Position numbers and translations under genes: made by a program
DNA from: Microlunatus capsulatus
GTDB lineage: Bacteria > Actinomycetota > Actinomycetes > Propionibacteriales > Propionibacteriaceae
Length of the DNA stretch: 64,000 nucleotides
Direction of reading: 5' to 3'
Assembly: GCF_017876495.1 (NCBI RefSeq)
Contig: NZ_JAGIOB010000001.1
Coordinates: forward strand, 372,001 to 436,000
Notes under the pieces: generated by a model
Database searches by the model: none
What the model was told of the DNA's origin: nothing
The model's input: only the letters and a program-made list of their open reading frames with translations
Shown here: in pieces, positions 1 through 64,000 of the stretch
How positions within the stretch are numbered: the stretch's first letter is position 1
Layout: every line of letters starts with the position of its first letter

Positions 1-87
1 CAGGACGCGACCGACCTGCCCGAGGCGAGCGGTGAGGTCATCGCCGCCGAGTTCGAGCGGTACCTGCGGCGCCGGCAGGGTCATTGA
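1..87 (+). CDS. C-terminal end of an upstream gene (partial)
   Basis: Frame 1 is open from the first base and ends at TGA 85-87, giving 28 residues with the tail FERYLRRRQGH. The acidic-amphipathic stretch followed by a basic end resembles the C-terminus of actinobacterial PAC2-family (proteasome assembly chaperone-like) proteins, but 28 residues are too few to be sure. The gene starts outside the window. Confidence 0.45.
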   Translation, partial: QDATDLPEASGEVIAAEFERYLRRRQGH

Positions 88-159
88 GCGCAGAACGGGT
101 AACTAGGGCAGGCTGAGGGCCGGCGCCCCCGCCCGTGTCCCCACCCGTCGAGGAGTTCC

Positions 160-1332
160 GTGCCCCGTCAGTCCGCCGCCCCGGCCCCCACCGCACCCCC
201 CAAGCCTGACCCCGGCGTCGGCACGGCCCCCAGCCCGCCCTACTTCGGGATCGTGCTGCTGGCCGCCCTCGTGGTCGTCGGCGTGGGGCTGCGCTCGGCC
301 GCGGACATCGTCGCGCCCGTCTTCCTGGTGCTCACCCTGGTGATCACCGTCGCCCCGCTGCGGAAGTTCCTCGTCAAGCACCGCTGGCCGTCCTGGCTGG
401 CCAGCGTGGTGAGCCTGCTGGCCATCTACGCGCTGCTGCTGGTGATCCTGGGCTCGGTGGTCTACGCCGTCGTCAAGCTGGTCAACGCGCTCCCCCAGTA
501 CGCCGAGGCCTTCAACAAGATCTTCGACTCGCTGCTGGCGCTGTCGACCCGGCTGGGCTACGGCTCGGAGCAGATCCAGAACCTCGCGTCGTCCTTCCAG
601 CTCAGCAGCCTGACCGGTCCGGCGCAGGCCCTGCTGGGCGCGCTCAGCGGTGGCGCCTCGCTGCTGATCCTCATCATCACCGTCGTGATCTTCCTGGCCT
701 TCGACTCCGGCAGCATCGCCGACCGGATCGCCGTCATCCGCGAGACCCGGCCGCACATCGCCGACGGCCTCGTGAACTTCGCCAGCCGGGTGCGCAAGTA
801 CTGGATCGTCACCACCGTCTTCGGCCTGATCGTCGCGGTGATGGACTACGTCGCGCTGCTGATCATCGGCGTGCCGCTGGCCCTGACCTGGGGCGTGCTG
901 GCCTTCGTCACCAACTACATCCCCAACATCGGCTTCGTCATCGGCGTCATCCCGCCCGCGCTGATCGCGCTGCTGGCCGGCGGTCCGGGCCAGGCGCTGG
1001 CCGTGGTGATCGTCTTCACCGTGATCAACGTCGTCGTGCAGACGATCATCCAGCCCCGCTTCACCGGCGACGCCGTCGGCATCAACGGGACGGTGGCGTT
1101 CGTCTCGCTGATCTTCTGGGCCTACCTGCTGGGCGCCCTCGGGGCGCTGATCGCGATCCCGGCGACGCTGTTCGTCAAGTCCGTGCTGGTGGACAACTCC
1201 GTGCCGGCGAACTGGATCAACGGGCTGATCAGCTCAGCACCGAAGAAGGAGACCCCGGTCGAGCAGCGGAAGCGGCGCGACCGCGAGGTCCCCGCGTCGA
1301 AGCGGCAGTCAGCCCGCGGCCGCCAGAGCTAG
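160..1332 (+). CDS. AI-2E family transporter (PerM-type permease)
   Basis: A 390-residue integral membrane protein of the AI-2E/PerM exporter family. The first 26 residues are Pro/Ala-rich. Paired hydrophobic segments follow at about 28-66 and 78-100, then an amphipathic soluble region (about 105-155), then further segments from about 160 to 340; this eight-helix layout is typical of the family. The C-terminus is a strongly basic cytoplasmic tail. The GTG start at 160 has AGGAG at 151-155. Substrate is unknown: family members have been linked to autoinducer-2 or Na+/H+ transport. The last 24 bases overlap the convergent rpe gene. Confidence 0.85.
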
Positions 1333-1968
1333 CCGGCGCAGCTCGGCCACCATCGCGTCCGGGTCGTCGGCGCCGAACACCGACGACCCGGCCACGAAGG
1401 AGTCGACCCCCGCGGCCGCGCAGCGCTCGACCGTCTCGGCCGAGACGCCGCCGTCCACCTGCAGCCAGACGTCGCCGCCCACCTTGTCCAGCAGGGCGCG
1501 GGTGCGCTCGATCTTGGGCAGGCACAGGTCGAGGAACTTCTGGCCGCCGAAGCCCGGCTCGACGGTCATGATCAGCACCATGTCCAGCTCGGGCAGCAGG
1601 TCGGCGTAGGGCTCGATCGGCGTCGCCGGCTTGAGGGCCATCGACGCCCGGGCGCCGCGGCCGCGCAGCTCGCGGGCCAGCCGCACGGGCGCGGCCGCCG
1701 CCTCGACGTGGAAGGTCACCGACTCCGCCCCGGCCTCGGCGTAGGCGGGCGCCCAGCGGTCCGGGTCCTCGATCATCAGGTGCACGTCGAGCATCACCGG
1801 GGTGGCCGCACGGATGGACTCGAAGACCGGCAGACCCAGCGTCAGGTTCGGGACGAAGTGGTTGTCCATCACGTCGACGTGCAGCGCGTCCGCCGACGGC
1901 ACGGACTCGATCGCCGCCTGGAGGTTGGCGAAGTCGGCGGAGAGCAGGCTGGGCATGAGGCGGACCAC
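1309..1968 (-). CDS. rpe: Ribulose-phosphate 3-epimerase
   Basis: A 219-residue TIM-barrel enzyme interconverting ribulose 5-phosphate and xylulose 5-phosphate in the pentose phosphate pathway. Metal-binding positions are visible: His30 and Asp32 in HVDVMD, His63 in DVHLM and Asp172 in [12 protein letters not shown] near residue 137 is the phosphate-side loop. The GTG start at 1968 is preferred over the internal ATG at residue 5 because TAGGGT lies six bases upstream of it. The gene follows rsmB by 22 bases and its 3' end overlaps the convergent permease gene, so the two transcripts are complementary there. Confidence 0.95.
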
Positions 1969-1980
1969 GCCCCGACCCTA
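1969..1980 (-). promoter_or_regulatory. Likely leaderless promoter of rpe
   Basis: Read on the minus strand, TAGGGT (1980-1975) is followed by six bases and the GTG start. This matches a -10 hexamer placing the transcription start at the start codon, so rpe could be transcribed independently of rsmB as a leaderless mRNA. No clear -35 element is seen. Confidence 0.5.
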
Positions 1981-1990
1981 GCCTGCGGCC

Positions 1991-3361
1991 TCAGGACACC
2001 CGGAGGTACGCGGCGAACATCGCGTCGGTGCCGTGCCGGTGGGGCCACAGCTGGAGGAAGTCCCCCGCCGCCGCGTCGGGCACCTCGGGCAGCAGCTCCG
2101 ACGCCGGCAGCACGGTCACGTCGTCCCGGCCGGCGAGGGTCTCGGCCACCACGTCGACGGTCTCGCGGCGGTGCGGGGAGCAGGTGACGTAGGCGACGAC
2201 GCCCCCGGGCGCGGCGGCGTCGAGCGCGGCGGCCAGCAGGGCGCGCTGCAGCCCGTGCAGCTGCTCGACGGCGGTGTCGGCCCGCCGCCAGCGGGCCTCC
2301 GGACGGCGGCGCAGGGCCCCGAGGCCCGTGCAGGGCACGTCGGCGATGACCCGGGCGAAGGTGCCCGCTCGCCAGGCCGGGCGCGTGCCGTCGGCCTGCA
2401 GCACGACGGCGCGGTCCCCGCGGTAGCCGCGCAGCCCGCCGGCCACCAGGGCCGCCCGGTGCGCCGAGGGCTCGACGGCGACCAGCGGGCCGTCGTCGGG
2501 CCCCAGCAGGCCGGTCAGCAGGGCGGCCTTGCCGCCGGGACCGGCGCACAGGTCCAGCCAGGGGCCGGTCGGGGCGCTGGCCCGGGTGAGGCCCCAGGCG
2601 ACCAGCTGCGAGCCCTCGTCCTGCACCCCCGCGCGACCTTCCCGCACGGCGGGCAGCGCGCCCGGCGAGCCGGTCCAGCGCGCGGCGAACGGTGACAGGG
2701 TGCCGGGCTCCGCGCCGGCGTCCAGCAGCTCGGCCACCTCGGCCAGGCCCGGCCGGACGACGAGGCTGACGACCGGGCTGACGTTGTCCGCGGCGAGCGC
2801 CGGGGCCAGCTCGTCCGCGGGCAGCACGTCGGCGAGGGCGTCGACGACCCAGCGGGGGTGGGCGGTGCGCAGGGCCAGGGCGTCGCGCTCGTCGAGCCCG
2901 GCGCCCAGCTGGTCCAGCCAGCCGTCGAGGTCCCGAGCGGCGACCTTGCGCAGCACCGCGTTGGTCAGCCCGGTGACCCGCTCGCCGACGGTCGCCGCGG
3001 CGAGGTCCACCATCGCGGCGACGGCGGCGTGCCCGGGGACCCGGAGCGAGAGCAGCTGGTGGGCGCCGAGCCGCAGCAGGTCGAGCACCGCGGGCTGCAG
3101 GCTGCCCAGGCTGCGGCCGGACGCGGCGACGAGGACGGCGTCGTAGGTGCCCTGCAGCCGGCAGGTGCCGGCCACGAGCTCGGTGGCGAAGGCGGCGTCG
3201 CGGCCCTCGAGGTGCCGCTCGGCCAGCAGGTCGGCCAGCACGAGGTTCGCGTAGGCGCCCTCGCCGTTGACCAGCCGGAGGGCGTCGAAGGCCAGCCGTC
3301 GGGCGCGGTCGGGCTTGCGGCGGGCCGTGGTGCCGCGGCGTCCGCGGTCGGGAGCGGCCAC
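1991..3361 (-). CDS. rsmB: 16S rRNA (cytosine-967 C5) methyltransferase RsmB
   Basis: A 456-residue protein with an N-terminal NusB-like RNA-binding domain (about residues 15-150) and a C-terminal Rossmann methyltransferase domain. SAM motif I is LDLCAGPGGKAALL. The two family cysteines are present: DVPCTGLGALRRRPE (PC motif) and YVTCSPHRRE (TCS motif, catalytic Cys). The open frame extends 5' into fmt; the GTG at 3361 is chosen because it lies one base after the fmt stop and gives a family-typical N-terminus. Expected to make m5C967 in 16S rRNA. Its position between fmt and rpe is conserved in actinobacteria. Confidence 0.93.
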   Translation of the reverse strand: MAAPDRGRRGTTARRKPDRARRLAFDALRLVNGEGAYANLVLADLLAERHLEGRDAAFATELVAGTCRLQGTYDAVLVAASGRSLGSLQPAVLDLLRLGAHQLLSLRVPGHAAVAAMVDLAAATVGERVTGLTNAVLRKVAARDLDGWLDQLGAGLDERDALALRTAHPRWVVDALADVLPADELAPALAADNVSPVVSLVVRPGLAEVAELLDAGAEPGTLSPFAARWTGSPGALPAVREGRAGVQDEGSQLVAWGLTRASAPTGPWLDLCAGPGGKAALLTGLLGPDDGPLVAVEPSAHRAALVAGGLRGYRGDRAVVLQADGTRPAWRAGTFARVIADVPCTGLGALRRRPEARWRRADTAVEQLHGLQRALLAAALDAAAPGGVVAYVTCSPHRRETVDVVAETLAGRDDVTVLPASELLPEVPDAAAGDFLQLWPHRHGTDAMFAAYLRVS

Positions 3362-3362
3362 G

Positions 3363-4286
3363 TCAGCCCCCCAGGACCGTGTCGGGCGGCAGCTGGGCGC
3401 CGCGGGCCCAGTCGGCCGCGGGCATGGGCTTCTTCCCCGGTGCCTGCACGCGGCCGAGCCGCAGCGGCCGGGTCCCGGTGCCGACCAGGACGGCGGCCTT
3501 GCCGACCTGGAGGGCACCCGGTGCGAGCTCGCCGTCGGCAGGGGTCGCCAGGCCGAGCTTGAGCCGTTCGCCGCCCAGGGTGGTCCAGGCGCCCGGGGCG
3601 GGCGTGCAGCCGCGGATCCGCCGGTCGACGACCTCGGCCGGCAGCGACCAGTCGACGCGGGCGTCGTCGACCTCGATCTTGGGCGCGAAGCTGACCCCCT
3701 CGGCCGGCTGCGGCTGGGCGGTCAGGGTGCCGTCCTCGATCCCGTCCAGCGTGCGGACCAGCAGCTCGGCGCCGGACACCGCCAGCCGCGCCAGCAGGTC
3801 GCCCGCGGTGTCGTCGGGCCGGACGGGCTCCTCGACGCGCAGGAAGGTGGGCCCGGCGTCCAGCTCGAGGACGATCTGGAAGGTCGTGGCGCCGGTGACC
3901 GCGTCGCCCGCCAGCAGGGCGTGCTGGACGGGGGCGGCACCGCGCCAGGCCGGCAGCAGCGAGAAGTGCAGGTTGACGAACCCGTGCCGCGGCACGTCGA
4001 TCACCCGCTGCGGCAGCAGCGCGCCGTAGGCGACGACGGGGACGCAGTCCGGGGCGATCGCGCTGAGCCGGGCGACGAAGTCCTCGTCCCGCGGCCTCCG
4101 CGGGGTCAGCGTCTCGATCCCCAGCTCGGCGGCACGGGCGGCGACGGGGCTGGGCGTCAGCTTCTTGCCGCGGCCGGCGGGGGCGTCGGGTCGGGTGAGG
4201 ACGGCGACCACCTCGTGCCGGGAGGCCAGCAGCGCCTCGAGCGGGGGCAGGGCCACCTCGGGGGTCCCGGCGAAGACGATGCGCAC
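3363..4286 (-). CDS. fmt: Methionyl-tRNA formyltransferase
   Basis: A 307-residue enzyme transferring a formyl group from 10-formyl-tetrahydrofolate to initiator Met-tRNA. Family landmarks are the FAGTPE N-terminus, [15 protein letters not shown] near residue 110 (catalytic Asn/His region and formyl-folate loop) and an Asp in ELDAGP near residue 145. The C-terminal domain is the tRNA-binding OB-like domain. It starts with GTG. A TAGACT hexamer six bases upstream suggests its own leaderless transcript. The stop is one base from the rsmB start, so fmt-rsmB are probably cotranscribed and coupled. Confidence 0.95.
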
Positions 4287-4298
4287 CGGCCGAGTCTA
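4287..4298 (-). promoter_or_regulatory. Likely leaderless promoter of fmt
   Basis: TAGACT (4298-4293, minus strand) followed by CGGCCG and the GTG start of fmt. The same TAGACT hexamer occurs in front of efp and relA, where it is followed by a leader rather than directly by the start codon. Confidence 0.5.
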
Positions 4299-4359
4299 GG
4301 GCGCGGAGCCGCTCCGACCGACCGCGCCGTCGCTCAGCCGGTGGCTCCGGAGTGGCCGC

Positions 4360-6492
4360 TCAGCCGACGGCGACGGGGTCGACGCGGATCCGCAGCGCGC
4401 CCTCGCTCTTGCGGGCGCTGCGGATGGCGGCGACGTCCTTGGCCGCCCGGACCAGCGCGGCCCCCTCGGTGCGCGGCGAGCGCAGCGTCAGCCGGGACAG
4501 GGCGCTCTCCCCCGGGCCCGGCGCCTCGCCGGGGCGCCGCTCGGGCGGCAGCGCGACGGGCCCGAGCACCTCGGCGTGCGGCGGCAGCTGGGCCAGCTCG
4601 ACAAACTCGGCGAGCGCCTCGGGCCGGCCCTCGACGGTGACGAGCTTGGCCGCCGGCGGGAAGTGGGCCTCGGCCCGGTCGACCAGCTCGCGGGCCGCCA
4701 GCCCCGCCGGGTCGACGCGGACCAGCGCCTGCAGCGCGCGGCCGGAGCTCTCCCCCACCGCGATCACCGAGCCGCCGTCGCCGCCGCCGCGGACCAGGGC
4801 GACGGCGTTCAGCCAGCGGCGCAGCGCCTCCTCGGTCGCGCGCAGGTCGGCGCGGAGCAGCAGCAGCGGGGTGTCCAGCAGCACGGCGCCGGCGTAGCCG
4901 CCCTCGGCCCGCGGCTCCGCACCCGGGGTCGCGACGACGATGGCCGGCGTCGCGGGCACGGTGGCCGCGACCTGACCGGCGCTCGACTGCCGGACGGCCG
5001 TCCCGGGGAACGCCTTGCCCAGCTCCTCCGCCGTCCGCTCGGAGCCGACGACGGGGGCCCGGAACCGGTGCGAGCCGCAGATCGGGCACTCCCAGCCCAC
5101 CTGCAGCCGCCCGCACCAGGTGCAGGTGGCCTGGGGTCCGTCGCCCGTGCGGCCCCGGCCGGCGCGGGTGGGACCGCCGCAGTGCCGGCAGCGGGCGGGC
5201 TCGCGGCAGTCCTGGCAGACCAGCGCGACGAGGTAGCCGGAGCGCGGCACCTGCACCAGCACCGGGCCCTGGGGCAGCGCCGAGCGCATGAGGGTGAAGA
5301 CCTCGTGCGGCAGCCGGGCGGCGCGGGCCGCCGGGTCGCGCTCGAGGGCCCGGTCGGTATCGGCGCTCACCTTCACCTGCGGGGCGGTGTGCCGCAGGGC
5401 GACCCGGTCCTGGGCCAGCTCGCGGAGCCAGCCCTGCTCCACCCAGGCCTGGACCTCGGCCGTGCGGGCGTAGCCGGCGAACAGCGCGCCGGCGCCCTGC
5501 TGGGCGGCGCGCAGCGCGAGCACCTCGCGGGCGTGCGGGTACGGCGCCCGCGGCTCGGCCAGCAGGTCGTCGCCGTCGTCCCAGAGCGCGACGAGACCGA
5601 GGTCGTGCACGGGGGCGAACGCCGCGGCCCGGTTGCCGATGACCACCCGCACCTCCCCGCGCAGGGCGCGCAGGAAGGCCCGGTAGCGGGCGGCCGGGCC
5701 GGCCTCGGCCACCAGTACGGCGAAGCCGGTGGGTCCGAGCGCGGCCGCGCACGCCTGCTTGAGCTGCTCGACGTCGCGCTGGTCGGGCACCACGAGGACG
5801 GCCCCGCGCCCGCCCTCGACCGCGGCCCGGGCGGCCGCGGCCAGCCCGGCGGCCCAGTCGCCGCTGGGGTCCGCGCTGGGCGTCACCTGCCAGGCGGCGC
5901 GGGGGCTGCGGCCCCCGGCGAGCGCGGACAGGAAGCCGGGACCGGCCGGGTAGGCGCCGAACGGGTGCGGCGGGGCGGCGGGCGGCGGCACCGCGGGACC
6001 GGCGACGGGTGCGGCCTTCTCGGTGGCCGCGTGCCGCGGCGGGATCGCGAGGCGCACGACGTCGGAGAAGCTGCCGGCGTAGTGGTCGGCGACGCCGCGG
6101 ACCAGCCGGGCCACCTCCGGGGTGAGCACCGGCTCGGCCGAGACGACCTTGGCCAGCGGGCTGAGGGCGCCGTCGTGGTCGCTGGCGTCGCGCCGCTCCA
6201 GCAGGAAGCCGTCGCGCTGCTTGCCGGCGAACCGGACGCGCACGCGGGCGCCGGGGACGGCCTCGGGGTCCTGCGCCCGGGAGACGGTGTAGTCGAAGGG
6301 CCGGTCGAGGTGGCTGAGCGGCAGGTCGAGCACGACGCGGGCGACGGGCCGGTCCTCCGCCGGCAGGTGCGGCGCCGGGGCGGGCACGGGCACCGGGGCC
6401 ACGGGGACGGGGCGCGACGGGCGCTCGGGCGCGGGGACCAGCGGTGCCGCGGGCTCCGCGGCACTCGTCCGCGGGTCCGACCGGAGAGGCAC
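4360..6492 (-). CDS. priA: Primosomal protein N' PriA, ATPase motifs degenerate
   Basis: About 710 residues. The N-terminal 3'-end-binding domain is clear (VARVVLDLPLSHLDRPFDY), after a Pro-rich leader. The helicase core keeps its size but not its motifs: no GxxGSGKT P-loop is found in the expected place, and the DEEH Walker B position reads LWDDGDD. The eight-cysteine zinc module is intact (CQDC, CRHC, CTWC and CPIC pairs). Actinobacterial PriA proteins are known to have lost the ATPase motifs, so the protein probably acts in replication-restart protein loading rather than unwinding. Start is uncertain: GTG 6492 is preferred because TATCAT lies five bases upstream; GTG 6537 would add 15 residues. 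fmt lies 73 bases downstream. Confidence 0.88.
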   Translation of the reverse strand: MPLRSDPRTSAAEPAAPLVPAPERPSRPVPVAPVPVPAPAPHLPAEDRPVARVVLDLPLSHLDRPFDYTVSRAQDPEAVPGARVRVRFAGKQRDGFLLERRDASDHDGALSPLAKVVSAEPVLTPEVARLVRGVADHYAGSFSDVVRLAIPPRHAATEKAAPVAGPAVPPPAAPPHPFGAYPAGPGFLSALAGGRSPRAAWQVTPSADPSGDWAAGLAAAARAAVEGGRGAVLVVPDQRDVEQLKQACAAALGPTGFAVLVAEAGPAARYRAFLRALRGEVRVVIGNRAAAFAPVHDLGLVALWDDGDDLLAEPRAPYPHAREVLALRAAQQGAGALFAGYARTAEVQAWVEQGWLRELAQDRVALRHTAPQVKVSADTDRALERDPAARAARLPHEVFTLMRSALPQGPVLVQVPRSGYLVALVCQDCREPARCRHCGGPTRAGRGRTGDGPQATCTWCGRLQVGWECPICGSHRFRAPVVGSERTAEELGKAFPGTAVRQSSAGQVAATVPATPAIVVATPGAEPRAEGGYAGAVLLDTPLLLLRADLRATEEALRRWLNAVALVRGGGDGGSVIAVGESSGRALQALVRVDPAGLAARELVDRAEAHFPPAAKLVTVEGRPEALAEFVELAQLPPHAEVLGPVALPPERRPGEAPGPGESALSRLTLRSPRTEGAALVRAAKDVAAIRSARKSEGALRIRVDPVAVG

Positions 6493-6581
6493 ACCCGATG
6501 ATAGGCAGAGGGGTCCGACAGCCCCGGGCCCGCGCACAGGCCCGGCGAGGGGCGGACGCGCCGACCGACCGAGAAGGAGCC

Positions 6582-7841
6582 ATGAGCCAGAGCACGCCCG
6601 CCGAGCCGTCCGACCTCCAGGTGCGACGGCTGCTCGTCGCCCTGGCCGCGGCCATGGTGGCCACCGGCCAGCCCGTCTCCGACATCGAGGACGAGGTGGT
6701 CGAGGTGGCGGGCCGGCTCGGGTTCCCCGACGCGCAGGTGGCCGCCGGCCCGACCGGGGTGACGGTCTGCGTCGGCAGCGGCGAGCCGTCCACCTACGAG
6801 AGCGTCAAGGGCTCGTTGCGGCTCGACCAGGCGGCCGAGGTGCGGACCATCCGCTACCAGCTCGTCGAGGGGTCCCTCAGCATCGAGCAGGGGATCAGCG
6901 CCCTGCTGGCCCTCAGCGCCCGCCCGTCGCGCTACCCGGTGTGGCTCGCCAACCTCGGCTGGGTGGGCATCGCGACCGGCATCGCGCTGATCCTGCAGCC
7001 GGGGCGCGCCAACGTGGCCTTCGCCGTCCTGGGCGGGGCCGTCGTCGTCGGGCTGTTCCGGCTGAGCCAGCGGTTCCGGCTCATCAGCACGCTGCTGCCG
7101 ACGCTGGCCGCCTTCGTGCTGGCCTGCCTGGTCTTCGCGGCCGTGGACGCCGGTCTGCTCGAGGGGCCGCTGCGGACGCTGCTGCCGCCGCTGGCCGTGC
7201 TGCTGCCCGGGGCGCTCATCGTCACGGCGATGTCGGAGCTGGCCACCGGGGACATGGTGGCGGGGACTGCGCGGCTGGCGTTCGGCGCCGTCCAGCTGCT
7301 GCTCTTCACCCTCGGGATCGTCGCCGCGGCCCGGCTGTTCAGCATCCCGCAGGAGGCCCTGACGAACCTGCGGGTCGACGAGCTGGGCTGGTGGGCCGCC
7401 CCGCTGGGGCTGGTGCTCATCACCCTGGGCATCGGCGTCCTGGAGAGCCCGCCGCTGCGGCTGCTGCCCTTCATCGCCCTCACGCTGGTGCTGGCCTTCG
7501 CCGCGCAGTCGCTGGGCCAGGCCCTCTCGGGTCCGGTGCTGGGCAGCTTCGCCGGGGCGCTGGCCGCCAGCCTGGGCGCCTCGGCGGTCGAGGCGGTCAA
7601 GCCGCGGCTGCCCCGGCTCGTCGTCTTCCTGCCGTCGTTCTGGCTGCTGGTGCCCGGCAGCCTGGGGCTGCTCTCGACCACCCAGCTGGCCGTCGACCCC
7701 GACGGCTCGGCCGAGGCCGCGCTGGGCGTCCTCGGCGTCGTCACCGCGATCGCGCTGGGCCTGCTCGTCGGTGCCGCGGTCGCCCAGTCCGTGCGGGGGG
7801 CCGTGCGCCGGACCCGCCGACGCAGCCTGCTGGCCCGTTGA
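6582..7841 (+). CDS. ThrE-type threonine/serine exporter family protein
   Basis: A 419-residue membrane protein. An N-terminal soluble domain (about residues 1-120, with the acidic patch VSDIEDEVVEVAGRLG) matches the ThrE/DUF1212 amino-acid exporter architecture, followed by about ten hydrophobic helices to the C-terminus. The fused length corresponds to the ThrE_1 plus ThrE_2 modules in one chain. The ATG at 6582 is chosen because AAGGAG lies at 6574-6579; the frame is open further upstream. Divergent from priA and convergent with metK, with only three bases between stops. Threonine or serine export is inferred from the family. Confidence 0.82.
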   Translation: MSQSTPAEPSDLQVRRLLVALAAAMVATGQPVSDIEDEVVEVAGRLGFPDAQVAAGPTGVTVCVGSGEPSTYESVKGSLRLDQAAEVRTIRYQLVEGSLSIEQGISALLALSARPSRYPVWLANLGWVGIATGIALILQPGRANVAFAVLGGAVVVGLFRLSQRFRLISTLLPTLAAFVLACLVFAAVDAGLLEGPLRTLLPPLAVLLPGALIVTAMSELATGDMVAGTARLAFGAVQLLLFTLGIVAAARLFSIPQEALTNLRVDELGWWAAPLGLVLITLGIGVLESPPLRLLPFIALTLVLAFAAQSLGQALSGPVLGSFAGALAASLGASAVEAVKPRLPRLVVFLPSFWLLVPGSLGLLSTTQLAVDPDGSAEAALGVLGVVTAIALGLLVGAAVAQSVRGAVRRTRRRSLLAR

Positions 7842-7844
7842 GGC

Positions 7845-9038
7845 TCAGCCGCGGACGGCCGCCGCGAGGGCGTCGGCGCGGTCGGCGACCTCCCAGGTGA
7901 GGCCGGGCAGCTCGCGGCCGAAGTGGCCGTAGGCGGCCGTGGCACCATAGATCGGCCGCTTCAGGTCGAGGTCGCGGATGATCGCGGCCGGCCGCAGGTC
8001 GAACGTGGCCAGCACGGCGTCGGCGATCTGGTCGGTCGGGACCGACTCGGTGCCGAAGGTCTCGACGTAGAAGCCCACGGGGTGCGCCTTGCCGATGGCG
8101 TAGGCGACCTGGACCTCGCAGCGACGCGCCAGCCCGGCCGCGACGACGTTCTTGGCCACCCAGCGCATCGCGTAGGCCCCGGAGCGGTCGACCTTGGACG
8201 GGTCCTTGCCCGAGAAGGCGCCGCCGCCGTGCCGGGCCATCCCGCCGTAGGTGTCGACGATGATCTTGCGGCCGGTCAGCCCGGCGTCGCCCATCGGGCC
8301 GCCGATCTCGAACCGCCCGGTGGGGTTGACCAGCAGCCGGTAGTCGGAGCTGTCGATCGCGAAGCGCTCCAGCACCGGCTCGACGACGTGCTTGCGGACG
8401 TCGGGAGCCAGCAGGGCGTCGAGGTCGATGTCGGCGGCGTGCTGGCTGGACAGCACGACGGTGTCCAGCCGGACCGGCCGGTCGCCGTCGTACTCGATGG
8501 TGACCTGGGTCTTGCCGTCGGGGCGCAGGTAGGGCATGGTCCCGTCCTTGCGGACGGCGGAGAGCTGCTCGGCGAGCCGGTGCGCGAGGTCGATCGGCAG
8601 CGGCATCAGCGACGCGGTCTCGTCGCAGGCGTAGCCGAACATCAGGCCCTGGTCACCGGCCCCCTGCGCGTCGAGCGCGTCGACCGAGGAACCGGTGCGG
8701 GACTCGAACGCGGTGTCGACGCCCTGGGCGATGTCGGGCGACTGCTGCCCGATGGCGATGGAGACGCCGCAGGAGGCGCCGTCGAAGCCCTTGGTGGAGG
8801 AGTCGTAGCCGATGTCGATGACCTTCTGCCGGACCAGGCCCGGGATCTCGACGTAGGAGTCGGTGGTCACCTCGCCGGCGACGACGACGAGGCCGGTCGT
8901 GACCAGGCACTCGACGGCCACGCGGCTGGAGGGGTCCTGGTCCAGCAGGGCGTCGAGGACGGTGTCGCTGATCTGGTCGGCGATCTTGTCCGGGTGGCCC
9001 TCGGTGACCGACTCGGAGGTGAACAGTCTGCGCGCCAT
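7845..9038 (-). CDS. metK: S-adenosylmethionine synthetase
   Basis: A 397-residue enzyme making SAM from methionine and ATP, cytosolic and homotetrameric in the family. Signature segments are [16 protein letters not shown] at residues 9-24, [16 protein letters not shown] (methionine/ATP site) and the P-loop-like [17 protein letters not shown]. Length is standard. ATG 9038 has AGGGAG upstream. The 51-base gap to coaBC contains no riboswitch that I recognise. The likely -10, TAGGTT (9092-9087), includes the coaBC stop codon. Confidence 0.97.
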
Positions 9039-9086
9039 GGCCTCGTCTCCCTCTGGGCTGGACCGGCTCCTGCACCGGCCCGGGCC

Positions 9087-9092
9087 AACCTA
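9087..9092 (-). promoter_or_regulatory. -10 hexamer of metK, containing the coaBC stop
   Basis: Minus-strand TAGGTT; its TAG is the coaBC stop codon. The predicted transcription start near 9080 leaves a leader of about 41 bases holding the AGGGAG ribosome-binding site of metK. Assignment rests on the TAnnnT match and spacing only. Confidence 0.4.
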
Positions 9093-10313
9093 CCGGGAGG
9101 AGCGCAGGCGCAGGGCGGTGTCCCAGATGAGGTGGGCCAGCGTGTCCTTGCTGCCGGCACGCGGCCCCTGCGCCCCGTCGGCGGTGAGCAGGGTGATCTC
9201 GCTGTCCGGCTGGCCGAACACCCGGCCGCGGCCGACGGCGTTGAGCACCAGCAGGTCGCAGCCCTTGCGGGCCAGCTTCGCCCGGCCCAGGGCGAGCAGG
9301 TCGGCGTCGTCGGACGGGGTCTCGGCCGCGAAGCCGACGAGCACCTGGCGCGGGTCGGTCCGCGCGGCGACGAGGCCGGCGAGGACGTCGGCGGTCTGCA
9401 CGAGGTCGAGCTCGAGGCCGCCGTCGCCGGACTTCTTGATCTTGGTGCCGCTGGCGGCGGCGGGGGTAAAGTCGGCGGGCGCGGCGGCCATCACCACGAC
9501 GTCGGCGGTCGCCGCGGCGGCGCGGACGGCGGCGTCCAGGTCGGCGGTGGAGGTCACCGGGGTGACGGGCACCGCGGGCGGGGCGGGGCGGTCGACGTTG
9601 GCCGCGACCAGGGTCACGTCGGCCCCGCGCAGCCGGGCGGCGCGGGCGAGGGCCCAGCCCATCAGGCCGGAGGAGGAATTGCCGAGGAAGCGGACCGGGT
9701 CGAGGTGCTCCCGGGTGCCGCCGGCGCTGACGACGACGCGCAGCCCGGCCAGGTCCTGCGCGGCGGCGCGGCGGGTGAGGTCGGCGTCGACCAGCACGGC
9801 CTCGACGACGGCGGCCAGCTCGGCCGGGTCGGGCAGCCGGCCGGGACCGGAGTCGGGGCCGGTGAGCCGGCCCGAGTCGGGGTCCACGACGACGACGCCG
9901 CGCGAGCGGAGGGTGTCCACGTTGGCCCGGGTCGCGGCGTGCTGCCACATCTCGGTGTGCATGGCCGGGGCCATCACCACCGGGCCGTGCGCGGTGAGCA
10001 GCACGTTGGTCAGGAGGTCGTCCGCGCGGCCGGTGGCGGCCCGCGCGAGCAGGTCCGCCGTGGCCGGGGCGACGACGACGAGGTCGGCCTCCTGGCCCAG
10101 CTTCACGTGCGGCACGTGCTGGGCATCGGCCCAGACGCCGGTGTGCACCGGCCGGCCGGAGAGCGCCGCCCAGGTGGCCTCGCCGACGAACTGCAGAGCC
10201 GAGTCCGTCGGGACGACGGTGACCTCATGACCGGCGGCCAGCAGCCGCCGGAGGAGCTCGCAGGCCTTGTAGGCCGCGATCCCGCCGGCGACGCCGAGGA
10301 CGACCCGGCTCAC
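9090..10313 (-). CDS. coaBC: Bifunctional phosphopantothenoylcysteine synthetase/decarboxylase
   Basis: A 407-residue fusion performing two steps of coenzyme A synthesis. The N-terminal flavin-dependent CoaC domain (about 1-185) has GVAGGIAAYKA, the active-site His in SGRPVHTGVW and PAMHTEMW, the actinobacterial form of the PxMNxxMW motif. The C-terminal CoaB domain begins at VVVSAGGTREHLDPVRFLGN and contains SSSGLMGWA, AAPADFTP and the lysine-rich KIKK nucleotide-site motif. GTG 10313 gives the family N-terminus VSRVVLGVAGG; the frame is open slightly further upstream. It lies downstream of rpoZ, as in many actinobacteria. Confidence 0.95.
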   Translation of the reverse strand: MSRVVLGVAGGIAAYKACELLRRLLAAGHEVTVVPTDSALQFVGEATWAALSGRPVHTGVWADAQHVPHVKLGQEADLVVVAPATADLLARAATGRADDLLTNVLLTAHGPVVMAPAMHTEMWQHAATRANVDTLRSRGVVVVDPDSGRLTGPDSGPGRLPDPAELAAVVEAVLVDADLTRRAAAQDLAGLRVVVSAGGTREHLDPVRFLGNSSSGLMGWALARAARLRGADVTLVAANVDRPAPPAVPVTPVTSTADLDAAVRAAAATADVVVMAAAPADFTPAAASGTKIKKSGDGGLELDLVQTADVLAGLVAARTDPRQVLVGFAAETPSDDADLLALGRAKLARKGCDLLVLNAVGRGRVFGQPDSEITLLTADGAQGPRAGSKDTLAHLIWDTALRLRSSR

Positions 10314-10394
10314 CGCCGGGCCGTCGCGGGGGCCGGGCCCGCCGCCCACCCGCGGGGCGGCCGGCGGCCCAGGACCGTGCTCACGGGGTCGGGC

Positions 10395-10712
10395 TCAGGC
10401 CGGCTCGACCAGCGTCGGGCCCTGCGGGCCGGACTCCTCGGTCTCCTCGGCGTCCGGGTCGATGTCGATGCAGTCGAGCTTGCCGGCGTTGACCTCGCGC
10501 AGGGCGATGGACAGCGGCTTCTCCTGCGGGCCGGTCTCGACCAGCGGGCCGACGTGGTCCAGGAGGCCCTCGCCGAGCTGGGAGTAGTAGGCGTTGATCT
10601 GGCGGGCGCGCTTGGCGGCGAACAGCACCAGCTTGTACTTGGAGTCCGAACGGGTGAGCAGCTCGTCGATCGGCGGGTTGGTGATGCCTTCGGCGACGGG
10701 GTGGACAGTCAC
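10395..10712 (-). CDS. rpoZ: DNA-directed RNA polymerase omega subunit
   Basis: A 105-residue protein with the omega core [20 protein letters not shown] followed by AAKRARQIN, which clamps the beta-prime C-terminus and supports polymerase assembly. The remainder ([15 protein letters not shown]...) and the acidic C-terminal tail are typical of actinobacterial omega. It lies between gmk and coaBC as in mycobacteria. A 120-base region with strong hairpins separates it from gmk. Confidence 0.95.
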
Positions 10713-10832
10713 GGAGATACCTTCGGTTTCAGCTCGGGTGACCCCCCGCAGGACCGGCCGCAGAGGCCGGGTCCCGCGCAGCGCAGCGACCGGCTCGTCG
10801 AGCCGGACCGCGCTGAGGTGGGGCGTCTGTCG
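10713..10832 (-). promoter_or_regulatory. Hairpin-rich gmk-rpoZ intergenic leader
   Basis: The 120 bases hold CCGGCTC-GTC-GAGCCGG (10790-10806, perfect 7-bp stem), a second imperfect inverted repeat GGACCGGCC/GGCCGGGTCC (10751-10774), and CGTCTGT-CGTC-ACAGACG (10824-10841) overlapping the gmk stop. They could attenuate or process the gmk-rpoZ transcript; no U tract follows, so classic termination is not supported. Confidence 0.4.
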
Positions 10833-11387
10833 TCACAGACGAGTCAAGGCTACCAACTCGGCCACGGCCTGGCCTACTTCGCCGTTCACGACGACGTGGT
10901 CGAACTCGGTGGCCGAGGCCAGCTCCTCCCGCGCGGTCTGCAGCCGGCGCTCCCGCTGGGCCTCCGACTCGGTGCCGCGGCCGACCAGCCGGCGGACCAG
11001 CTCCTCCCAGCTGGGCGGGGCCAGGAAGACGAACCGGGCGTCCGGCCAGGCGTCGCGCACCTGCCGCGCCCCCTGGAGGTCGATCTCCAGCAGCGCCGGC
11101 CGGTGCTCCTGCACCGCGGCGACGACGGGCGCGCGCGGCGTGCCGTAGCGGTGCACCCCGTGCACCACGGCCCACTCGAGCAGGGCGCCGTCGGCGACCA
11201 GGGCGTCGAACTCGTCCTCGGACACGAAGAGGTAGTGCACGCCGTCCACCTCGCCGGGCCGCGGCGGGCGGGTCGTGGCCGACACCGAGACGAAGATCTC
11301 CGGGTGCTGCGCCGCCAGGTGCGTCACCACGGTGCCCTTGCCGACCGCCGTCGGGCCGGAGAGCACCGTGAGGCCCACCGGGGTCAC
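10833..11387 (-). CDS. gmk: Guanylate kinase
   Basis: A 184-residue kinase converting GMP to GDP. The P-loop is GPTAVGKGT at residues 11-19. The GMP-binding segment [17 protein letters not shown] and the lid region [17 protein letters not shown] are intact. The GTG start overlaps the mihF stop by four bases (GTGA), indicating translational coupling. It is part of the pyrF-mihF-gmk-rpoZ-coaBC run conserved in actinobacteria. Length is near the family norm. Confidence 0.95.
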
Positions 11388-11740
11388 GCGGAGGGGTCGG
11401 CGGAGACGCCCGGGGCCGGGAACTCCGCCACGAGGGCGGCGGTCTGGTGCTTGCCGAGGCCGCGCAGGCGGCGGTTCGGGGCGATGTCCAGCCGCTCCAT
11501 CACCCGGGCGGCGCGCACGGCGCCGACGCGGGGCAGCGACTTGAGCACGTCGACGACCTTGGTGTGGGCGACGACGTCGTCCTGCTCGGCCTGGGCCAGG
11601 ACCTCGGCGAGCGTCCGGCGACCGGTGCGCAGGGCCTGCTTGACCTCGGCGCGACGGCGCCGGGCCTCGGTCGCGGCGTGCCGGGCGAGCTGGCGCTGCT
11701 CGTCGCTCAACGGGGGAATGGTCACTACGTGCGTCCTCAT
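11384..11740 (-). CDS. mihF: Integration host factor, actinobacterial type (mIHF)
   Basis: A 118-residue basic nucleoid protein of the mycobacterial IHF family, unrelated in fold to HU/IHF. The N-terminal helix is rich in Arg/Lys. The H2TH/helix-hairpin part includes [20 protein letters not shown], followed by the signature [13 protein letters not shown]. It binds and bends DNA nonspecifically in relatives. ATG 11740 has GGAG seven bases upstream; an alternative GTG at 11725 would remove five residues. Its likely -10, TAGGTT (11802-11797), includes the pyrF stop codon. Confidence 0.95.
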
Positions 11741-11796
11741 CTACGAACTCCAGGTGCCCCGCACTCGGCAGCGGACGGCGACCTCCGGAGCCTCGA

Positions 11797-11802
11797 AACC
11801 TA
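11797..11802 (-). promoter_or_regulatory. -10 hexamer of mihF, containing the pyrF stop
   Basis: Minus-strand TAGGTT whose TAG is the pyrF stop codon. It would give mihF-gmk-rpoZ an internal promoter inside the pyrimidine block, with a leader of about 50 bases. Confidence 0.4.
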
Positions 11803-12645
11803 CCCCACGGACAGCACCGCGCGCATGGCGGCCAGGGTGCTGCGCGCGGCGTCGCGGAGGGCCTCGGGGTCGGGCCCCGCGCCCATCACCTCGCGGCTGG
11901 TCGTGGGGAGGACGAGCGGGGCCGCGGCGCCGAAGACCTCCGCCAGGTCGGCCGCCGTCCCGCCCTGCGCGCCGATGCCCGGGGCGAGGATCGAGCCGTT
12001 GAGGGCGGAGAAGTCGACGCCGGTGCGGCCGATGGTCGCCCCGGCGACGACGCCGACGTGGCCGAGCCCCGGCCCCGGGTTGCGCGCGGCCGCCTCGTCG
12101 ACGACGAGCTGGCCGACCAGCCGGTCGTCGGCGGTCCGGGCGTGCTGGAGCTGCGGGCCCTCGGGGTTGCTGGTCAGCGCCAGGACGTAGACACCGCGGC
12201 CGTGCCGGGCCGCGAGGTCCACCGCGCCGTCGAGGGAGCCGAAGCCGAGGTAGGGGCTGAGGGTGACCGCGTCGGCGGCCAGCGGGGCGCCGTCGGCCAG
12301 GTAGGCGCGGGCGTAGGCGTCCATGGTGGAGCCGATGTCCCCGCGCTTGACGTCGAGCAGCGACAGGGCGCCGGCCGCGGCGATGTCGGCGAGCACGCGC
12401 TCCAGCACCGCGACGCCGGCCGACCCGTGGGCCTCGTAGAACGCCGACTGGGGCTTGAAGACCGCCACCTCGGCGCCCAGCGCCTCGACCATCCCCCGCG
12501 CGCAGGCCTCGAGGCCGGCGACGTCGTCGGCCAGCCCCCAGGCCGCCAGCACGCCGGGGTGCGGGTCGATGCCGACGCAGAGCGGCCCCCGCTCCCCCAC
12601 GACCTGCTGCAGCCGCTCCCCGTAGCTCGCGCGCACCGGCGTCAT
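11800..12645 (-). CDS. pyrF: Orotidine 5'-phosphate decarboxylase (long form)
   Basis: A 281-residue decarboxylase for the last step of UMP synthesis. The catalytic DxKxxD motif is [17 protein letters not shown] near residue 100. Size and motif spacing match the longer actinobacterial/mycobacterial class rather than the short E. coli class. ATG 12645 overlaps the pyrD stop by four bases (ATGA). The gene ends with TAG, which overlaps a promoter-like hexamer for mihF. Confidence 0.95.
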
Positions 12646-13742
12646 CCCCTCGTCGTCGTGCTCGGGCGGTCCGCCGGCCGCAGCCGGTTGAGCTCGGCGA
12701 CCAGCGCCGGACCGCGGTAGATGTAGCCGCTGTAGACCTGCAGCAGGACGGCGCCGGCGTCCAGCATGGCGCGGCCGTCGTCGGCGGTGAGGATGCCGCC
12801 GACGCCCATCACCGGCAGCGTGGTCCGGGCGGTGAGGAAGGCGACGACGGCCCGGGCCCGCGCGGCCAGCGGGGAGCCGGACAGCCCGCCCGCCTCGGCG
12901 GCGTGCCGGTGGCCGGCGACGGCGTCCCGCGACAGCGTCGTGTTGGTCGCCACCAGCCCGGCGGCGCCGGCGTCGGTGCAGACGTCGAGCAGCTCCTCGA
13001 GCGCGTCGTCGGAGAGGTCGGGCGCCAGCTTCACGAACACCGGCACGGGCCGGTCGGGGTCGCGGCGCCGGGCCTCGTCCACCAGCGTGCCCACCAGCTC
13101 GCGGAGGGCCGCGGCGTCCTGCAGCGAGCGCAGGCCGGGGGTGTTCGGGCTGGAGACGTTGACGGCGACGTAGTCGGCGTAGCCGGCCAGCAGCCGGAAC
13201 GAGGCCAGGTAGTCCGCCGTCGCCTCGGCCAGCGGGGTCGTCTTCGTCTTGCCCAGGCTGACGCCCAGCGGGATCCCGACGGCGCGGTTGCCCCGGACGA
13301 CGTCGGCGGCGGCCAGCCGGGCCGCCAGCGCCGCCGCACCGGCGTTGTTGAAGCCCATCCGGTTGACGATGGCCCGGTGCTCGGGCAGCCGGAACAGCCG
13401 CGGCTGGGCGTTGCCCGGCTGGCCCTGGCTGGTCACGGTGCCCAGCTCGGCGAAGCCGAAGCCCAGCGCGCCCCAGGCCCTGAGCCCCAGCCCGTTCTTG
13501 TCCAGGCCCGCGGCGACGCCGACCCGGCCGGGGAAGTCGACGCCGGCCACCCGGACGGGGTCGCGGTGCCGGGCCAGCAGCGCGGCCAGCGCGCCGCGGG
13601 CCGCCCGGTTCTCCCCCACCCGGTGCAGCGCCGCCAGCGTGGCGTCGTGCACCTGCTCGGGGTCGCCGCCGCCGGAGCGGAACAGCACCGGTCGCAGCAG
13701 CCGGCGGTAGCCGCGGTCCAGCAGCCAGGTGTCCGCGCTCAT
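12642..13742 (-). CDS. pyrD: Dihydroorotate dehydrogenase (quinone), class 2
   Basis: A 366-residue FMN enzyme oxidising dihydroorotate to orotate and passing electrons to the quinone pool. The amphipathic N-terminus (residues 1-40) is the membrane-associating part that separates class 2 from class 1. [16 protein letters not shown] carries the catalytic Ser region, and [10 protein letters not shown] near the C-terminus binds the FMN phosphate. It follows carB by 10 bases and is coupled to pyrF. Confidence 0.95.
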
Positions 13743-13752
13743 CGGGCGCCGG

Positions 13753-17069
<3,317 letters not shown>

Positions 17070-17070
<1 letters not shown>

Positions 17071-18278
17071 CAGACGTTCTCCGTTCCCTGAGCTTCGCCT
17101 GTCCTGAGCCTGTCGAAGGATCGAAGGGTCATGACCTCGACGAAGCGGTCGAAGAGGTAGCTGGCGTCGTGCGGGCCGGCGGCGGCCTCGGGGTGGTACT
17201 GGACGGAGAAGCCGAGCACGCGGCCGGCGCCGTCGCGCAGCTCGAGGCCCTCGACCACCTGGTCGTTGAGGCCGACGTGGCTGACGGTCGCGGTGCCGAA
17301 GGGCGTCGTCGTCGGCCGGTCCAGCGGGGCGTCGACGGCGAAGCCGTGGTTGTGCGAGGTGACCTCGACCCGCCGGGTGCGCAGGTCCATCACCGGCTGG
17401 TTGAGGCCCCGGTGTCCGTAGCCCAGCTTGTAGGTGCCGAAGCCCAGCGCGCGGCCGAAGATCTGGTTGCCGAAGCAGATGCCGAAGTAGGGGATGCCGG
17501 CGCCGAGCACGGCCTTCAGCAGCTCGACCGGGCCCTCGGTGGCCGCCGGGTCGCCGGGGCCGTTGGAGAAGAAGACGCCGTCCGGCTCCAGGGCCGCAAT
17601 CTGCTCGAAGGTCGCGGTGGAGGGCACGACGTGCACCTCGATCCCCCGCCGGGCCATCTGCCGCGGGGTCATGGTCTTGATGCCGAGGTCGACGGCGACG
17701 ACGCGGTACCGCCGCTCGCCCTCGGCGGGGACGACGTAGGCCTCGCGCGTGGTGACCTCGTCGGCGAGGTGGGCGCCCGCCATCGCGGGTCCCTCCTGGA
17801 CACGGCGGAGCAGGGCCGCGGGGTCGGTCTCGACGCTGGAGAGGCCGACGCGCATGGCGCCCCGCTCGCGCAGGTGCCGGGTGAGGGCGCGGGTGTCGAC
17901 GTCCTGGACGCCCACGACGCCCTGGGCCCGGAGCTCGTCCTCCAGGGTCCGGCGCGAGCGCCAGCTCGAGGGCACCCGGGCGGCGTCGCGGACGACGTAG
18001 CCGGCCACCCAGATCTGGCCGGACTCGTCGTCCTCGTCGTTCCAGCCGGTGTTGCCGATGTGGGGCGCGGTGGCCACGACGACCTGCCGGTGGTAGCTGG
18101 GGTCGGTCAAGGTCTCCTGGTAGCCCGACATACCGGTGGCGAAGACCGCCTCGCCGAAGGTCTCCCCCACGGCCCCGTAGGCCCGGCCCGTGAAGGTCCG
18201 GCCGTCCTCGAGCACCAGCAGCGCTGCCGGCGGACGGGAGTCGGAGGGATCTGGACGCGTCGAATCGGCTGTGCTCAT
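17070..18278 (-). CDS. carA: Carbamoyl-phosphate synthase small subunit
   Basis: A 402-residue glutaminase subunit. The N-terminal carA domain has [20 protein letters not shown]; the class I GATase domain carries the nucleophile Cys in FGICFGNQ and His/Glu in [14 protein letters not shown] 18278 is chosen over an upstream in-frame start because GGAAAGGA precedes it. The last residues ([16 protein letters not shown]) lie beyond the normal end of the family and are encoded by a REP-like repeat at 17098-17120. A TAGCGT hexamer at 18338-18333 could be the -10, leaving a leader of about 48 bases. Genes pyrR, pyrB and pyrC are not found upstream. Confidence 0.95.
17098..17120 (-). repeat. REP-like element in the 3' end of carA
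   Basis: On the minus strand this reads TTCGACAGGCTCAGGACAGG preceded by TCC. The core TTCGACAGGCTCAGG recurs at 44305-44319 downstream of DUF349. The element lies inside the carA frame and encodes the extra tail SFDRLRTG. The partly related CCCTGAGCTTCG follows at 17085-17096, so the site may be a compound or decayed palindrome. Confidence 0.6.
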
Positions 18279-18402
18279 GCCCGTCCTTTCCTGCCTCACA
18301 GGACAGGTCTTAAAGGTTGGAAGATCGCGGACACGCTACCAGCCGGAGACCCCCCGGCCGCCCGCCGTGACGGCCGCGAGACCGGCCCGGGAACAAACCG
18401 AC

Positions 18403-18450
18403 GGTTAGTTGCGCTATGTAACCCGTGACCGTAAGGTTGCTTGCAGCAAC
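18403..18450 (+). promoter_or_regulatory. Putative MarR operator/promoter region
   Basis: Two inverted repeats lie upstream of the marR-like gene: GGTTA-N11-TAACC (18403-18423) and GTTGC-TTGCA-GCAAC (18436-18450). TATGTA between them could be part of a -10. MarR-family repressors usually bind such imperfect palindromes at their own promoter, so autoregulation of the marR-MFS pair is likely. The region also faces carA, which is divergent. Confidence 0.5.
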
Positions 18451-18471
18451 TATCGACCTGGAGGAGACCTG

Positions 18472-18984
18472 ATGACGGCGACGCGCGACCCGCAGCACGA
18501 CGAGCGGACGGCCGGCACGGCCGAGCTGCTCGACGTGCTGGGCCGGCTGATCCGCACCGCGCGCGCCGCCGGGCACCGCCACCAGGCCGAGTACGGCCTC
18601 AGCGGCACCCCGCTGGGCATCCTCAAGGCCCTCTCCACGGCCGAGTCCCGGGCCGGCGACCTCGCCGGACGGCTGCAGATCGCGCCGTCGGTGGTCTCCC
18701 GGGCCCTGGTGCCGCTGGAGCAGGCGGGGCTCGTCGAGCGCCGGCACGACCCCGACGACGCCCGTGCGGCCCGGCTGGGTCTGACCGACGCCGGCCGCGA
18801 CCGCCTGGAGAGCGCCCGCCGGGAGTTCTCCGACCGCTTCACGCCGCTGCTCGACGCCTGGGACCCCGCCGACGTCGCCACGCTCACCCGGCTGATGGAC
18901 CGCCTCGAGTCGACGCTGACCGAGGGCCTGGACCTCGGCTCCCCCGCTCACGGCTCGCGCTCGCCGGCCCGCACCTCCTCCTGA
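18472..18984 (+). CDS. MarR-family transcriptional regulator
   Basis: A 170-residue winged-helix regulator. LGILKALSTAESRAGDLAGR is the start of the DNA-binding domain, the recognition helix region is IAPSVVSRALVPLEQAGLV, and the wing follows at RRHDPDDARAARLGLTDAGR. ATG 18472 has GGAGGAG at 18460-18465; the open frame extends upstream but has no comparable site. It lies 25 bases before an MFS transporter on the same strand, so it probably represses that transporter and responds to a small-molecule ligand not evident from the sequence. Confidence 0.9.
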   Translation: MTATRDPQHDERTAGTAELLDVLGRLIRTARAAGHRHQAEYGLSGTPLGILKALSTAESRAGDLAGRLQIAPSVVSRALVPLEQAGLVERRHDPDDARAARLGLTDAGRDRLESARREFSDRFTPLLDAWDPADVATLTRLMDRLESTLTEGLDLGSPAHGSRSPARTSS

Positions 18985-19009
18985 CCCGCTCCCACCACCG
19001 AAGGCACGC

Positions 19010-20902
19010 ATGACCACCACCACCGCAGCACCCGCCGTCGCCCCCGTCGGCGACGCGCTGACCCACCAGCAGATCCTCAAGGTGATGACCGGGCTGCTCG
19101 CCGCCCTGTTCACCGCCATGCTGTCGACGACGATCGTCTCCACGGCGCTGCCGACGATCATGGCCGACCTCAACGGGACCCAGCGCCAGTACACCTGGGT
19201 GATCACCTCGTCGCTGCTGGCGATGACGATCAGCACGCCCATCTGGGGCAAGCTCTCCGACCTGTTCAACAAGAAGGTCCTCGTCCAGCTGTCGATCGTG
19301 ATCTTCGTCGCCGGCTCCGTCGGCGCCGGGCTCTCCCAGACCGTGCCGCCGATGATGGCCTTCCGCGCCCTGCAGGGGCTCGGGATGGGCGGGCTGGTGG
19401 CGCTGACGCAGTCGATCATGGGCGCCCTCATCCCGCCGCGCCAGCGCGGCCGCTACGCCGGCTACATGGGCGCGGTGATGGCCGTGAGCACGGTCTCCGG
19501 CCCGCTGCTGGGCGGCGTGATCACCGACAACGCCAACTGGCGCTGGTGCTTCTTCGTCTGCGTGCCGCTCGCCGTCCTGGCCCTCGTCGCGCTGCAGCTC
19601 ACCCTGCACGCCCCGGCCGGCCGCCGCGGCGTCCGCATCGACTACCTCGGCGCCGTGCTGATCGCGCTGGTCGCCGGGCTGCCGATGCTGTGGGTCACCT
19701 TCGCCGGCTCCGACTACGCCTGGATCTCCTGGCAGTCGGGCGCCTTCCTCGCGGCGTTCGCCGTCGCCGTCGCCCTCGCCGTGGTCACCGAGCTGCGGGT
19801 CAGCGAGCCGATGGTGCCGATCCGCCTGCTGGGCAACCGGACGACCATCCTCATGATCATCGCCAGCCTCGCCGTCGGCGTCGCCATGTTCGGCAGCAGC
19901 ACCTTCCTCACTCAGTACTTCCAGCTGGCGGGCGGCCACTCCGCCACCCGGGCCGGCCTGATGACGATCCCGCTGATCATCAGCCAGATGCTGACCTCGA
20001 CGATCGGCGGCCAGGTGGTCACCCGCACCGGGCGCTGGAAGCCGCTGATGGTCGTCGGCGCGATCGCGCTGGTCGCCGGCCTCGCCGGGCTGGGCACCAT
20101 CGACCACACCACCGCCTACTGGCAGGTCGGCCTCTTCATGGCCGTCATGGGCGTGGGCGTCGGCGCGCTGATCCAGAACATCGTGCTGGCCGTGCAGAAC
20201 ACGGTCGACGTCCGCGACGTCGGCTCCACCTCGGCGACCATCACGTTCTTCCGTTCGCTGGGCGGGGCCGTCGGCGTCGCCGTGCTGGGCGCCATCCTGG
20301 CCAACCACGTCGCCGGGAACATCACCAGCGGCCTCACCGCCGCCGGCCTGCCGAGCGCCGGCACCGGCTCCAGCGGCAGCCTCGACATCAAGGACCTGCC
20401 CGCGCCGATCCAGAGCATCGTGCACGTGGCCTACGGCGACTCCTTCGGCCTGCTGTTCGCCATCGCCGCCGTCATCTCGGTCGTCACCCTGGTCGCGGTG
20501 GTGCTGGTCCGCGAGGTCCCGCTGCGCACCACCGTCGGGATCACCCCGACGGCCACCGCGGCGGCCGACGGGAACGCCGAGGCGGTCGCGGAGGACGTGC
20601 CCGCGCTGCAGGGTCCGGCCCCTGCTCCGGCTGCTCGCCGCGTGGCGGCCGAGGACGCCGGCGAGGAACTCTCCGCCGCCGCGCTCGACGTCCTGACGGT
20701 GGCGCAGGAGCAGGCGCGCCAGCTGCTGCTGGAGAGCCAGCGGACGGCCGACCGGCTGACCCGGCTCGCCCGGCTCGAGGCCGAGCGGGTCCTCACCGAG
20801 GCCGACGCCGAGCTGGCCGAGCGGCAGGAGCGGATCCGGCTGCTCAAGGCCACCGAGGCCGACCTGACCGAGCGCGTCGGCGAGAAGATCCTCCAGGGCT
20901 GA
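19010..20902 (+). CDS. DHA2-type MFS multidrug transporter with coiled-coil tail
   Basis: A 630-residue proton-coupled drug exporter of the 14-helix DHA2 class. Motif A appears as GKLSDLFNKK and motif C as VSGPLLGGVITDN; hydrophobic helices run to about residue 510. Unusually, after a Pro/Ala linker the last 75 residues or so form a charged heptad-like helix (LDVLTVAQEQARQLLLESQR ... LEAERVLTEADAELAERQER), similar to the coiled coils of DivIVA/Wag31 proteins. This tail is cytoplasmic and could drive oligomerisation or polar localisation (inference). ATG 19010 is 25 bases after marR. Confidence 0.9.
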   Translation: MTTTTAAPAVAPVGDALTHQQILKVMTGLLAALFTAMLSTTIVSTALPTIMADLNGTQRQYTWVITSSLLAMTISTPIWGKLSDLFNKKVLVQLSIVIFVAGSVGAGLSQTVPPMMAFRALQGLGMGGLVALTQSIMGALIPPRQRGRYAGYMGAVMAVSTVSGPLLGGVITDNANWRWCFFVCVPLAVLALVALQLTLHAPAGRRGVRIDYLGAVLIALVAGLPMLWVTFAGSDYAWISWQSGAFLAAFAVAVALAVVTELRVSEPMVPIRLLGNRTTILMIIASLAVGVAMFGSSTFLTQYFQLAGGHSATRAGLMTIPLIISQMLTSTIGGQVVTRTGRWKPLMVVGAIALVAGLAGLGTIDHTTAYWQVGLFMAVMGVGVGALIQNIVLAVQNTVDVRDVGSTSATITFFRSLGGAVGVAVLGAILANHVAGNITSGLTAAGLPSAGTGSSGSLDIKDLPAPIQSIVHVAYGDSFGLLFAIAAVISVVTLVAVVLVREVPLRTTVGITPTATAAADGNAEAVAEDVPALQGPAPAPAARRVAAEDAGEELSAAALDVLTVAQEQARQLLLESQRTADRLTRLARLEAERVLTEADAELAERQERIRLLKATEADLTERVGEKILQG

Positions 20903-20925
20903 GCTTCTCACCCACCGAGAACGCG

Positions 20926-20961
20926 ACGAGCGGCCGTCCCCAGGAGGGGGCGGCCGCTCGT
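20926..20961. terminator. Bidirectional hairpin between MFS gene and nusB
   Basis: Perfect 11-bp arms ACGAGCGGCCG (20926-20936) and CGGCCGCTCGT (20951-20961); the inner TCCCC/GGGGG bases extend the stem to about 16 bp around an AGGA loop. It lies between convergent stop codons. No T run flanks it, as is common for GC-rich actinobacterial terminators. Confidence 0.7.
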
Positions 20962-20982
20962 GGCGTCTGCGGGTCCGGTCGG

Positions 20983-21438
20983 TCAGGCCGACTGGGCCGG
21001 GGGCTCGGCGTCGGGCGTCTTGGTCGCCAGCACCGCGCTGAGCAGGCCCGTGAGGTAGGCCGGCGACTCGTCGGTGGAGAGGTCGCCGACCAGGGCGACG
21101 GCCTCGGCCACCGCGACCGGGTCGGGCACCTCGCCGAAGTCGATCTCGAAGACCGCGATCCGGGCGGCGGCGCGGTCGACCCGCGGCATCCGCTCCACCG
21201 ACCAGCTCTTGGCCATGCAGGAGGCGATCCGCCGGTCGATCTCGGTCCGGTGCGTGACGACGCCGCGCACCAGGGTGGCGGTGTAGTCGCGAACCGGCGG
21301 GTCGGAGCGATCCGTGCTGGCCGCGAGCGTCTCGAGCGGGTCGTTGCCCCGCAGGTCGGCCTCGAACAAGATGTCGAGGGCGCGCTTGCGGGCCTTGCTC
21401 CGGGTCGAGAGGGTGCGCGGCCGGTCGGGCTCGGACAT
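20983..21438 (-). CDS. nusB: Transcription antitermination factor NusB
   Basis: A 151-residue all-helical RNA-binding protein that with NusE(S10) binds boxA of rRNA leaders. The N-terminus STRSKARKRALDILFEADLR and the central RVDRAAARIAVFEIDF segment are family hallmarks. ATG 21438 is chosen because it lies 16 bases after the efp stop; the longer frame overlaps efp. efp-nusB adjacency is conserved in actinobacteria. Confidence 0.93.
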   Translation of the reverse strand: MSEPDRPRTLSTRSKARKRALDILFEADLRGNDPLETLAASTDRSDPPVRDYTATLVRGVVTHRTEIDRRIASCMAKSWSVERMPRVDRAAARIAVFEIDFGEVPDPVAVAEAVALVGDLSTDESPAYLTGLLSAVLATKTPDAEPPAQSA

Positions 21439-21454
21439 GCTGCTCGTCGTCAGG

Positions 21455-22015
21455 TCAGGCGACGCGGCCCAGGTAGTCACCCGTGCGGGTGTCCACCTTG
21501 ACCTTCTCGCCGTTGGTGATGAACAGCGGGACCTGGATCTGCAGACCGGTCTCCAGCGTGGCGGGCTTGGTGCCGCCGGTGCTGCGGTCGCCCTGCAGGC
21601 CGGGCTCGGTGTAGGTGATGAGCAGCTCGACCGAGGCCGGCAGGTCGATGTACAGCGGGTTGTCCTCGTGGATCGCGACGGTGGCGACCTGCTCCTCGAG
21701 GAGGTAGTTCTTCGCGTCGCCCACGGTCTCGTCGCTGATGGTCACCTGCTCGTAGGTCGAGGTGTCCATGAAGACGAAGCCGGAGCCGTCGTGGTACAGG
21801 TACTGCATGTCGCGGCGGTCCACGCTCGCGGTGTCGACCTTGGTGTCGGAGTTGAAGGTCTTGTCGACGACCTTGCCCGACAGGACGTGCTTCAGCTTGG
21901 TCCGGACGACCGTGTTGCCCTTGCCGGGCTTGTGGTGCTGGAACCAGACCACGGACCAGAGCTGGCCGTCCAGGTCGAGGACCATGCCGTTCTTGAGATC
22001 ATTCGTCGACGCCAC
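21455..22015 (-). CDS. efp: Elongation factor P
   Basis: A 186-residue three-domain factor that relieves ribosome stalling at proline runs. The domain I loop reads [17 protein letters not shown], with the conserved Lys of KPGKG at the tip near residue 33. No modification gene (epmA or ymfI-like) is in the window. GTG 22015 is chosen because [11 protein letters not shown] is the typical N-terminus; a GAAGGG lies about 13 bases upstream. TAGACT at 22068-22063 is a likely -10. Confidence 0.95.
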
Positions 22016-22062
22016 GCGCGGAAACCCTTCGTGATGGTGGAGCCCTTCGAGGGCAGCCACTC

Positions 22063-22068
22063 AGTCTA
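22063..22068 (-). promoter_or_regulatory. Likely -10 of efp-nusB
   Basis: Minus-strand TAGACT about 48 bases before the efp GTG, identical to hexamers before fmt and relA. No good -35 is visible. Confidence 0.4.
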
Positions 22069-22193
22069 GACCACCGCTGACGGCCGTCCGACGGTCGCCG
22101 TGCCCCTGGTTGTCCACAGGAGTGCCCGGCGGGGGCTGACACGGGGCCGCGGTGCGTGGGAGTCTGGCCGCTCGCGGACGGGGAGGACGTGAG

Positions 22194-22757
22194 GTGAGGG
22201 ACGGTCGGACGGGGGTCGGCGTCGCCGCGCTGGTCGGCGCGCTCGCCCTGGGCCCGGGCTTGACCGGCTGCACGCCGGATGCGGTGGTCCAGCCCTCGCC
22301 GTCGCCCAGCGCCTCGTCCGCCACCCCGACCGAGACCGACGCCGAGCGGCAGGAGCGGCTCGACTACGCCACGGCCGAGAAGGCGTACCGGACCTTTCGG
22401 GCCGAGTACGGGCGGGTGCTGCGGGCTGGCGGGGCGAAGGAGCCGACAAAGGTGATGAAGCAGACCGCCGGGGGTGAGTACCTGAAGGAGTTTGCCGAGG
22501 TCACCGAGGCATACCACGGCTTGGGAGACCACCAAGAAGGCAAGGAGAGGATTCTTTCTGTCGCGCCGGGCGCCTACTCCGCGGCCGAGTTAGAGCTTCG
22601 GGTCTGCGAGGACAGTCGTTCAATCAGGATCATCGCAAAGAACGGCGAACAGGTCGGCCAAGGCGAGATGCGCCAGTCGATCATCCAAGTTCGGCGGATC
22701 AGCGATGCCTGGAAACTCTGGTCGGGCAGCGGCAAGAAGGTATCGACATGCGATTGA
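22194..22757 (+). CDS. Putative lipoprotein of unknown function
   Basis: A 187-residue predicted lipoprotein: a short basic N-terminus, a hydrophobic stretch (VGVAALVGALALGPG) and the lipobox LTGC, with Cys near residue 25. A Ser/Pro/Thr-rich linker leads to a soluble domain (about 48-187) containing two Cys (VCEDSR and the last residues STCD) that might pair. GTG 22194 has GGGGAGG upstream. I do not recognise the domain. The 3' half is visibly less GC-rich than its neighbours and has a rare TTA leucine codon (22590-22592), suggesting recent acquisition. The end overlaps the next gene by 10 bases. Confidence 0.75.
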   Translation: MRDGRTGVGVAALVGALALGPGLTGCTPDAVVQPSPSPSASSATPTETDAERQERLDYATAEKAYRTFRAEYGRVLRAGGAKEPTKVMKQTAGGEYLKEFAEVTEAYHGLGDHQEGKERILSVAPGAYSAAELELRVCEDSRSIRIIAKNGEQVGQGEMRQSIIQVRRISDAWKLWSGSGKKVSTCD

Positions 22758-23674
22758 GGATGCTCACCGCGGGGATTCTGACCGGCCTCCTGGTCTTCGC
22801 AACACCACCAACGACAAGCCAGGCAGACGAAGGCAGCGGCCTCCGCACAGGGGACAACTCTGTCCGTGTCCAGGCTTGGAAGCAGCGTCAGCAGGCGCCG
22901 TCGTCAGGCACAAGACCCGGCAAGAGTCCCGCGAGGCCGGTGACCACCAGTGGCAAGTCGGACTACAAGTATCTGCCGCAGGACGAGTACAAGGCGCAGA
23001 TGGACAGCTACCGCACCCGGCTGGCCGCCGCCATCAGCGCCAACAAGGCCGCCACCAACGCGCAGGGTCAGTGCGTCGCCACCGCGGGCAACCTCAACTG
23101 CGGGCGCTTCCAGACCGTGCCGCTCCCCGACGACCCGAACATCCGCGAGGCAGGCGACCCCGCTGATCCGGCCGCAGCACCCGCCGCGCCCGCCGTCACG
23201 CCCGAGCAGGCCGCCTACATCGCCTCGGCCCGCCTCCGCCTCACGGCGCCGCAACCGGTGGTCGGGCCGCCGCCCGACATCAACGAGTGGGACATGGCAG
23301 CCGTCGGCTACCCGCTCTGGCTGTGGGCGGAGGGCGACCTCGACCCGGCTCCGGTGTCGGACTCGGTCTTCGACCTGTCCGTCGCGCTCGACGCCCGCCT
23401 CGTCGAGGTCGTCTTCGACATGGGCGACGGAAACCGCGTCCGCTGCTCGGACCTCGGCACCCGCTGGACCCGCTCCGTCGAGCCCGGTACCGCGTCGCCG
23501 TCCTGCGGCTACGCCTACCCGCAGCCGTCACTGCCGGAGGGCTCGTACACCGTCACCGCGAACGCGGTCTGGGCCATCGACTGGGCGATCAACGGGACGA
23601 CCGGCTCGATCCCCTTCTACCAGTCGGCCAGCACGACGATCCCCGTCGGCGAGCTGCAGGTCCTCGTCCGCTGA
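22748..23674 (+). CDS. Secreted protein of unknown function
   Basis: A 308-residue protein with a Sec signal peptide (MRLRMLTAGILTGLLVFATP, then a likely cleavage near TSQADE). A low-complexity region and a short CVATAGNLNCG Cys pair precede a C-terminal beta-rich domain (about 180-305) with GYPLWLWAEGD, VVFDMGDGNRVRCSDLGTRW and YPQPSLPEGSYTVTA. The MGDGN...G.W pattern is PKD/Ig-like (inference). Its start overlaps the lipoprotein gene by 10 bases, so the two are coupled and probably act together outside the membrane. No function can be assigned. Confidence 0.75.
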   Translation: MRLRMLTAGILTGLLVFATPPTTSQADEGSGLRTGDNSVRVQAWKQRQQAPSSGTRPGKSPARPVTTSGKSDYKYLPQDEYKAQMDSYRTRLAAAISANKAATNAQGQCVATAGNLNCGRFQTVPLPDDPNIREAGDPADPAAAPAAPAVTPEQAAYIASARLRLTAPQPVVGPPPDINEWDMAAVGYPLWLWAEGDLDPAPVSDSVFDLSVALDARLVEVVFDMGDGNRVRCSDLGTRWTRSVEPGTASPSCGYAYPQPSLPEGSYTVTANAVWAIDWAINGTTGSIPFYQSASTTIPVGELQVLVR

Positions 23675-23675
23675 C

Positions 23676-23734
23676 GCAACTGCGGGAGGACGACACCTGC
23701 CCGCGCCCGGAACTCGTCGTCTCCCCGCAGTTGC
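23676..23734. terminator. Long inverted repeat between secreted gene and aroB
   Basis: Arms GCAACTGCGGGAGGACGAC (23676-23694) and GTCGTCTCCCCGCAGTTGC (23716-23734) pair over 19 bases with one two-base mismatch and a 21-base loop. The repeat begins two bases after the TGA of the secreted gene and lies 55 bases from the convergent aroB stop, so it probably terminates from both sides. Confidence 0.6.
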
Positions 23735-23789
23735 CGACCGGATCGGCGAGTGCTGGGAACCCGCTCGAGCAGGGCGCTCTCAGCCGCGG

Positions 23790-24890
23790 TTATCCAGCAC
23801 TCACCGCGGCGTAGGTCTCGCGCAGCAGGTCCTCCGACGGACCGGCGAGGATCTCGGCCGAGGCGAGGCCGTTGAGGACGACGAAACGCAGGGTCGAGCC
23901 GCGGGTCTTCTTGTCCAGGCCCATGGTGACCAGCAGGTCGTCGAAGGCGTCGGGGTCGTAGCGGACCGGGAGGCCGACGCTGGCGAGCACGGCCGTGTGC
24001 CGGGCGGCGAGCGAGGAGTCGATCAGCCCGGCGCGCCGGGCCAGCTCGGCGACGAAGACCATCCCGACGCTGACGGCCTCGCCGTGGCGCCAGCGGTACT
24101 GCTCGCGGCGCTCGACGGCGTGGCCGAGGGTGTGGCCGTAGTTCAGGAGCTCGCGTCCGACCCGGGAGCCGACCGAGGTCGCCTCGCGCAGGTCGCCGGA
24201 CACCACCTCGGCCTTGACCCGGACGGAGCGCTCGACCAGCTCGCGCAGCTCCGGCGAGCCCGGGGTGCGGCAGGCGTCGGGGGCGGTCTCGACCAGGGTC
24301 AGGATCGCCGGGTCGGCGATGAAGCCGCACTTGACGACCTCGGCCAGCCCCCCGACGAGGTCGGCCGGGGGCAGCGTCGTCAGGGCCTCGAGGTCGCAGA
24401 GGACGCCGGCCGGCTCGTAGAACGCGCCGACGAGGTTCTTGCCCTCGGCGGTGTTGATGCCGGTCTTGCCACCCACGGCGGCGTCCACCATGCCCAGCAG
24501 ACTGGTCGGCACGCTGACGTAGCGCACGCCGCGCAGCCAGGTGGCGGCGACGAAGCCGGCGAGGTCGGTCGTCGAGCCGCCGCCCAGGCCGACGACGGCG
24601 TCGGAGCGGGTGAAGCCGGCGTTGCCGAGGACGGACCAGCAGGACGCGGCGACGGTCGCGGTCTTGGCGGCCTCGGCGTCGGGGACGTCGATGCGGACGA
24701 CCTCGTAGCCTGCCTCGGCCAGCACGTGGTTCGCCGAGGCGGCGAGCCGGGCCAGCGTCGGCGGGTGGATCAGCGCGACCCGCTGCACGTCGGCGCCCAG
24801 CAGGCCGGGCAGCTCGCCCAGCAGGCCGTGCCCGACGAGCACGTCGTAGGGACGCTCCGCCGAGACGGTGATGCGGGTGGTCTCAGGCAC
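23790..24890 (-). CDS. aroB: 3-dehydroquinate synthase
   Basis: A 366-residue NAD+- and Zn2+-dependent enzyme converting DAHP to 3-dehydroquinate, second step of the shikimate pathway. The NAD loop is [21 protein letters not shown]-like, followed by [20 protein letters not shown]. Metal-site region HTLGHAVE appears near residue 255 and [10 protein letters not shown] near 270. The GTG start overlaps aroK by eight bases. aroD or aroQ is not in the window. Confidence 0.95.
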
Positions 24891-25395
24891 CGGTCTCCTC
24901 CGAGGACGACGTGAGCAGCAGCGCGACGACCTGCTCGGGCGGCAGACTGTCGGTCTCCACCCGCTCGGTGGCCACCTCGGCGTAGAGCGGGGTCCGCTCG
25001 GCCAGCAGCTTGATCAGCCGGCCGCGGACGTTGCCCAGCAGCAGCGGCCGGGCCTCGTTGAGCCCCACCCGGGACACGGCCGTCGCCGCGCTCACCTCGA
25101 GCCACACCACGCGGTGCCCGCGCAGCGCCGCCCGGGTCGTGGCCGAGAGCACCGCTCCCCCACCCAGCGACAGCACGCCCGGCTGGTCCAGCAGCTCGGC
25201 GGTGACCTGCTCCTCCAGCGCCCGGAAGGCCGGCTCGCCGTCGTCGGCGAAGATCGCCGCGATGCTCCGTCCGGCCCGCTGCTCGATCACGGCGTCCACG
25301 TCGGCGAACGGCACGCCGAGGCGCTCGGCCAGCAGCGCACCGGTGGTGGATTTGCCGGAGCCGGGCGCGCCGACCAGGACGACGGGGCCGCTCAC
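24883..25395 (-). CDS. aroK: Shikimate kinase
   Basis: A 170-residue P-loop kinase phosphorylating shikimate. The Walker A motif is [11 protein letters not shown] near residue 9; the shikimate-binding [18 protein letters not shown] and LGGGAV segments are present, and the lid Arg lies in NEARPLL. The frame is open far upstream through aroC; GTG 25395 is chosen because it overlaps the aroC stop as GTGA and gives the standard N-terminus. Confidence 0.94.
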
Positions 25396-26603
25396 GCCTG
25401 GCCGGCGCCGGGCGCCACCGACAGCCCGCGCTCGGCCACGTGCTCCAGGTAGGCCTCGGCGTTGCGCTTGGTCTCCTCGACGGAGTCGCCGCCGAACTTC
25501 TCCAGTACCGCGTCGGCGATGACGAGGGCCACCATGGCCTCGGCCACCACGCCGGCCGCCGGGACGGCGCAGACGTCGGAGCGCTGGTGGTGGGCCACCG
25601 CGTTCTCCCCCGTCGCCGTGTCGACGGTGCGCAGCGCCCGCGGCACGGTCGCGATCGGCTTCATCGCGGCGCGGACGCGCAGCAGCTCGCCGGTGCTCAT
25701 CCCACCCTCGGTGCCGCCGGAGCGGTGCGAGGCCCGGGAGATGCCGCCCTCGCCGGCGACGATCTCGTCGTGCGCGGCGCTGCCGCGGGTGCGGGCCAGC
25801 GTGAAGCCGTCGCCGACCTCGACGCCCTTGATCGCCTGGATGCCCATCAGCGCCCCGGCCAGCCGCGCGTCGAGGCGGCGGTCCCAGTGGACGTGCGAGC
25901 CGAGGCCCGGCGGCAGGCCCCAGACGGCCACCTCGACGACACCGCCCAGGGTGTCGCCGTCCTTCTGCGCCGCCTCGACCTCGGCGATCATCGCCGCGGA
26001 GGCGTCGCGGTCGAAGCAGCGGACCGGGTCGGCGTCGACGGCCTCGAGGTCGGCGAAGGTCGGGACGACGCCGGCCGGGGCGGACACCGTGCCCAGCTCG
26101 ACGACGTGGCTCAGCACCGTGACGCCGAGGGTCTGCTGCAGGAAGGCCGTGGCCACCCGGCCGAGCGCCACCCGGGCGGCGGTCTCGCGCGCGCTGGCCC
26201 GCTCCAGGACGGGACGGGCCTCGTCGAAGTCGTACTTCTGCATGCCCGCGAGGTCGGCGTGCCCGGGACGGGGCCGGGTGAGGGCGGCGTTGCGGGCCTG
26301 GCCGGCGAGCACCTCGGCGTCGACGGGATCGGCCGACATCACCGTCTCCCACTTCGGCCACTCGGTGTTGCCGACCTGGATGGCCACCGGACCGCCCTGG
26401 GTCTCGCCGTGCCGGACGCCGCCGAGCACCGTCACCGCGTCCGCCTCGAACTTCATCCGGGCGCCGCGGCCGAAGCCGAGGCGGCGACGGGCGAGCGCGT
26501 CGGCGAGGTCGTCGGTGGTCACGCGGACGTGGGCGGGCAGCCCCTCGAGGATCGCCACCAGCGCCGGGCCGTGGGACTCTCCTGCGGTCAGCCATCTGAG
26601 CAT
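25392..26603 (-). CDS. aroC: Chorismate synthase
   Basis: A 403-residue FMN-dependent enzyme converting EPSP to chorismate. Signatures are [10 protein letters not shown] at residues 8-17, [18 protein letters not shown] near 46 and [15 protein letters not shown] near 305. ATG 26603 is chosen from the family N-terminus [12 protein letters not shown]. The 5' side lies beyond a 54-bp palindromic repeat separating it from aroE. Confidence 0.96.
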
Positions 26604-26655
26604 GGGCGTCAGTCTTCCACGCGGCGCCCACACGGCCCCGGTTCGTCCACCCGCC

Positions 26656-26709
26656 CCGACCTGTCAGACGCCGCCGGGGTCCTGGCCCTACTGGCGTCTG
26701 ACAGCTCGG
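26656..26709. repeat. 54-bp palindromic repeat, copy 1
   Basis: Begins CCGACCTGTCAGACG and ends GGCGTCTGACAGCTCGG. The 12-bp arms CTGTCAGACGCC and GGCGTCTGACAG are exactly complementary. It directly abuts the aroE stop codon at 26710. A second element of exactly the same length with the same ends is at 55240-55293, while the middle differs. It may serve here as an aroE terminator or as a REP/MITE-like repeat. Confidence 0.7.
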
Positions 26710-27540
26710 TCAGGGCTGACCCGCGGCGAGGGCGGCGCGGCCCGCCGCCATCAGCGTCGCGGCCGGGACCGTGCGGCCGGTCATCAGCTCGACCTGGACC
26801 AGCGCCTGGCCGACCAGCAGGTCGAGGCCGTTGACGACGCGGCAGCCGGCCGCCTCCGCGGCGACGGCCAGCGCCGTCGGCCAGGGGTCGTAGAGCGCGT
26901 CGAAGACGACGGGTGCGCTCGCGGCCGCGCGCACGGCCACGGCGTCGGCCGCCCCGGCGACGGCGGTGTTGAGCAGCACGTCGGCCGGCGGCAGCGGGGC
27001 GTCCCAGCCGAGGACGACGACGGACAGCCCGAGCGAGGCCCCCAGGGTGACGAGCGGCTCGGCGCGGGCCGGCGTCCGTGCCAGCACCGTCACCTCCCGC
27101 GCACCCAGCCCGCTCAGCGAGACGACGGTCGACCGGGCGGTGGCGCCCGCACCCAGCAGGGTCGCCCGCTCCAGGGCCGTGACGCCCACCTCGCCGAGCG
27201 CCCAGACGAGCCCGGGCACGTCGGTGTTGTGCAGCGTGCGGGAGCCGTCGTCCTCGAAGACCAGGGTGTTGGCCGCGCCGACCCGGGCGGCCAGCGGCTC
27301 GACCCGGCCCAGCCCCAGCGCGACGACCTTGAGCGGCATGGTGAGGCTCAGGCCCCGCCAGGAGCCGTCGCAGCCGGCCACGAACGGCGCGAGCCCGTCC
27401 TCGGGCACCTCGAACCGGCCGTACTCCCAGTCGAGGCCGAGCTCGGCGTAGGCCGCCCGGTGCAGGGCCGGGGACAGCGAGTGCGCGATGGGCGAGCCGA
27501 GGACCGCGCACCGCCGGCCACGGCCGGGGTCAGCTGTCAC
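26710..27540 (-). CDS. aroE: Shikimate dehydrogenase
   Basis: A 276-residue NADPH-dependent reductase of 3-dehydroshikimate. The shikimate-binding segment SPIAHSLSPALHRAAY starts near residue 16. The catalytic Lys sits in SLTMPLK and the partner Asp in HNTDVPG. The nucleotide loop is LLGAGATARST. GTG 27540 is chosen because it overlaps the mltG stop (11 bases) and gives the standard N-terminus; the longer frame runs through mltG. Confidence 0.93.
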   Translation of the reverse strand: MTADPGRGRRCAVLGSPIAHSLSPALHRAAYAELGLDWEYGRFEVPEDGLAPFVAGCDGSWRGLSLTMPLKVVALGLGRVEPLAARVGAANTLVFEDDGSRTLHNTDVPGLVWALGEVGVTALERATLLGAGATARSTVVSLSGLGAREVTVLARTPARAEPLVTLGASLGLSVVVLGWDAPLPPADVLLNTAVAGAADAVAVRAAASAPVVFDALYDPWPTALAVAAEAAGCRVVNGLDLLVGQALVQVELMTGRTVPAATLMAAGRAALAAGQP

Positions 27541-28651
27541 AGGTCCCGGGGTTGGCGCGGCAGTAGTCCTGGAACTCCTGGCGGATCTGCTCGAACTCGG
27601 TGTTGGTGGTGGCGAACTTGGTCTCACCGGTCTCGAAGTTCACGGTGACGAAGTAGCGCCAGTCGCCCTTCTCCGGGTTGGCGGCCGCCTCCAGCGCGGC
27701 GCGGCCCGGGGCGGAGATCGGCCCGGGCGGCAACCCGTCCACGAGGTAGGTGTTGTACGGCGAGTCGCTCAGCCGGTCCTCGGGCGTCGTCGTGTTCGTC
27801 TTCAGCTTCTCGGCGTAGACGACGGTGGAGTCCAGGCCCAGCGGCATGCCCTCGTCGAGGCGGTTGTAGAGCACCTGGGCGACCTTGGCGCGGTACTGGT
27901 CCTGGTTCACCTCCTTCTCGATGATGCTGGCCACGATGAGCACCTCGTACGGCGTCCGGCCGATCTTCTTGGCGTCGGCCTCCAGGCCGATGTCGTCGGT
28001 GACGCGCTTGTACTGGGCCACCATCTGCCGCAGCGTCGAGCGGGCGGTCGCGTCCTCGGTCAGCTCGTAGGTGTCGGGGAAGAGGAACCCCTCGGGCCTG
28101 TTCTTGGCGTACTTCGGCAGCCGCAGCTCGTCCGGTTCGTCCAGCGCCTTGGTGAAGGCGGACTTCTTGATCTTGGTCCCCTTGGCCAGGGCGCTGACCT
28201 GCTCGCTGAGCCGCAGGCCCTCCTGGATGGTGAACTCGCTGCGCACCCGCGAGCTGCCGGGGTTGATCAGCAGGCCGAGCGCGTCGACGGCCGGCATCTG
28301 CTGCTGCATCAGGTACTTGCCCGGCTGGACGCTGGTGGCCGCCTCCTCGCTCCGGACCGCCCGGTCCCAGGCGTCGACGGACTTCACCACGTCATCAGCC
28401 ACCAGCAGGTCGCCGATGTCGTTCAGCGTCGCGCCCTCGGGGATCGTGATCGTGACCGAGCCCGTGCCCGGCCCCGGGTAGTCCGGGATCTCCCCGAACC
28501 CCTCGAGCAGACCCTTCGACTGGTCGTAGACGAAGAAGCCGCCGAACAGCAGCACGGCCGCGGCGACGATGACCGCCAGGCAGCCCTTGCCCTGGTGCGC
28601 CACCTCCCGTGCCCGGCTCGGCTTGACCTCCGGGTCCAGCATCGATGTCAC
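27530..28651 (-). CDS. mltG: Endolytic murein transglycosylase MltG
   Basis: A 373-residue membrane-anchored enzyme that cleaves nascent glycan strands in peptidoglycan. One transmembrane helix lies at about residues 24-45 (CLAVIVAAAVLLFGGFFVYD), then a LysM-like part and the YceG domain. The catalytic Glu lies in VASIIEKEVN, followed by YNRLDEGMPLGLDSTV. The start may be GTG 28651 or ATG 28642, three residues apart. It lies between ruvX and aroE, its usual actinobacterial place. Confidence 0.93.
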   Translation of the reverse strand: MTSMLDPEVKPSRAREVAHQGKGCLAVIVAAAVLLFGGFFVYDQSKGLLEGFGEIPDYPGPGTGSVTITIPEGATLNDIGDLLVADDVVKSVDAWDRAVRSEEAATSVQPGKYLMQQQMPAVDALGLLINPGSSRVRSEFTIQEGLRLSEQVSALAKGTKIKKSAFTKALDEPDELRLPKYAKNRPEGFLFPDTYELTEDATARSTLRQMVAQYKRVTDDIGLEADAKKIGRTPYEVLIVASIIEKEVNQDQYRAKVAQVLYNRLDEGMPLGLDSTVVYAEKLKTNTTTPEDRLSDSPYNTYLVDGLPPGPISAPGRAALEAAANPEKGDWRYFVTVNFETGETKFATTNTEFEQIRQEFQDYCRANPGTCDS

Positions 28652-28712
28652 GCGGTCGGTCTCCCTCGAGTGTCCTGGGCCCCGCCCGGGGCGCCGGTGT
28701 CGGGCAGGCGCC

Positions 28713-29219
28713 CTAGTCAGAGCGACCAGGGACCGATACTAGCTCCCCCGGTGGCCCACCCCTCGAACGTTCGAGCGCCACGGCCTGTTCCAGGATGGCC
28801 GCCGCGGCGGCGGCGTCGATGACCGAGCGCTGCTGCTTGGCCTTCTTCCCGCCCTCCCGCAGGCGCCTCGAGGCGGTCACCGTGGTGAGCCGCTCGTCGA
28901 CCAGCCGGACGGGCACGGCGAGCCGCGCGGCGAGCGCCTCGGCCCGCGCCCGCACCTTCGTGGCGGCCGGCCCGTCGGCGCCGCTGAGGGAGCGCGGGAG
29001 CCCCACCACCACCTCGAGCGGCTCGTGCTCCGCGACCAGGGCGACGACCCGGTCGAGCTCGGCAGGGCCGGCGGTGACGGTGTCGAGCGGGTAGGCGAGC
29101 AGTCCGTCCCGGTCGCACGCGGCGACGCCGATCCGGGCGTCGCCCCAGTCCAGGGCCAGTCGGACGCCGCGCCGGAAGACCGGCGCGGCGTCGGACCGGG
29201 GGTCCTCGTCCGGGCTCAC
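28713..29219 (-). CDS. ruvX: Pre-16S rRNA processing nuclease / Holliday junction resolvase-like RuvX (YqgF)
   Basis: A 168-residue RNase H-fold protein. Active-site strands are LALDWGDARIGVA near residue 20, VVVGLPRSLSG near 70 and VDERLTTV near 112, retaining the acidic residues of the YqgF family. In the family it matures the 16S rRNA 5' end. The frame is open upstream into alaS; GTG 29219, seven bases after the alaS stop with GAGGG in between, is the most economical start. Confidence 0.9.
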   Translation of the reverse strand: MSPDEDPRSDAAPVFRRGVRLALDWGDARIGVAACDRDGLLAYPLDTVTAGPAELDRVVALVAEHEPLEVVVGLPRSLSGADGPAATKVRARAEALAARLAVPVRLVDERLTTVTASRRLREGGKKAKQQRSVIDAAAAAAILEQAVALERSRGGPPGELVSVPGRSD

Positions 29220-29226
29220 GCCCTCG

Positions 29227-31905
29227 TCAGCTCTGCACCACGTGGCCGACGGCGTGCTCGACGGCGGTGAGCGCCTCGCCGACGCGGCTGCCGTCGGTGC
29301 CGCCACCCTGGGCGACGTCGTCCTTGCCGCCCCCGCGACCCCCCAGCACCTCGCTGGCGGTGCGGACGAGGTCACCCGCCTTGAGCCCGCGGTCCCGCGC
29401 GCCCTGGGTGGTGACGACGACGACCGCCGGCTTCTCAGCGGTGCCGCCGACGACCGCGACCACGGCGGGCGTGTCCTGCACGCGGTTGCGGACCTCGAGG
29501 GCCAGCGTGCGCAGGTCGCCGCCGGCGACGCCCTCGGCGTGGTGCCCGATGTAGCCGACGCCCCACATGTCGTGCGCCTTGGCCGCGATGGTGCCCACCT
29601 CGGCCAGCACGTTGCGGCTCTTCAGCTCCGCGATCTGGCGCTCGGCGGTCTTCAGCTGCTCGACGAGGCGGTGCACCCGGTCGGTCAGCTGGTCCGGTTG
29701 GACCTTGAGCGCCTCGGTGAGGCCGGACACCAGCGCGCGCTCCCGCGCGAGGTAGCGGAACGCCTCGATGCCGACGAAGGCCTCGACGCGGCGAACCCCC
29801 GAGCCGACGGAGGACTCGGCGTTGAGGGTGACCAGCCCGATCTGGGAGGAGTGCTGCACGTGCGTGCCACCGCACAGCTCCCGCGACCAGCGGCCGCCCA
29901 TCTCGACGACGCGGACCTCCTCGCCGTAGGTCTCGCCGAACAGCGCCAGGGCGCCCAGCTCGCGCGCCTCCGCCAGGGACATGTAGTTGGCCCGGACGTT
30001 GAGGTCGAGCCGGATGGCCTGGTTGGCCGCCTCCTCGACGTCGGAGCGGAGGGCGGGGCTGAGCCCCGAGGGCCACGCGAAGTCGAGCCGGAGGTAGCCG
30101 GGCTTGTTGTACGAGCCGCTCTGCAGCGCCGTCGGGCCGAGCACCTGGCGCAGCGCCGCGTGCACGACGTGGGTGCCCGAGTGCGCCTGGCAGGCGCCGA
30201 GCCGCCACTCGCCGTCGACCTCGGCGGAGACGTCGACGCCGCTGCGCAGCTCGCCGTCGGCCACCCGGACCCGGTGCACGACCAGGCCCTTGACCGGGCG
30301 CTGGACGTCGACGACCTCGAGGGTCGCGCCGTCGGCCCGGATGAGGCCGGCGTCGGAGTCCTGGCCGCCGGACTCGGCGTAGAACGGGGTCTGCTCCAGC
30401 ACGACCTCGACGACGTCGCCCTCGCCCGCGCTCTCCACCAGGGCGCCGTCGCGGACGATGCCGCGCACCCGGGACTCGGTGACGAGCTCCTCGTAGCCGG
30501 TGAACGGCGTCAGGCCCAGCGCCCGGAGCTCGCGGTACACCTCGGTGCTCGCGGCGCCGGCCTTCTTCGACTTCGCGTCGGCCTTCGCGCGGTCGCGCTG
30601 CTCCTGCATCAGCCGGCGGAAGCCGTCGGCGTCGACGCTGAGGCCCTGCTCGGAGGCCATCTCCAGGGTGAGGTCGATGGGGAACCCGTAGGTGTCGTGC
30701 AGCTGGAACGCCCGCTCACCCGACAGCTGCGGCTGCTGCGCGGTCTTGGCGTCGGAGACGGCCAGGTCGAAGATCTGGGTGCCCGTCGTCAGGGTGCGGC
30801 GGAACGCGTCCTCCTCGCCGTAGGCGATGCCCGCGATGCGGTCGAAGTTCTCGACGACCTCGGGGTAGGCCGCGCCCATGGCGTCGCGGCTGACCGGCAG
30901 CAGCTCGGGCAGCACCGGGTCGTGCACGCCCAGCAGCCGCATGGAGCGCACGGTGCGGCGCAGCAGCCGGCGGAGCACGTAGCCGCGCGCCTCGTTGCCG
31001 GGGGTCACGCCGTCGGCGATGAGCATCAGGCTGGAGCGGATGTGGTCGGCGACCACCCGCATCCGGACGTCGTCCTGGCGGCCGTCGTCGCCGCCCCGGC
31101 CGTAACGCCGGCCGGACAGCTCGACCGCCCGCTGGATGACCGGGAAGACCTGGTCGATCTCGTAGAGGTTGTCGACGTCCTGCAGCAGCAGCGCGACGCG
31201 CTCCAGCCCCATGCCGGTGTCGATGTTCTTGCGCGGCAGGTCGCCGAGCGTGTCGAAGTCGTCCTTGGCCCGGACGGTCGACAGCTCCTCCTGCATGAAG
31301 ACGAGGTTCCAGATCTCCAGGAACCGGTCCTCGTCGACGACGGGACCGCCGTCGCGCCCGTAGGCGGGCCCGCGGTCGATGTAGATCTCGCTGCAGGGGC
31401 CGCCGGGGCCGGGGATGCCCATGTGCCAGTAGTTGTCGAGCAGGCCGCGGCGCTGGATCCGCTCGGCGGGCAGGCCGGCGATGTTGGCCCACAGCGCGGC
31501 CGCCTCGTCGTCGCTGTGCAGCACGGTGACCCAGACGCGCTCGGGGTCGAAGCCGAGCCCGCCCGCGTCCTGGCTGCCGGTGACGAGCTCCCAGGCGTAG
31601 CGGATGGCCTCGGCCTTGAAGTAGTCGCCGAAGGAGAAGTTGCCGTTCATCTGGAAGAACGTCCCGTGCCGGGTCGTCTTGCCGACCTCCTCGATGTCCA
31701 GCGTGCGGACGCACTTCTGGACGCTCGTGGCGCGGTCGAACGGCGCGGTCTCGGCCCCGGTGAAGTAGGGCTTGAAGGGCACCATGCCGGCGTTGACGAA
31801 CAGCAGGGTGGGGTCGTTGTAGAGCAGGGGCGCGGACGGCACCACCTCGTGACCTCGCGTGGCGAAGTAGTCGAGGAAGCGGCGCCGGATCTCGGCGGTG
31901 TTCAT
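29227..31905 (-). CDS. alaS: Alanyl-tRNA synthetase
   Basis: An 892-residue class II synthetase. The catalytic domain contains PFKPYFTGAE and HGTFFQMNGNFSFGDYFK. The editing domain has the zinc ligands in HSGTHVVH and CGGTHVQH. The C-terminal DHHA1/oligomerisation region ends with a Gly-rich loop (GGRGGGKDDVAQGGG). Editing motifs are intact, so mischarged Ser/Gly-tRNA clearance is expected. ATG 31905 has GAGGACC upstream. Confidence 0.97.
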   Translation of the reverse strand: MNTAEIRRRFLDYFATRGHEVVPSAPLLYNDPTLLFVNAGMVPFKPYFTGAETAPFDRATSVQKCVRTLDIEEVGKTTRHGTFFQMNGNFSFGDYFKAEAIRYAWELVTGSQDAGGLGFDPERVWVTVLHSDDEAAALWANIAGLPAERIQRRGLLDNYWHMGIPGPGGPCSEIYIDRGPAYGRDGGPVVDEDRFLEIWNLVFMQEELSTVRAKDDFDTLGDLPRKNIDTGMGLERVALLLQDVDNLYEIDQVFPVIQRAVELSGRRYGRGGDDGRQDDVRMRVVADHIRSSLMLIADGVTPGNEARGYVLRRLLRRTVRSMRLLGVHDPVLPELLPVSRDAMGAAYPEVVENFDRIAGIAYGEEDAFRRTLTTGTQIFDLAVSDAKTAQQPQLSGERAFQLHDTYGFPIDLTLEMASEQGLSVDADGFRRLMQEQRDRAKADAKSKKAGAASTEVYRELRALGLTPFTGYEELVTESRVRGIVRDGALVESAGEGDVVEVVLEQTPFYAESGGQDSDAGLIRADGATLEVVDVQRPVKGLVVHRVRVADGELRSGVDVSAEVDGEWRLGACQAHSGTHVVHAALRQVLGPTALQSGSYNKPGYLRLDFAWPSGLSPALRSDVEEAANQAIRLDLNVRANYMSLAEARELGALALFGETYGEEVRVVEMGGRWSRELCGGTHVQHSSQIGLVTLNAESSVGSGVRRVEAFVGIEAFRYLARERALVSGLTEALKVQPDQLTDRVHRLVEQLKTAERQIAELKSRNVLAEVGTIAAKAHDMWGVGYIGHHAEGVAGGDLRTLALEVRNRVQDTPAVVAVVGGTAEKPAVVVVTTQGARDRGLKAGDLVRTASEVLGGRGGGKDDVAQGGGTDGSRVGEALTAVEHAVGHVVQS

Positions 31906-31941
31906 GGAGAGGTCCTCACGAAGTTCGGGTCGAGCCGGGGG

Positions 31942-32175
31942 TCACTCGGGCGCGGGCAGGCCGAGCGTGTCGCGGAGCTCCGCCTCGCGCTCGGCCATGG
32001 CGGCTCGGGCCCGGTCGACGAAGCCGCGCGCGGAGTCGGCCAGCTCGACGGCCGAGCCGGTCGCCCGCTGACCCAGGGCCTGCGGGGTGGCCTGCCGCAG
32101 CGACGCCCGCACCTTGCTGTAGCCGTAGACGGCCACCCCGGCGCCGAGGGCGAACCAGAGCACCCGGCCCATCAC
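31942..32175 (-). CDS. Small membrane-associated protein (DUF6167-like)
   Basis: A 77-residue protein with one N-terminal hydrophobic helix (GRVLWFALGAGVAVYGYSKV) and a charged amphipathic C-terminal helix. It resembles the small DUF6167 proteins found next to DUF948 and alaS genes in actinobacteria. The start shares ATGA with the upstream DUF948 stop, so the pair is coupled. Function unknown; an envelope-associated role is only inferred from topology. Confidence 0.75.
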   Translation of the reverse strand: MMGRVLWFALGAGVAVYGYSKVRASLRQATPQALGQRATGSAVELADSARGFVDRARAAMAEREAELRDTLGLPAPE

Positions 32176-32576
32176 GCGCTCGCCCGCTTGGCGGCGCGCT
32201 TCGCCGAGCCGCCGCTTCCCTTGAGGGCCGTCCGGACGCCGTAGGTCAGCGCGGCGGTCTTCACCAGCGGGCCGCCCAGGGTCGCGGAGAACAGGGTGGT
32301 GAGCTTGGCCGCGTTGTCGGTGACCACCGTGGCGTTCCGGCTGACCGTGGCCACGTCGGTGGTGACGACGCCGAGCTTCTCGATCTCGGCGTTGGTGGCC
32401 CGGACCGTGCCCTGCAGCTCGGTGAGGATCGGCACCGACTCGTGGCCGAGGTCGCGCACCGCCAGCCGCACCTCCTCGAGCACCCGTCCGAGCTTGAGCA
32501 GCGGGACGGCCGCGAGGGCGACCAGGGCGACGAAGGCAATGGCGGCGATCAAGCCGGCGATCGCTCCTACGGTCAT
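32172..32576 (-). CDS. DUF948 family membrane protein
   Basis: A 134-residue protein with an N-terminal transmembrane helix (GAIAGLIAAIAFVALVALAA) followed by a long heptad-rich helix (about 30-100) typical of DUF948. ATG 32576 has a strong GGAGGAAG upstream; the longer open frame lacks one. It is the first gene of a two-gene unit just upstream of alaS, with a likely -10 at 32680-32675. Function unknown. Confidence 0.82.
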   Translation of the reverse strand: MTVGAIAGLIAAIAFVALVALAAVPLLKLGRVLEEVRLAVRDLGHESVPILTELQGTVRATNAEIEKLGVVTTDVATVSRNATVVTDNAAKLTTLFSATLGGPLVKTAALTYGVRTALKGSGGSAKRAAKRASA

Positions 32577-32644
32577 GGGGGTCTTCCTCCGGTGCTGGTG
32601 CAGCGTGACGTGGCTGCGGTGTGCGGGCCGCCGGGGGCGGCGTC

Positions 32645-32680
32645 GACCGGCGGCGGGGCCGCCGGTCCGCGGAAACCCTA
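32645..32680 (-). promoter_or_regulatory. Promoter and leader hairpin of the DUF948 unit
   Basis: TAGGGT (32680-32675, minus strand) is a likely -10. The predicted start near 32668 is followed at once by a perfect 10-bp hairpin, GACCGGCGGC/GCCGCCGGTC with a 3-base loop (32645-32667). The leader before the ATG would be about 92 bases. Confidence 0.4.
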
Positions 32681-32772
32681 TCGCGCCCGTGCCCCCCGTC
32701 GCGTGCTCACATCGGCGGCCCCGGCGCCGCACCGGGAGCACGGGCCGGGCGGGGCTCTGCGAGGCTGGGCCG

Positions 32773-33282
32773 GTGAGCGAGCCCGAGCGGACCCCGGACG
32801 GGCGCTACCTCGTGGTGGGCGGTCGGCGCTGGCGGGCCAGCGACCCCGGCATCCCCGACCCCCTGCGGACCGAGCTGGTCGCCGAGCTGATGGCCGCCCG
32901 GCGGGCGGTGAAGGACGCCGCCGGCGAGGAGGTGGCCACGGCCGCCGCCCGGCGCCGGGTGCAGGACGCCAAGGTGGCGCTGGGCGAGCGCGGCGAGGCG
33001 TGGTGGGAGCCGGGCACCGAGGAGGGTCGCCGGGAGCGTCTGGCGTCCGCGGTGCGGTCGCTGCTGCGGCACCGGAAGCCCGAGTCGACGATCTGCCCCA
33101 GCGACGCCGCGCGCGTCACCGGTGGCGAGGGCTGGCGGGAGCTGATGGACGCGGCCCGCGACGTCGCGGCCGCGCTGGCCGCCGACGGCGTCGTCGAGGT
33201 GCGCCAGCACGGGGAGCGGGTGGACCCCGCGACGGCGACCGGGGCGCTCCGGCTGGCCCGCGGCCCGGACTGGTCGGGCTAG
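32773..33282 (+). CDS. DUF3253 domain protein
   Basis: A 169-residue soluble protein. The N-terminal part has [20 protein letters not shown], a short module seen in actinobacterial proteins often mislabelled as transport related. The C-terminal 80 residues match DUF3253: [19 protein letters not shown] then [19 protein letters not shown], a winged-helix-like pattern. GTG 32773 is chosen from protein composition; the open frame upstream is a shadow. Its stop overlaps the rarA stop in a CTAG tail-to-tail arrangement. Function unknown. Confidence 0.75.
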
Positions 33283-34673
33283 CGGCGGTCCGGCTGGCGG
33301 GCGGGCGGGTCTGCGCGTCCGAGCAGCTGCTCGATCCGGGCCAGCCGGGCCGCCAGCGCGGCCTCGGCGCCGTGGTCCGTCGGGCTGTAGTAGCGGGCGC
33401 CGGCCAGCTCGTCGGGCAGGTAGGGCTGGGCCGCGATGCCGTGCGGTGCGTCGTGGGCGTAGACGTAGCCCTGGCCGTGGCCGATCTTCTTCGCCCCGGC
33501 GTAGTGCGCGTCGCGCAGGTGGGCCGGCACCAGGCCGATCTTCCCGGCGCCGACGTCGGCCAGGGCCGCGTCGATGGCGGTGATGACCGCTTTCGACTTG
33601 GGCGCGAGCGCCAGGGCGATGACCGCCTGGGCGAGGTTGATCCGGCCCTCCGGCATCCCGATGAAGGCGACGGCGTCCGCGGCGGCGACGGCGGTCTGCA
33701 GGGCGCCGGGGTCGGCCATCCCGATGTCCTCCGAGGCCAGCACCACCAGCCGGCGGGCGATGAACCGCGGGTCCTCCCCGGCGGCGATCATCCGGGCCAG
33801 GTAGTGCAGGGCGGCCTGGACGTCGGAGCCGCGGATCGACTTGATGAAGGCGCTGATGACGTCGTAGTGCTGGTCGCCGTCGCGGTCGTAGCGGATGGCC
33901 GCCTTGTCGACGGCCCGGGCCACGGCGTCGTCGTCGATCTGCGCGTCGCCGACCGCCTCGGCGCCGGCCGCGGCCTCCTCGAGGTAGGTGAGGGCGCGGC
34001 GGGCGTCACCGCCGGCCAGCCGCAGCAGCGTCTGGCGGGCCGGCTCGGTGAGCTCGTAGGGCAGCCCGTCCGCGGTCCGCAGACCCCGCTCCTCGCTCAG
34101 CGCGCGGTCGAGCAGGGCGCTGACGTCGTCGTCGGTGAGCGGCTTCAGCGTCAGCAGCAGCGAGCGCGACAGCAGCGGGGAGATCACCGAGAAGCTGGGG
34201 TTCTCCGTCGTCGCGGCGACCAGGGTGACCAGCCGGTTCTCGACCGCCGGCAGCAGCACGTCCTGCTGGGTCTTGGAGAAGCGGTGCACCTCGTCGACGA
34301 ACAGGACGGTCTCCTGGCCGACGCGCAGGTCGCGGCGGGCCTGGTCGAGCACCGCCCGGACCTCCTTGACGCCCGCCGTGACGGCGCTGACCTCGACGAA
34401 GCGGCGCCGGGTGCTCTGCGACACGACGGAGGCGATGGTCGTCTTGCCGACGCCGGGCGGGCCCCACAGGAAGACCGACATCGCCTCGCCGGCGGCGAGC
34501 CGGCGCAGCGGGGAGCCCGGGCCGAGCAGGTGGCCCTGACCGACGATCTCGTCGACGGTGCGCGGACGCATCCGGACCGCGAGCGGGAGGTGGCTGCCGG
34601 CGGCGTCGCCGAGGCTGCCGCTGGGGGCCGGTCCGCCGGCCGCACCGCCGCCCCCGAAGAGGTCCTCGCTCAC
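33279..34673 (-). CDS. rarA: Replication-associated recombination ATPase RarA/MgsA
   Basis: A 464-residue AAA+ ATPase of the RarA/Mgs1/WRNIP1 family, a clamp-loader relative acting at stalled forks. Walker A is [10 protein letters not shown], Walker [11 protein letters not shown], sensor 1 AATTENPSF and an Arg finger lies in SPLLSRS. The C-terminal tetramerisation domain includes [11 protein letters not shown] Gly/Ala-rich N-terminal 30 residues precede the core. GTG 34673 lacks a clear ribosome-binding site; its leader contains an 18-bp tandem repeat. Confidence 0.93.
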
Positions 34674-34683
34674 CGGCGCCGCG

Positions 34684-34724
34684 CTCGATCCACGACCAGC
34701 ACTCGATCCACGACCAGCACTGTA
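34684..34724 (-). repeat. 18-bp tandem repeat in the rarA leader
   Basis: Two exact adjacent copies of CTCGATCCACGACCAGCA (34684-34701 and 34702-34719). Minus-strand TACAGT (34724-34719), overlapping the edge, is a possible -10 that would place the repeats in the 5' untranslated region. A recent duplication is the simplest explanation. Confidence 0.6.
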
Positions 34725-34784
34725 GTGGCCCCGGGCGGACCCGCCGGCTCGCGCAGGCTCGGCGGCCGCCGGTGGCGGGTCAGC

Positions 34785-35201
34785 TCAGAACGGCTCCAGC
34801 GCCTCGCGGACGGCCGCCTCGGAGCGGTGCGGGCCGACGTCGGAGCGCCAGCGGGGACCGCTGCTGCGCTCGTTGCGGAGGCGGCGGCGCTCCACCTCGG
34901 TGCAGCCGCCGAAGATGCCGAACTCGGGGCCGACGTCCAGCGACCACTCCAGGCAGTCCTGGCGCACCGGGCAGCGAGCGCAGACGGCCTTGGCCGCCTC
35001 GACCTGCTGCTGGGCGGCGGCGCCGACGCTGCTGATCGGGAAGAAGAGGTTGAGGTCCTCGCGGGCGCAGGCCGCCGACTCGCGCCAGTCGGGGACCTCC
35101 TCCTCACCGGGGGCGGCGCGGCGCTTGACCGTGACGCGGGTGGAGGGGGCCGACGCGGTGTCCCGCACGACGCGGAGACGGGAGACGGGAGGTGCAGACA
35201 T
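34785..35201 (-). CDS. WhiB-family iron-sulfur transcription factor
   Basis: A 138-residue WhiB-like protein. The four cluster-binding cysteines are in ACARED, then VCARC and DCLEW. The turn motif reads FGIFGGCTE in place of the common GVWGG, and is followed by the basic RRRLRNE. A long N-terminal extension (about 40 residues, basic) precedes the first Cys. ATG 35201 lacks a clear SD. A GTGCCG-N18-CGGCAC inverted repeat lies just upstream (35206-35235) and could be a regulatory site. Which Wbl class it belongs to cannot be decided here. Confidence 0.88.
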   Translation of the reverse strand: MSAPPVSRLRVVRDTASAPSTRVTVKRRAAPGEEEVPDWRESAACAREDLNLFFPISSVGAAAQQQVEAAKAVCARCPVRQDCLEWSLDVGPEFGIFGGCTEVERRRLRNERSSGPRWRSDVGPHRSEAAVREALEPF

Positions 35202-35335
35202 GGGGGTGCCGTCCTGTAGTGAAGGAATGCGGCACTCTTCTCGACCACGTCTTGCTCTGCCCTGAGCCAAGCAGACCGGCTCCGCGAGCGCAAGCCCGGG
35301 GTCCGCACGGCCTGCGGCGGGGACGGCCGGGTGGC

Positions 35336-35366
35336 CCCGGGGGCGGTCGGCGCGACCGCCCCCGGG
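35336..35366 (-). terminator. aspS terminator hairpin
   Basis: A perfect 13-bp stem CCCGGGGGCGGTC/GACCGCCCCCGGG with a 5-base loop, beginning six bases after the aspS stop codon. No U run, but the position and strength support termination of aspS before whiB. Confidence 0.7.
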
Positions 35367-35372
35367 AGCCGG

Positions 35373-37172
35373 TCAGCCCTGGGCGGCGGCGGCGGCCGCG
35401 GCGGGCACGGCCGGGGCGTCCACCCCGGCCTCCTTGCGCTGCTGGGCCGTGATCGGCGCCGGCGCGTCGGTCAGCGGGTCGACCCCGCCGCCCGACTTCG
35501 GGAAGGCGATGACGTCGCGGATCGAGTCCATGCCCGAGAGCAGGGCGCAGATCCGGTCCCAGCCGAAGGCGATCCCGCCGTGCGGCGGAGCCCCGAAGCT
35601 GAAGGCGTCGAGCAGGAAGCCGAACTTCTCCTGCGCCTCCTCGGCCGAGAGGCCCATCACCGCGAACACCCGCTCCTGGATGTCGCGGCGGTGGATGCGG
35701 ATGGAGCCGCCGCCGATCTCGTTGCCGTTGCAGACGATGTCGTAGGCGTAGGCCAGCGCGTGGCCCGGGTCGGTGTCGAAGGTCTCCAGCGACTCCGGCT
35801 TGGGCGAGGTGAAGGCGTGGTGCACCGCGGTCCAGGCGCCGCTGCCGACGGCGACGTCACCCGCGGCGACGGCCTGGCTGGCCGGCTCGAACAGCGGCGC
35901 GTCGACGACCCAGCCGAACGCCCAGGCGCTGGTGTCGACCAGCCCGACCCGGTGGCCGATCTCGAGCCGGGTGGCGCCGAGCAGCGACTGGGCCTGGGAC
36001 CGGGCGCCGGCGGCGAAGAACACGCAGTCCCCCGGCCGGGCGCCGACCTGCGCGGCCAGGCCGGCCCGCTCGCCCTCGGACAGGTTCTTGGCGACAGGAC
36101 CGCCCAGCTCGCCGTCCTCGCCGACGAGCACGTAGGCCAGCCCGCGGTGGCCGCGCTGCTTGGCGAACTCCTGCCAGGCGTCCAGCTGCTTGCGGGGCTG
36201 CGAGGCACCACCGGGCATCACCACGGCGCCGACGTACTCGGCCTGGAAGACGCGGAAGGGCGTCTCGGCGAAGTACCCGGTCACCTCGGTGATCTCGTTG
36301 CCGAAGCGCAGGTCGGGCTTGTCCGAGCCGTAGCGCGCCATGGCGTCGGCGTAGGTGATCCGCGGGAACGGCGCGTGCAGCTCGACCCCGATGAGGGCCC
36401 AGATGCGCGTCAGCAGCTCCTCGCTCAGCTCGATGATGTCGTCCTGGTCGACGAAGCTCATCTCGACGTCGAGCTGGGTGAACTCGGGCTGCCGGTCGGC
36501 GCGGAAGTCCTCGTCGCGGTAGCAGCGCGCGATCTGGAAGTAGCGCTCCATGCCCGCGACCATCAGCAGCTGCTTGAACAGCTGCGGGCTCTGCGGCAGG
36601 GCGTACCAGGAGCCGGGCTTGAGCCGCGCCGGGACGAGGAAGTCGCGCGCGCCCTCCGGCGTCGAGCGCGTCAGGGTGGGCGTCTCGATCTCGACGAACG
36701 ACCGGTCGGCGAGGGTGTTGCGGGCGACCCGGTTCACCTCGCTGCGCAGCCGCAGGGCCGCCGCCTGAGCGGGCCGGCGCAGGTCGAGGTAGCGGTACTT
36801 GAGGCGGGCCTCCTCCCCGACGGTGACCCGCTCGTCGATCTGGAACGGCAGCGGCGCGGCGGTGCTGAGCACCTCGAGCTCGCTGGTGACGACCTCGACG
36901 GCGCCGGTGGGCAGGTCCGGGTTCGCGTTGCCCTCGGGCCGCAGCGAGACCTCGCCGACGACCTTGATGCAGTACTCGTTGCGGAGGTCGTGCGCGCCGG
37001 AGGCCTCCAGCGTCTCGTCCCGCACCACCACCTGGACGACCCCGGTGGCGTCGCGCACGTCGAGGAAGGCCACCCCTCCGTGGTCTCGGCGGCGGGCGAC
37101 CCAGCCGGCCAGGGTGACGGTGGTTCCAGCGTGCTCGGCCCCGAGGGTGCCGGCGCCGTGGGTGCGGATCAC
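35373..37172 (-). CDS. aspS: Aspartyl-tRNA synthetase
   Basis: A 599-residue class IIb synthetase of the bacterial type. An N-terminal OB fold ([19 protein letters not shown]) is followed by the catalytic core with [18 protein letters not shown], motif 2 in [19 protein letters not shown] and motif 3 in GIAFGWDRI. The GAD insertion domain lies in the middle (about 290-420). An Ala-rich tail of about 10 residues ends the protein. GTG 37172 has GGAAGGAAG upstream. Whether it is discriminating or also charges tRNA-Asn is not visible. Confidence 0.96.
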
Positions 37173-37214
37173 AGACTGCTTCCTTCCAACAAACTTCTCC
37201 GTGGACAGCTCCCG

Positions 37215-37220
37215 ATCCTA
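37215..37220 (-). promoter_or_regulatory. Likely -10 of aspS
   Basis: Minus-strand TAGGAT, with a predicted start near 37208 and a leader of about 36 bases carrying the GGAAGGAAG ribosome-binding site. Confidence 0.4.
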
Positions 37221-37310
37221 CGGCGAGCGGGCCGGGGTGCCCGACGGGTTTGCGGACGGCTGTGCGGCACCCCCCTCGCCCCGGTGACGCCGGCGGGGCA
37301 CGATGACGGC

Positions 37311-37916
37311 ATGAACCGCGTCGGCGCCCGCGCGGCGGGCCTGCTGGCCGCGCTGCTGCTGGCGCTGCTCGGGGCCTGGGTGTCCCCCGCCGCCGCCTCC
37401 GCCTGCGACTGCGCCGGGATCAGCCCGCTCCGGGCGCTGCGGCAGGCCGACGTCGTCTTCCGCGGGGTGGTGACGGCCACCGACGAGGTCGGGCGCGGGG
37501 CCGACGCCCGCACCGACGTGCGCTTCCGGGTCGACACCGTGTGGAAGGGCACCGCCTTCGCCGACCAGGTGGTGGCGACCCCGCAGGACCCCGCCGGCTG
37601 CGGCCTGGAGCCGGCGCCCGGCTCGACCTGGGTGGTGTTCGCCCGGTCCGGGGTCGAGGGCCGGGGTGACGACGCCGTCGCCCGGCTCGTCACCACCCTG
37701 TGCAGCGGGAACCTCGCCACCGGGACGGCGCCGCCCGCCCTGGGTCCGGGCCAGATCCCGCGGCCGGGCAGCTCCGACCGGGCGGAGCGTGCGACCCGCA
37801 CCGACCGGACGCTGAGCCGCTGGCTGCGGGTGGCCGGGATCGCGGGCGCCGGGCTGCTCGTCGTCGCCGGGGCCGGCCTCGTCGTCCTCTGGCGCCCCGG
37901 CCGGCCGCGCCGGTGA
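37311..37916 (+). CDS. Exported TIMP-like protein 1, C-terminally anchored
   Basis: A 201-residue exported protein. The signal peptide ends at SPAAASA and the mature N-terminus would be CDCAG, resembling the CxC start of TIMP-like (tissue inhibitor of metalloproteinase) OB folds. The core has ADVVFRGVVTATDEV, RVDTVWKG and CGLEP, with an even number of Cys available for disulfides. A second hydrophobic helix at about 170-190 (IAGAGLLVVAGAGLVVLW) and a basic tail suggest membrane anchoring. The stop overlaps the next, paralogous gene. No metalloprotease target can be named. Confidence 0.8.
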   Translation: MNRVGARAAGLLAALLLALLGAWVSPAAASACDCAGISPLRALRQADVVFRGVVTATDEVGRGADARTDVRFRVDTVWKGTAFADQVVATPQDPAGCGLEPAPGSTWVVFARSGVEGRGDDAVARLVTTLCSGNLATGTAPPALGPGQIPRPGSSDRAERATRTDRTLSRWLRVAGIAGAGLLVVAGAGLVVLWRPGRPRR

Positions 37917-38461
37917 CCGCCGCGCGCCGGACCCGCGTCCGGGCCGTCCTGCTGGCGCTGCTGCTCGCCGTCCTGGGATCGGCCGCGCTGGCCCCGCCCG
38001 CGTCGGCCTGCAGCTGCGTGACGAGCGCCGAGGACCCGGCGCTGTTCGACCGGGCCGCCGTGGTCTTCCGGGGCTCGGTGGTCGACGACCGCAGCCGCGG
38101 CCAGACCCGGACGCTGACCTTCGCGGTGGAGCGGGTCTACAAGGGTGCGGCGACGAGCCTGCAGCAGGTCCGGACGCCCGTGGAGCCCGCGACCTGCGGC
38201 CTGGAGGTCACCGGCACCGGCCCCTTCCTCGTGCAGGCTCGGGACGGCGCTCGGGGGCTGGTGGCCGACCTCTGCGGCGGGACGCGGCCGACCGTCCGCT
38301 CGGCGGGAGGTGAGACCGGCTACCCCCCGATGCCCGGCGGCGGGCCGCCCGCCGACGGCTGGGGAGCCGGACCGGCCGCGGCGGCGGCGCTGCTCGTGGC
38401 CCTGGCCGCGCTGGGGGCCGTGGCCCTGCTGCACCGGCGCTCAGGCCGGTCGGAAGGCTGA
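37913..38461 (+). CDS. Exported TIMP-like protein 2, C-terminally anchored
   Basis: A 182-residue paralogue of the preceding gene: signal peptide ending at PPASA, mature CSCVTSAEDPALFDRA, then AAVVFRGSVVDD, AVERVYKG and CGLEV in the same order, and a C-terminal transmembrane helix (AAAAALLVALAALGAVALL). GTG 37913 overlaps the upstream TGA (GTGA), so the pair is coupled and arose by tandem duplication. The 3' end overlaps the convergent DUF2252 gene by 21 bases. Confidence 0.8.
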   Translation: MTAARRTRVRAVLLALLLAVLGSAALAPPASACSCVTSAEDPALFDRAAVVFRGSVVDDRSRGQTRTLTFAVERVYKGAATSLQQVRTPVEPATCGLEVTGTGPFLVQARDGARGLVADLCGGTRPTVRSAGGETGYPPMPGGGPPADGWGAGPAAAAALLVALAALGAVALLHRRSGRSEG

Positions 38462-39892
38462 GCCGCCGCTGTCCAGGGCGCCCTCGGTGACGGGCAGCCG
38501 GCCGGCGCGGACCGCCGCGACCAGCCGGGCGTGGTCGGCCTCGGTCTGGTCGGCGTAGGCGCGGGCGAAGACCGCGAGCGCCTGGTCGAGCTTGTCGGAG
38601 GAGCCGGCGTAGCCGGCGATCATCGAGGCCCCGCTGGTCCGCGCGTGGCCCTTGGCCAGCAGGTGCCCGACGATGCCGGCGTAGTCGGTGAGGGCCGCGG
38701 CGTCGATCGCGTCCAGCGGGATCGTGCCCTTCATGTTGCGGAACTGGCGGACGTAGTACTGCCGGTTCTGCACCGTCGTCCAGCCCAGCAGCGGGTCGCT
38801 GACGGTCTGCAGGGCCTGCTGGTACTCCACCACGCGCTGGCCCTGGTGGGCGTGCCAGGCCGACCCGCCGTGCACGTGCGGCGCGAGCACCGAGCGGCGG
38901 GCCTGCTTGAGCTGGAGGAACAGCACGTCGTCGGGGCTGCTGCCCTCCAGCAGCGCGACGTAGGCGCGCAGGCCGACGCTGCCCACCCCGACGACCTTGT
39001 GGGCCAGGTCGACGAGGGTGTACCCGCCGACCGCCCGGCGCCAGTGCGGGGCCAGCGTCAGCAGGTAGCGGTCGAGGGCCTGCCCGACGGCCGCGGCCTC
39101 GCGCGCCTCCAGCCGGGTGATGAGCGGCGGCTCCTCGACGATCTGGCGACGGCCGTCGCGCTCGGCGGTGAACCGCGGCAGCGCGCGGTCGCTGGTGCGC
39201 TGCCGGGCCCGCTTGGCCGCCCGCTGGATCTCGTCGCGCAACGTCTTCTCGGTCGCGGTCTCGTGCAGCCGGCCGACGTCGAGGCGGTTGTAGCTGCGCA
39301 TCAGCAACGGCTGCTCGGCGAGGAAGCGGACCTCCTCGCGGTAGGCAGCGACGCAGGCCAGCACCGAGCTCTGGCACTGCTCCTCGGTGGAGCCGTTCTC
39401 GCGGCCGGCCACCCAGATGCTGGCCACCAGCCGGCGCAGGTCCCACTCCCAGCCGCCGGGGTGGGCCTCGTCGAAGTCGTTGAGGTCGATCACCAGCTCG
39501 CCCTCGGGCGAGGCGTAGAAGCCGAAGTTGCCGAGGTGGGCGTCGCCGCAGATCACCGGCTGGATCCCGGTGGCGGGCAGCCGGGCCACGTCCTCGGCCA
39601 TCACCACCGCCGTCCCGCGCAGGAAGCCGTAGGGCGAGCCGACCATCCGGGCCACCCGGACGGGTACCAGCGCGGGGACCCGGCCGCGGTGGGACTGCTG
39701 GACCAGCCGGACGGGGTCGGCCCGGTCCTGCGGCGCCGTCCAGTCGCCGAGGGCGCTGCGCGGCACCCGGTGCCGCAGCTCCCGCCCCAGGGCGTAGCGC
39801 TCCTCGCGGGAGCTGGGCCGCTTGCGCAGCGAGGCGAAGACGTCGCTGTCGGCCGAGGCCAGGACCTGGTGACCGCGGGCTCGTTCCGTCAC
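38441..39892 (-). CDS. DUF2252 family protein
   Basis: A 483-residue protein of the DUF2252 family, which has a kinase-like fold. CGDAHLGNFG resembles the catalytic-loop HxDxxxxN of aminoglycoside phosphotransferase-like kinases, and VIDLNDFDEAHPG the metal-binding DFD. No substrate is known. GTG 39892 has GGAGGAGG upstream. A TAGGGT at 39924-39919 is a likely -10, overlapping the stop of the frameshifted hydrolase. The 3' end overlaps the TIMP-like gene tail to tail. Confidence 0.85.
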   Translation of the reverse strand: MTERARGHQVLASADSDVFASLRKRPSSREERYALGRELRHRVPRSALGDWTAPQDRADPVRLVQQSHRGRVPALVPVRVARMVGSPYGFLRGTAVVMAEDVARLPATGIQPVICGDAHLGNFGFYASPEGELVIDLNDFDEAHPGGWEWDLRRLVASIWVAGRENGSTEEQCQSSVLACVAAYREEVRFLAEQPLLMRSYNRLDVGRLHETATEKTLRDEIQRAAKRARQRTSDRALPRFTAERDGRRQIVEEPPLITRLEAREAAAVGQALDRYLLTLAPHWRRAVGGYTLVDLAHKVVGVGSVGLRAYVALLEGSSPDDVLFLQLKQARRSVLAPHVHGGSAWHAHQGQRVVEYQQALQTVSDPLLGWTTVQNRQYYVRQFRNMKGTIPLDAIDAAALTDYAGIVGHLLAKGHARTSGASMIAGYAGSSDKLDQALAVFARAYADQTEADHARLVAAVRAGRLPVTEGALDSGGSAFRPA

Positions 39893-39918
39893 GCGTCCTC
39901 CTCCGCCTCGACGCCGTC

Positions 39919-39924
39919 ACCCTA
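39919..39924 (-). promoter_or_regulatory. -10 hexamer of DUF2252 gene, containing a TAG stop
   Basis: Minus-strand TAGGGT whose TAG is the stop codon of the alpha/beta hydrolase frame. Third example in the window of a stop codon embedded in a -10. Confidence 0.4.
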
Positions 39925-40630
39925 GTGCCCGTCGCCGGCGGCCTCCCGCAGCGCCTCGGCGAGCTCGCCGGGCCGGCTCCACATCGGCCAGTGCCCCGTC
40001 GGGAGGTCGACCGCCGTCAGGTCGGCGAGCTCGGCCACCTCGGCGAACATCGGGTGCCCGCCCGCGGCCAGCTCCCGGACCGTCGCGGCCGGGAGCGAGC
40101 AGCAGACGAGGGTGGCCGGCACCGCGCGTCGCGCGGGGTCGTGCAGCCGCAGCGGCTCGCGGACCACGCCCGCGGGGTGCGGCACGGCGCGCTCGCGGAA
40201 GTCCTGCAGATCGGCCTCCGACAGCCCGTCCAGGCTGGCCTCCAGCCCCTCGAACGGGGGCAGCGCGAGCGCGGTCAGCCCCATCGGGCAGGGGCTCGGC
40301 CAGCCCGTCGGCGGCGGGGCCGCTGTCGACGTAGACCACGCGGGCCACGGCCGCCGGGTCGCGGTCGAGCACCGCCGTCGCCAGCTTGCCGGCGCCGCTG
40401 TGGGCCACCAGCACCGCCGACGGGCCGGCGGCGCGGACGGCGTCGGCCACCGCGGCGACGTGGTCCTCCAGGGTGACCCCGGGCGGTCGCCGCGCGGGCT
40501 CGGGCTCCAGGCCCGGCAGCGTCGGGGTGCTGACCGGGTGGCCGGCGGCCCGGAGCAGCGGGGCGACCCGCTCCCAGGCCCACCCGCCGAGCCAGTAGCC
40601 GGGGACGAGGACGAACGGTGCGGCAGCCAT
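39922..40630 (-). pseudogene. Alpha/beta hydrolase, disrupted by a +1 frameshift
   Basis: The first part (from ATG 40630) encodes a clear alpha/beta hydrolase: FVLVPGYWLGGWAW (oxyanion loop), LVAHSGAGKLA (nucleophile elbow with Ser) and VVYVDSGPAADGL. After PLPDG the frame degenerates into Arg/Ala-rich shadow sequence, while another frame continues correctly with LTALALPPFEGLEASLDGL to the catalytic His in PTGHWPMWS and TAG at 39922. Removing one G from the four-G run at 40279-40282 (minus strand) restores one frame of about 235 residues. Either a genuine pseudogene or a sequencing error. TAGCGT lies six bases before the ATG. Confidence 0.8.
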
Positions 40631-40642
40631 GACCAGACGCTA
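40631..40642 (-). promoter_or_regulatory. Likely leaderless promoter of the alpha/beta hydrolase
   Basis: TAGCGT (40642-40637) followed by six bases and the ATG, with no ribosome-binding site between. Confidence 0.45.
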
Positions 40643-40670
40643 GAGGGGACCGCTGACAGTTCCGGCCCGG

Positions 40671-42002
40671 TCAGCCGGCGGAGTGCACCTGCGGCCGCAG
40701 GTCCTCGGCCGGGGGTGCCCAGCTCGCCGCGACGGCGGGCACCTGGTCCCCGGAGCGGATGTCCTTGACCTCGCCCTCGGCGCCGCCGAACCAGACGAAC
40801 GGGATCCCGCGCCGGTCGGCGTAGCGGATCTGCTTGCCGAACCGGTCGGCCTTCGGCGCCACCTCGCAGGCGATGCCGCGGGCGCGCAGCTGCTCGGCCA
40901 CCGCCATCGCGTCCCAGCGGCTCTCCTCCGACTCCACGGCCACGAGCACCGCCGTCGGGACCGAGCGGGAGGCCCGCAGGAACCCCCGGCCCAGCAGCGG
41001 GGCCAGCAGCCGGGTGACGCCGATCGACAGGCCGACGCCGGGGTAGCTCGTCCGGCCGTCGGTGGCCAGGGAGTCGTAGCGGCCGCCGGAGGAGATCGAG
41101 CCCCAGCCCTCGAAGCCGACGAGCTCGGTCTCGTAGACGGTGCCGGTGTAGTAGTCGAGGCCGCGGGCGATCTTGAGGTCGGCGACGAGCCGGCCCGGGA
41201 CGTGCTCGCGGGCGGCGCGGACCACGCCGGCCAGCAGCTCGAGGCCCTCGTCCAGCTGGGGGTGGTCGACGCCGAGGGCGCGCACGTGGTCGACGAAGGA
41301 CTCGTCCGCCGTCGAGATCTGGGCCATCCGGACCACCGAGGCGGCCTGCGCCGCGCTGACGCCGACCTCGTCGGTCAGCAGCGCCGTCACCCGGTCGGGG
41401 CCGATCTTGTCCAGCTTGTCGACCTGGCGGAGCACGGCCGGCGGGTCGGCGATGTCCAGCCCGAGGTAGAAGCCCTGCGCCAGCTTGCGGTTGTTCACCC
41501 GCATCAGCACCGGGGGCACGCCGAGGTCGGTGTGCAGCCGCTCGAGCGCGCCGAGGGTGACCAGCGGCAGCTCGACGTCGTGGTGGGCGGCCAGGGTGCC
41601 GGCGTCGACGATGTCGATGTCGGCCTGGGTGAACTCGCGGTAGCGGCCCTCCTGCGGCCGCTCGCCGCGCCACACCTTCTGGATCTGGTAGCGCCGGAAG
41701 GGGAAGGCGAGCTGCCCGGCGTTCTCCAGCACGTAGCGGGCGAACGGCACGGTGAGGTCGAAGTGCAGGCCCAGATCGGCGCGGGTGCCCGGCTCGGCGG
41801 CCACCCGCTGGACGGCGTAGACCTCCTTGTCGATCTCACCCTGCTTGGCGAGCCGGTCGAGCGGCTCGACGGCGCGGGTCTCGATCGAGCCGAAGCCGTG
41901 CAGCTCGAACGTCTCCCGCAGCCGGTCGAGCACGAACTGCTCCACGATGCGGGCGTCCGGGGCGAGCTCCGGGAAGCCCGAGAGCGGCTTGGGGCGACTC
42001 AC
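40671..42002 (-). CDS. hisS: Histidyl-tRNA synthetase
   Basis: A 443-residue class II synthetase. Motif 2 region FRRYQIQKVWRGERPQEGR then EFTQADIDI; the histidine-binding ARGLDYYTGTVYE lies near residue 285; FDLTVPFARYV near 85. The C-terminal anticodon-binding domain (about 345-430) is intact. GTG 42002 is three bases after the MBL-hydrolase stop, so the two genes are cotranscribed, as in mycobacteria. Confidence 0.95.
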   Translation of the reverse strand: MSRPKPLSGFPELAPDARIVEQFVLDRLRETFELHGFGSIETRAVEPLDRLAKQGEIDKEVYAVQRVAAEPGTRADLGLHFDLTVPFARYVLENAGQLAFPFRRYQIQKVWRGERPQEGRYREFTQADIDIVDAGTLAAHHDVELPLVTLGALERLHTDLGVPPVLMRVNNRKLAQGFYLGLDIADPPAVLRQVDKLDKIGPDRVTALLTDEVGVSAAQAASVVRMAQISTADESFVDHVRALGVDHPQLDEGLELLAGVVRAAREHVPGRLVADLKIARGLDYYTGTVYETELVGFEGWGSISSGGRYDSLATDGRTSYPGVGLSIGVTRLLAPLLGRGFLRASRSVPTAVLVAVESEESRWDAMAVAEQLRARGIACEVAPKADRFGKQIRYADRRGIPFVWFGGAEGEVKDIRSGDQVPAVAASWAPPAEDLRPQVHSAG

Positions 42003-42005
42003 GAC

Positions 42006-42713
42006 CTACTCCTGTCCGGCGTTCGGGGCCTGCAGGTAGGACGCCTGCAGGTAGGGGTTCTGCGCGCGCTCGGCGGCGATGGTGGTCTGCGGGCCGTGCC
42101 CGGGGAGCACCGCCACCCGGTCCGGCAGCGGCAGCACCTTGGTGCGCAGGCTGCTCAGCATGTCCAGGTGGCTCCCGCCTGGCAAGTCGGTCCGGCCGAC
42201 CGAGCCGGCGAACAGCACGTCGCCGGAGAAGACGACCGACTCCACCTCCGCGCCCGGGTAGGCGGTCCTCAGCATCGTCGAGCCCGGCGTGTGCCCGGGA
42301 GCGTGCAGCGCCTCGAACGTGAGGCCCGCGACCTCGAACGCCGTGCCGTCGGCCAGCTCGGAGACGGCGTCCGGCTCGGTGAACACCGTCGGCCCGGCCA
42401 GCTGCTCCACCAGGGCCCGGGTGTCGGGACCCATCGCGCGGTAGGGGTCGCCGAGCAGGGCCCGGTCGCGCGGGTGGACCCAGCAGGTGGCGGCGTTCCC
42501 GGCGCACAACGGGGTGACGGAGAAGGTGTGGTCGAGGTGCCCGTGGGTGACCAGGACCGCGACCGGCTTCAGCCCGTGCTCGGCCACCAGCTCCTGGACC
42601 CCGGCGACCGCCCCCAGTCCCGGGTCGACGACGACGCACTCCGCGCCCGGGGCCGTGGCGACGACGTAGCAGTTGGTCTGCCAGGGGCCGGCCGGGAAGG
42701 ACGCGATGAACAC
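42006..42713 (-). CDS. MBL-fold metallo-hydrolase (glyoxalase II-like)
   Basis: A 235-residue metallo-beta-lactamase-fold hydrolase. Metal ligands are visible in VTHGHLDHTFS, APGHTPGSTM, VFSGDVLF and PGHGPQTT. Length and motif spacing resemble the glyoxalase II-like group encoded beside hisS in actinobacteria; the physiological thioester is unknown. GTG 42713 is chosen because TAGTCT sits seven bases upstream and FIASFPAGPWQTNCYVV is the usual N-terminus; the longer frame is a shadow of DUF349. Confidence 0.88.
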   Translation of the reverse strand: MFIASFPAGPWQTNCYVVATAPGAECVVVDPGLGAVAGVQELVAEHGLKPVAVLVTHGHLDHTFSVTPLCAGNAATCWVHPRDRALLGDPYRAMGPDTRALVEQLAGPTVFTEPDAVSELADGTAFEVAGLTFEALHAPGHTPGSTMLRTAYPGAEVESVVFSGDVLFAGSVGRTDLPGGSHLDMLSSLRTKVLPLPDRVAVLPGHGPQTTIAAERAQNPYLQASYLQAPNAGQE

Positions 42714-42726
42714 AATCGCGAGACTA
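42714..42726 (-). promoter_or_regulatory. Likely leaderless promoter of MBL-hisS
   Basis: TAGTCT (42726-42721) followed by seven bases and GTG. On the plus strand, CAGGAT (42732-42737) lies seven bases before the divergent DUF349 ATG, so both directions could be leaderless within only 31 bases. Confidence 0.5.
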
Positions 42727-42744
42727 TCGGGCAGGATTGGGCCC

Positions 42745-44250
42745 ATGACTGATGCTGCGGGGCCAGGAGCTACGGGACCTGAGGCCGCGGAGCCCGGCGC
42801 GGTCGCGCCCGAGGCCGTCGAGACCGCCGCCGTCGAGCCCTCGACGACGCCGGACGAGCCCGCGACCGAGGTCCGGGTGGCCGACGCGGCCGTCGAGCCC
42901 GCGCCCTCGACGCCGGAGGCTCCCGAGCCGGCTGTGCCCGCCGAGCCCGCCCCGGCACCGGCCGCGCCCGAGGTCAGCCCACCGGTCGTCCCCGGTCCGG
43001 GTCCCGTCGCCCCCGGCGGCGCCGGTCCGGCGTCGTTCGGCCGGGTCGACCCCGACGGCACCGTGCACGTCCGCACCGCCGACGGCGAGCGCAGCGTCGG
43101 GCAGGTGCCCGGCGTGCCCGCCGAGGAGGCCATGGCCTTCTTCACCCGGCGCTACGAGGCGCTGGAGCTGGAGGTCTCGCTGCTGGAACGGCGGGTGGCC
43201 TCCGGCGCCCTCTCCCCCGACGACGCGGCCGGCTCGGTCAAGACGGTGCGGACCGCCGTCGACGGGGCGCACGCCGTCGGCGACCTGGACTCCCTGCTGG
43301 CCCGGCTCGACGCCCTCGCGCCCCGGCTGGCCGAGCAGCGCGCCGTCCGCCGGGCCGAGAAGGCCAAGGCGAACGAGGCGGCGCGGGCGGCCAAGGAGGC
43401 CTTCGTCGTCGAGGCCGAGAAGCTGGCCGCCGGCAACGACTGGCGCGGCGGCGTCAACCGGTTCCGCGCCCTGCTGGACCAGTGGAAGACGCTGCCCCGG
43501 CTGGACCGGGCCACCGACGACGCGCTGTGGCACCGCTTCTCCAGCGCGCGCACCACCTACACCCGCCGCCGCAAGGCCCAGTTCGCGCAGCAGAACGAGC
43601 AGCGCGAGTCGGCCCGCACCGTCAAGGAGCAGCTGGCGGTCGAGGCCGAGGCCCTCGCCGGCTCGACCGACTGGGGCCCCACCACCGGCACCTACCGCGA
43701 CCTCATGCAGCGCTGGAAGGACGCCGGGCCCGCCCCCCGGGGCGTGGACGAGGCGCTGTGGCGCCGCTTCCGCGCCGCCCAGGACACCTTCTTCGCCGCC
43801 AAGACCGAGGCGATGTCGGAGCAGGACGCCGAGTTCCGGGTGAACGCCGACGCCAAGGAGCAGCTGCTCGCCGAGGCCGAGGCGAAGCTGCCGATCACCG
43901 ACCCCGCGGCCGGCCGCGCCCTGTACCGCGACCTCATCGAGCGCTGGTCCGCGCTGGGCAAGGTCCCGCGCGACTCCATCCGCCCGCTGGAGAACCGGCT
44001 GCGCGCCATCGAGGAGGCGGTCAACAACGCCGAGGAGGAGCGCTGGCGGCGGACCAACCCCGAGGCCCGCGCCCGCGCCGAGGACACCGCGGCCAAGCTC
44101 GAGGTCCAGATCGCGACGCTGCTGGAGAAGGCCGAGAAGGCCGAGGCCCGCGGCGACACCAAGGCCGCCGCCGACGCCCGCAGCTCGGCGTCGACCTACC
44201 AGGAGTGGCTGGAGCAGGCCCGCAAGGCTGTGGCCGACTACTCAGCTTGA
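42745..44250 (+). CDS. DUF349 domain-containing protein
   Basis: A 501-residue protein. The first 105 residues are Pro/Ala/Glu-rich and likely disordered. The rest is helical with repeated DUF349 modules: WRGGVNRFRALLDQWKTLP, WGPTTGTYRDLMQRWKDAG and GRALYRDLIERWSALGKVP each end in a W..L/W...P pattern and are followed by an R-rich helix. The C-terminus is coiled coil. DUF349 proteins have no settled biochemical role. ATG 42745 is divergent from the MBL gene and only 31 bases from its start. Confidence 0.88.
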   Translation: MTDAAGPGATGPEAAEPGAVAPEAVETAAVEPSTTPDEPATEVRVADAAVEPAPSTPEAPEPAVPAEPAPAPAAPEVSPPVVPGPGPVAPGGAGPASFGRVDPDGTVHVRTADGERSVGQVPGVPAEEAMAFFTRRYEALELEVSLLERRVASGALSPDDAAGSVKTVRTAVDGAHAVGDLDSLLARLDALAPRLAEQRAVRRAEKAKANEAARAAKEAFVVEAEKLAAGNDWRGGVNRFRALLDQWKTLPRLDRATDDALWHRFSSARTTYTRRRKAQFAQQNEQRESARTVKEQLAVEAEALAGSTDWGPTTGTYRDLMQRWKDAGPAPRGVDEALWRRFRAAQDTFFAAKTEAMSEQDAEFRVNADAKEQLLAEAEAKLPITDPAAGRALYRDLIERWSALGKVPRDSIRPLENRLRAIEEAVNNAEEERWRRTNPEARARAEDTAAKLEVQIATLLEKAEKAEARGDTKAAADARSSASTYQEWLEQARKAVADYSA

Positions 44251-44478
44251 CCTCGTTCGCGCCCGCGGCTGGTCCACCCGGCGGCGTGCGCAAGAACCAT
44301 GCCCTTCGACAGGCTCAGGGCGCGGTGACCACGAGCTCGTGAACGTCGGGCGGTGACCACCAGCTCGTGAGCGTCGGAGCGGCGCGCTGCCGTCTGGACG
44401 ACCGAGCGAGCAGGCACGTTCCTCGCCTGCGAGCGAGGGAGGAAGACGGCAGCTAGAGCGCCGCGTGCGCGAACGAGC
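44251..44478. other. Convergent DUF349/relA intergenic region with repeats
   Basis: 228 bases without a gene. They contain a REP-like core (44302-44320), a two-copy 28-bp tandem repeat (44323-44349 and 44351-44377), and the inverted repeat GCTGCCGTCT (44387-44396)/AGACGGCAGC (44444-44453) enclosing CCTCGC-CTGCGA-GCGAGG (44421-44438). The nested hairpins probably serve as a bidirectional terminator. Confidence 0.55.
44302..44320 (+). repeat. REP-like element, second copy
   Basis: CCCTTCGACAGGCTCAGGG, sharing TTCGACAGGCTCAGG with the element inside carA (17098-17120, opposite strand). The flanking CCC/GGG make this copy a better palindrome than the carA copy. Confidence 0.6.
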
Positions 44479-46863
44479 TCACTGAGAAATTCTGTACACG
44501 TCGAAGACGGCGGGGACGCCGCGGACGGCGCGCAGGACGTGGTCGAGGTGGGTCGGGTCGGCCGTCTCGAAGGTGAACTTGGCCTTGCAGATCCGGTCCT
44601 TGGTGGTGCTCAGGGCCGCGGACAAGATGTTGACGTGCTGGTCGGACAGCGTCCGGGTGATGTCGGACAGCAGCCGGTTGCGGTCCAGCGCCTCGACCTG
44701 GATGGCGACGAGGAACGAGCTCTTGGCCGTCGGCGCCCACTCGACGTCGATGAGCCGCTCGGGCTCGGCGCGCAGGCTGGCCGCGTTGACGCAGTCCGTG
44801 CGGTGCACCGAGACCCCGGCGCCGCGGGTGACGAAACCCAGGATCGGGTCGCCGGGGACCGGCGTGCAGCACTTGGCGAGCTTCACCCACAGGTCGGTGG
44901 CCCCGACGACGCGGATGCCCGACTCGCTGCTGGTGCTGCCCCCGGTGCGGGCCCGGCGGCCGGTGACGACGCGGTCCTCGCTGGTCTCGTCCGCAGCGGC
45001 GTCCTCCCCGCCCTCGACGCTGATCAGCCGGTTGACCACGGCCTGCGCGCCGACGGTGTTCTCCCCCACCGCGGCGTAGAGCGCCGAGACGTCGGCCAGC
45101 TTGAAGAAGCCGGCGACGGCGGTCAGGTGCTCCAGCGTCAGCAGCCGCTGCATGGGCAGGCCGGCCTTGCGCATCTGGCGGGCCAGCGCCTCCTTGCCCG
45201 ACTCGATCGACTCCTCGCGGCGCTCGCGGGTGAAGTGGTGGCGGATCTTGTTGCGGGCGCGGGGGCTGGCGACAAAGGCCAGCCAGTCGCGGCTGGGGCC
45301 GGCGTTCTCGGCCTTGGAGGTGAAGATCTCCACGACGTCGCCGTTGGACAGCTGGGACTCCAGCGGCACCAGCCGGTTGTTGACGCGGGCGCCGATGGTC
45401 CGGTTGCCCACCTCGGTGTGGATCGCGTAGGCGAAGTCCACCGGCGTCGAGCCCTGGGGCAGGGAGATGACCTCGCCCTTCGGGGTGAAGGCGTAGACCT
45501 CCGTGGAGTTGATCTCGAAGCGCAGCGAGTCGAGGAACTCCCCCGGGTCGGCGGACTCGCGCTGCCAGTCCATCAGCTGCCGGACCCACACGAGCTCGCC
45601 GGTGTCGCCCGGGTTCGCCGTCGGCGGAGCGCCCTTGCCCTCCTTGTACTTCCAGTGCGCGGCGACGCCGAACTCGGCCCGCCGGTGCATCTCCTCGGTG
45701 CGGATCTGCAGCTCGACGGGCTTGCCCGCCGGCCCCAGCACCGTGGTGTGCAGCGACTGGTACATGTTGAACTTCGGCATCGCGATGTAGTCCTTGAACC
45801 GCCCGGGCAGGGGGTTCCAGCGGACGTGCAGCACGCCGAGGGCGGCGTAGCAGTCGCGGTTGTCCTCGACCAGGACGCGCAGCCCGACGAGGTCGTAGAT
45901 GTCGCGGAACTCGCGGCCGCGGACGACCATCTTCTGGTAGATCGAGTAGTAGTGCTTGGGCCGGCCGGTGACCGAGGCCTTGATCTTGGCCGCCTTGAGG
46001 TCGGCCTGGACCTGCTCGATCACGCCGGCCAGCCACTCGTCGCGGCTGGGGGCCGCCTCGGCGACCAGCCGGACGATCTCGTCGTACACCTTGGGGTGCA
46101 GGGTGCCGAAGGCGAGGTCCTCGAGCTCCCACTTGATCGCGTTCATGCCTAGCCGGTGGGCCAGCGGGGCGAAGATCTCCAGCGTCTCGGTGGCGATCCG
46201 AGACTGCTTGTCGGGCCGCAGGTAGTGCAGCGTGCGCATGTTGTGCAGCCGGTCGGCCAGCTTGATCACGAGCACGCGGATGTCGCGGCTCATGGCGATG
46301 ACCATCTTGCGGATCGTCTCGGACTTCGCCGAGTCGCCGTACTTGACCTTGTCCAGCTTGGTGCAGCCGTCGACGAGCAGGGCCACCTCCTCGCCGAAGT
46401 CGCGGGTCAGCTGGGCCAGCGTGTAGCTGGTGTCCTCGACGGTGTCGTGCAGCAGCGCGGCGCACAGCGTCGCCTCGGTCATGCCCAGCTCGGCGAGGAT
46501 CGTGGTGACGGCCAGCGGGTGGGTGATGTAGGCGTCACCGCTCTTGCGGAGCTGGCCGGCGTGGTGCTGCTCGGCGGTGCGGTAGGCGCGCTCGACGACG
46601 CTGAGGTCGGCCTTGGGGTGGCTGACCCGGATGACCCGGAACAGCGGGTCGAGGACCGGGGTCTGCGGACGGGTGGTGCCCAGCCGGGCGAGCCGCTGCC
46701 GCATCCGGACCCGCGGCTGCTCACCGGGCGCGGTGCGGGGCACCAGCTCGGTGGTGGTGGCCACCTCGCCCGGGGCGCGCTCGGGCACCAGGGCCCGGGG
46801 CGGGACCGCCGGGTCCGCGCTCGTCCCGACGTCCGGCCGCACGGCCGCTCCCTGATCGCTCAC
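44479..46863 (-). CDS. rel: Bifunctional (p)ppGpp synthetase/hydrolase Rel
   Basis: A 794-residue stringent-response enzyme. The hydrolase domain keeps the HD motif in LLHDTVEDT (His139-Asp140). The synthetase domain has [13 protein letters not shown], and RFKD in [11 protein letters not shown], the RxKD form associated with bifunctional Rel rather than the ExDD of synthetase-only RelA. TGS, zinc-finger-like and ACT domains follow. The first 60 residues are a variable extension. GTG 46863 is preceded by GTGAGGGA; TAGACT (46898-46893) is a likely -10. No other Rel/SpoT is in the window. Confidence 0.95.
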
Positions 46864-46892
46864 AGGCTGTCCCTCACCTCGACGGTGACGTC

Positions 46893-46904
46893 AGTCTAGG
46901 TCAA
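46893..46904 (-). promoter_or_regulatory. Likely -10 region of rel
   Basis: Minus-strand TTGACC directly followed by TAGACT (46898-46893). The TTGACC cannot be a -35 because it has no spacer, so only the -10 is proposed. Rel may therefore be transcribed separately from the upstream channel gene. Confidence 0.35.
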
Positions 46905-46907
46905 CGC

Positions 46908-47984
46908 TCAGGGCTGATCGGCCGCGTGCCGGACCACGACGACCTGGTCACCGGTCTCCAGCTTGGCCACCGTCGGGTCGTAGAAGCGGCGCAGCGTCCG
47001 GTTGCGCACCACGGCGATGACCCGCTCCCCCTCGACCTGGCCCGGGTTCAGCCCGACCTCCTCGCGGGTGACCTGCCGCTCGCCCACCTCCAGGCCCTCG
47101 CGCGAGGACAGCAGGTCCTCGATCACGGTGCCGAGGTTGGGGCTGGTGGCCGAGAGCCCGAGCAGCCGGCCGACGGCCTCGGAGGAGGTGATGACCGCGT
47201 TGGCGCCGGACTGCCGCAGCAGGGACGCGTTGTCCTCCTCGCGGACGGCGACGACGACGTGCGCGCTGGGGTTGAGCTGGCGGACCGTGAGGGTGACGAG
47301 GATCGCGGAGTCGTCGCGGTCGAGGGTGATGATGACCTCGCGCGCCTTGATGATCTCGGCGCGGCGCAGCACCTCGCGCCGGGTGGCGTCGCCCTCGATG
47401 GCGGCGTAGCCGCGGATGTTCGCGTCGGCGACGGCGTTGCCGCGGCCGTCGATGATGACGATCTGGGCCGGGTTGCAGCCGTTCGCCTCCAGCGTGTCGA
47501 CGGCGCTGCGGCCCTTCGTGCCGTACCCGACGACGACCACGTGGTTGCGCATGTGCTTCCTCCAGCGGGAGTCCAGAAAGATGCGCCGGCCCTCGTTGGC
47601 CAGCACCTGCAGCGTCGTGCCGACCAGCAGGACCAGGAACATGATCCGCAGCGGCGTGACGAGGATGGCGTTGAGGATGCGGGCGTGCGGGGTGATCGGG
47701 GTGATGTCCCCGTAGCCGGTCGTGGTGATGGTGACCGTGGCGTAGTAGATCGCGTCGACGAAGGAGACCTCGCCGTCGTGGTTGTCGGTGTAGGCGTTCC
47801 GGTCCACGTACACCAGCAGCACGATGAAGGCCACCAGCAGCAGGGCCAGCGCCCCGCGCCGGGCCAGCTCGACCAGCGGGGACGTCGTCCGCGCGGGCAG
47901 GCTGACCAGGGCGTCGTGGGTCCACGGCCGCTGGCCGCCCGGGCGCCGGACCAGCGTCGAGCTGCGGCCGGAGCGGCCGCTCAC
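46908..47984 (-). CDS. Potassium channel with RCK (TrkA-N/TrkA-C) domains
   Basis: A 358-residue two-helix channel subunit. TM1 is at about 44-60, a pore loop contains the selectivity filter TTTGYGD (residues 87-93), and TM2 is at about 105-128. A cytoplasmic RCK domain begins at NHVVVVGYGTKGRSAVDTLE (nucleotide-binding GxGxxG) and ends with an RCK-C domain (about 285-350). It resembles MthK/GsuK-type ligand-gated K+ channels. GTG 47984 overlaps the apt stop (GTGA), placing it in the secD-secF-apt unit. Confidence 0.92.
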   Translation of the reverse strand: MSGRSGRSSTLVRRPGGQRPWTHDALVSLPARTTSPLVELARRGALALLLVAFIVLLVYVDRNAYTDNHDGEVSFVDAIYYATVTITTTGYGDITPITPHARILNAILVTPLRIMFLVLLVGTTLQVLANEGRRIFLDSRWRKHMRNHVVVVGYGTKGRSAVDTLEANGCNPAQIVIIDGRGNAVADANIRGYAAIEGDATRREVLRRAEIIKAREVIITLDRDDSAILVTLTVRQLNPSAHVVVAVREEDNASLLRQSGANAVITSSEAVGRLLGLSATSPNLGTVIEDLLSSREGLEVGERQVTREEVGLNPGQVEGERVIAVVRNRTLRRFYDPTVAKLETGDQVVVVRHAADQP

Positions 47985-48508
47985 GCGTCGCTCGTCAGGA
48001 CGGCGTCGACGCGGTCGAGCCCGTGCTCGGCGAGCAGCGCCCGGCCCGGCAGGAATGTGAGCTCCAGCAGCACGGAGACGCCGACGACCTCGGCGCCGAG
48101 CCGGCGGACCAGCCCGGCGGCCGCCACGGCGGTGCCGCCGGTGGCCAGCACGTCGTCGACGACCAGCACCCGGTCACCCGGGCCCACCGCGTCGACGTGC
48201 AGGGCCAGCGTCTCCTCGCCGTACTCGAGGGCGTAGGAGACCTCGACGCTCTCCCGCGGCAGCTTGCCCGGCTTGCGGACGGGCACGAAACCCACCCCGA
48301 GCGCCAGCGCCACCGGCGGCCCGAAGAGGAAGCCGCGCGCCTCCAGCCCGACGACGACGTCGACGCCGCCGGGGACCGAGGCCACCATCGCGTCGACGGC
48401 GGCGGCCAGCCCCTCGGCGGAGGCGAGCAGCGGCGTCACGTCCTTGAACACCACCCCGGGGCGGGGGAAGTCGGGGACGTCGACGACCAGGGAGGCCAGG
48501 TCCACCAT
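47981..48508 (-). CDS. apt: Adenine phosphoribosyltransferase
   Basis: A 175-residue type I PRTase salvaging adenine to AMP. The PRPP loop is VLVVDDVLATGGTAVAAA near residue 118; GLEARGFLFGPPVA and KPGKLPRE are typical of Apt. ATG 48508, ten bases after secF, gives a normal length; the longer frame runs into secF. Position between secF and rel is conserved in actinobacteria. Confidence 0.94.
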   Translation of the reverse strand: MVDLASLVVDVPDFPRPGVVFKDVTPLLASAEGLAAAVDAMVASVPGGVDVVVGLEARGFLFGPPVALALGVGFVPVRKPGKLPRESVEVSYALEYGEETLALHVDAVGPGDRVLVVDDVLATGGTAVAAAGLVRRLGAEVVGVSVLLELTFLPGRALLAEHGLDRVDAVLTSDA

Positions 48509-48518
48509 CGGAGGCCGC

Positions 48519-49700
48519 TCAGCCCCGACGCTGGCTGCGGGGCTTGTGCTGCGGCTGCGGGCGCTTGGCGGCACCCTCGCTGACCGGCCGGACCGGCACC
48601 GTGCCGGCGACCGCGCGGGTGACGGTCAGGGCCGGGGTCCGGGGACCCGCGCCCTCGCCCGCCTCCTCGACACCCTCGACGGGCTCGCCGTCGGCCCCGC
48701 GGGTGCGGGCGCTCTCCTTGCTGCGGCGGGCGGCGACCCGGGCGGCCAGCTTCTGCATCTCGGGGTTGCGCTCCTTGATCTGCGCCAGCAGCGGCGTGGC
48801 GATGAAGATCGAGGAGTAGGCGCCCGAGATCATGCCGACGAACAGGGCCAGCGAGAGGTCCTTGAGCGGGCCCTCGCCCAGGATGAACGCCCCGGCGAAC
48901 AGCAGCGCCGCCACCGGCAGCACGCCGATGATCGTCGTGTTGATCGAGCGGACCAGCACCTGGTTGACCGCCAGGTTGGCGGCCTCGGAGTAGGTCCGGG
49001 TGGTGCTGCTGCGCAGGTCGCGGACGTTCTCGCGGACCTTGTCGAACACCACGACGGTGTCGTAGAGGGAGTACCCGAGGATCGTCAGCACGCCGATGAG
49101 CGTCGCCGGCGTGACCGTGAACCCGACGAGGGCGTAGATGCCCACCGTCAGGACCAGGTCGTGCCCCAGGGCCACCAGCGCGGCGGCCGACATCGCGCCG
49201 TCGCGGAAGTAGATCCAGATCATCAGCCCGACGAGGACGAGGAACACCCCGAGGGCGATCAGCCCGCGCTCGGTGATCTGGTCGCCCCACGACGCGCCGA
49301 TGAGGTTGTAGGCGACCTGGTCGGTCGGCAGGCCGACCTCCTCGCCGATGGCGGCGCGGACGACCGGGACCTCGCTGGTCGGGTCCAGGGTGCGGGTCTG
49401 CACGCGCACCTGGTCGCTGCCGATGGTGTTGATGGTGGAGTCGTCGAGGTCCGGGAGGCCGGTCCGCTCCAGGGCCGAGCGCATGTCGTCGACCGTCTGG
49501 CTGTTCACCGTTGTGGTGGCGCGGAAGTCCGCCCCGCCCTCGAACTCGATGCCGAAGTCGAGGCCGCGGATGGCCAGGGCGCCGAGGGAGATGAGCAGCA
49601 GGACGGCCGAGAGCGCGTACCAGCGGCGGCGGCGGGCGATGAAGTCGTAGGAGACCTCACCGGTGTAGAGCCGGTGCCCGAGATCGCTGAACTTCGACAT
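48519..49700 (-). CDS. secF: Protein translocase subunit SecF
   Basis: A 393-residue membrane subunit of the SecDF secretion motor. The N-terminal DFGIEFEGGADF segment follows TM1, and the TM4-TM6 core has LGYSLYDTVVVFDKVRENV. Six helices are predicted. A hydrophilic basic C-terminal tail of about 75 residues (ending KPRSQRRG) extends beyond the conserved core. ATG 49700 shares a base with the secD stop (TGATG). Confidence 0.95.
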   Translation of the reverse strand: MSKFSDLGHRLYTGEVSYDFIARRRRWYALSAVLLLISLGALAIRGLDFGIEFEGGADFRATTTVNSQTVDDMRSALERTGLPDLDDSTINTIGSDQVRVQTRTLDPTSEVPVVRAAIGEEVGLPTDQVAYNLIGASWGDQITERGLIALGVFLVLVGLMIWIYFRDGAMSAAALVALGHDLVLTVGIYALVGFTVTPATLIGVLTILGYSLYDTVVVFDKVRENVRDLRSSTTRTYSEAANLAVNQVLVRSINTTIIGVLPVAALLFAGAFILGEGPLKDLSLALFVGMISGAYSSIFIATPLLAQIKERNPEMQKLAARVAARRSKESARTRGADGEPVEGVEEAGEGAGPRTPALTVTRAVAGTVPVRPVSEGAAKRPQPQHKPRSQRRG

Positions 49701-51454
49701 CAGGCCTTCTCTCCAGTGGTGGCGACGGGCGTGGCCGGGGTGGGCGCGGACCCCGCCCGGCCGGCGGCGGCCGACCCGGGGCGTCGGGCCCGGATCCCCG
49801 GCAGCGCCTTGACGCCGAGGTGGCCCGGGTCGAGCCCGGACAGCTTGTGCCCGTTGCCGAAGAACTTGGTGCGGGCCAGCACCGACATCAGCGGCTTGGT
49901 GAACAGGAACACCACGAGCACGTCGATGAGCGTCGTGAGGCCCAGGGTGAACGCGAAGCCCTTGACCGAGCCGATGGCCAGGATGAACAGGATGATCGCC
50001 GAGAGCATCGACACCGCGTCGGCGATCAGCACCGTCTGCCGGGCCCGCCGCCAGCCGGTCTCGACGGCGGTCCGCAGGCTCCGGCCGTCGCGGACCTCGT
50101 CGCGGATGCGCTCGAAGTAGATGACGAAGCTGTCCGCGGTCACGCCGATGGCCACGATCGCGCCGGCGATGCCGGGCAGGTTGAGCGCGAAGCCCACCGA
50201 GCTGCCCAGCAGCACCATGCACGCGTAGGTGATGACCGCGGCCACCGCGAGGGAGGCCACGACGACGATGCCGAGCCCGCGGTAGTACGCGAAGCAGAAC
50301 CCGACCACCAGGACGAGGCCGATGATGCCCGCGATGATGCCCGCCTGCAGCTGCTCGCCGCCGAGGGTGGCGGAGACGTTGGAGACCTCGGAGACCTCGA
50401 AGGCCAGCGGCAGCGCGCCGTACTTGAGGACGTTGGCGAGGTCGGTCGCGCTGGCCTGGGTGAAGCTGCCGGAGATCTCGGCCTGGCCGCCCGGGATCGC
50501 CGAGCTCACCGACGGGGCGGAGATCGTCTCGCCGTCGAGGACGATGGCGAACCGGTTCTGCGGCTCGCTGCGCTGGGCCAGCTGGCCGGTGATGTTCTCG
50601 AAGGCGGTGCCGCCCTCGGAGTTGAAGGTCAGGTTGACGACCCACTGGATGCCGCTCTGCGGGATCCCGGCCGTCGCGCCGGTCAGGGTGTCCCCCTGAA
50701 TCAGCGTCGGGCCCAGCAGGTACTTCTCGGTGCCCTCGCGGTTGCAGGAGAACAGCGGCTGGTCGGAGACGTCGACCTGGTTGCCGGCCTGGTCGCAGGT
50801 GAAGGCGGCGAAGTCGGCCGTGTCGGCCTCGCTGGGCTGGTAGCCGATCGCCTGGTCGGGCGGCGTGCCCTGGCCCTCGGCCGTCGGCCGCGGCGTGGAC
50901 GGCGCGGGCGGGGCGGTGGGCAGCCCGGGCAGCGGGCGGTTGTCACCGCTGGGGCTGGCACCGGGCGCCGGGGTGCTGCTGGGCGCCGACGACGGGGCGC
51001 CGGCCGACTCGTCGCTGCCGGGCTCACCGCTCGGGGCCGGTGTCGACGGCTCCTCGCTGGGGGCGACCGGCGGCGTGACCTGCTCGGCGGAGTAGACGGC
51101 GCGGAAGCGCAGCACGGCCGTCTGGCCGACCTGCTCGACGAGCCGGTCCTCCTGGACGTCGGGGACGCTGACGATGATCTGCCGGTCGCCCGCGGTGGTC
51201 ACCTCGGACTCGCCGACGCCGAGGCTGTCGACGCGGTTCTGGATGATCGTCCGGGCCTCGTCGAGGCTGGTGGGGTCGATGGACCCGGAGCCCGACGTGT
51301 TCTGCGCCGTCAGGGTGATGGTGGTGCCACCCCGGAGGTCGAGCCCGAGCTTCGGGGTCCAGGTGCCGCCCAGGGCCATGAGGCCGATCAGCGCGGCCAC
51401 GAGGGCCGTCAGGACGATGAGGGTGCGGCCGGGTCGGCCACTCTGTGCTGCCAC
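49700..51454 (-). CDS. secD: Protein translocase subunit SecD
   Basis: A 584-residue partner of SecF. TM1 is at about 9-28, followed by LGLDLRGGTTITL, the first extracytoplasmic domain, and five more helices with AGAIVAIGVTADSFVIYFER. An insertion of about 80 residues (about 130-210), extremely rich in Pro, Ser and Ala, interrupts the external P1 domain; low-complexity inserts here are common in actinobacteria. GTG 51454 is 48 bases downstream of yajC. Confidence 0.94.
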   Translation of the reverse strand: MAAQSGRPGRTLIVLTALVAALIGLMALGGTWTPKLGLDLRGGTTITLTAQNTSGSGSIDPTSLDEARTIIQNRVDSLGVGESEVTTAGDRQIIVSVPDVQEDRLVEQVGQTAVLRFRAVYSAEQVTPPVAPSEEPSTPAPSGEPGSDESAGAPSSAPSSTPAPGASPSGDNRPLPGLPTAPPAPSTPRPTAEGQGTPPDQAIGYQPSEADTADFAAFTCDQAGNQVDVSDQPLFSCNREGTEKYLLGPTLIQGDTLTGATAGIPQSGIQWVVNLTFNSEGGTAFENITGQLAQRSEPQNRFAIVLDGETISAPSVSSAIPGGQAEISGSFTQASATDLANVLKYGALPLAFEVSEVSNVSATLGGEQLQAGIIAGIIGLVLVVGFCFAYYRGLGIVVVASLAVAAVITYACMVLLGSSVGFALNLPGIAGAIVAIGVTADSFVIYFERIRDEVRDGRSLRTAVETGWRRARQTVLIADAVSMLSAIILFILAIGSVKGFAFTLGLTTLIDVLVVFLFTKPLMSVLARTKFFGNGHKLSGLDPGHLGVKALPGIRARRPGSAAAGRAGSAPTPATPVATTGEKA

Positions 51455-51502
51455 GGGGAAGGAGTTCCTTGCTACGCGAGACCGAGCGGGGTGGTCGGTC
51501 GA

Positions 51503-51943
51503 TCAGCTGGGGCGCTTGGGGTCGGCCCCCGCCGACGGGTTCTGCCACTCGAGGTCGGAGGCGGCGGTGGAGCCGTCGCGGCCGTCGAGGTCGGTCGTGG
51601 TGTCGCGCGGGGCCAGGCCCTGCGGGTCGGCCAGCACGTCGTCGTCGTCGACGTAGGTGTCCTCGTCGACGGTGTCCTCGTCGGCCTCGGTGGCGGCGCG
51701 GACGATGGCCTGCTTGAGCACGGTCAGCTCGACGCCGGGCGCGATCTCGAGCACGGCCTGGCGGTCCCCGAGGGAGACGATGGTGCCGAAGAGGCCGCTG
51801 CCCAGCAGCACGCGGGTGCCCGGCTGGAGGCTGCTCAGGGTGTTCTGGATCGCCTGCTGACGCTTCTTCTGGGGCCGCAGGATGAGGAAGTAGAACGCGA
51901 ACACCATCAGGGCGATCATGATCAGGGTCGTGTAGTTCTGCAT
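51503..51943 (-). CDS. yajC: Preprotein translocase subunit YajC
   Basis: A 146-residue accessory protein of SecDF. One transmembrane helix (residues 7-24) is followed by LRPQKKRQQAIQNTLSSLQP and GLFGTIVSL. The C-terminal third is long and acidic (VDEDTYVDDDD), longer than in E. coli. ATG 51943 has GGAG upstream; it heads the yajC-secD-secF-apt-channel unit. Confidence 0.92.
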   Translation of the reverse strand: MQNYTTLIMIALMVFAFYFLILRPQKKRQQAIQNTLSSLQPGTRVLLGSGLFGTIVSLGDRQAVLEIAPGVELTVLKQAIVRAATEADEDTVDEDTYVDDDDVLADPQGLAPRDTTTDLDGRDGSTAASDLEWQNPSAGADPKRPS

Positions 51944-52035
51944 GGCTCCAGCATCCGTCGGGGCACCCGGCACGCGGGCTGCGCACCGGTCGGGGTGGGT
52001 CGGGTCGTGAGGCCGACCGAGGGTCGGGTCGAGCG

Positions 52036-52066
52036 GGTCGGCGCGCGCGCCGACCGACGTACTCTA
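52036..52066 (-). promoter_or_regulatory. yajC promoter -10 and perfect palindrome
   Basis: Minus-strand TAGAGT (52066-52061) is a likely -10; the predicted start falls at the edge of a perfect 20-bp palindrome GGTCGGCGCGCGCGCCGACC (52055-52036). The palindrome would form the first hairpin of the yajC-secDF leader, or it may terminate ruvB transcripts; both are inferences. Confidence 0.45.
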
Positions 52067-52089
52067 CCCACTCGGCGCCCCCGAGCGCC

Positions 52090-53139
52090 CTAGCCGAACA
52101 GGTCGGGAGCGGTGTCGGGGCCCGTGACCCCGCCGGGGACGGCCAGCCCGAGGTGCCGCCAGGCCGCCGGGGTCGCCACCCGGCCGCGCGGGGTCCGCAT
52201 GAGGAAGCCCTGTCGGACCAGGAACGGCTCGGCGACCTCCTCGACGGTCTCCCGCTCCTCCCCGACCGAGATGGCGAGCGTCGACAGCCCGACGGGCCCG
52301 CCGCCGAAGCGCGTGCACACGGCGCGCAGCACCGCCCGGTCGAGCCGGTCGAGGCCGAGCTCGTCGACCTCGTAGAGCTCCAGGGCCGCCCGGGCCAGGG
52401 TCGCGGTGATCCGTCCGTCGGCGCGGACCTGGGCGTAGTCGCGCACCCGCCGGAGCAGCCGGTTCGCGATCCGCGGTGTCCCCCGCGAGCGGCGGGCGAT
52501 CTCGGCGGCGCCGGCCTGGTCGAGGTGGGCCTCGATCAGCTCCGCCGAGCGGTGCACGATGTGCTCCAGGGCGGGCGTGTCGTAGAAGTCGAGCTGGGCG
52601 GTGAACCCGAACCGGTCGCGCAGCGGGCCCGGCAGCAGGCCCGCACGGGTGGTGGCGCCCACCAGGGTGAAGCGCGGGATCTCCAGCGGGATGGCCGTGG
52701 CGCCCGGGCCCTTGCCGACGACGACGTCGACCCGGAAGTCCTCCATGGCGAGGTAGAGCATCTCCTCGGCCGGCCGCGACATCCGGTGGATCTCGTCGAG
52801 GAAGAAGACCTCGCCCTCGGTGAGGCCGGAGAGGATGGCGGCGAGGTCGCCGGCGTGGGTGATGGCCGGTCCACTGGAGATCCGCAGCGGGGCCCCCATC
52901 TCGCCGGCGATGATCATGGCCAGCGTCGTCTTGCCCAGCCCGGGCGGGCCCGACAGCAGCACGTGGTCGGCGACCGCCCCGCGGTGCCGGGCCGCCTCCA
53001 GGACGAGGCCCAGCTGGTCGCTGACCCGCGGCTGCCCCTCGAACTCGGCCAGCGAGGTGGGCCGCAGCGCCGACTCGGCCGCCCGCTCGTCGGCGTCGGC
53101 GGCGGGCCGGACCAGCGCGCCGAGGTCCTCGGTGCTCAC
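52090..53139 (-). CDS. ruvB: Holliday junction branch-migration ATPase RuvB
   Basis: A 349-residue AAA+ motor. Walker A is [12 protein letters not shown], Walker [10 protein letters not shown], and the sensor/Arg-finger region [18 protein letters not shown]. The C-terminal winged helix includes [20 protein letters not shown] 53139 lies four bases after ruvA. Works with RuvA to migrate junctions for RuvC cleavage. Confidence 0.96.
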
Positions 53140-53143
53140 CCGC

Positions 53144-53749
53144 TCAGCCCCGGGCCAGCGACTGCAGCGCGGCGCGCATCAGCACGGCGACGCTGGTGGC
53201 GGGGTCCTCGGCGACCAGCGGCTCGACCTCGGTGCACGCGGCGTCGGCGTCCCGCTCGGACCAGCCGAGCCCGACGAGGCCGCGGGCGACCTGGTCGCGC
53301 CAGGCCGGCACGGCGCTCGTGCTCGTGTGCGGCTCGGCCGACAGCCCCACGGCGCCGATCTTGTCCTTGAGCTCGATGACCATCCGCTGCGCGCCCTTGC
53401 GGCCGATGCCGGGCACCTTGCAGAGCTGCACGAGGTTCTCACTGGCGATCGCGGACCGCAGCTGGTCCGGCGGCAGCACGGCCAGCGCGGCCTGGGCCAG
53501 CTTGGGGCCGACGCCGGTCGCGGTCAGCAGCAGCTCGAAGAGCTCCCGCTCGTCAGCGGTGGCGAAGCCGTACAGCGTGAGCGAGTCCTCGCGGACGACC
53601 AGCGAGGTGGCCAGCGCCGCCCGCTGGCCGACGCGGAGGCCGGCGACGGTCCCGGGGCTGCAGAGGGCCAGCACGCCGAGGCCGCCGACCTCGACGACGG
53701 CGGAGGTGGGACCGACCTGCAGGACGGTGCCGCTGAGGGAGGCGATCAC
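53144..53749 (-). CDS. ruvA: Holliday junction DNA-binding protein RuvA
   Basis: A 201-residue tetrameric junction-binding protein. An N-terminal OB fold (MIASLSGTV start, [16 protein letters not shown]) is followed by helix-hairpin-helix motifs [12 protein letters not shown] and [19 protein letters not shown], then a linker and the C-terminal RuvB-binding domain. GTG 53749 overlaps the ruvC stop (GTGA). Confidence 0.96.
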
Positions 53750-54318
53750 GAGGCTCCTCGGGACGGGCGGGCCTGGGTGAAGGCCCGGCGTTGGCGGGCG
53801 GACGCGACGGCGGCGGCCTGGAGGGCGGCGTCCACCCGGGCGGTGGCCCCACCGCGCCAGACGTGGCAGATGGCCAGGGCCAGGGCGTCGGCGGCGTCGG
53901 CGGGCTTGGGGGCGGCGGTGAGCCGCAGGATGCGGGTGACCATGGCGCCGACCTGGTCCTTGCCCGCCCGGCCGGAGCCGGTGATCGAGGCCTTGACCTC
54001 GCTCGGGGTGTGCAGGGCGACGGGCAGCCCGTGCCGGGCCGCCACCAGCATGGCGATGCCGGCGGCCTGGGCGGTGCCCATCACCGTCGGGACGTTGTGC
54101 TGGGCGAAGACCCGCTCGACGGCGACGGCGTCGGGCCGGTGCTCGCGCACCCAGGCCTCCACCGCCTCCTCGATCTGCACCAGCCGGCGAGCCGTCTCCA
54201 GCGTCGCCGGGGTGCGGGTGACGCCGACCGCCACCATGGTGGGCGGGCGCCCGGGGGTGCCGTCGACGACGCCGAGGCCGCAGCGGGTCAGGCCCGGGTC
54301 GATGCCCAGCACGCGCAC
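53746..54318 (-). CDS. ruvC: Holliday junction resolvase RuvC
   Basis: A 190-residue RNase H-fold endonuclease resolving Holliday junctions. Catalytic acids appear in [11 protein letters not shown] (Asp7), [11 protein letters not shown] (Glu) and near the C-terminus in [10 protein letters not shown] (Asp). GTG 54318 has GAGGAG close upstream. A LexA-like box lies 35 bases upstream, so the ruvCAB operon is probably damage-inducible. Confidence 0.96.
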
Positions 54319-54353
54319 AGCAGCTCCTCGACCGGTCTGGCCCGGTCCCTCGG

Positions 54354-54369
54354 TCGAACGGGTGTTCGG
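54354..54369 (-). promoter_or_regulatory. LexA (SOS) box upstream of ruvCAB
   Basis: TCGAACGGGTGTTCGG, read on the plus strand, matches the actinobacterial SOS-box pattern TCGAACNNNNGTTCGA at all but the last half-site base. Located between yebC and ruvC, 35 bases before the ruvC start. ruvCAB is a known LexA target in mycobacteria. Confidence 0.7.
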
Positions 54370-54438
54370 TTCACCCTACGAGCCGGGGCCGGGCGGGCCG
54401 GGACGGCGCGCCGGAGGGCGCGCAGCCGGCGACCGGGG

Positions 54439-55200
54439 TCAGCTGATCGAAGCGAGGACCTCGTCGGAGGCGTCGAAGTTCGCGTAGACGTTCTGCACGT
54501 CGTCGGAGTCCTCGAGGGCGTCGATGATCTTCATGACCTTCTCGACCGTCGGCCCGTCGACCTCCTGGGTGAACTCCGGGACGAAGGAGACCTCGGCGGA
54601 GTCGTAGTCCAGGCCGGCCTCCTGCACCGCGGTGCGCACCCGGACGGTGTCGGCCGGGTCGGAGATGATCTCGAAGGTCTCCCCCAGGTCGTTGACCTCC
54701 TCGGGGTCGGCGTCCAGCGTCGCCTCGAGGACGTCGTCCTCGGCCAGCGTCTTGTCGCCCTGCTGCTTGGGGACCACGACGACGCCCTTGCGGCTGAACA
54801 CCCGGGCGGTGGAGCCGGAGTCGGCCATGGTGCCGCCGTTGCGGGTGACCGCGACCCGGACCTCGGAGGCGGAGCGGTTCCGGTTGTCGGTCAGGCACTC
54901 GATGAGCATCGCGATGCCGGCCGGGCCGTAGGCCTCGTACATCAGCGTCTCGTAGTCGGCGCCGCCCGACTCGGCCCCGGAGCCGCGCTTGACCGCGCGG
55001 TCGATGTTGTCCTTGGGGACGGAGGTCTTCTTGGCTTTCTGGATGGCGTCGAAGAGCGTCGGGTTGCCGTCGACGTCACCGCCGCCGAGGCGCGCGGCGA
55101 CCTCGATGTTCTTGATCAGCTTGGCGAACGACTTGGCCCGGCGCGCGTCGACGACGGCCTTCTGGTGCTTGGTGGTTGCCCACTTGGAGTGTCCCGACAT
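54439..55200 (-). CDS. yebC: YebC/PmpR family transcriptional regulator
   Basis: A 253-residue three-domain DNA-binding protein with the signature N-terminus [18 protein letters not shown], the [14 protein letters not shown] segment and [19 protein letters not shown]. Recent work links this family to relief of ribosome stalling as well as transcription. It precedes ruvC in many actinobacteria. ATG 55200 has no SD but TAAGAT lies seven bases upstream; the open frame beyond this start is a shadow. Confidence 0.95.
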
Positions 55201-55213
55201 GCAGGCGATCTTA
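55201..55213 (-). promoter_or_regulatory. Likely leaderless promoter of yebC
   Basis: TAAGAT (55213-55208) followed by seven bases and the ATG. The 54-bp palindromic repeat copy 2 begins 27 bases further upstream, just beyond where a -35 would lie. Confidence 0.5.
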
Positions 55214-55239
55214 TCCGTCCGTCGCCGCCCCGCTCGGCG

Positions 55240-55293
55240 CCGACCTGTCAGACCTGAGCTGACCCAGGGGTCAACCCACGTCTGACAACTCGG
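55240..55293. repeat. 54-bp palindromic repeat, copy 2
   Basis: Starts CCGACCTGTCAGAC and ends CGTCTGACAACTCGG, the same ends and the same total length as copy 1 (26656-26709). The centre contains its own hairpin TGACCC-AG-GGGTCA. It lies in the intergenic stretch between yebC and the reductase-phosphatase gene. Confidence 0.7.
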
Positions 55294-55478
55294 CACAGGG
55301 CGCGGCAGCAAGGCCGCCCACCCGACCACCACCGGCGGGGGCGCCGCAGCCCGGGACCACCACCGGCGGGGGCGCCGCCGAGCGGAGGAGGAGCCGGTGG
55401 ACACGTTCTTCGTCCACCGGCGACGGCGACGTCGGCGGACCAGAGCCCCCGCCGCGTCCGAGCGGAGCGAGGACAGAA
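55294..55478. repeat. Direct repeats and strong hairpin downstream of the reductase-phosphatase gene
   Basis: No gene is seen. A 24-bp sequence beginning GACCACCACCGGCGG occurs twice (55324-55347 and 55355-55378, period 31). It is followed by a perfect 10-bp hairpin GCCGGTGGAC/GTCCACCGGC with a 9-base loop (55393-55421), suited to terminate the minus-strand gene ending at 55479. Confidence 0.6.
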
Positions 55479-57839
55479 TTACCGCGGGATGCGCCACCGC
55501 GGCGTCGTCGGCTTGATCTTCCACTCCACCGTCGACCACTGGCTGCGGGCCGCGGCGCGCATCAGCGGGATGTCCGGGCTGACCGCGACGGGGTGCCCGA
55601 CGGTCTGCAGCATCGGCAGGTCGGCCTGGGAGTCGGCGTAGGCGAAGCTGCGGGTGAGGTCGACGCCGTGCAGCGAGGCGTAGTGCTTGAGCCAGGCGGC
55701 GCGGGACTCCCCCACCAGCGGCGGGCGGGCCAGGAAGCCGGTGCAGCGGCCGTCGGCGTCGGTGGCCAGCTCGGCCGCGACGACGACGTCGAAGTACTGG
55801 CGCAGCGGCCGGGTGAGCGTCTCGACGGCCCCGGTGATGAGGATCGTCGTGTGGCCGGCGGCCCGGTGCTCCTGGATCCGCGCGAGCGCCTCGGGCGAGA
55901 CCCGGCTGAGGATGGCCGGGGCCATCGTCGTGTCGACGCGGTGCTCGAGGTCGGCGAGGTCGAGGCCGCGGTAGCGGCGGTAGACCGCACGCAGGAAGTC
56001 CCCGCGGTCGCGCTGCTCGGCCAGCAGGTAGCCGGGCAGCCGGCGGGCGACCTGGCCGACCTCGGCCACCTGGGCGGCGGTCGAGAGCTCGGGCAGCCGC
56101 GACCACAGGTACTGCTCCACCACGTTGGTGGACATGATCGTGCCGTCGAGGTCGAAGATCGCGACGGCGGAGGACCCGGCGGTGTCCCGGCTGAGGTCCT
56201 TCATGGTGCTCGGCCGGGCCCCGCGCTTCTTGCGCAGGGCGTCCATCCGCCGCACCGAGGTGGTGATCGAGGGGCAGTGCACGTCCTCGATGTAGGTCTT
56301 CCAGTCGAAGACGGCGGTGTCGAAGGCGAAGGTGGCGACGTCGTCGGGGTGCAGCGAGCGGGTCAGGGCCAGCGTGGCGTCGTCGACGAAGTGCAGCTCG
56401 GACTGCGCGTACTCGTTGTAGAGGCTGTGGTAGCGCTTGAAGAAGTCGAGCCGGCCGCGGAAGCGGTCGAGGCTGCGGGCGGCCTGCCGGGCCCGGTCCG
56501 AGCGGGGCGCGCGGGCGAGCACGCGCTCGGCCACCGAGTGCGCCAGCTCCGACGCGACGAGGAGCCGGCCCACCGAGGAGGAGCCCGGGAAGTCCCACTC
56601 GGGCAGCGGCTCCCCCGGCTTGGCGGTCCGCTCGAGCGGGTGCTCGGCGAAGTAGCGCCGGATGTGGTTGTACATGTCGGCGATCGTCAGCGGGTTCCGG
56701 GCGCCGGAGCTGACGTGGTAGTACTCGGGCCGGCCGACCGCGGGCTCGCTGGCGCAGACGGCGACGATGGCGTTGACGACGAGGTCGCACGGCACGATGT
56801 CGAGGACCGAGTCGGGCGAGCCCGGGAACTCCGGCAGCTCGCCGCGCCCGTAGGCCAGGATCAGCGGCTCGGCCATCTTGAAGCCCTCGATCCACCCCGG
56901 GTAGGGGTGCGCCCAGGACGACTCGACGATGGCGGGCCGCACGATCGAGACCCGGATGTCGGCACCCAGGTCGGCCACCACCCGCTCGCCGAGGGCCTTG
57001 GTGAAGGTGTAGACGTCGGTCCAGCCCAGCGAGCGGGCGCGCTCGGTCCCGGCCCGGACGAGCTCGGCCTGCACCCACTCGGTGCGCCGGCGCTCGGTGT
57101 CGGCGGCCGTGGTCAGGTAGCCGGCGCGGCGGTGCTGGCGCTCGGCCTCCTTGCGCAGCGCGGTGAGCCGCTCGGGCATCCGGGACTCGGCCTCGACGAG
57201 CTCGCGCATGGCCAGCCCCGCCGCGGTCTCGGCCTCGTAGTCGACGCTGTGCTCCTGCGGACCCTCCGGGATCGCGCCGCGCCGTCGGCCGGCGGTGTAG
57301 GCGGTGGAGATGTGCACGTAGTGCGGGACCGAGGTGGGCGTCCCGTCCTCGTCGCGGCAGGCCTCGAGCATCCGCTCCATCAGCGCCTTGGTGCCGACGA
57401 CGTTGGTGGTGAAGGCCTGGTCGATCGGCGGGTCGAACGAGACGTCGCCGGCGCAGTGGACCAGCACGTCGAGGTCGCGCGGTAGCGCGGGAACGTTCGG
57501 CAGGTCGCCCTCGATGACCTGGATGCGGCTGTCGACGAGCGCCTCGGCGCCCCCGGCCGCCTCGCGGACCTCGGCGAAGATCGCCTTCTTCACCAGCGAG
57601 ACCACCCGGTCGCGCGCCGCGGCGGAGCCCTTGCGGCGCACCAGCACCGCGGGCCGGGCGTCGGGGAGCTCGGTGAGGATCTTCCACAGCAGCTGCTCGC
57701 CGATGAACCCGGTCACCCCGGTCATGACGATGGTGCGACCGGCCAGGAGGTCGCGGAGCCGGCCGTCGAGCAGGGGGGCGGGGTCCGCCGGGTCGCGGAC
57801 GACCGTGGGGCGGGCGAAGGGGTCGGCGACAGCCGTCAT
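55479..57839 (-). CDS. Fatty acyl-CoA reductase-like SDR fused to a HAD-IB phosphatase
   Basis: A 786-residue two-enzyme fusion. The N-terminal half (about 35-400) is an extended SDR of the male-sterility/fatty acyl reductase type: TGVTGFIG at 40-47 and the catalytic YTFTK at 277-281. The C-terminal half (about 555-775) is a complete HAD-IB hydrolase: DLDGT at 563-567, Thr in ILITG near 669, Lys718 and DSQAD at 736-740. Such fusions occur in actinobacteria without a firmly known product; a reduced lipid and a phosphomonoester substrate are plausible. ATG 57839 overlaps the hisA stop (ATGA). Confidence 0.85.
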
Positions 57840-58600
57840 GGGGTGCGGTCCTCGGGGGTGGCGAGCGGCAGGGAGGCGGCGCGCAGGGCCTCCTCGATGG
57901 TGAAGTTGCCGACGTAGAGGGCGGTGCCGACGATCGCGCCCTCGACGCCGACGGGGACGAGGTCGCGCAGCGCGACCAGGTCCTCCAGGCTCGAGATGCC
58001 GCCGCTGGCCACGACGGGCGCCTCGGTCCGCGCGCAGACGTGCCGCAGCAGGTCGAGGTTGGGGCCGCTCAGCATCCCGTCGGAGGCGACGTCGGTGACG
58101 ACGAAGCGGGAGCAGCCGGCGCGGTCGAGGCGGTCGAGGGTCTCGTCGAGCTCACCGCCCTCCGACGTCCAGCCCCGGGCGGCGAGCCGGGTGCCGCGGA
58201 CGTCGAGGCCGATGGCGATCCGGTCGCCGTGGGTGCGGATGACCTCCTCGCACCACTCCGGGCGCTCGAGGGCCGCGGTGCCGATGTTGACCCGCCGGCA
58301 ACCGGTGGCCAGCGCCCGCTCGAGGGTCTCGTCGTCGCGGATGCCGCCGGACAGCTCCACCTCCAGGTGCAGGTGGGAGACGATCTCGGCGATGATCTCG
58401 GCGTTGCTGCCCTGGCCGAAGGCGGCGTCGAGGTCGACCAGGTGGATCCACTCCGCGCCGGCGTCCTGCCAGCGCTGGGCGGCGGCCCGCGGGTCCCCGA
58501 AAACCTTCTCCGAGCCGAGCCGACCCTGGACCAGCTGCACCGCCTGGCCGCCGGACACGTCGACGGCGGGCAGCAGCACCAACGGGTTCTGCGAATTCAC
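57836..58600 (-). CDS. hisA: Bifunctional HisA/TrpF phosphoribosyl isomerase A
   Basis: A 254-residue (beta/alpha)8 isomerase. The catalytic Asp residues sit in LLPAVDV (near 13) and [12 protein letters not shown] (near 172); phosphate loops are LSGGIRDD and ASGGISS. The [15 protein letters not shown] segment resembles the actinobacterial PriA (dual HisA and TrpF) type, so it probably serves both histidine and tryptophan synthesis. No other his gene adjoins it. GTG 58600 is preceded by TAGGGT at six bases. Confidence 0.93.
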
Positions 58601-58612
58601 CCGATGACCCTA
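58601..58612 (-). promoter_or_regulatory. Likely leaderless promoter of hisA
   Basis: TAGGGT (58612-58607) followed by six bases and GTG, the same hexamer and spacing as rpe. Confidence 0.5.
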
Positions 58613-58682
58613 CCGGAGCGCCGCCGCCCGACCGGCCACGTCCGCCGGGCCCGGGAGGCCGTCGGGAGGGGTCCGGGCGCGC

Positions 58683-59720
58683 TCAGCAGGCGACGGCCGC
58701 GAGGCCGAACCGGTCGCGGGCGGAGGCGCTCACCTGGCCGAGGAAGCGGCCCGAGTTCGCGGTGGCCCGCTCGGTGTACCAGCGCTCGTCGATGTCGCAG
58801 ACGAGCAGCTCGGCCGGGGTGTCGGCGAGCACGAGCGGCAGGGTGTGCACGACGGTGGAGGGGAAGCTGATGAGCCGGCGGGCCAGCACGCCGAGCCGGG
58901 CCGCGATCTCCAGGGGCAGGTCGGGCCGGACGACCTCGACGCCGAGGCCCTCGATCCGGGCGAGCTTGGCGTCGGACTCCTTGCGGTGGGCGAAGTAGCG
59001 GTCGACGGCGTACTGCTCGACGAGGCTGGCGACGCCGCCGTGGTAGGACTCGGCGTCGACGACGCCGGTCTCCACCAGCGAGGTGCCGATGAGGTCGGAG
59101 CCGAGCTTGACCTCGGGCACCGGGAAGCGGGACCGCACCCAGCCGAAGGTGTTGCGGCCCACCTCGACCCGGGGCAGCTCGACGTCGAGGCTGGTGAACA
59201 GCCGCAGCCGGCAGCCGGACTCCGGACCGATCCGGCGGCGGACCGAGCCGGAGATCTGGTCGCGGGCCAGCTGGCTGATCTGGCGCCGCTGGCCGGGGGT
59301 GGCGACGGTGTGCCAGCGCGACAGGTGCTCCCCCGCCACCCACTGCCGCGCGAACTCCAGGGTGGCGGTGCCGTCGTCGACGATCACCACCTCGGGCGCC
59401 CGGCTGATGCTCATCACCACCTGCAGGACGCCGGAGAACGGGTCCCCGACGACGAGCCGCTCGATCCCGGACAGCTCGCTGGCCAGGGACCGGACGGTGC
59501 GGGCGGTCGCCGCACCGCCCAGCCGCGGCTCGTGCCAGAGCACCTCGAGGCCGTCCTCGCGGGCCAGCGCGGACATCGCCCGCAGCTGGCGGCGCGAGGC
59601 CTCGTTCGTCGGGGCCAGGACGATGACGGTGAGGTCGTCCCGGGGCTCGCCGGCCTGGTGGGCCCACTCGACCACGTTCAGCAGCTGGGCGGGGCTCTCC
59701 ACCAGGGCCGACGAGCGCAC
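58683..59720 (-). CDS. Sialyltransferase-like glycosyltransferase (GT52-type features)
   Basis: A 345-residue protein predicted to be a GT-B glycosyltransferase. Motifs recall bacterial sialyltransferases: VIVDDGTATLEF (DDG at 115-117, possible catalytic base), YFAHRKES at 242-249 in the position of the usual HP motif, and FPSTVVHTLPLVLA at 286-299, matching the S/T motif that contacts CMP. The His-Pro proline is replaced (His-Arg). It starts two bases after the neuB stop, so a role in transferring the NeuB-derived nonulosonic acid is likely. Donor and acceptor are unknown. Confidence 0.7.
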   Translation of the reverse strand: MRSSALVESPAQLLNVVEWAHQAGEPRDDLTVIVLAPTNEASRRQLRAMSALAREDGLEVLWHEPRLGGAATARTVRSLASELSGIERLVVGDPFSGVLQVVMSISRAPEVVIVDDGTATLEFARQWVAGEHLSRWHTVATPGQRRQISQLARDQISGSVRRRIGPESGCRLRLFTSLDVELPRVEVGRNTFGWVRSRFPVPEVKLGSDLIGTSLVETGVVDAESYHGGVASLVEQYAVDRYFAHRKESDAKLARIEGLGVEVVRPDLPLEIAARLGVLARRLISFPSTVVHTLPLVLADTPAELLVCDIDERWYTERATANSGRFLGQVSASARDRFGLAAVAC

Positions 59721-59722
59721 GG

Positions 59723-60658
59723 TCAGCTGCCCGTGCTCGCGAGCTGCGGCTCGCTGCTGTCCTGCACCCGGCGCAGCTTCTTCATCGCGGCGAGCTCGCC
59801 GTCGTAGATCTTCTTGACCCCGTCGCCGAGGGACTCGGTGATGATCCGGACGTCGCGGACGAGCCGCTGCAGGCCGGGGGGCTCCACCGAGGCGGACTGG
59901 TCCGAGCCCCACATCGCGCGGTCGAGGGTGATGTGCCGCTCGACGAAGACGGCGCCGAGGGCGACGGCGGCCAGCGTGGTCTGCAGGCCGGTCTCGTGGC
60001 CGGAGTAGCCGATCGGGACGTTGGGGAACTCCGACTGCAGGGTGTGGATCATCCGCAGGTTCAGCTCGGTCGGCTTGGCCGGGTAGGTGCTCGTGGCGTG
60101 GCACATGACGATGTTCTCGCTGCCCAGCACCTCCACGGCGTGCCGGATCTGCTTGGGGGTCGACATGCCGGTGGAGAGGATGATCGTGCGGCCGGTGGCG
60201 CGCAGCCGGCGCAGCAGCTCGTCGTCGGTCAGCGAGGCCGAGGCGACCTTGTGGGCCGGCACGTCGAACTGCTCGAGGAAGTCGACGGCCTCGACGTCCC
60301 ACGGCGAGGCGAACCAGGCGATGCCGCGGGCGCGGGCGTGCTCGTCGATCTGGCGGTAGTCGTCGGCGTCGAACTCGACGCGGTGCCGGTAGTCGATGTA
60401 GGTCATCCGGCCCCAGGGGGTGTCCCGCTCGATGTCCCACTGGTCGCGGGGGGTGCAGATCTCGGGGGTGCGCTTCTGGAACTTGACGGCGTCGCAGCCG
60501 GCGGCGGCGGCCTGGTCGATGAGCGCGAAAGCGTTCGCGAGCTCGCCGTTGTGGTTGATGCCGATCTCGCCGGTGATGTACACCGGGTGGCCCGGTCCGA
60601 CGACGCGGTCGCCGAGGCGTCGCGTCGGTCCCTGGAGCAGCTGTGCGGAAGTGGTCAT
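59723..60658 (-). CDS. neuB: NeuB-type N-acetylneuraminate/nonulosonate synthase, lacking SAF domain
   Basis: A 311-residue TIM-barrel aldolase condensing phosphoenolpyruvate with a hexosamine to give a sialic-acid-like sugar. Conserved segments include ITGEIGINHNG (29-39), DAVKFQKRTP, ASPWDVEAV, LSTGMSTPKQI, YSGHETG and VERHITLDRAMWGSDQ. The chain ends near residue 311 in a charged helix; the C-terminal SAF (antifreeze-like) domain that normally covers the active site of the partner subunit is absent. ATG 60658 is chosen over an upstream shadow. It heads an operon with the sialyltransferase-like gene. Confidence 0.85.
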   Translation of the reverse strand: MTTSAQLLQGPTRRLGDRVVGPGHPVYITGEIGINHNGELANAFALIDQAAAAGCDAVKFQKRTPEICTPRDQWDIERDTPWGRMTYIDYRHRVEFDADDYRQIDEHARARGIAWFASPWDVEAVDFLEQFDVPAHKVASASLTDDELLRRLRATGRTIILSTGMSTPKQIRHAVEVLGSENIVMCHATSTYPAKPTELNLRMIHTLQSEFPNVPIGYSGHETGLQTTLAAVALGAVFVERHITLDRAMWGSDQSASVEPPGLQRLVRDVRIITESLGDGVKKIYDGELAAMKKLRRVQDSSEPQLASTGS

Positions 60659-60828
60659 GCCCGGAAAGTAGGCCGCCGAGGTGGCAGGACGGGTGCCGAC
60701 ACCTGAACGCCCGGAGAACACCAGCACACGCTTCGACCTCCGGTCCCCGCGGCGGGCCACGGTCGTTCACCCGCTGTTCAGACCGCGGTCCTCGTGCGCG
60801 CCCGGCCTGCTCCGGCACAGTACCGGGG

Positions 60829-61767
60829 GTGACCGCAGCCCCGGGGGACGCGCCCCCGCTCGACCGACCGCGCGGTCCCGTGCGCGGGTTCACCGACATC
60901 CCGGGCTGGTTCTACTGGCTCGACTACCTCCTCTTCCGCGCCCTGCTGCGCTCCCAGGCCGCGAGCCCGCCGGGGGTGCTGGTGGAGATCGGGGCCTACC
61001 TCGGCAAGAGCGCCGTGGTGATCGGCGAGCACGTCCGCCCGGGCGAGGAGCTCGTGGTGGTCGACCTGTTCGGCCGGACCGACCTGCTGCCCGGCTCCGC
61101 GGTGGCCGACGCGAACCGGGCCGAGGTGGACGGCTCCTACCGCACGCTGACCCGGCAGACCTTCGAGCAGAACTACCGGGCCCTGCACCCGCAGCTGCCG
61201 ACCGTCGTCGAGGGCCTCAGCGAGACCGTCGTCGACCACGTCGCGCCCGGCACCGCCCGCTTCGTGCACGTCGACGCCTCGCACCTCTTCGACGTCGTCC
61301 GCGCCGACATCGCACGCACCCGGGAGCTGCTGCGCCCCGGCGGTGTCGTCGTGCTCGACGACTGGCGCTCCGAGCACACCCCGGGCGTCGCCGCGGCGGT
61401 GTGGGAGGCGGTGCTCACCGGCGGCCTGGTCCCGGTGGCGCTGACGCCGCACAAGTTCTACGGCGTCTACGACGACCCGGCGCCGGCCCGGCGGGTGGTC
61501 GAGGACCTGGTCGCCGGCGACGCGGACCTGCGCAGCGCCACCCAGAGCATCGCGGGGCACGAGGTGCTGCGGCTGCGCCGGCTGGGCGCGAAGCCCGCCC
61601 CGGCGGGCCCCCGGCTCGACGACCGCGACCTCGACCGGCTGGCGGACCGGGTGGCCGAGCGGGTCGGCCGCCGGCTCGACGCGCGCCCGGCCCCCGCGCC
61701 CGCGCCGGCCCTCCGCGGCCGCGCCGGGCGAGCGCTCCGGGCGCTGCGCCGCCGGTCACCGTTCTGA
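60829..61767 (+). CDS. SAM-dependent methyltransferase (Methyltransf_24-like)
   Basis: A 312-residue class I methyltransferase. SAM motif I is VLVEIGAYLGKSAVVIGEH near residue 45, the acidic residue lies in VVVDLFG, and VHVDASHLFDVVRADI followed by VVLDDW are typical of the O-methyltransferase-like group found in glycan clusters. The C-terminal 60 residues are a basic, Pro/Ala/Arg-rich tail with a heptad-like stretch. GTG 60829 follows CACAGT at seven bases (weak leaderless match). It is divergent from neuB. A sugar O-methyl substrate is plausible. Confidence 0.78.
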   Translation: MTAAPGDAPPLDRPRGPVRGFTDIPGWFYWLDYLLFRALLRSQAASPPGVLVEIGAYLGKSAVVIGEHVRPGEELVVVDLFGRTDLLPGSAVADANRAEVDGSYRTLTRQTFEQNYRALHPQLPTVVEGLSETVVDHVAPGTARFVHVDASHLFDVVRADIARTRELLRPGGVVVLDDWRSEHTPGVAAAVWEAVLTGGLVPVALTPHKFYGVYDDPAPARRVVEDLVAGDADLRSATQSIAGHEVLRLRRLGAKPAPAGPRLDDRDLDRLADRVAERVGRRLDARPAPAPAPALRGRAGRALRALRRRSPF

Positions 61768-61825
61768 CAGGCAACGTTCACCGGGCGGCCACGGGTTCGG
61801 CCCCGACGCCCTCCCGCTGGTCCCC

Positions 61826-61838
61826 TACCGTCCCTCCG
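61826..61838 (+). promoter_or_regulatory. Likely leaderless promoter of the GT2 gene
   Basis: TACCGT (61826-61831) followed by seven bases and the GTG at 61839, with no ribosome-binding site. Confidence 0.45.
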
Positions 61839-62798
61839 GTGAGACGCCTGACCGTGGTCATCCCCTGCTACGACGTGGAGCGCTACGTCGGCCAGACCGT
61901 CGCGAGCCTGCGACGCAGCGCCAGCCCCGACGTCGAGTTCCTCTTCGTCGACGACGCCTCCACCGACGCCACCGCGGCGGTGCTCGAGGAGCAGCTCGAC
62001 ACCCTGCCGGGGGCGCGGCTGCTGCGGCTGCCGGCCAACCGGGGCCTCGCCGGCGCCCGCAACGCCGGCCTCGACGCGGCCGGCAGCGAGTACGTCACCT
62101 TCCTGGACGGCGACGACTTCGTCGGCCCGGGCTACTACCCGCAGCTGCTGGCCGTCGCCGAGCGGCTGCGCTGCGACCTCGTCCGCACCGACCACGTGCA
62201 GGTCAAGGGCCGCGAGCGCACCGTCCACCGGATCGGGCACGGCCCGCGCGGGGTCGTCGGCCGGCCGCGGGACGCGATCCTCCCGGTGCACCGCGTCACC
62301 TCCGTGGACGCGCCCTACGCCTGGGCCGGGATCTACCACCGCCGCCTCGTCGACGACGGGCTCCTGCACTTCTCCGAGCGGCTGCGCACCTGCGAGGACC
62401 GGCCCTGGATCTGGCGGCTGCACCTGCGGGCCGCCTCCTTCGCGGTGGTGGGCCTGCACGGCCTGTTCTACCGCCGTGGCGTGCCGGGCTCGCTGACCCA
62501 GGTGGCCGACGAGCGCCAGCTGGACTTCCTGCCGGCCTTCGACCAGATCCTCGAGCTGGTGAGCGGGGACCGCGACGCCGCGCTGCTGCTGCCCAAGGCC
62601 GTGCGCTCGTACTGCTCGATCCTGCTGCACCACCTGGCCCTCCGCGAGCGGTACGCGCCCGAGCTCGCGGCGGTCCTCGACGAGCGCTGCCGGGCCGCGC
62701 TCCGCCGGATGCCGGCGGGTCCGCTGGCGGCCGTCGTCGCCGGCCTCGACCCCGACCGGGCCGACCGGCTGCGCGCGCTGCAGGGGGTGGCGGCGTGA
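61839..62798 (+). CDS. Glycosyltransferase family 2 protein
   Basis: A 319-residue GT-A enzyme. The N-terminus RRLTVVIPCYDVERYVGQTV, the nucleotide-binding VDDASTDAT, RGLAGARNAG and the metal-binding DGDDFVG near residue 91 define GT2. EDRPWIW near residue 190 is the likely catalytic-base region. The C-terminal third is helical and variable. It lies 71 bases after the methyltransferase and overlaps the next gene by four bases (GTGA). Acceptor unknown; capsule or teichoic-type polymerases have similar architecture. Confidence 0.85.
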   Translation: MRRLTVVIPCYDVERYVGQTVASLRRSASPDVEFLFVDDASTDATAAVLEEQLDTLPGARLLRLPANRGLAGARNAGLDAAGSEYVTFLDGDDFVGPGYYPQLLAVAERLRCDLVRTDHVQVKGRERTVHRIGHGPRGVVGRPRDAILPVHRVTSVDAPYAWAGIYHRRLVDDGLLHFSERLRTCEDRPWIWRLHLRAASFAVVGLHGLFYRRGVPGSLTQVADERQLDFLPAFDQILELVSGDRDAALLLPKAVRSYCSILLHHLALRERYAPELAAVLDERCRAALRRMPAGPLAAVVAGLDPDRADRLRALQGVAA

Positions 62799-64000
62799 CG
62801 ACGCAGGTCTTCGTCGCCTCGACGGCCTTCGGGTTGGCAACCCTCACCGCGGCCCTGGAGGACGGGCTCTTCGACGCCGCCGACCGGCGCGTCCTCGTGC
62901 TCAGCACCAACGCGGCGGTCCCGGAGGCCGCGGTGGCGGTCACCGAGGTGGCCGGCGTCGACCGGCTGGCCGCGCGCTTCGACGCGGTGCACGACTACAA
63001 CCAGCTGATCGCCCCGCAGCACCCGTCGCTGTGGCGCCCGCGCGCGGCCGACCTGCCGCTGCTGGAGCGGATGGTGCGTCGCAGCTGGGACCTCGAGGGG
63101 GACGTCCACCTCGTCGTCGAGTGCGTGTGGACCGCGCCGTCGCTGACCCTGTGCCGGATCTTCGCCGACGCCCGGGTCGACGTCTACGCCGACGGGCTGA
63201 TGAGCTACGGGCCGACGCGCGACACCATCCCCGCGCAGGTCGCCTGCCGGCTCGAGCGGCTCCTGCACCTGGACCTCGTCCCCGGCCTGGTACCGGTCCT
63301 GCTCACCGAGTTCGGCGTCCCGGCGCAGACCATCTCGTCGGAGTCCTTCCGCACGGTCGTCGCCACCCTGGACCCCCCGCCGGCGGCGGTCGCCGACGCA
63401 CCCGCGCGGAGCGTCGCCGTCGTGCTCGGCCAGTACCTGGCGGCCCTCGACCTCGTCTCCGCCGAGGAGGAGGCGACCCTGGTGCGGGCCATGGTCCGGC
63501 ACACCGCCGCGGCCGGCTTCACCCGGATGGTGGTCAAGCCGCACCCCGGGGCCCCGCCCGCCCACGGCGCCCAGCTGCAGCACGAGGCCGCCCGGCTGGG
63601 CGTGGAGCTGACCTTCGTCGACGGACCGGCGCTGGTGGAGGCCTGGTTCCGCAGCCCCTCGGTGGGCCTCGTCGTCGGCTGCTTCTCCACGGCGCTGATG
63701 ACCGCGTCCAGCCTCTACGACCTGCCGGCCGCGCGGGTCGGGACCGAGCTGCTGATGGAGCGGCTCAAGCCCTACGAGAACAGCAACCGGGTGCCGCTGA
63801 CGGTCGTCGACGCCTGGCTCCCCGACCTGACCCGCTCGGTGGTGCCCGGGCCCGCCGCGCGCGGCGAGGTCGCGATCGGCGCGCTCGTCCGGGCGGTCAG
63901 CTACTGCATGCAGCCCGAGCGCTACCCCGCGCTGAGGCCCGGCGCCGAGGCCTTCCTGCGGACGCACTGGCCCGTGCTGGGCCGCTACTTCCGGCGGCGC
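62795..64000 (+). CDS. Polysialyltransferase-family protein (partial)
   Basis: The first 402 residues of a protein that continues beyond the window. Features fit the bacterial alpha-2,8-polysialyltransferase/GT-B group: YADGLMSYGP near 131-140 (acidic-Asp-Gly), MVVKPHPGAP with the HP motif at 250-251, and VVGCFSTALMTASS near 293-306 (S/T motif). GTG 62795 overlaps the GT2 stop. With neuB divergently nearby, it is a second candidate for adding nonulosonic acid, or for building a polymer. The acceptor is unknown. Confidence 0.72.
   Translation, partial: MTTQVFVASTAFGLATLTAALEDGLFDAADRRVLVLSTNAAVPEAAVAVTEVAGVDRLAARFDAVHDYNQLIAPQHPSLWRPRAADLPLLERMVRRSWDLEGDVHLVVECVWTAPSLTLCRIFADARVDVYADGLMSYGPTRDTIPAQVACRLERLLHLDLVPGLVPVLLTEFGVPAQTISSESFRTVVATLDPPPAAVADAPARSVAVVLGQYLAALDLVSAEEEATLVRAMVRHTAAAGFTRMVVKPHPGAPPAHGAQLQHEAARLGVELTFVDGPALVEAWFRSPSVGLVVGCFSTALMTASSLYDLPAARVGTELLMERLKPYENSNRVPLTVVDAWLPDLTRSVVPGPAARGEVAIGALVRAVSYCMQPERYPALRPGAEAFLRTHWPVLGRYFRRR

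Follow-up and report, generated by a model that had tools for sequence, protein, structure and literature searches.

Our analysis indicates that the genes beside hisA in Microlunatus capsulatus probably make up most of a gene set, divided between two sites, for a wall polymer of the teichulosonic-acid kind that contains Kdn and lacks phosphate. The assignment of this gene set, as a new member, to an already known polymer class is well supported; we infer the sugar (probably Kdn), the polymer and its regulation from the genes. The window, i.e. the whole stretch of 64,000 nucleotides analysed, holds five cluster genes in two divergent units (Table 1). The ORF calls reproduced the genes and coordinates of the preliminary description, which had listed a NeuB-type synthase, two sialyltransferase-like GT-B proteins, a methyltransferase and a GT2 enzyme. 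The cluster runs 1.4 kb past the window's end and lies between hisA and hisH, the DUF6716 gene being followed on its right, in order, by a HAD+DUF952 gene, hisH, hisB, hisC and hisD (his genes named from their sequences). In relatives, too, hisA adjoins the NeuB-GTx pair.

Table 1. Features of the cluster and its promoters, in window numbering.
Feature	Position	Strand	Remarks
hisA	57836..58579	-	Left border of cluster
GTx, orphan GT-B protein, 345 aa; proposed CMP-Kdn transferase	58683..59720	-	Predicted fold; no Pfam/NCBIfam family
NeuB-type synthase without SAF domain; proposed Kdn-9-phosphate synthase	59723..60670	-	PF03102, E 2.6e-79
Second, weaker PHO-box-like repeat	60702..60719	-	11/14; divergent promoter
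PHO-box-like direct repeat	60765..60782	+	GTTCACC-N4-GTTCAGA, 12/14; neuB/methyltransferase promoter
Methyltransf_24 methyltransferase	60880..61767	+	PF13578, E 3.5e-15; start uncertain
GT2 glycosyltransferase; proposed hexose transferase	61776..62798	+	PF00535, E 1.6e-30
PF07388 alpha-2,8-polysialyltransferase-family protein	62795..64183	+	E 3e-20; gene cut by window end at 64000
DUF6716 protein	ends 65441, beyond window		Pfam E 1.5e-81; convergent, last cluster gene

In Streptomyces these genes stand together as a single block. Among the best 80 of 576 confirmed matches (77 of the 80 from Streptomyces or Actinacidiphila), the block was seen at 72 loci, in identical order at 69, and a methyltransferase homologue at nine; in the Streptomyces loci the GT2 gene is paired with the PF07388 (polyST) gene. 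This block fits the published descriptions of SCO4873-SCO4882 of S. coelicolor, given as a Kdn teichulosonic-acid cluster (Ostash et al. 2014, as cited in PMC13011467 and PMC8003754) and also present in table rows of PMC8269224 and PMC2267785; according to these descriptions, the wall polymer lacks phosphate and is induced under phosphate scarcity. PMC8269224 assigns the 'sialic acid synthase' to SCO4880 in its table, whereas the gene order found here points to SCO4881. The Streptomyces loci compared here carry homologues of the window's polyST, GT2, DUF6716, NeuB and GTx together with a NeuA-HAD fusion, and all six are found in M. capsulatus. Its gene set differs in arrangement rather than content: it occupies two sites separated by 151 kb, one of them among the his genes, and includes two DUF6716 genes, one of which stands with NeuA-HAD at the distant site. 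In a Friedmanniella MAG (L059), the cluster genes are contiguous.

The view that this is a nonulosonic-acid glycan locus is upheld. NeuB, fused NeuA, DUF6716 and GTx occur together in 24 of the 28 genomes holding any of them (117 searched), so that their association exceeds chance; this tally leaves aside the GTx matches of G114 (E 8.7e-35, split into two pieces) and of G051 (E 7.2e-4), 11 NeuA matches lacking the HAD half, 19 genomes with NeuB at 41% identity or less, and sub-cut-off DUF6716 in G084 and G092. The envelope polymer put forward earlier is likewise the likely product. The remark that sialic-acid-like glycans are little described cannot be upheld for actinobacteria as a whole: passages in PMC11481543, PMC7831098 and PMC6113628 report Kdn teichulosonic acids from Streptomyces and a teichulosonic acid from Kribbella, and literature passages on the Streptomyces polymer describe a phosphate-free Gal/Kdn chain, often with GlcNAc or methyl groups. 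Our results extend the Kdn wall-polymer genes known from Streptomyces to another actinobacterial lineage.

The case for Kdn draws on the distant synthetase, with its fused phosphatase-like domain, and on the missing epimerase. NeuB, the sole PF03102 match in the genome (266.6 bits, cut-off 22.1), shows no second Pfam domain at E 0.1 other than a sub-cut-off Amidohydro_2, and its alignment to the 349-residue NeuB structures stops near residue 271 of the chain. Two points count against Kdn: the best solved relative of NeuB, 6ncs, likewise SAF-less in length, is labelled a sialic acid synthetase, and no NCBIfam equivalog cut-off is reached. NeuB stays below those for N-acetylneuraminate synthase (241 bits against 400) and PseI (209 against 340). 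The neuA that had not been seen locally, and was thought perhaps to follow on the right, does lie on that side, but 151 kb off rather than adjacent: at C1:582911-584071 a CMP-sugar synthetase (NeuA) is fused to a KdsC-like HAD domain. The CMP-sugar activation gene sought in the genome is thus present, and a seemingly incomplete locus is now completed. The fusion also misses the equivalog cut-offs (PseF 116 bits against 206; KdsC 98 against 208), and since it reaches 89.1 bits with the Kdn-9-phosphate phosphatase model NF058599, under the curated cut-off of 180, its HAD half is filed as KdsC-like only.

As for neuC, also surmised to lie further right, a Pfam search of the whole one-contig genome found no PF02350 epimerase, so that its local absence extends genome-wide; if the sugar is Kdn, none would be expected, because the Kdn pathway uses no epimerase. 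In a sample of 37 genomes, PF02350 above cut-off was absent from six of the 11 that bear GTx, which favours the Kdn route, and present in the other five, which counts against it. The Kdn route consists of condensation of mannose-6-phosphate with PEP, dephosphorylation and CMP activation. The passages of PMC6200933 on the CMP-Kdn pathways of Bacteroides thetaiotaomicron and Prymnesium parvum describe a synthase, a phosphatase and a CMP-synthetase without an epimerase; a SAF domain is nowhere mentioned in that paper. The fusion of NeuA to a KdsC-like phosphatase and the lack of PF02350 fit this logic, with the differences that here the phosphatase is joined to the synthetase and that no equivalog cut-off is reached. 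The specificity of NeuB for mannose-6-phosphate is inferred from the same two features, and the literature offered nothing usable on the specificity residues of Kdn-9-phosphate phosphatases.

In the pathway that we propose, NeuB would convert mannose-6-phosphate and PEP to Kdn-9-phosphate, from which the C-terminal HAD domain of NeuA-HAD would strip the phosphate before the N-terminal domain forms CMP-Kdn. Kdn would then be moved from CMP-Kdn by GTx and the PF07388 protein, while the GT2 enzyme and the DUF6716 proteins may add other sugars or extend the chain and the methyltransferase may decorate it by O-methylation. The polymer could be anchored to peptidoglycan by one of the genome's LCP-type ligases (four LCP matches); no exporter was identified at either site in a Pfam search that took in a minority of the neighbouring genes.

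Both GT-B proteins do appear sialyltransferase-like, one by its family and the other by its predicted fold. The PF07388 protein (73.5 bits, cut-off 23.3) has D133-G134, H250-P251 and S298-T299 conserved without exception across 20 sequences. GTx matches no Pfam or NCBIfam family, but its predicted structure (pLDDT 89.3, pTM 0.89; model alignment A2 of 50 sequences, the window protein and 49 of the 80 loci; alignment A3, 27 sequences) has a GT-B, sialyltransferase-like fold of the GT38/GT52 kind, closest to the bacterial polysialyltransferase 5wc6 (Z 19.9, rmsd 5.0, 318 aligned, 11% identity) and 5wcn (Z 19.8), the following entry reaching only 15.4; the transferase thus did not match an unrelated fold. 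Its residues D115-D116-G117, H245-R246-x-E248 and P287-S288 do not vary in either of two alignments, one of 20 and one of 50 sequences. GTx and 5wc6/5wcn share, besides the fold, an acidic D-D-G separated from an H motif by about 129 residues; GTx differs in having H-R-x-E in place of H-P, in its 11% identity and in giving no profile match. Profile comparisons of GTx gave no match to PF07388 polyST profiles, including the window's own protein, or to epimerases, and nothing meaningful among PDB sequences; one of 50 members matched Glyco_transf_52, at E 0.47.

GTx possibly represents a new transferase family, and a conserved family for which neither Pfam nor NCBIfam has a model gains a testable function, that of a CMP-Kdn transferase. 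We would go further only tentatively, at somewhat less than an even chance: GTx may be the first recognised CMP-Kdn transferase sequence family with a polysialyltransferase-like fold, spread in Streptomyces and Propionibacteriaceae-like actinobacteria, Kdn wall-polymer synthesis may have GTx and DUF6716 as its invariant core, and the genes scattered outside Streptomyces may be tied together as a phosphate-starvation regulon building a phosphate-free, sialic-acid-like wall polymer.

The polysialyltransferase family of the PF07388 protein and the similar fold of GTx would also suit a polysialic-acid-like capsule in which the sugar is Neu5Ac or some other N-acetylated product of the neuC route. 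DUF6716 might then be a hidden epimerase, as its model (M. parietis orthologue in L058, pLDDT 77.6) is nearest to UDP-GlcNAc 2-epimerases (Z 20.7). However, while 16 epimerases of the family sample keep GDT, HxEAGxR, PEExNR, HR and DSG..E, none of the motifs of the catalytic half is kept in 21 DUF6716 sequences, and hhalign gave a weak 84-column match only, in the nucleotide-binding half; DUF6716 was accordingly rejected as a hidden neuC. Its profile matched neither the polyST profile nor, meaningfully, any PDB sequence. With no PF02350 in the genome and a fused phosphatase that suggests a phosphorylated intermediate, we consider the capsule unlikely.

Less likely still is that the sugar is pseudaminic or legionaminic acid, carried for instance by flagellin or some other protein: PseF is the best NCBIfam model for the N-terminal half of NeuA-HAD, but the score is under its cut-off, no aminotransferase, dehydratase or acetyltransferase was called within the cluster, and the clustering agrees with the Kdn wall-polymer block. 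Decay of the gene set to a remnant that no longer makes the polymer is very improbable, since against the distance of neuA and the broken genes of relatives (GTx in G114, and in G088 the DUF6716 beside NeuA, which matches in two pieces) stand window genes open over their full length, GTx and NeuB sharing 92% and 97% identity with their G088 counterparts, conserved motifs in GTx and the PF07388 protein, and a split seen repeatedly, in eight genomes and over distances of 70-155 kb, so that the two-site arrangement is maintained.

The proposed Kdn polymer genes also share a candidate regulatory signal. PHO-box-like sites with scores of 12, 12 and 11 of 14 stand at three promoters (the divergent neuB/methyltransferase promoter and that of DUF6716 in the cluster, and that of the distant neuA), from which co-regulation, possibly by PhoP, is predicted; this suggests that both sites may be switched on together at low phosphate, and it makes phosphate control of the wall testable outside Streptomyces through a repeat linking two distant chromosomal sites. 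The score of the 60765 site was reached by none of 300 first-order random sequences, and the site is one of three scoring at least 12 in 96 kb. Over relatives that are not independent of one another, a comparison with 362 control genes, some of them cluster genes of the relatives, gave p 0.0012 upstream of NeuB (12 loci) and p 0.011 upstream of NeuA-HAD (14 chosen genomes, namely 13 of the 26 fusion-bearing ones and M. parietis); the signal was absent in several relatives, L044, L047, L048, G014, G015 and G009. The Streptomyces positive controls L095 and L133 had no site of at least 11 between GT2 and DUF6716, so the simple PHO consensus detects the published case weakly. Across 71 Streptomyces loci, 23 regions scored at least 11, against 46 of 355 random stretches, and in L095 a 12/14 site precedes the next gene to the left of polyST.

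The M. capsulatus locus adds to a kind of gene set already known from Streptomyces; the nonulosonic-acid envelope glycan proposed in the preliminary description is upheld, its likely product narrowed to Kdn. In a scan of named genomes, the best 80 of 576 confirmed matches were kept as loci; among these, the highest identities (58-61%) were those of Microlunatus parietis, a Friedmanniella MAG and a Propionibacteriaceae MAG, the remaining 77 being Streptomyces and one Actinacidiphila. The exact order polyST(-) GT2(-) DUF6716(+) NeuA-HAD(+) NeuB(+) GTx(+) was found in 69 of these best 80, and four core genes lay inside the fetched stretch in 76; here polyST is the PF07388 polysialyltransferase-family protein, NeuA-HAD a CMP-sugar synthetase fused to a KdsC-like HAD domain, and GTx the orphan GT-B protein beside NeuB, a proposed CMP-Kdn transferase. 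SCO4873-SCO4882 of S. coelicolor are described as teichulosonic acid genes and a PhoP target under phosphate limitation (PMC13011467), and their S. lividans counterpart is described as producing a phosphate-free polymer in place of teichoic acid (PMC8003754). Published tables give SCO4878 as a GT2 protein and pair a sialic acid synthase with SCO4880 (PMC8269224), and list SCO4880 as a putative transferase and SCO4881 as a polysaccharide biosynthesis protein (PMC2267785). Judged by these descriptions, and leaving the pairing of genes with SCO numbers aside, the Streptomyces block would fit the published set. The polymer is reported to be built from galactose and Kdn and frequently to carry GlcNAc or methyl groups (PMC11481543; PMC7831098). 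Kribbella, too, is reported to have teichulosonic acid (PMC6113628). For Microlunatus and Friedmanniella, a literature search on teichulosonic acid, Kdn and nonulosonic sugars gave no report among the matches listed.

The genome is a single contig (C1) of 4.41 Mb, in which the window spans C1:372001-436000, and gene calls from a codon-usage gene caller, together with family matches, confirm a packed glycan gene locus beside hisA. With hisA on its left and other his genes on its right, the cluster lies within the histidine gene region. The PF07388 and DUF6716 genes converge, and their 3' ends share 47 bp (L002:6796-9442).

Features of the glycan cluster and PHO-box-like sites
Feature	Position	Strand	Context	Source
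GTx, 345 aa	58683-59720	-	after NeuB, then hisA	gene caller
NeuB	59723-60670	-	left of divergent promoter near 60.7-60.9 kb	gene caller
Methyltransf_24 methyltransferase			rightward unit, first from divergent promoter
GT2 enzyme			rightward unit, between methyltransferase and PF07388 gene
PF07388 polysialyltransferase-family protein	62795-64183, crossing window end		rightward unit
DUF6716 protein	64137-65441 (window numbering)	-	convergent with PF07388 gene
HAD+DUF952 protein	L002:9653-10612 = 65652-66611 (window numbering)		between glycan cluster and hisH
hisH, hisB, hisC, hisD			right of HAD+DUF952 protein
PHO-box-like site, 12/14	60765-60782		neuB/methyltransferase promoter
PHO-box-like site, 12/14	65489 (window numbering)		upstream of DUF6716 gene
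PHO-box-like site, 12/14	35808		within an unrelated gene
PHO-box-like site, 11/14			42 bp before NeuA-HAD match

That no neuA or neuC is visible, as the preliminary description says, holds locally, and genome-wide for a PF02350 epimerase, but not for neuA: the one protein in the genome over the CTP_transf_3 cut-off (C1:582911-584071) combines a NeuA with a KdsC-type HAD domain and lies 151 kb to the right. NeuB and the PF07388 protein are each single-copy in the genome. A CMP-Kdn pathway is described as synthase, phosphatase and CMP-synthetase without NeuC (PMC6200933), and the genes predicted to provide these three activities, likewise without a PF02350 epimerase, are present here. The gene set is not dependent on such an epimerase: of 37 sampled genomes 11 carry GTx, and 6 of these have none over the cut-off (5 do). 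Family membership does not fix the substrate, because neither NeuB nor NeuA-HAD reaches any NCBIfam equivalog cut-off. No SAF domain is found among the family matches of NeuB, whose alignment to 349-residue NeuB structures ends near residue 271. The SAF domain provides one of the contacts with the ManNAc N-acetyl group, and a SAF-less NeuB would fit mannose-6-P as substrate; this is only a hint, since 6ncs, an equally short relative, is labelled a sialic acid synthetase. A second, convergent DUF6716 gene follows NeuA-HAD. About 4.5 kb before NeuA-HAD lies a protein resembling, by sequence, a Pit-type phosphate transporter (C1:577235-578431).

The description of both GT-B proteins as sialyltransferase-like is supported, for one by PF07388 and for GTx by its predicted fold (pLDDT 89.3, pTM 0.89), which matches the bacterial polysialyltransferase entries 5wc6/5wcn (Z 19.9/19.8, rmsd 5.0-5.1, 318/317 aligned), with a UDP-GlcNAc 2-epimerase as the next-best entry (Z 15.4). 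The top five Foldseek matches are all sialyltransferases, at modest TM-scores (0.42-0.54). GTx itself has no Pfam or NCBIfam match, and 50 members gave scattered weak matches only (e.g. Glyco_transf_52, E 0.47, and DUF7861, 4e-4, in one each). Its residues D115-D116-G117, H245-R246-x-E248 and P287-S288 are invariant (alignments of 20 and 50) and resemble motifs known from GT38/GT52 enzymes (D/E-D/E-G, H-P and S). For DUF6716, a model built on the M. parietis orthologue (pLDDT 77.6) has UDP-GlcNAc 2-epimerases as its closest structures (Z 20.7), while GT4 and TagF-type transferases score about 17; a transferase role is nevertheless predicted as more likely, because epimerase motifs are absent and its own motifs, K-x-R-x(4)-E-x(3)-H and S-S-x-A-x(2)-E, are conserved.

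Among 117 family genomes, GTx is matched in 28 (26 strongly), fused NeuA-HAD in 26 (any NeuA, 37), NeuB at at least 59% identity in 26 (any NeuB, 45) and DUF6716 over the cut-off in 27; of the 28 genomes with at least one of these genes, 24 carry all four, these being related rather than 24 independent cases. Some relatives have a single operon in the order DUF6716, NeuA-HAD, NeuB, GTx. Others keep NeuB-GTx next to hisA, accompanied by GT2 and PF07388 genes that vary, and have NeuA-HAD at another site: in eight genomes (including that of the window) it is on the same contig at a distance of 70-155 kb, in G008 the distance is 566 kb, and in M. parietis it is not within the 21 kb that was fetched. 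This two-site arrangement and the family-less GTx most deserve specialist attention. Within the genus the set is patchy, full GTx occurring in 4 of 9 genomes (the window's included), a two-piece GTx in one (G114) and none in four. In another relative (G088), the DUF6716 next to NeuA is matched in two pieces.

Phosphate control of both the cluster and NeuA-HAD is predicted from PHO-box-like repeats (GTTCACC-N4-GTTCACC, scored out of 14; consensus from PMC4415409 and PMC7244524). Within the 96 kb surrounding the cluster, three sites reach 12/14. Scores of at least 11 occur upstream of NeuB in 7/12 regions (rank test p 0.0012) and of NeuA-HAD in 5/14 (p 0.011), each against 31/362 control gene starts, the relatives being non-independent. 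Such a site is absent upstream in several relatives, and the scanned consensus performs weakly on Streptomyces itself.

At the borders of the cluster, the HAD hydrolase-DUF952 fusion also adjoins hisH in three other loci (L038, L039, L040), and a 786-aa protein named from its sequence as reductase-like plus HAD (window 55479-57839) neighbours hisA here and in those relatives whose fetched stretch includes hisA.
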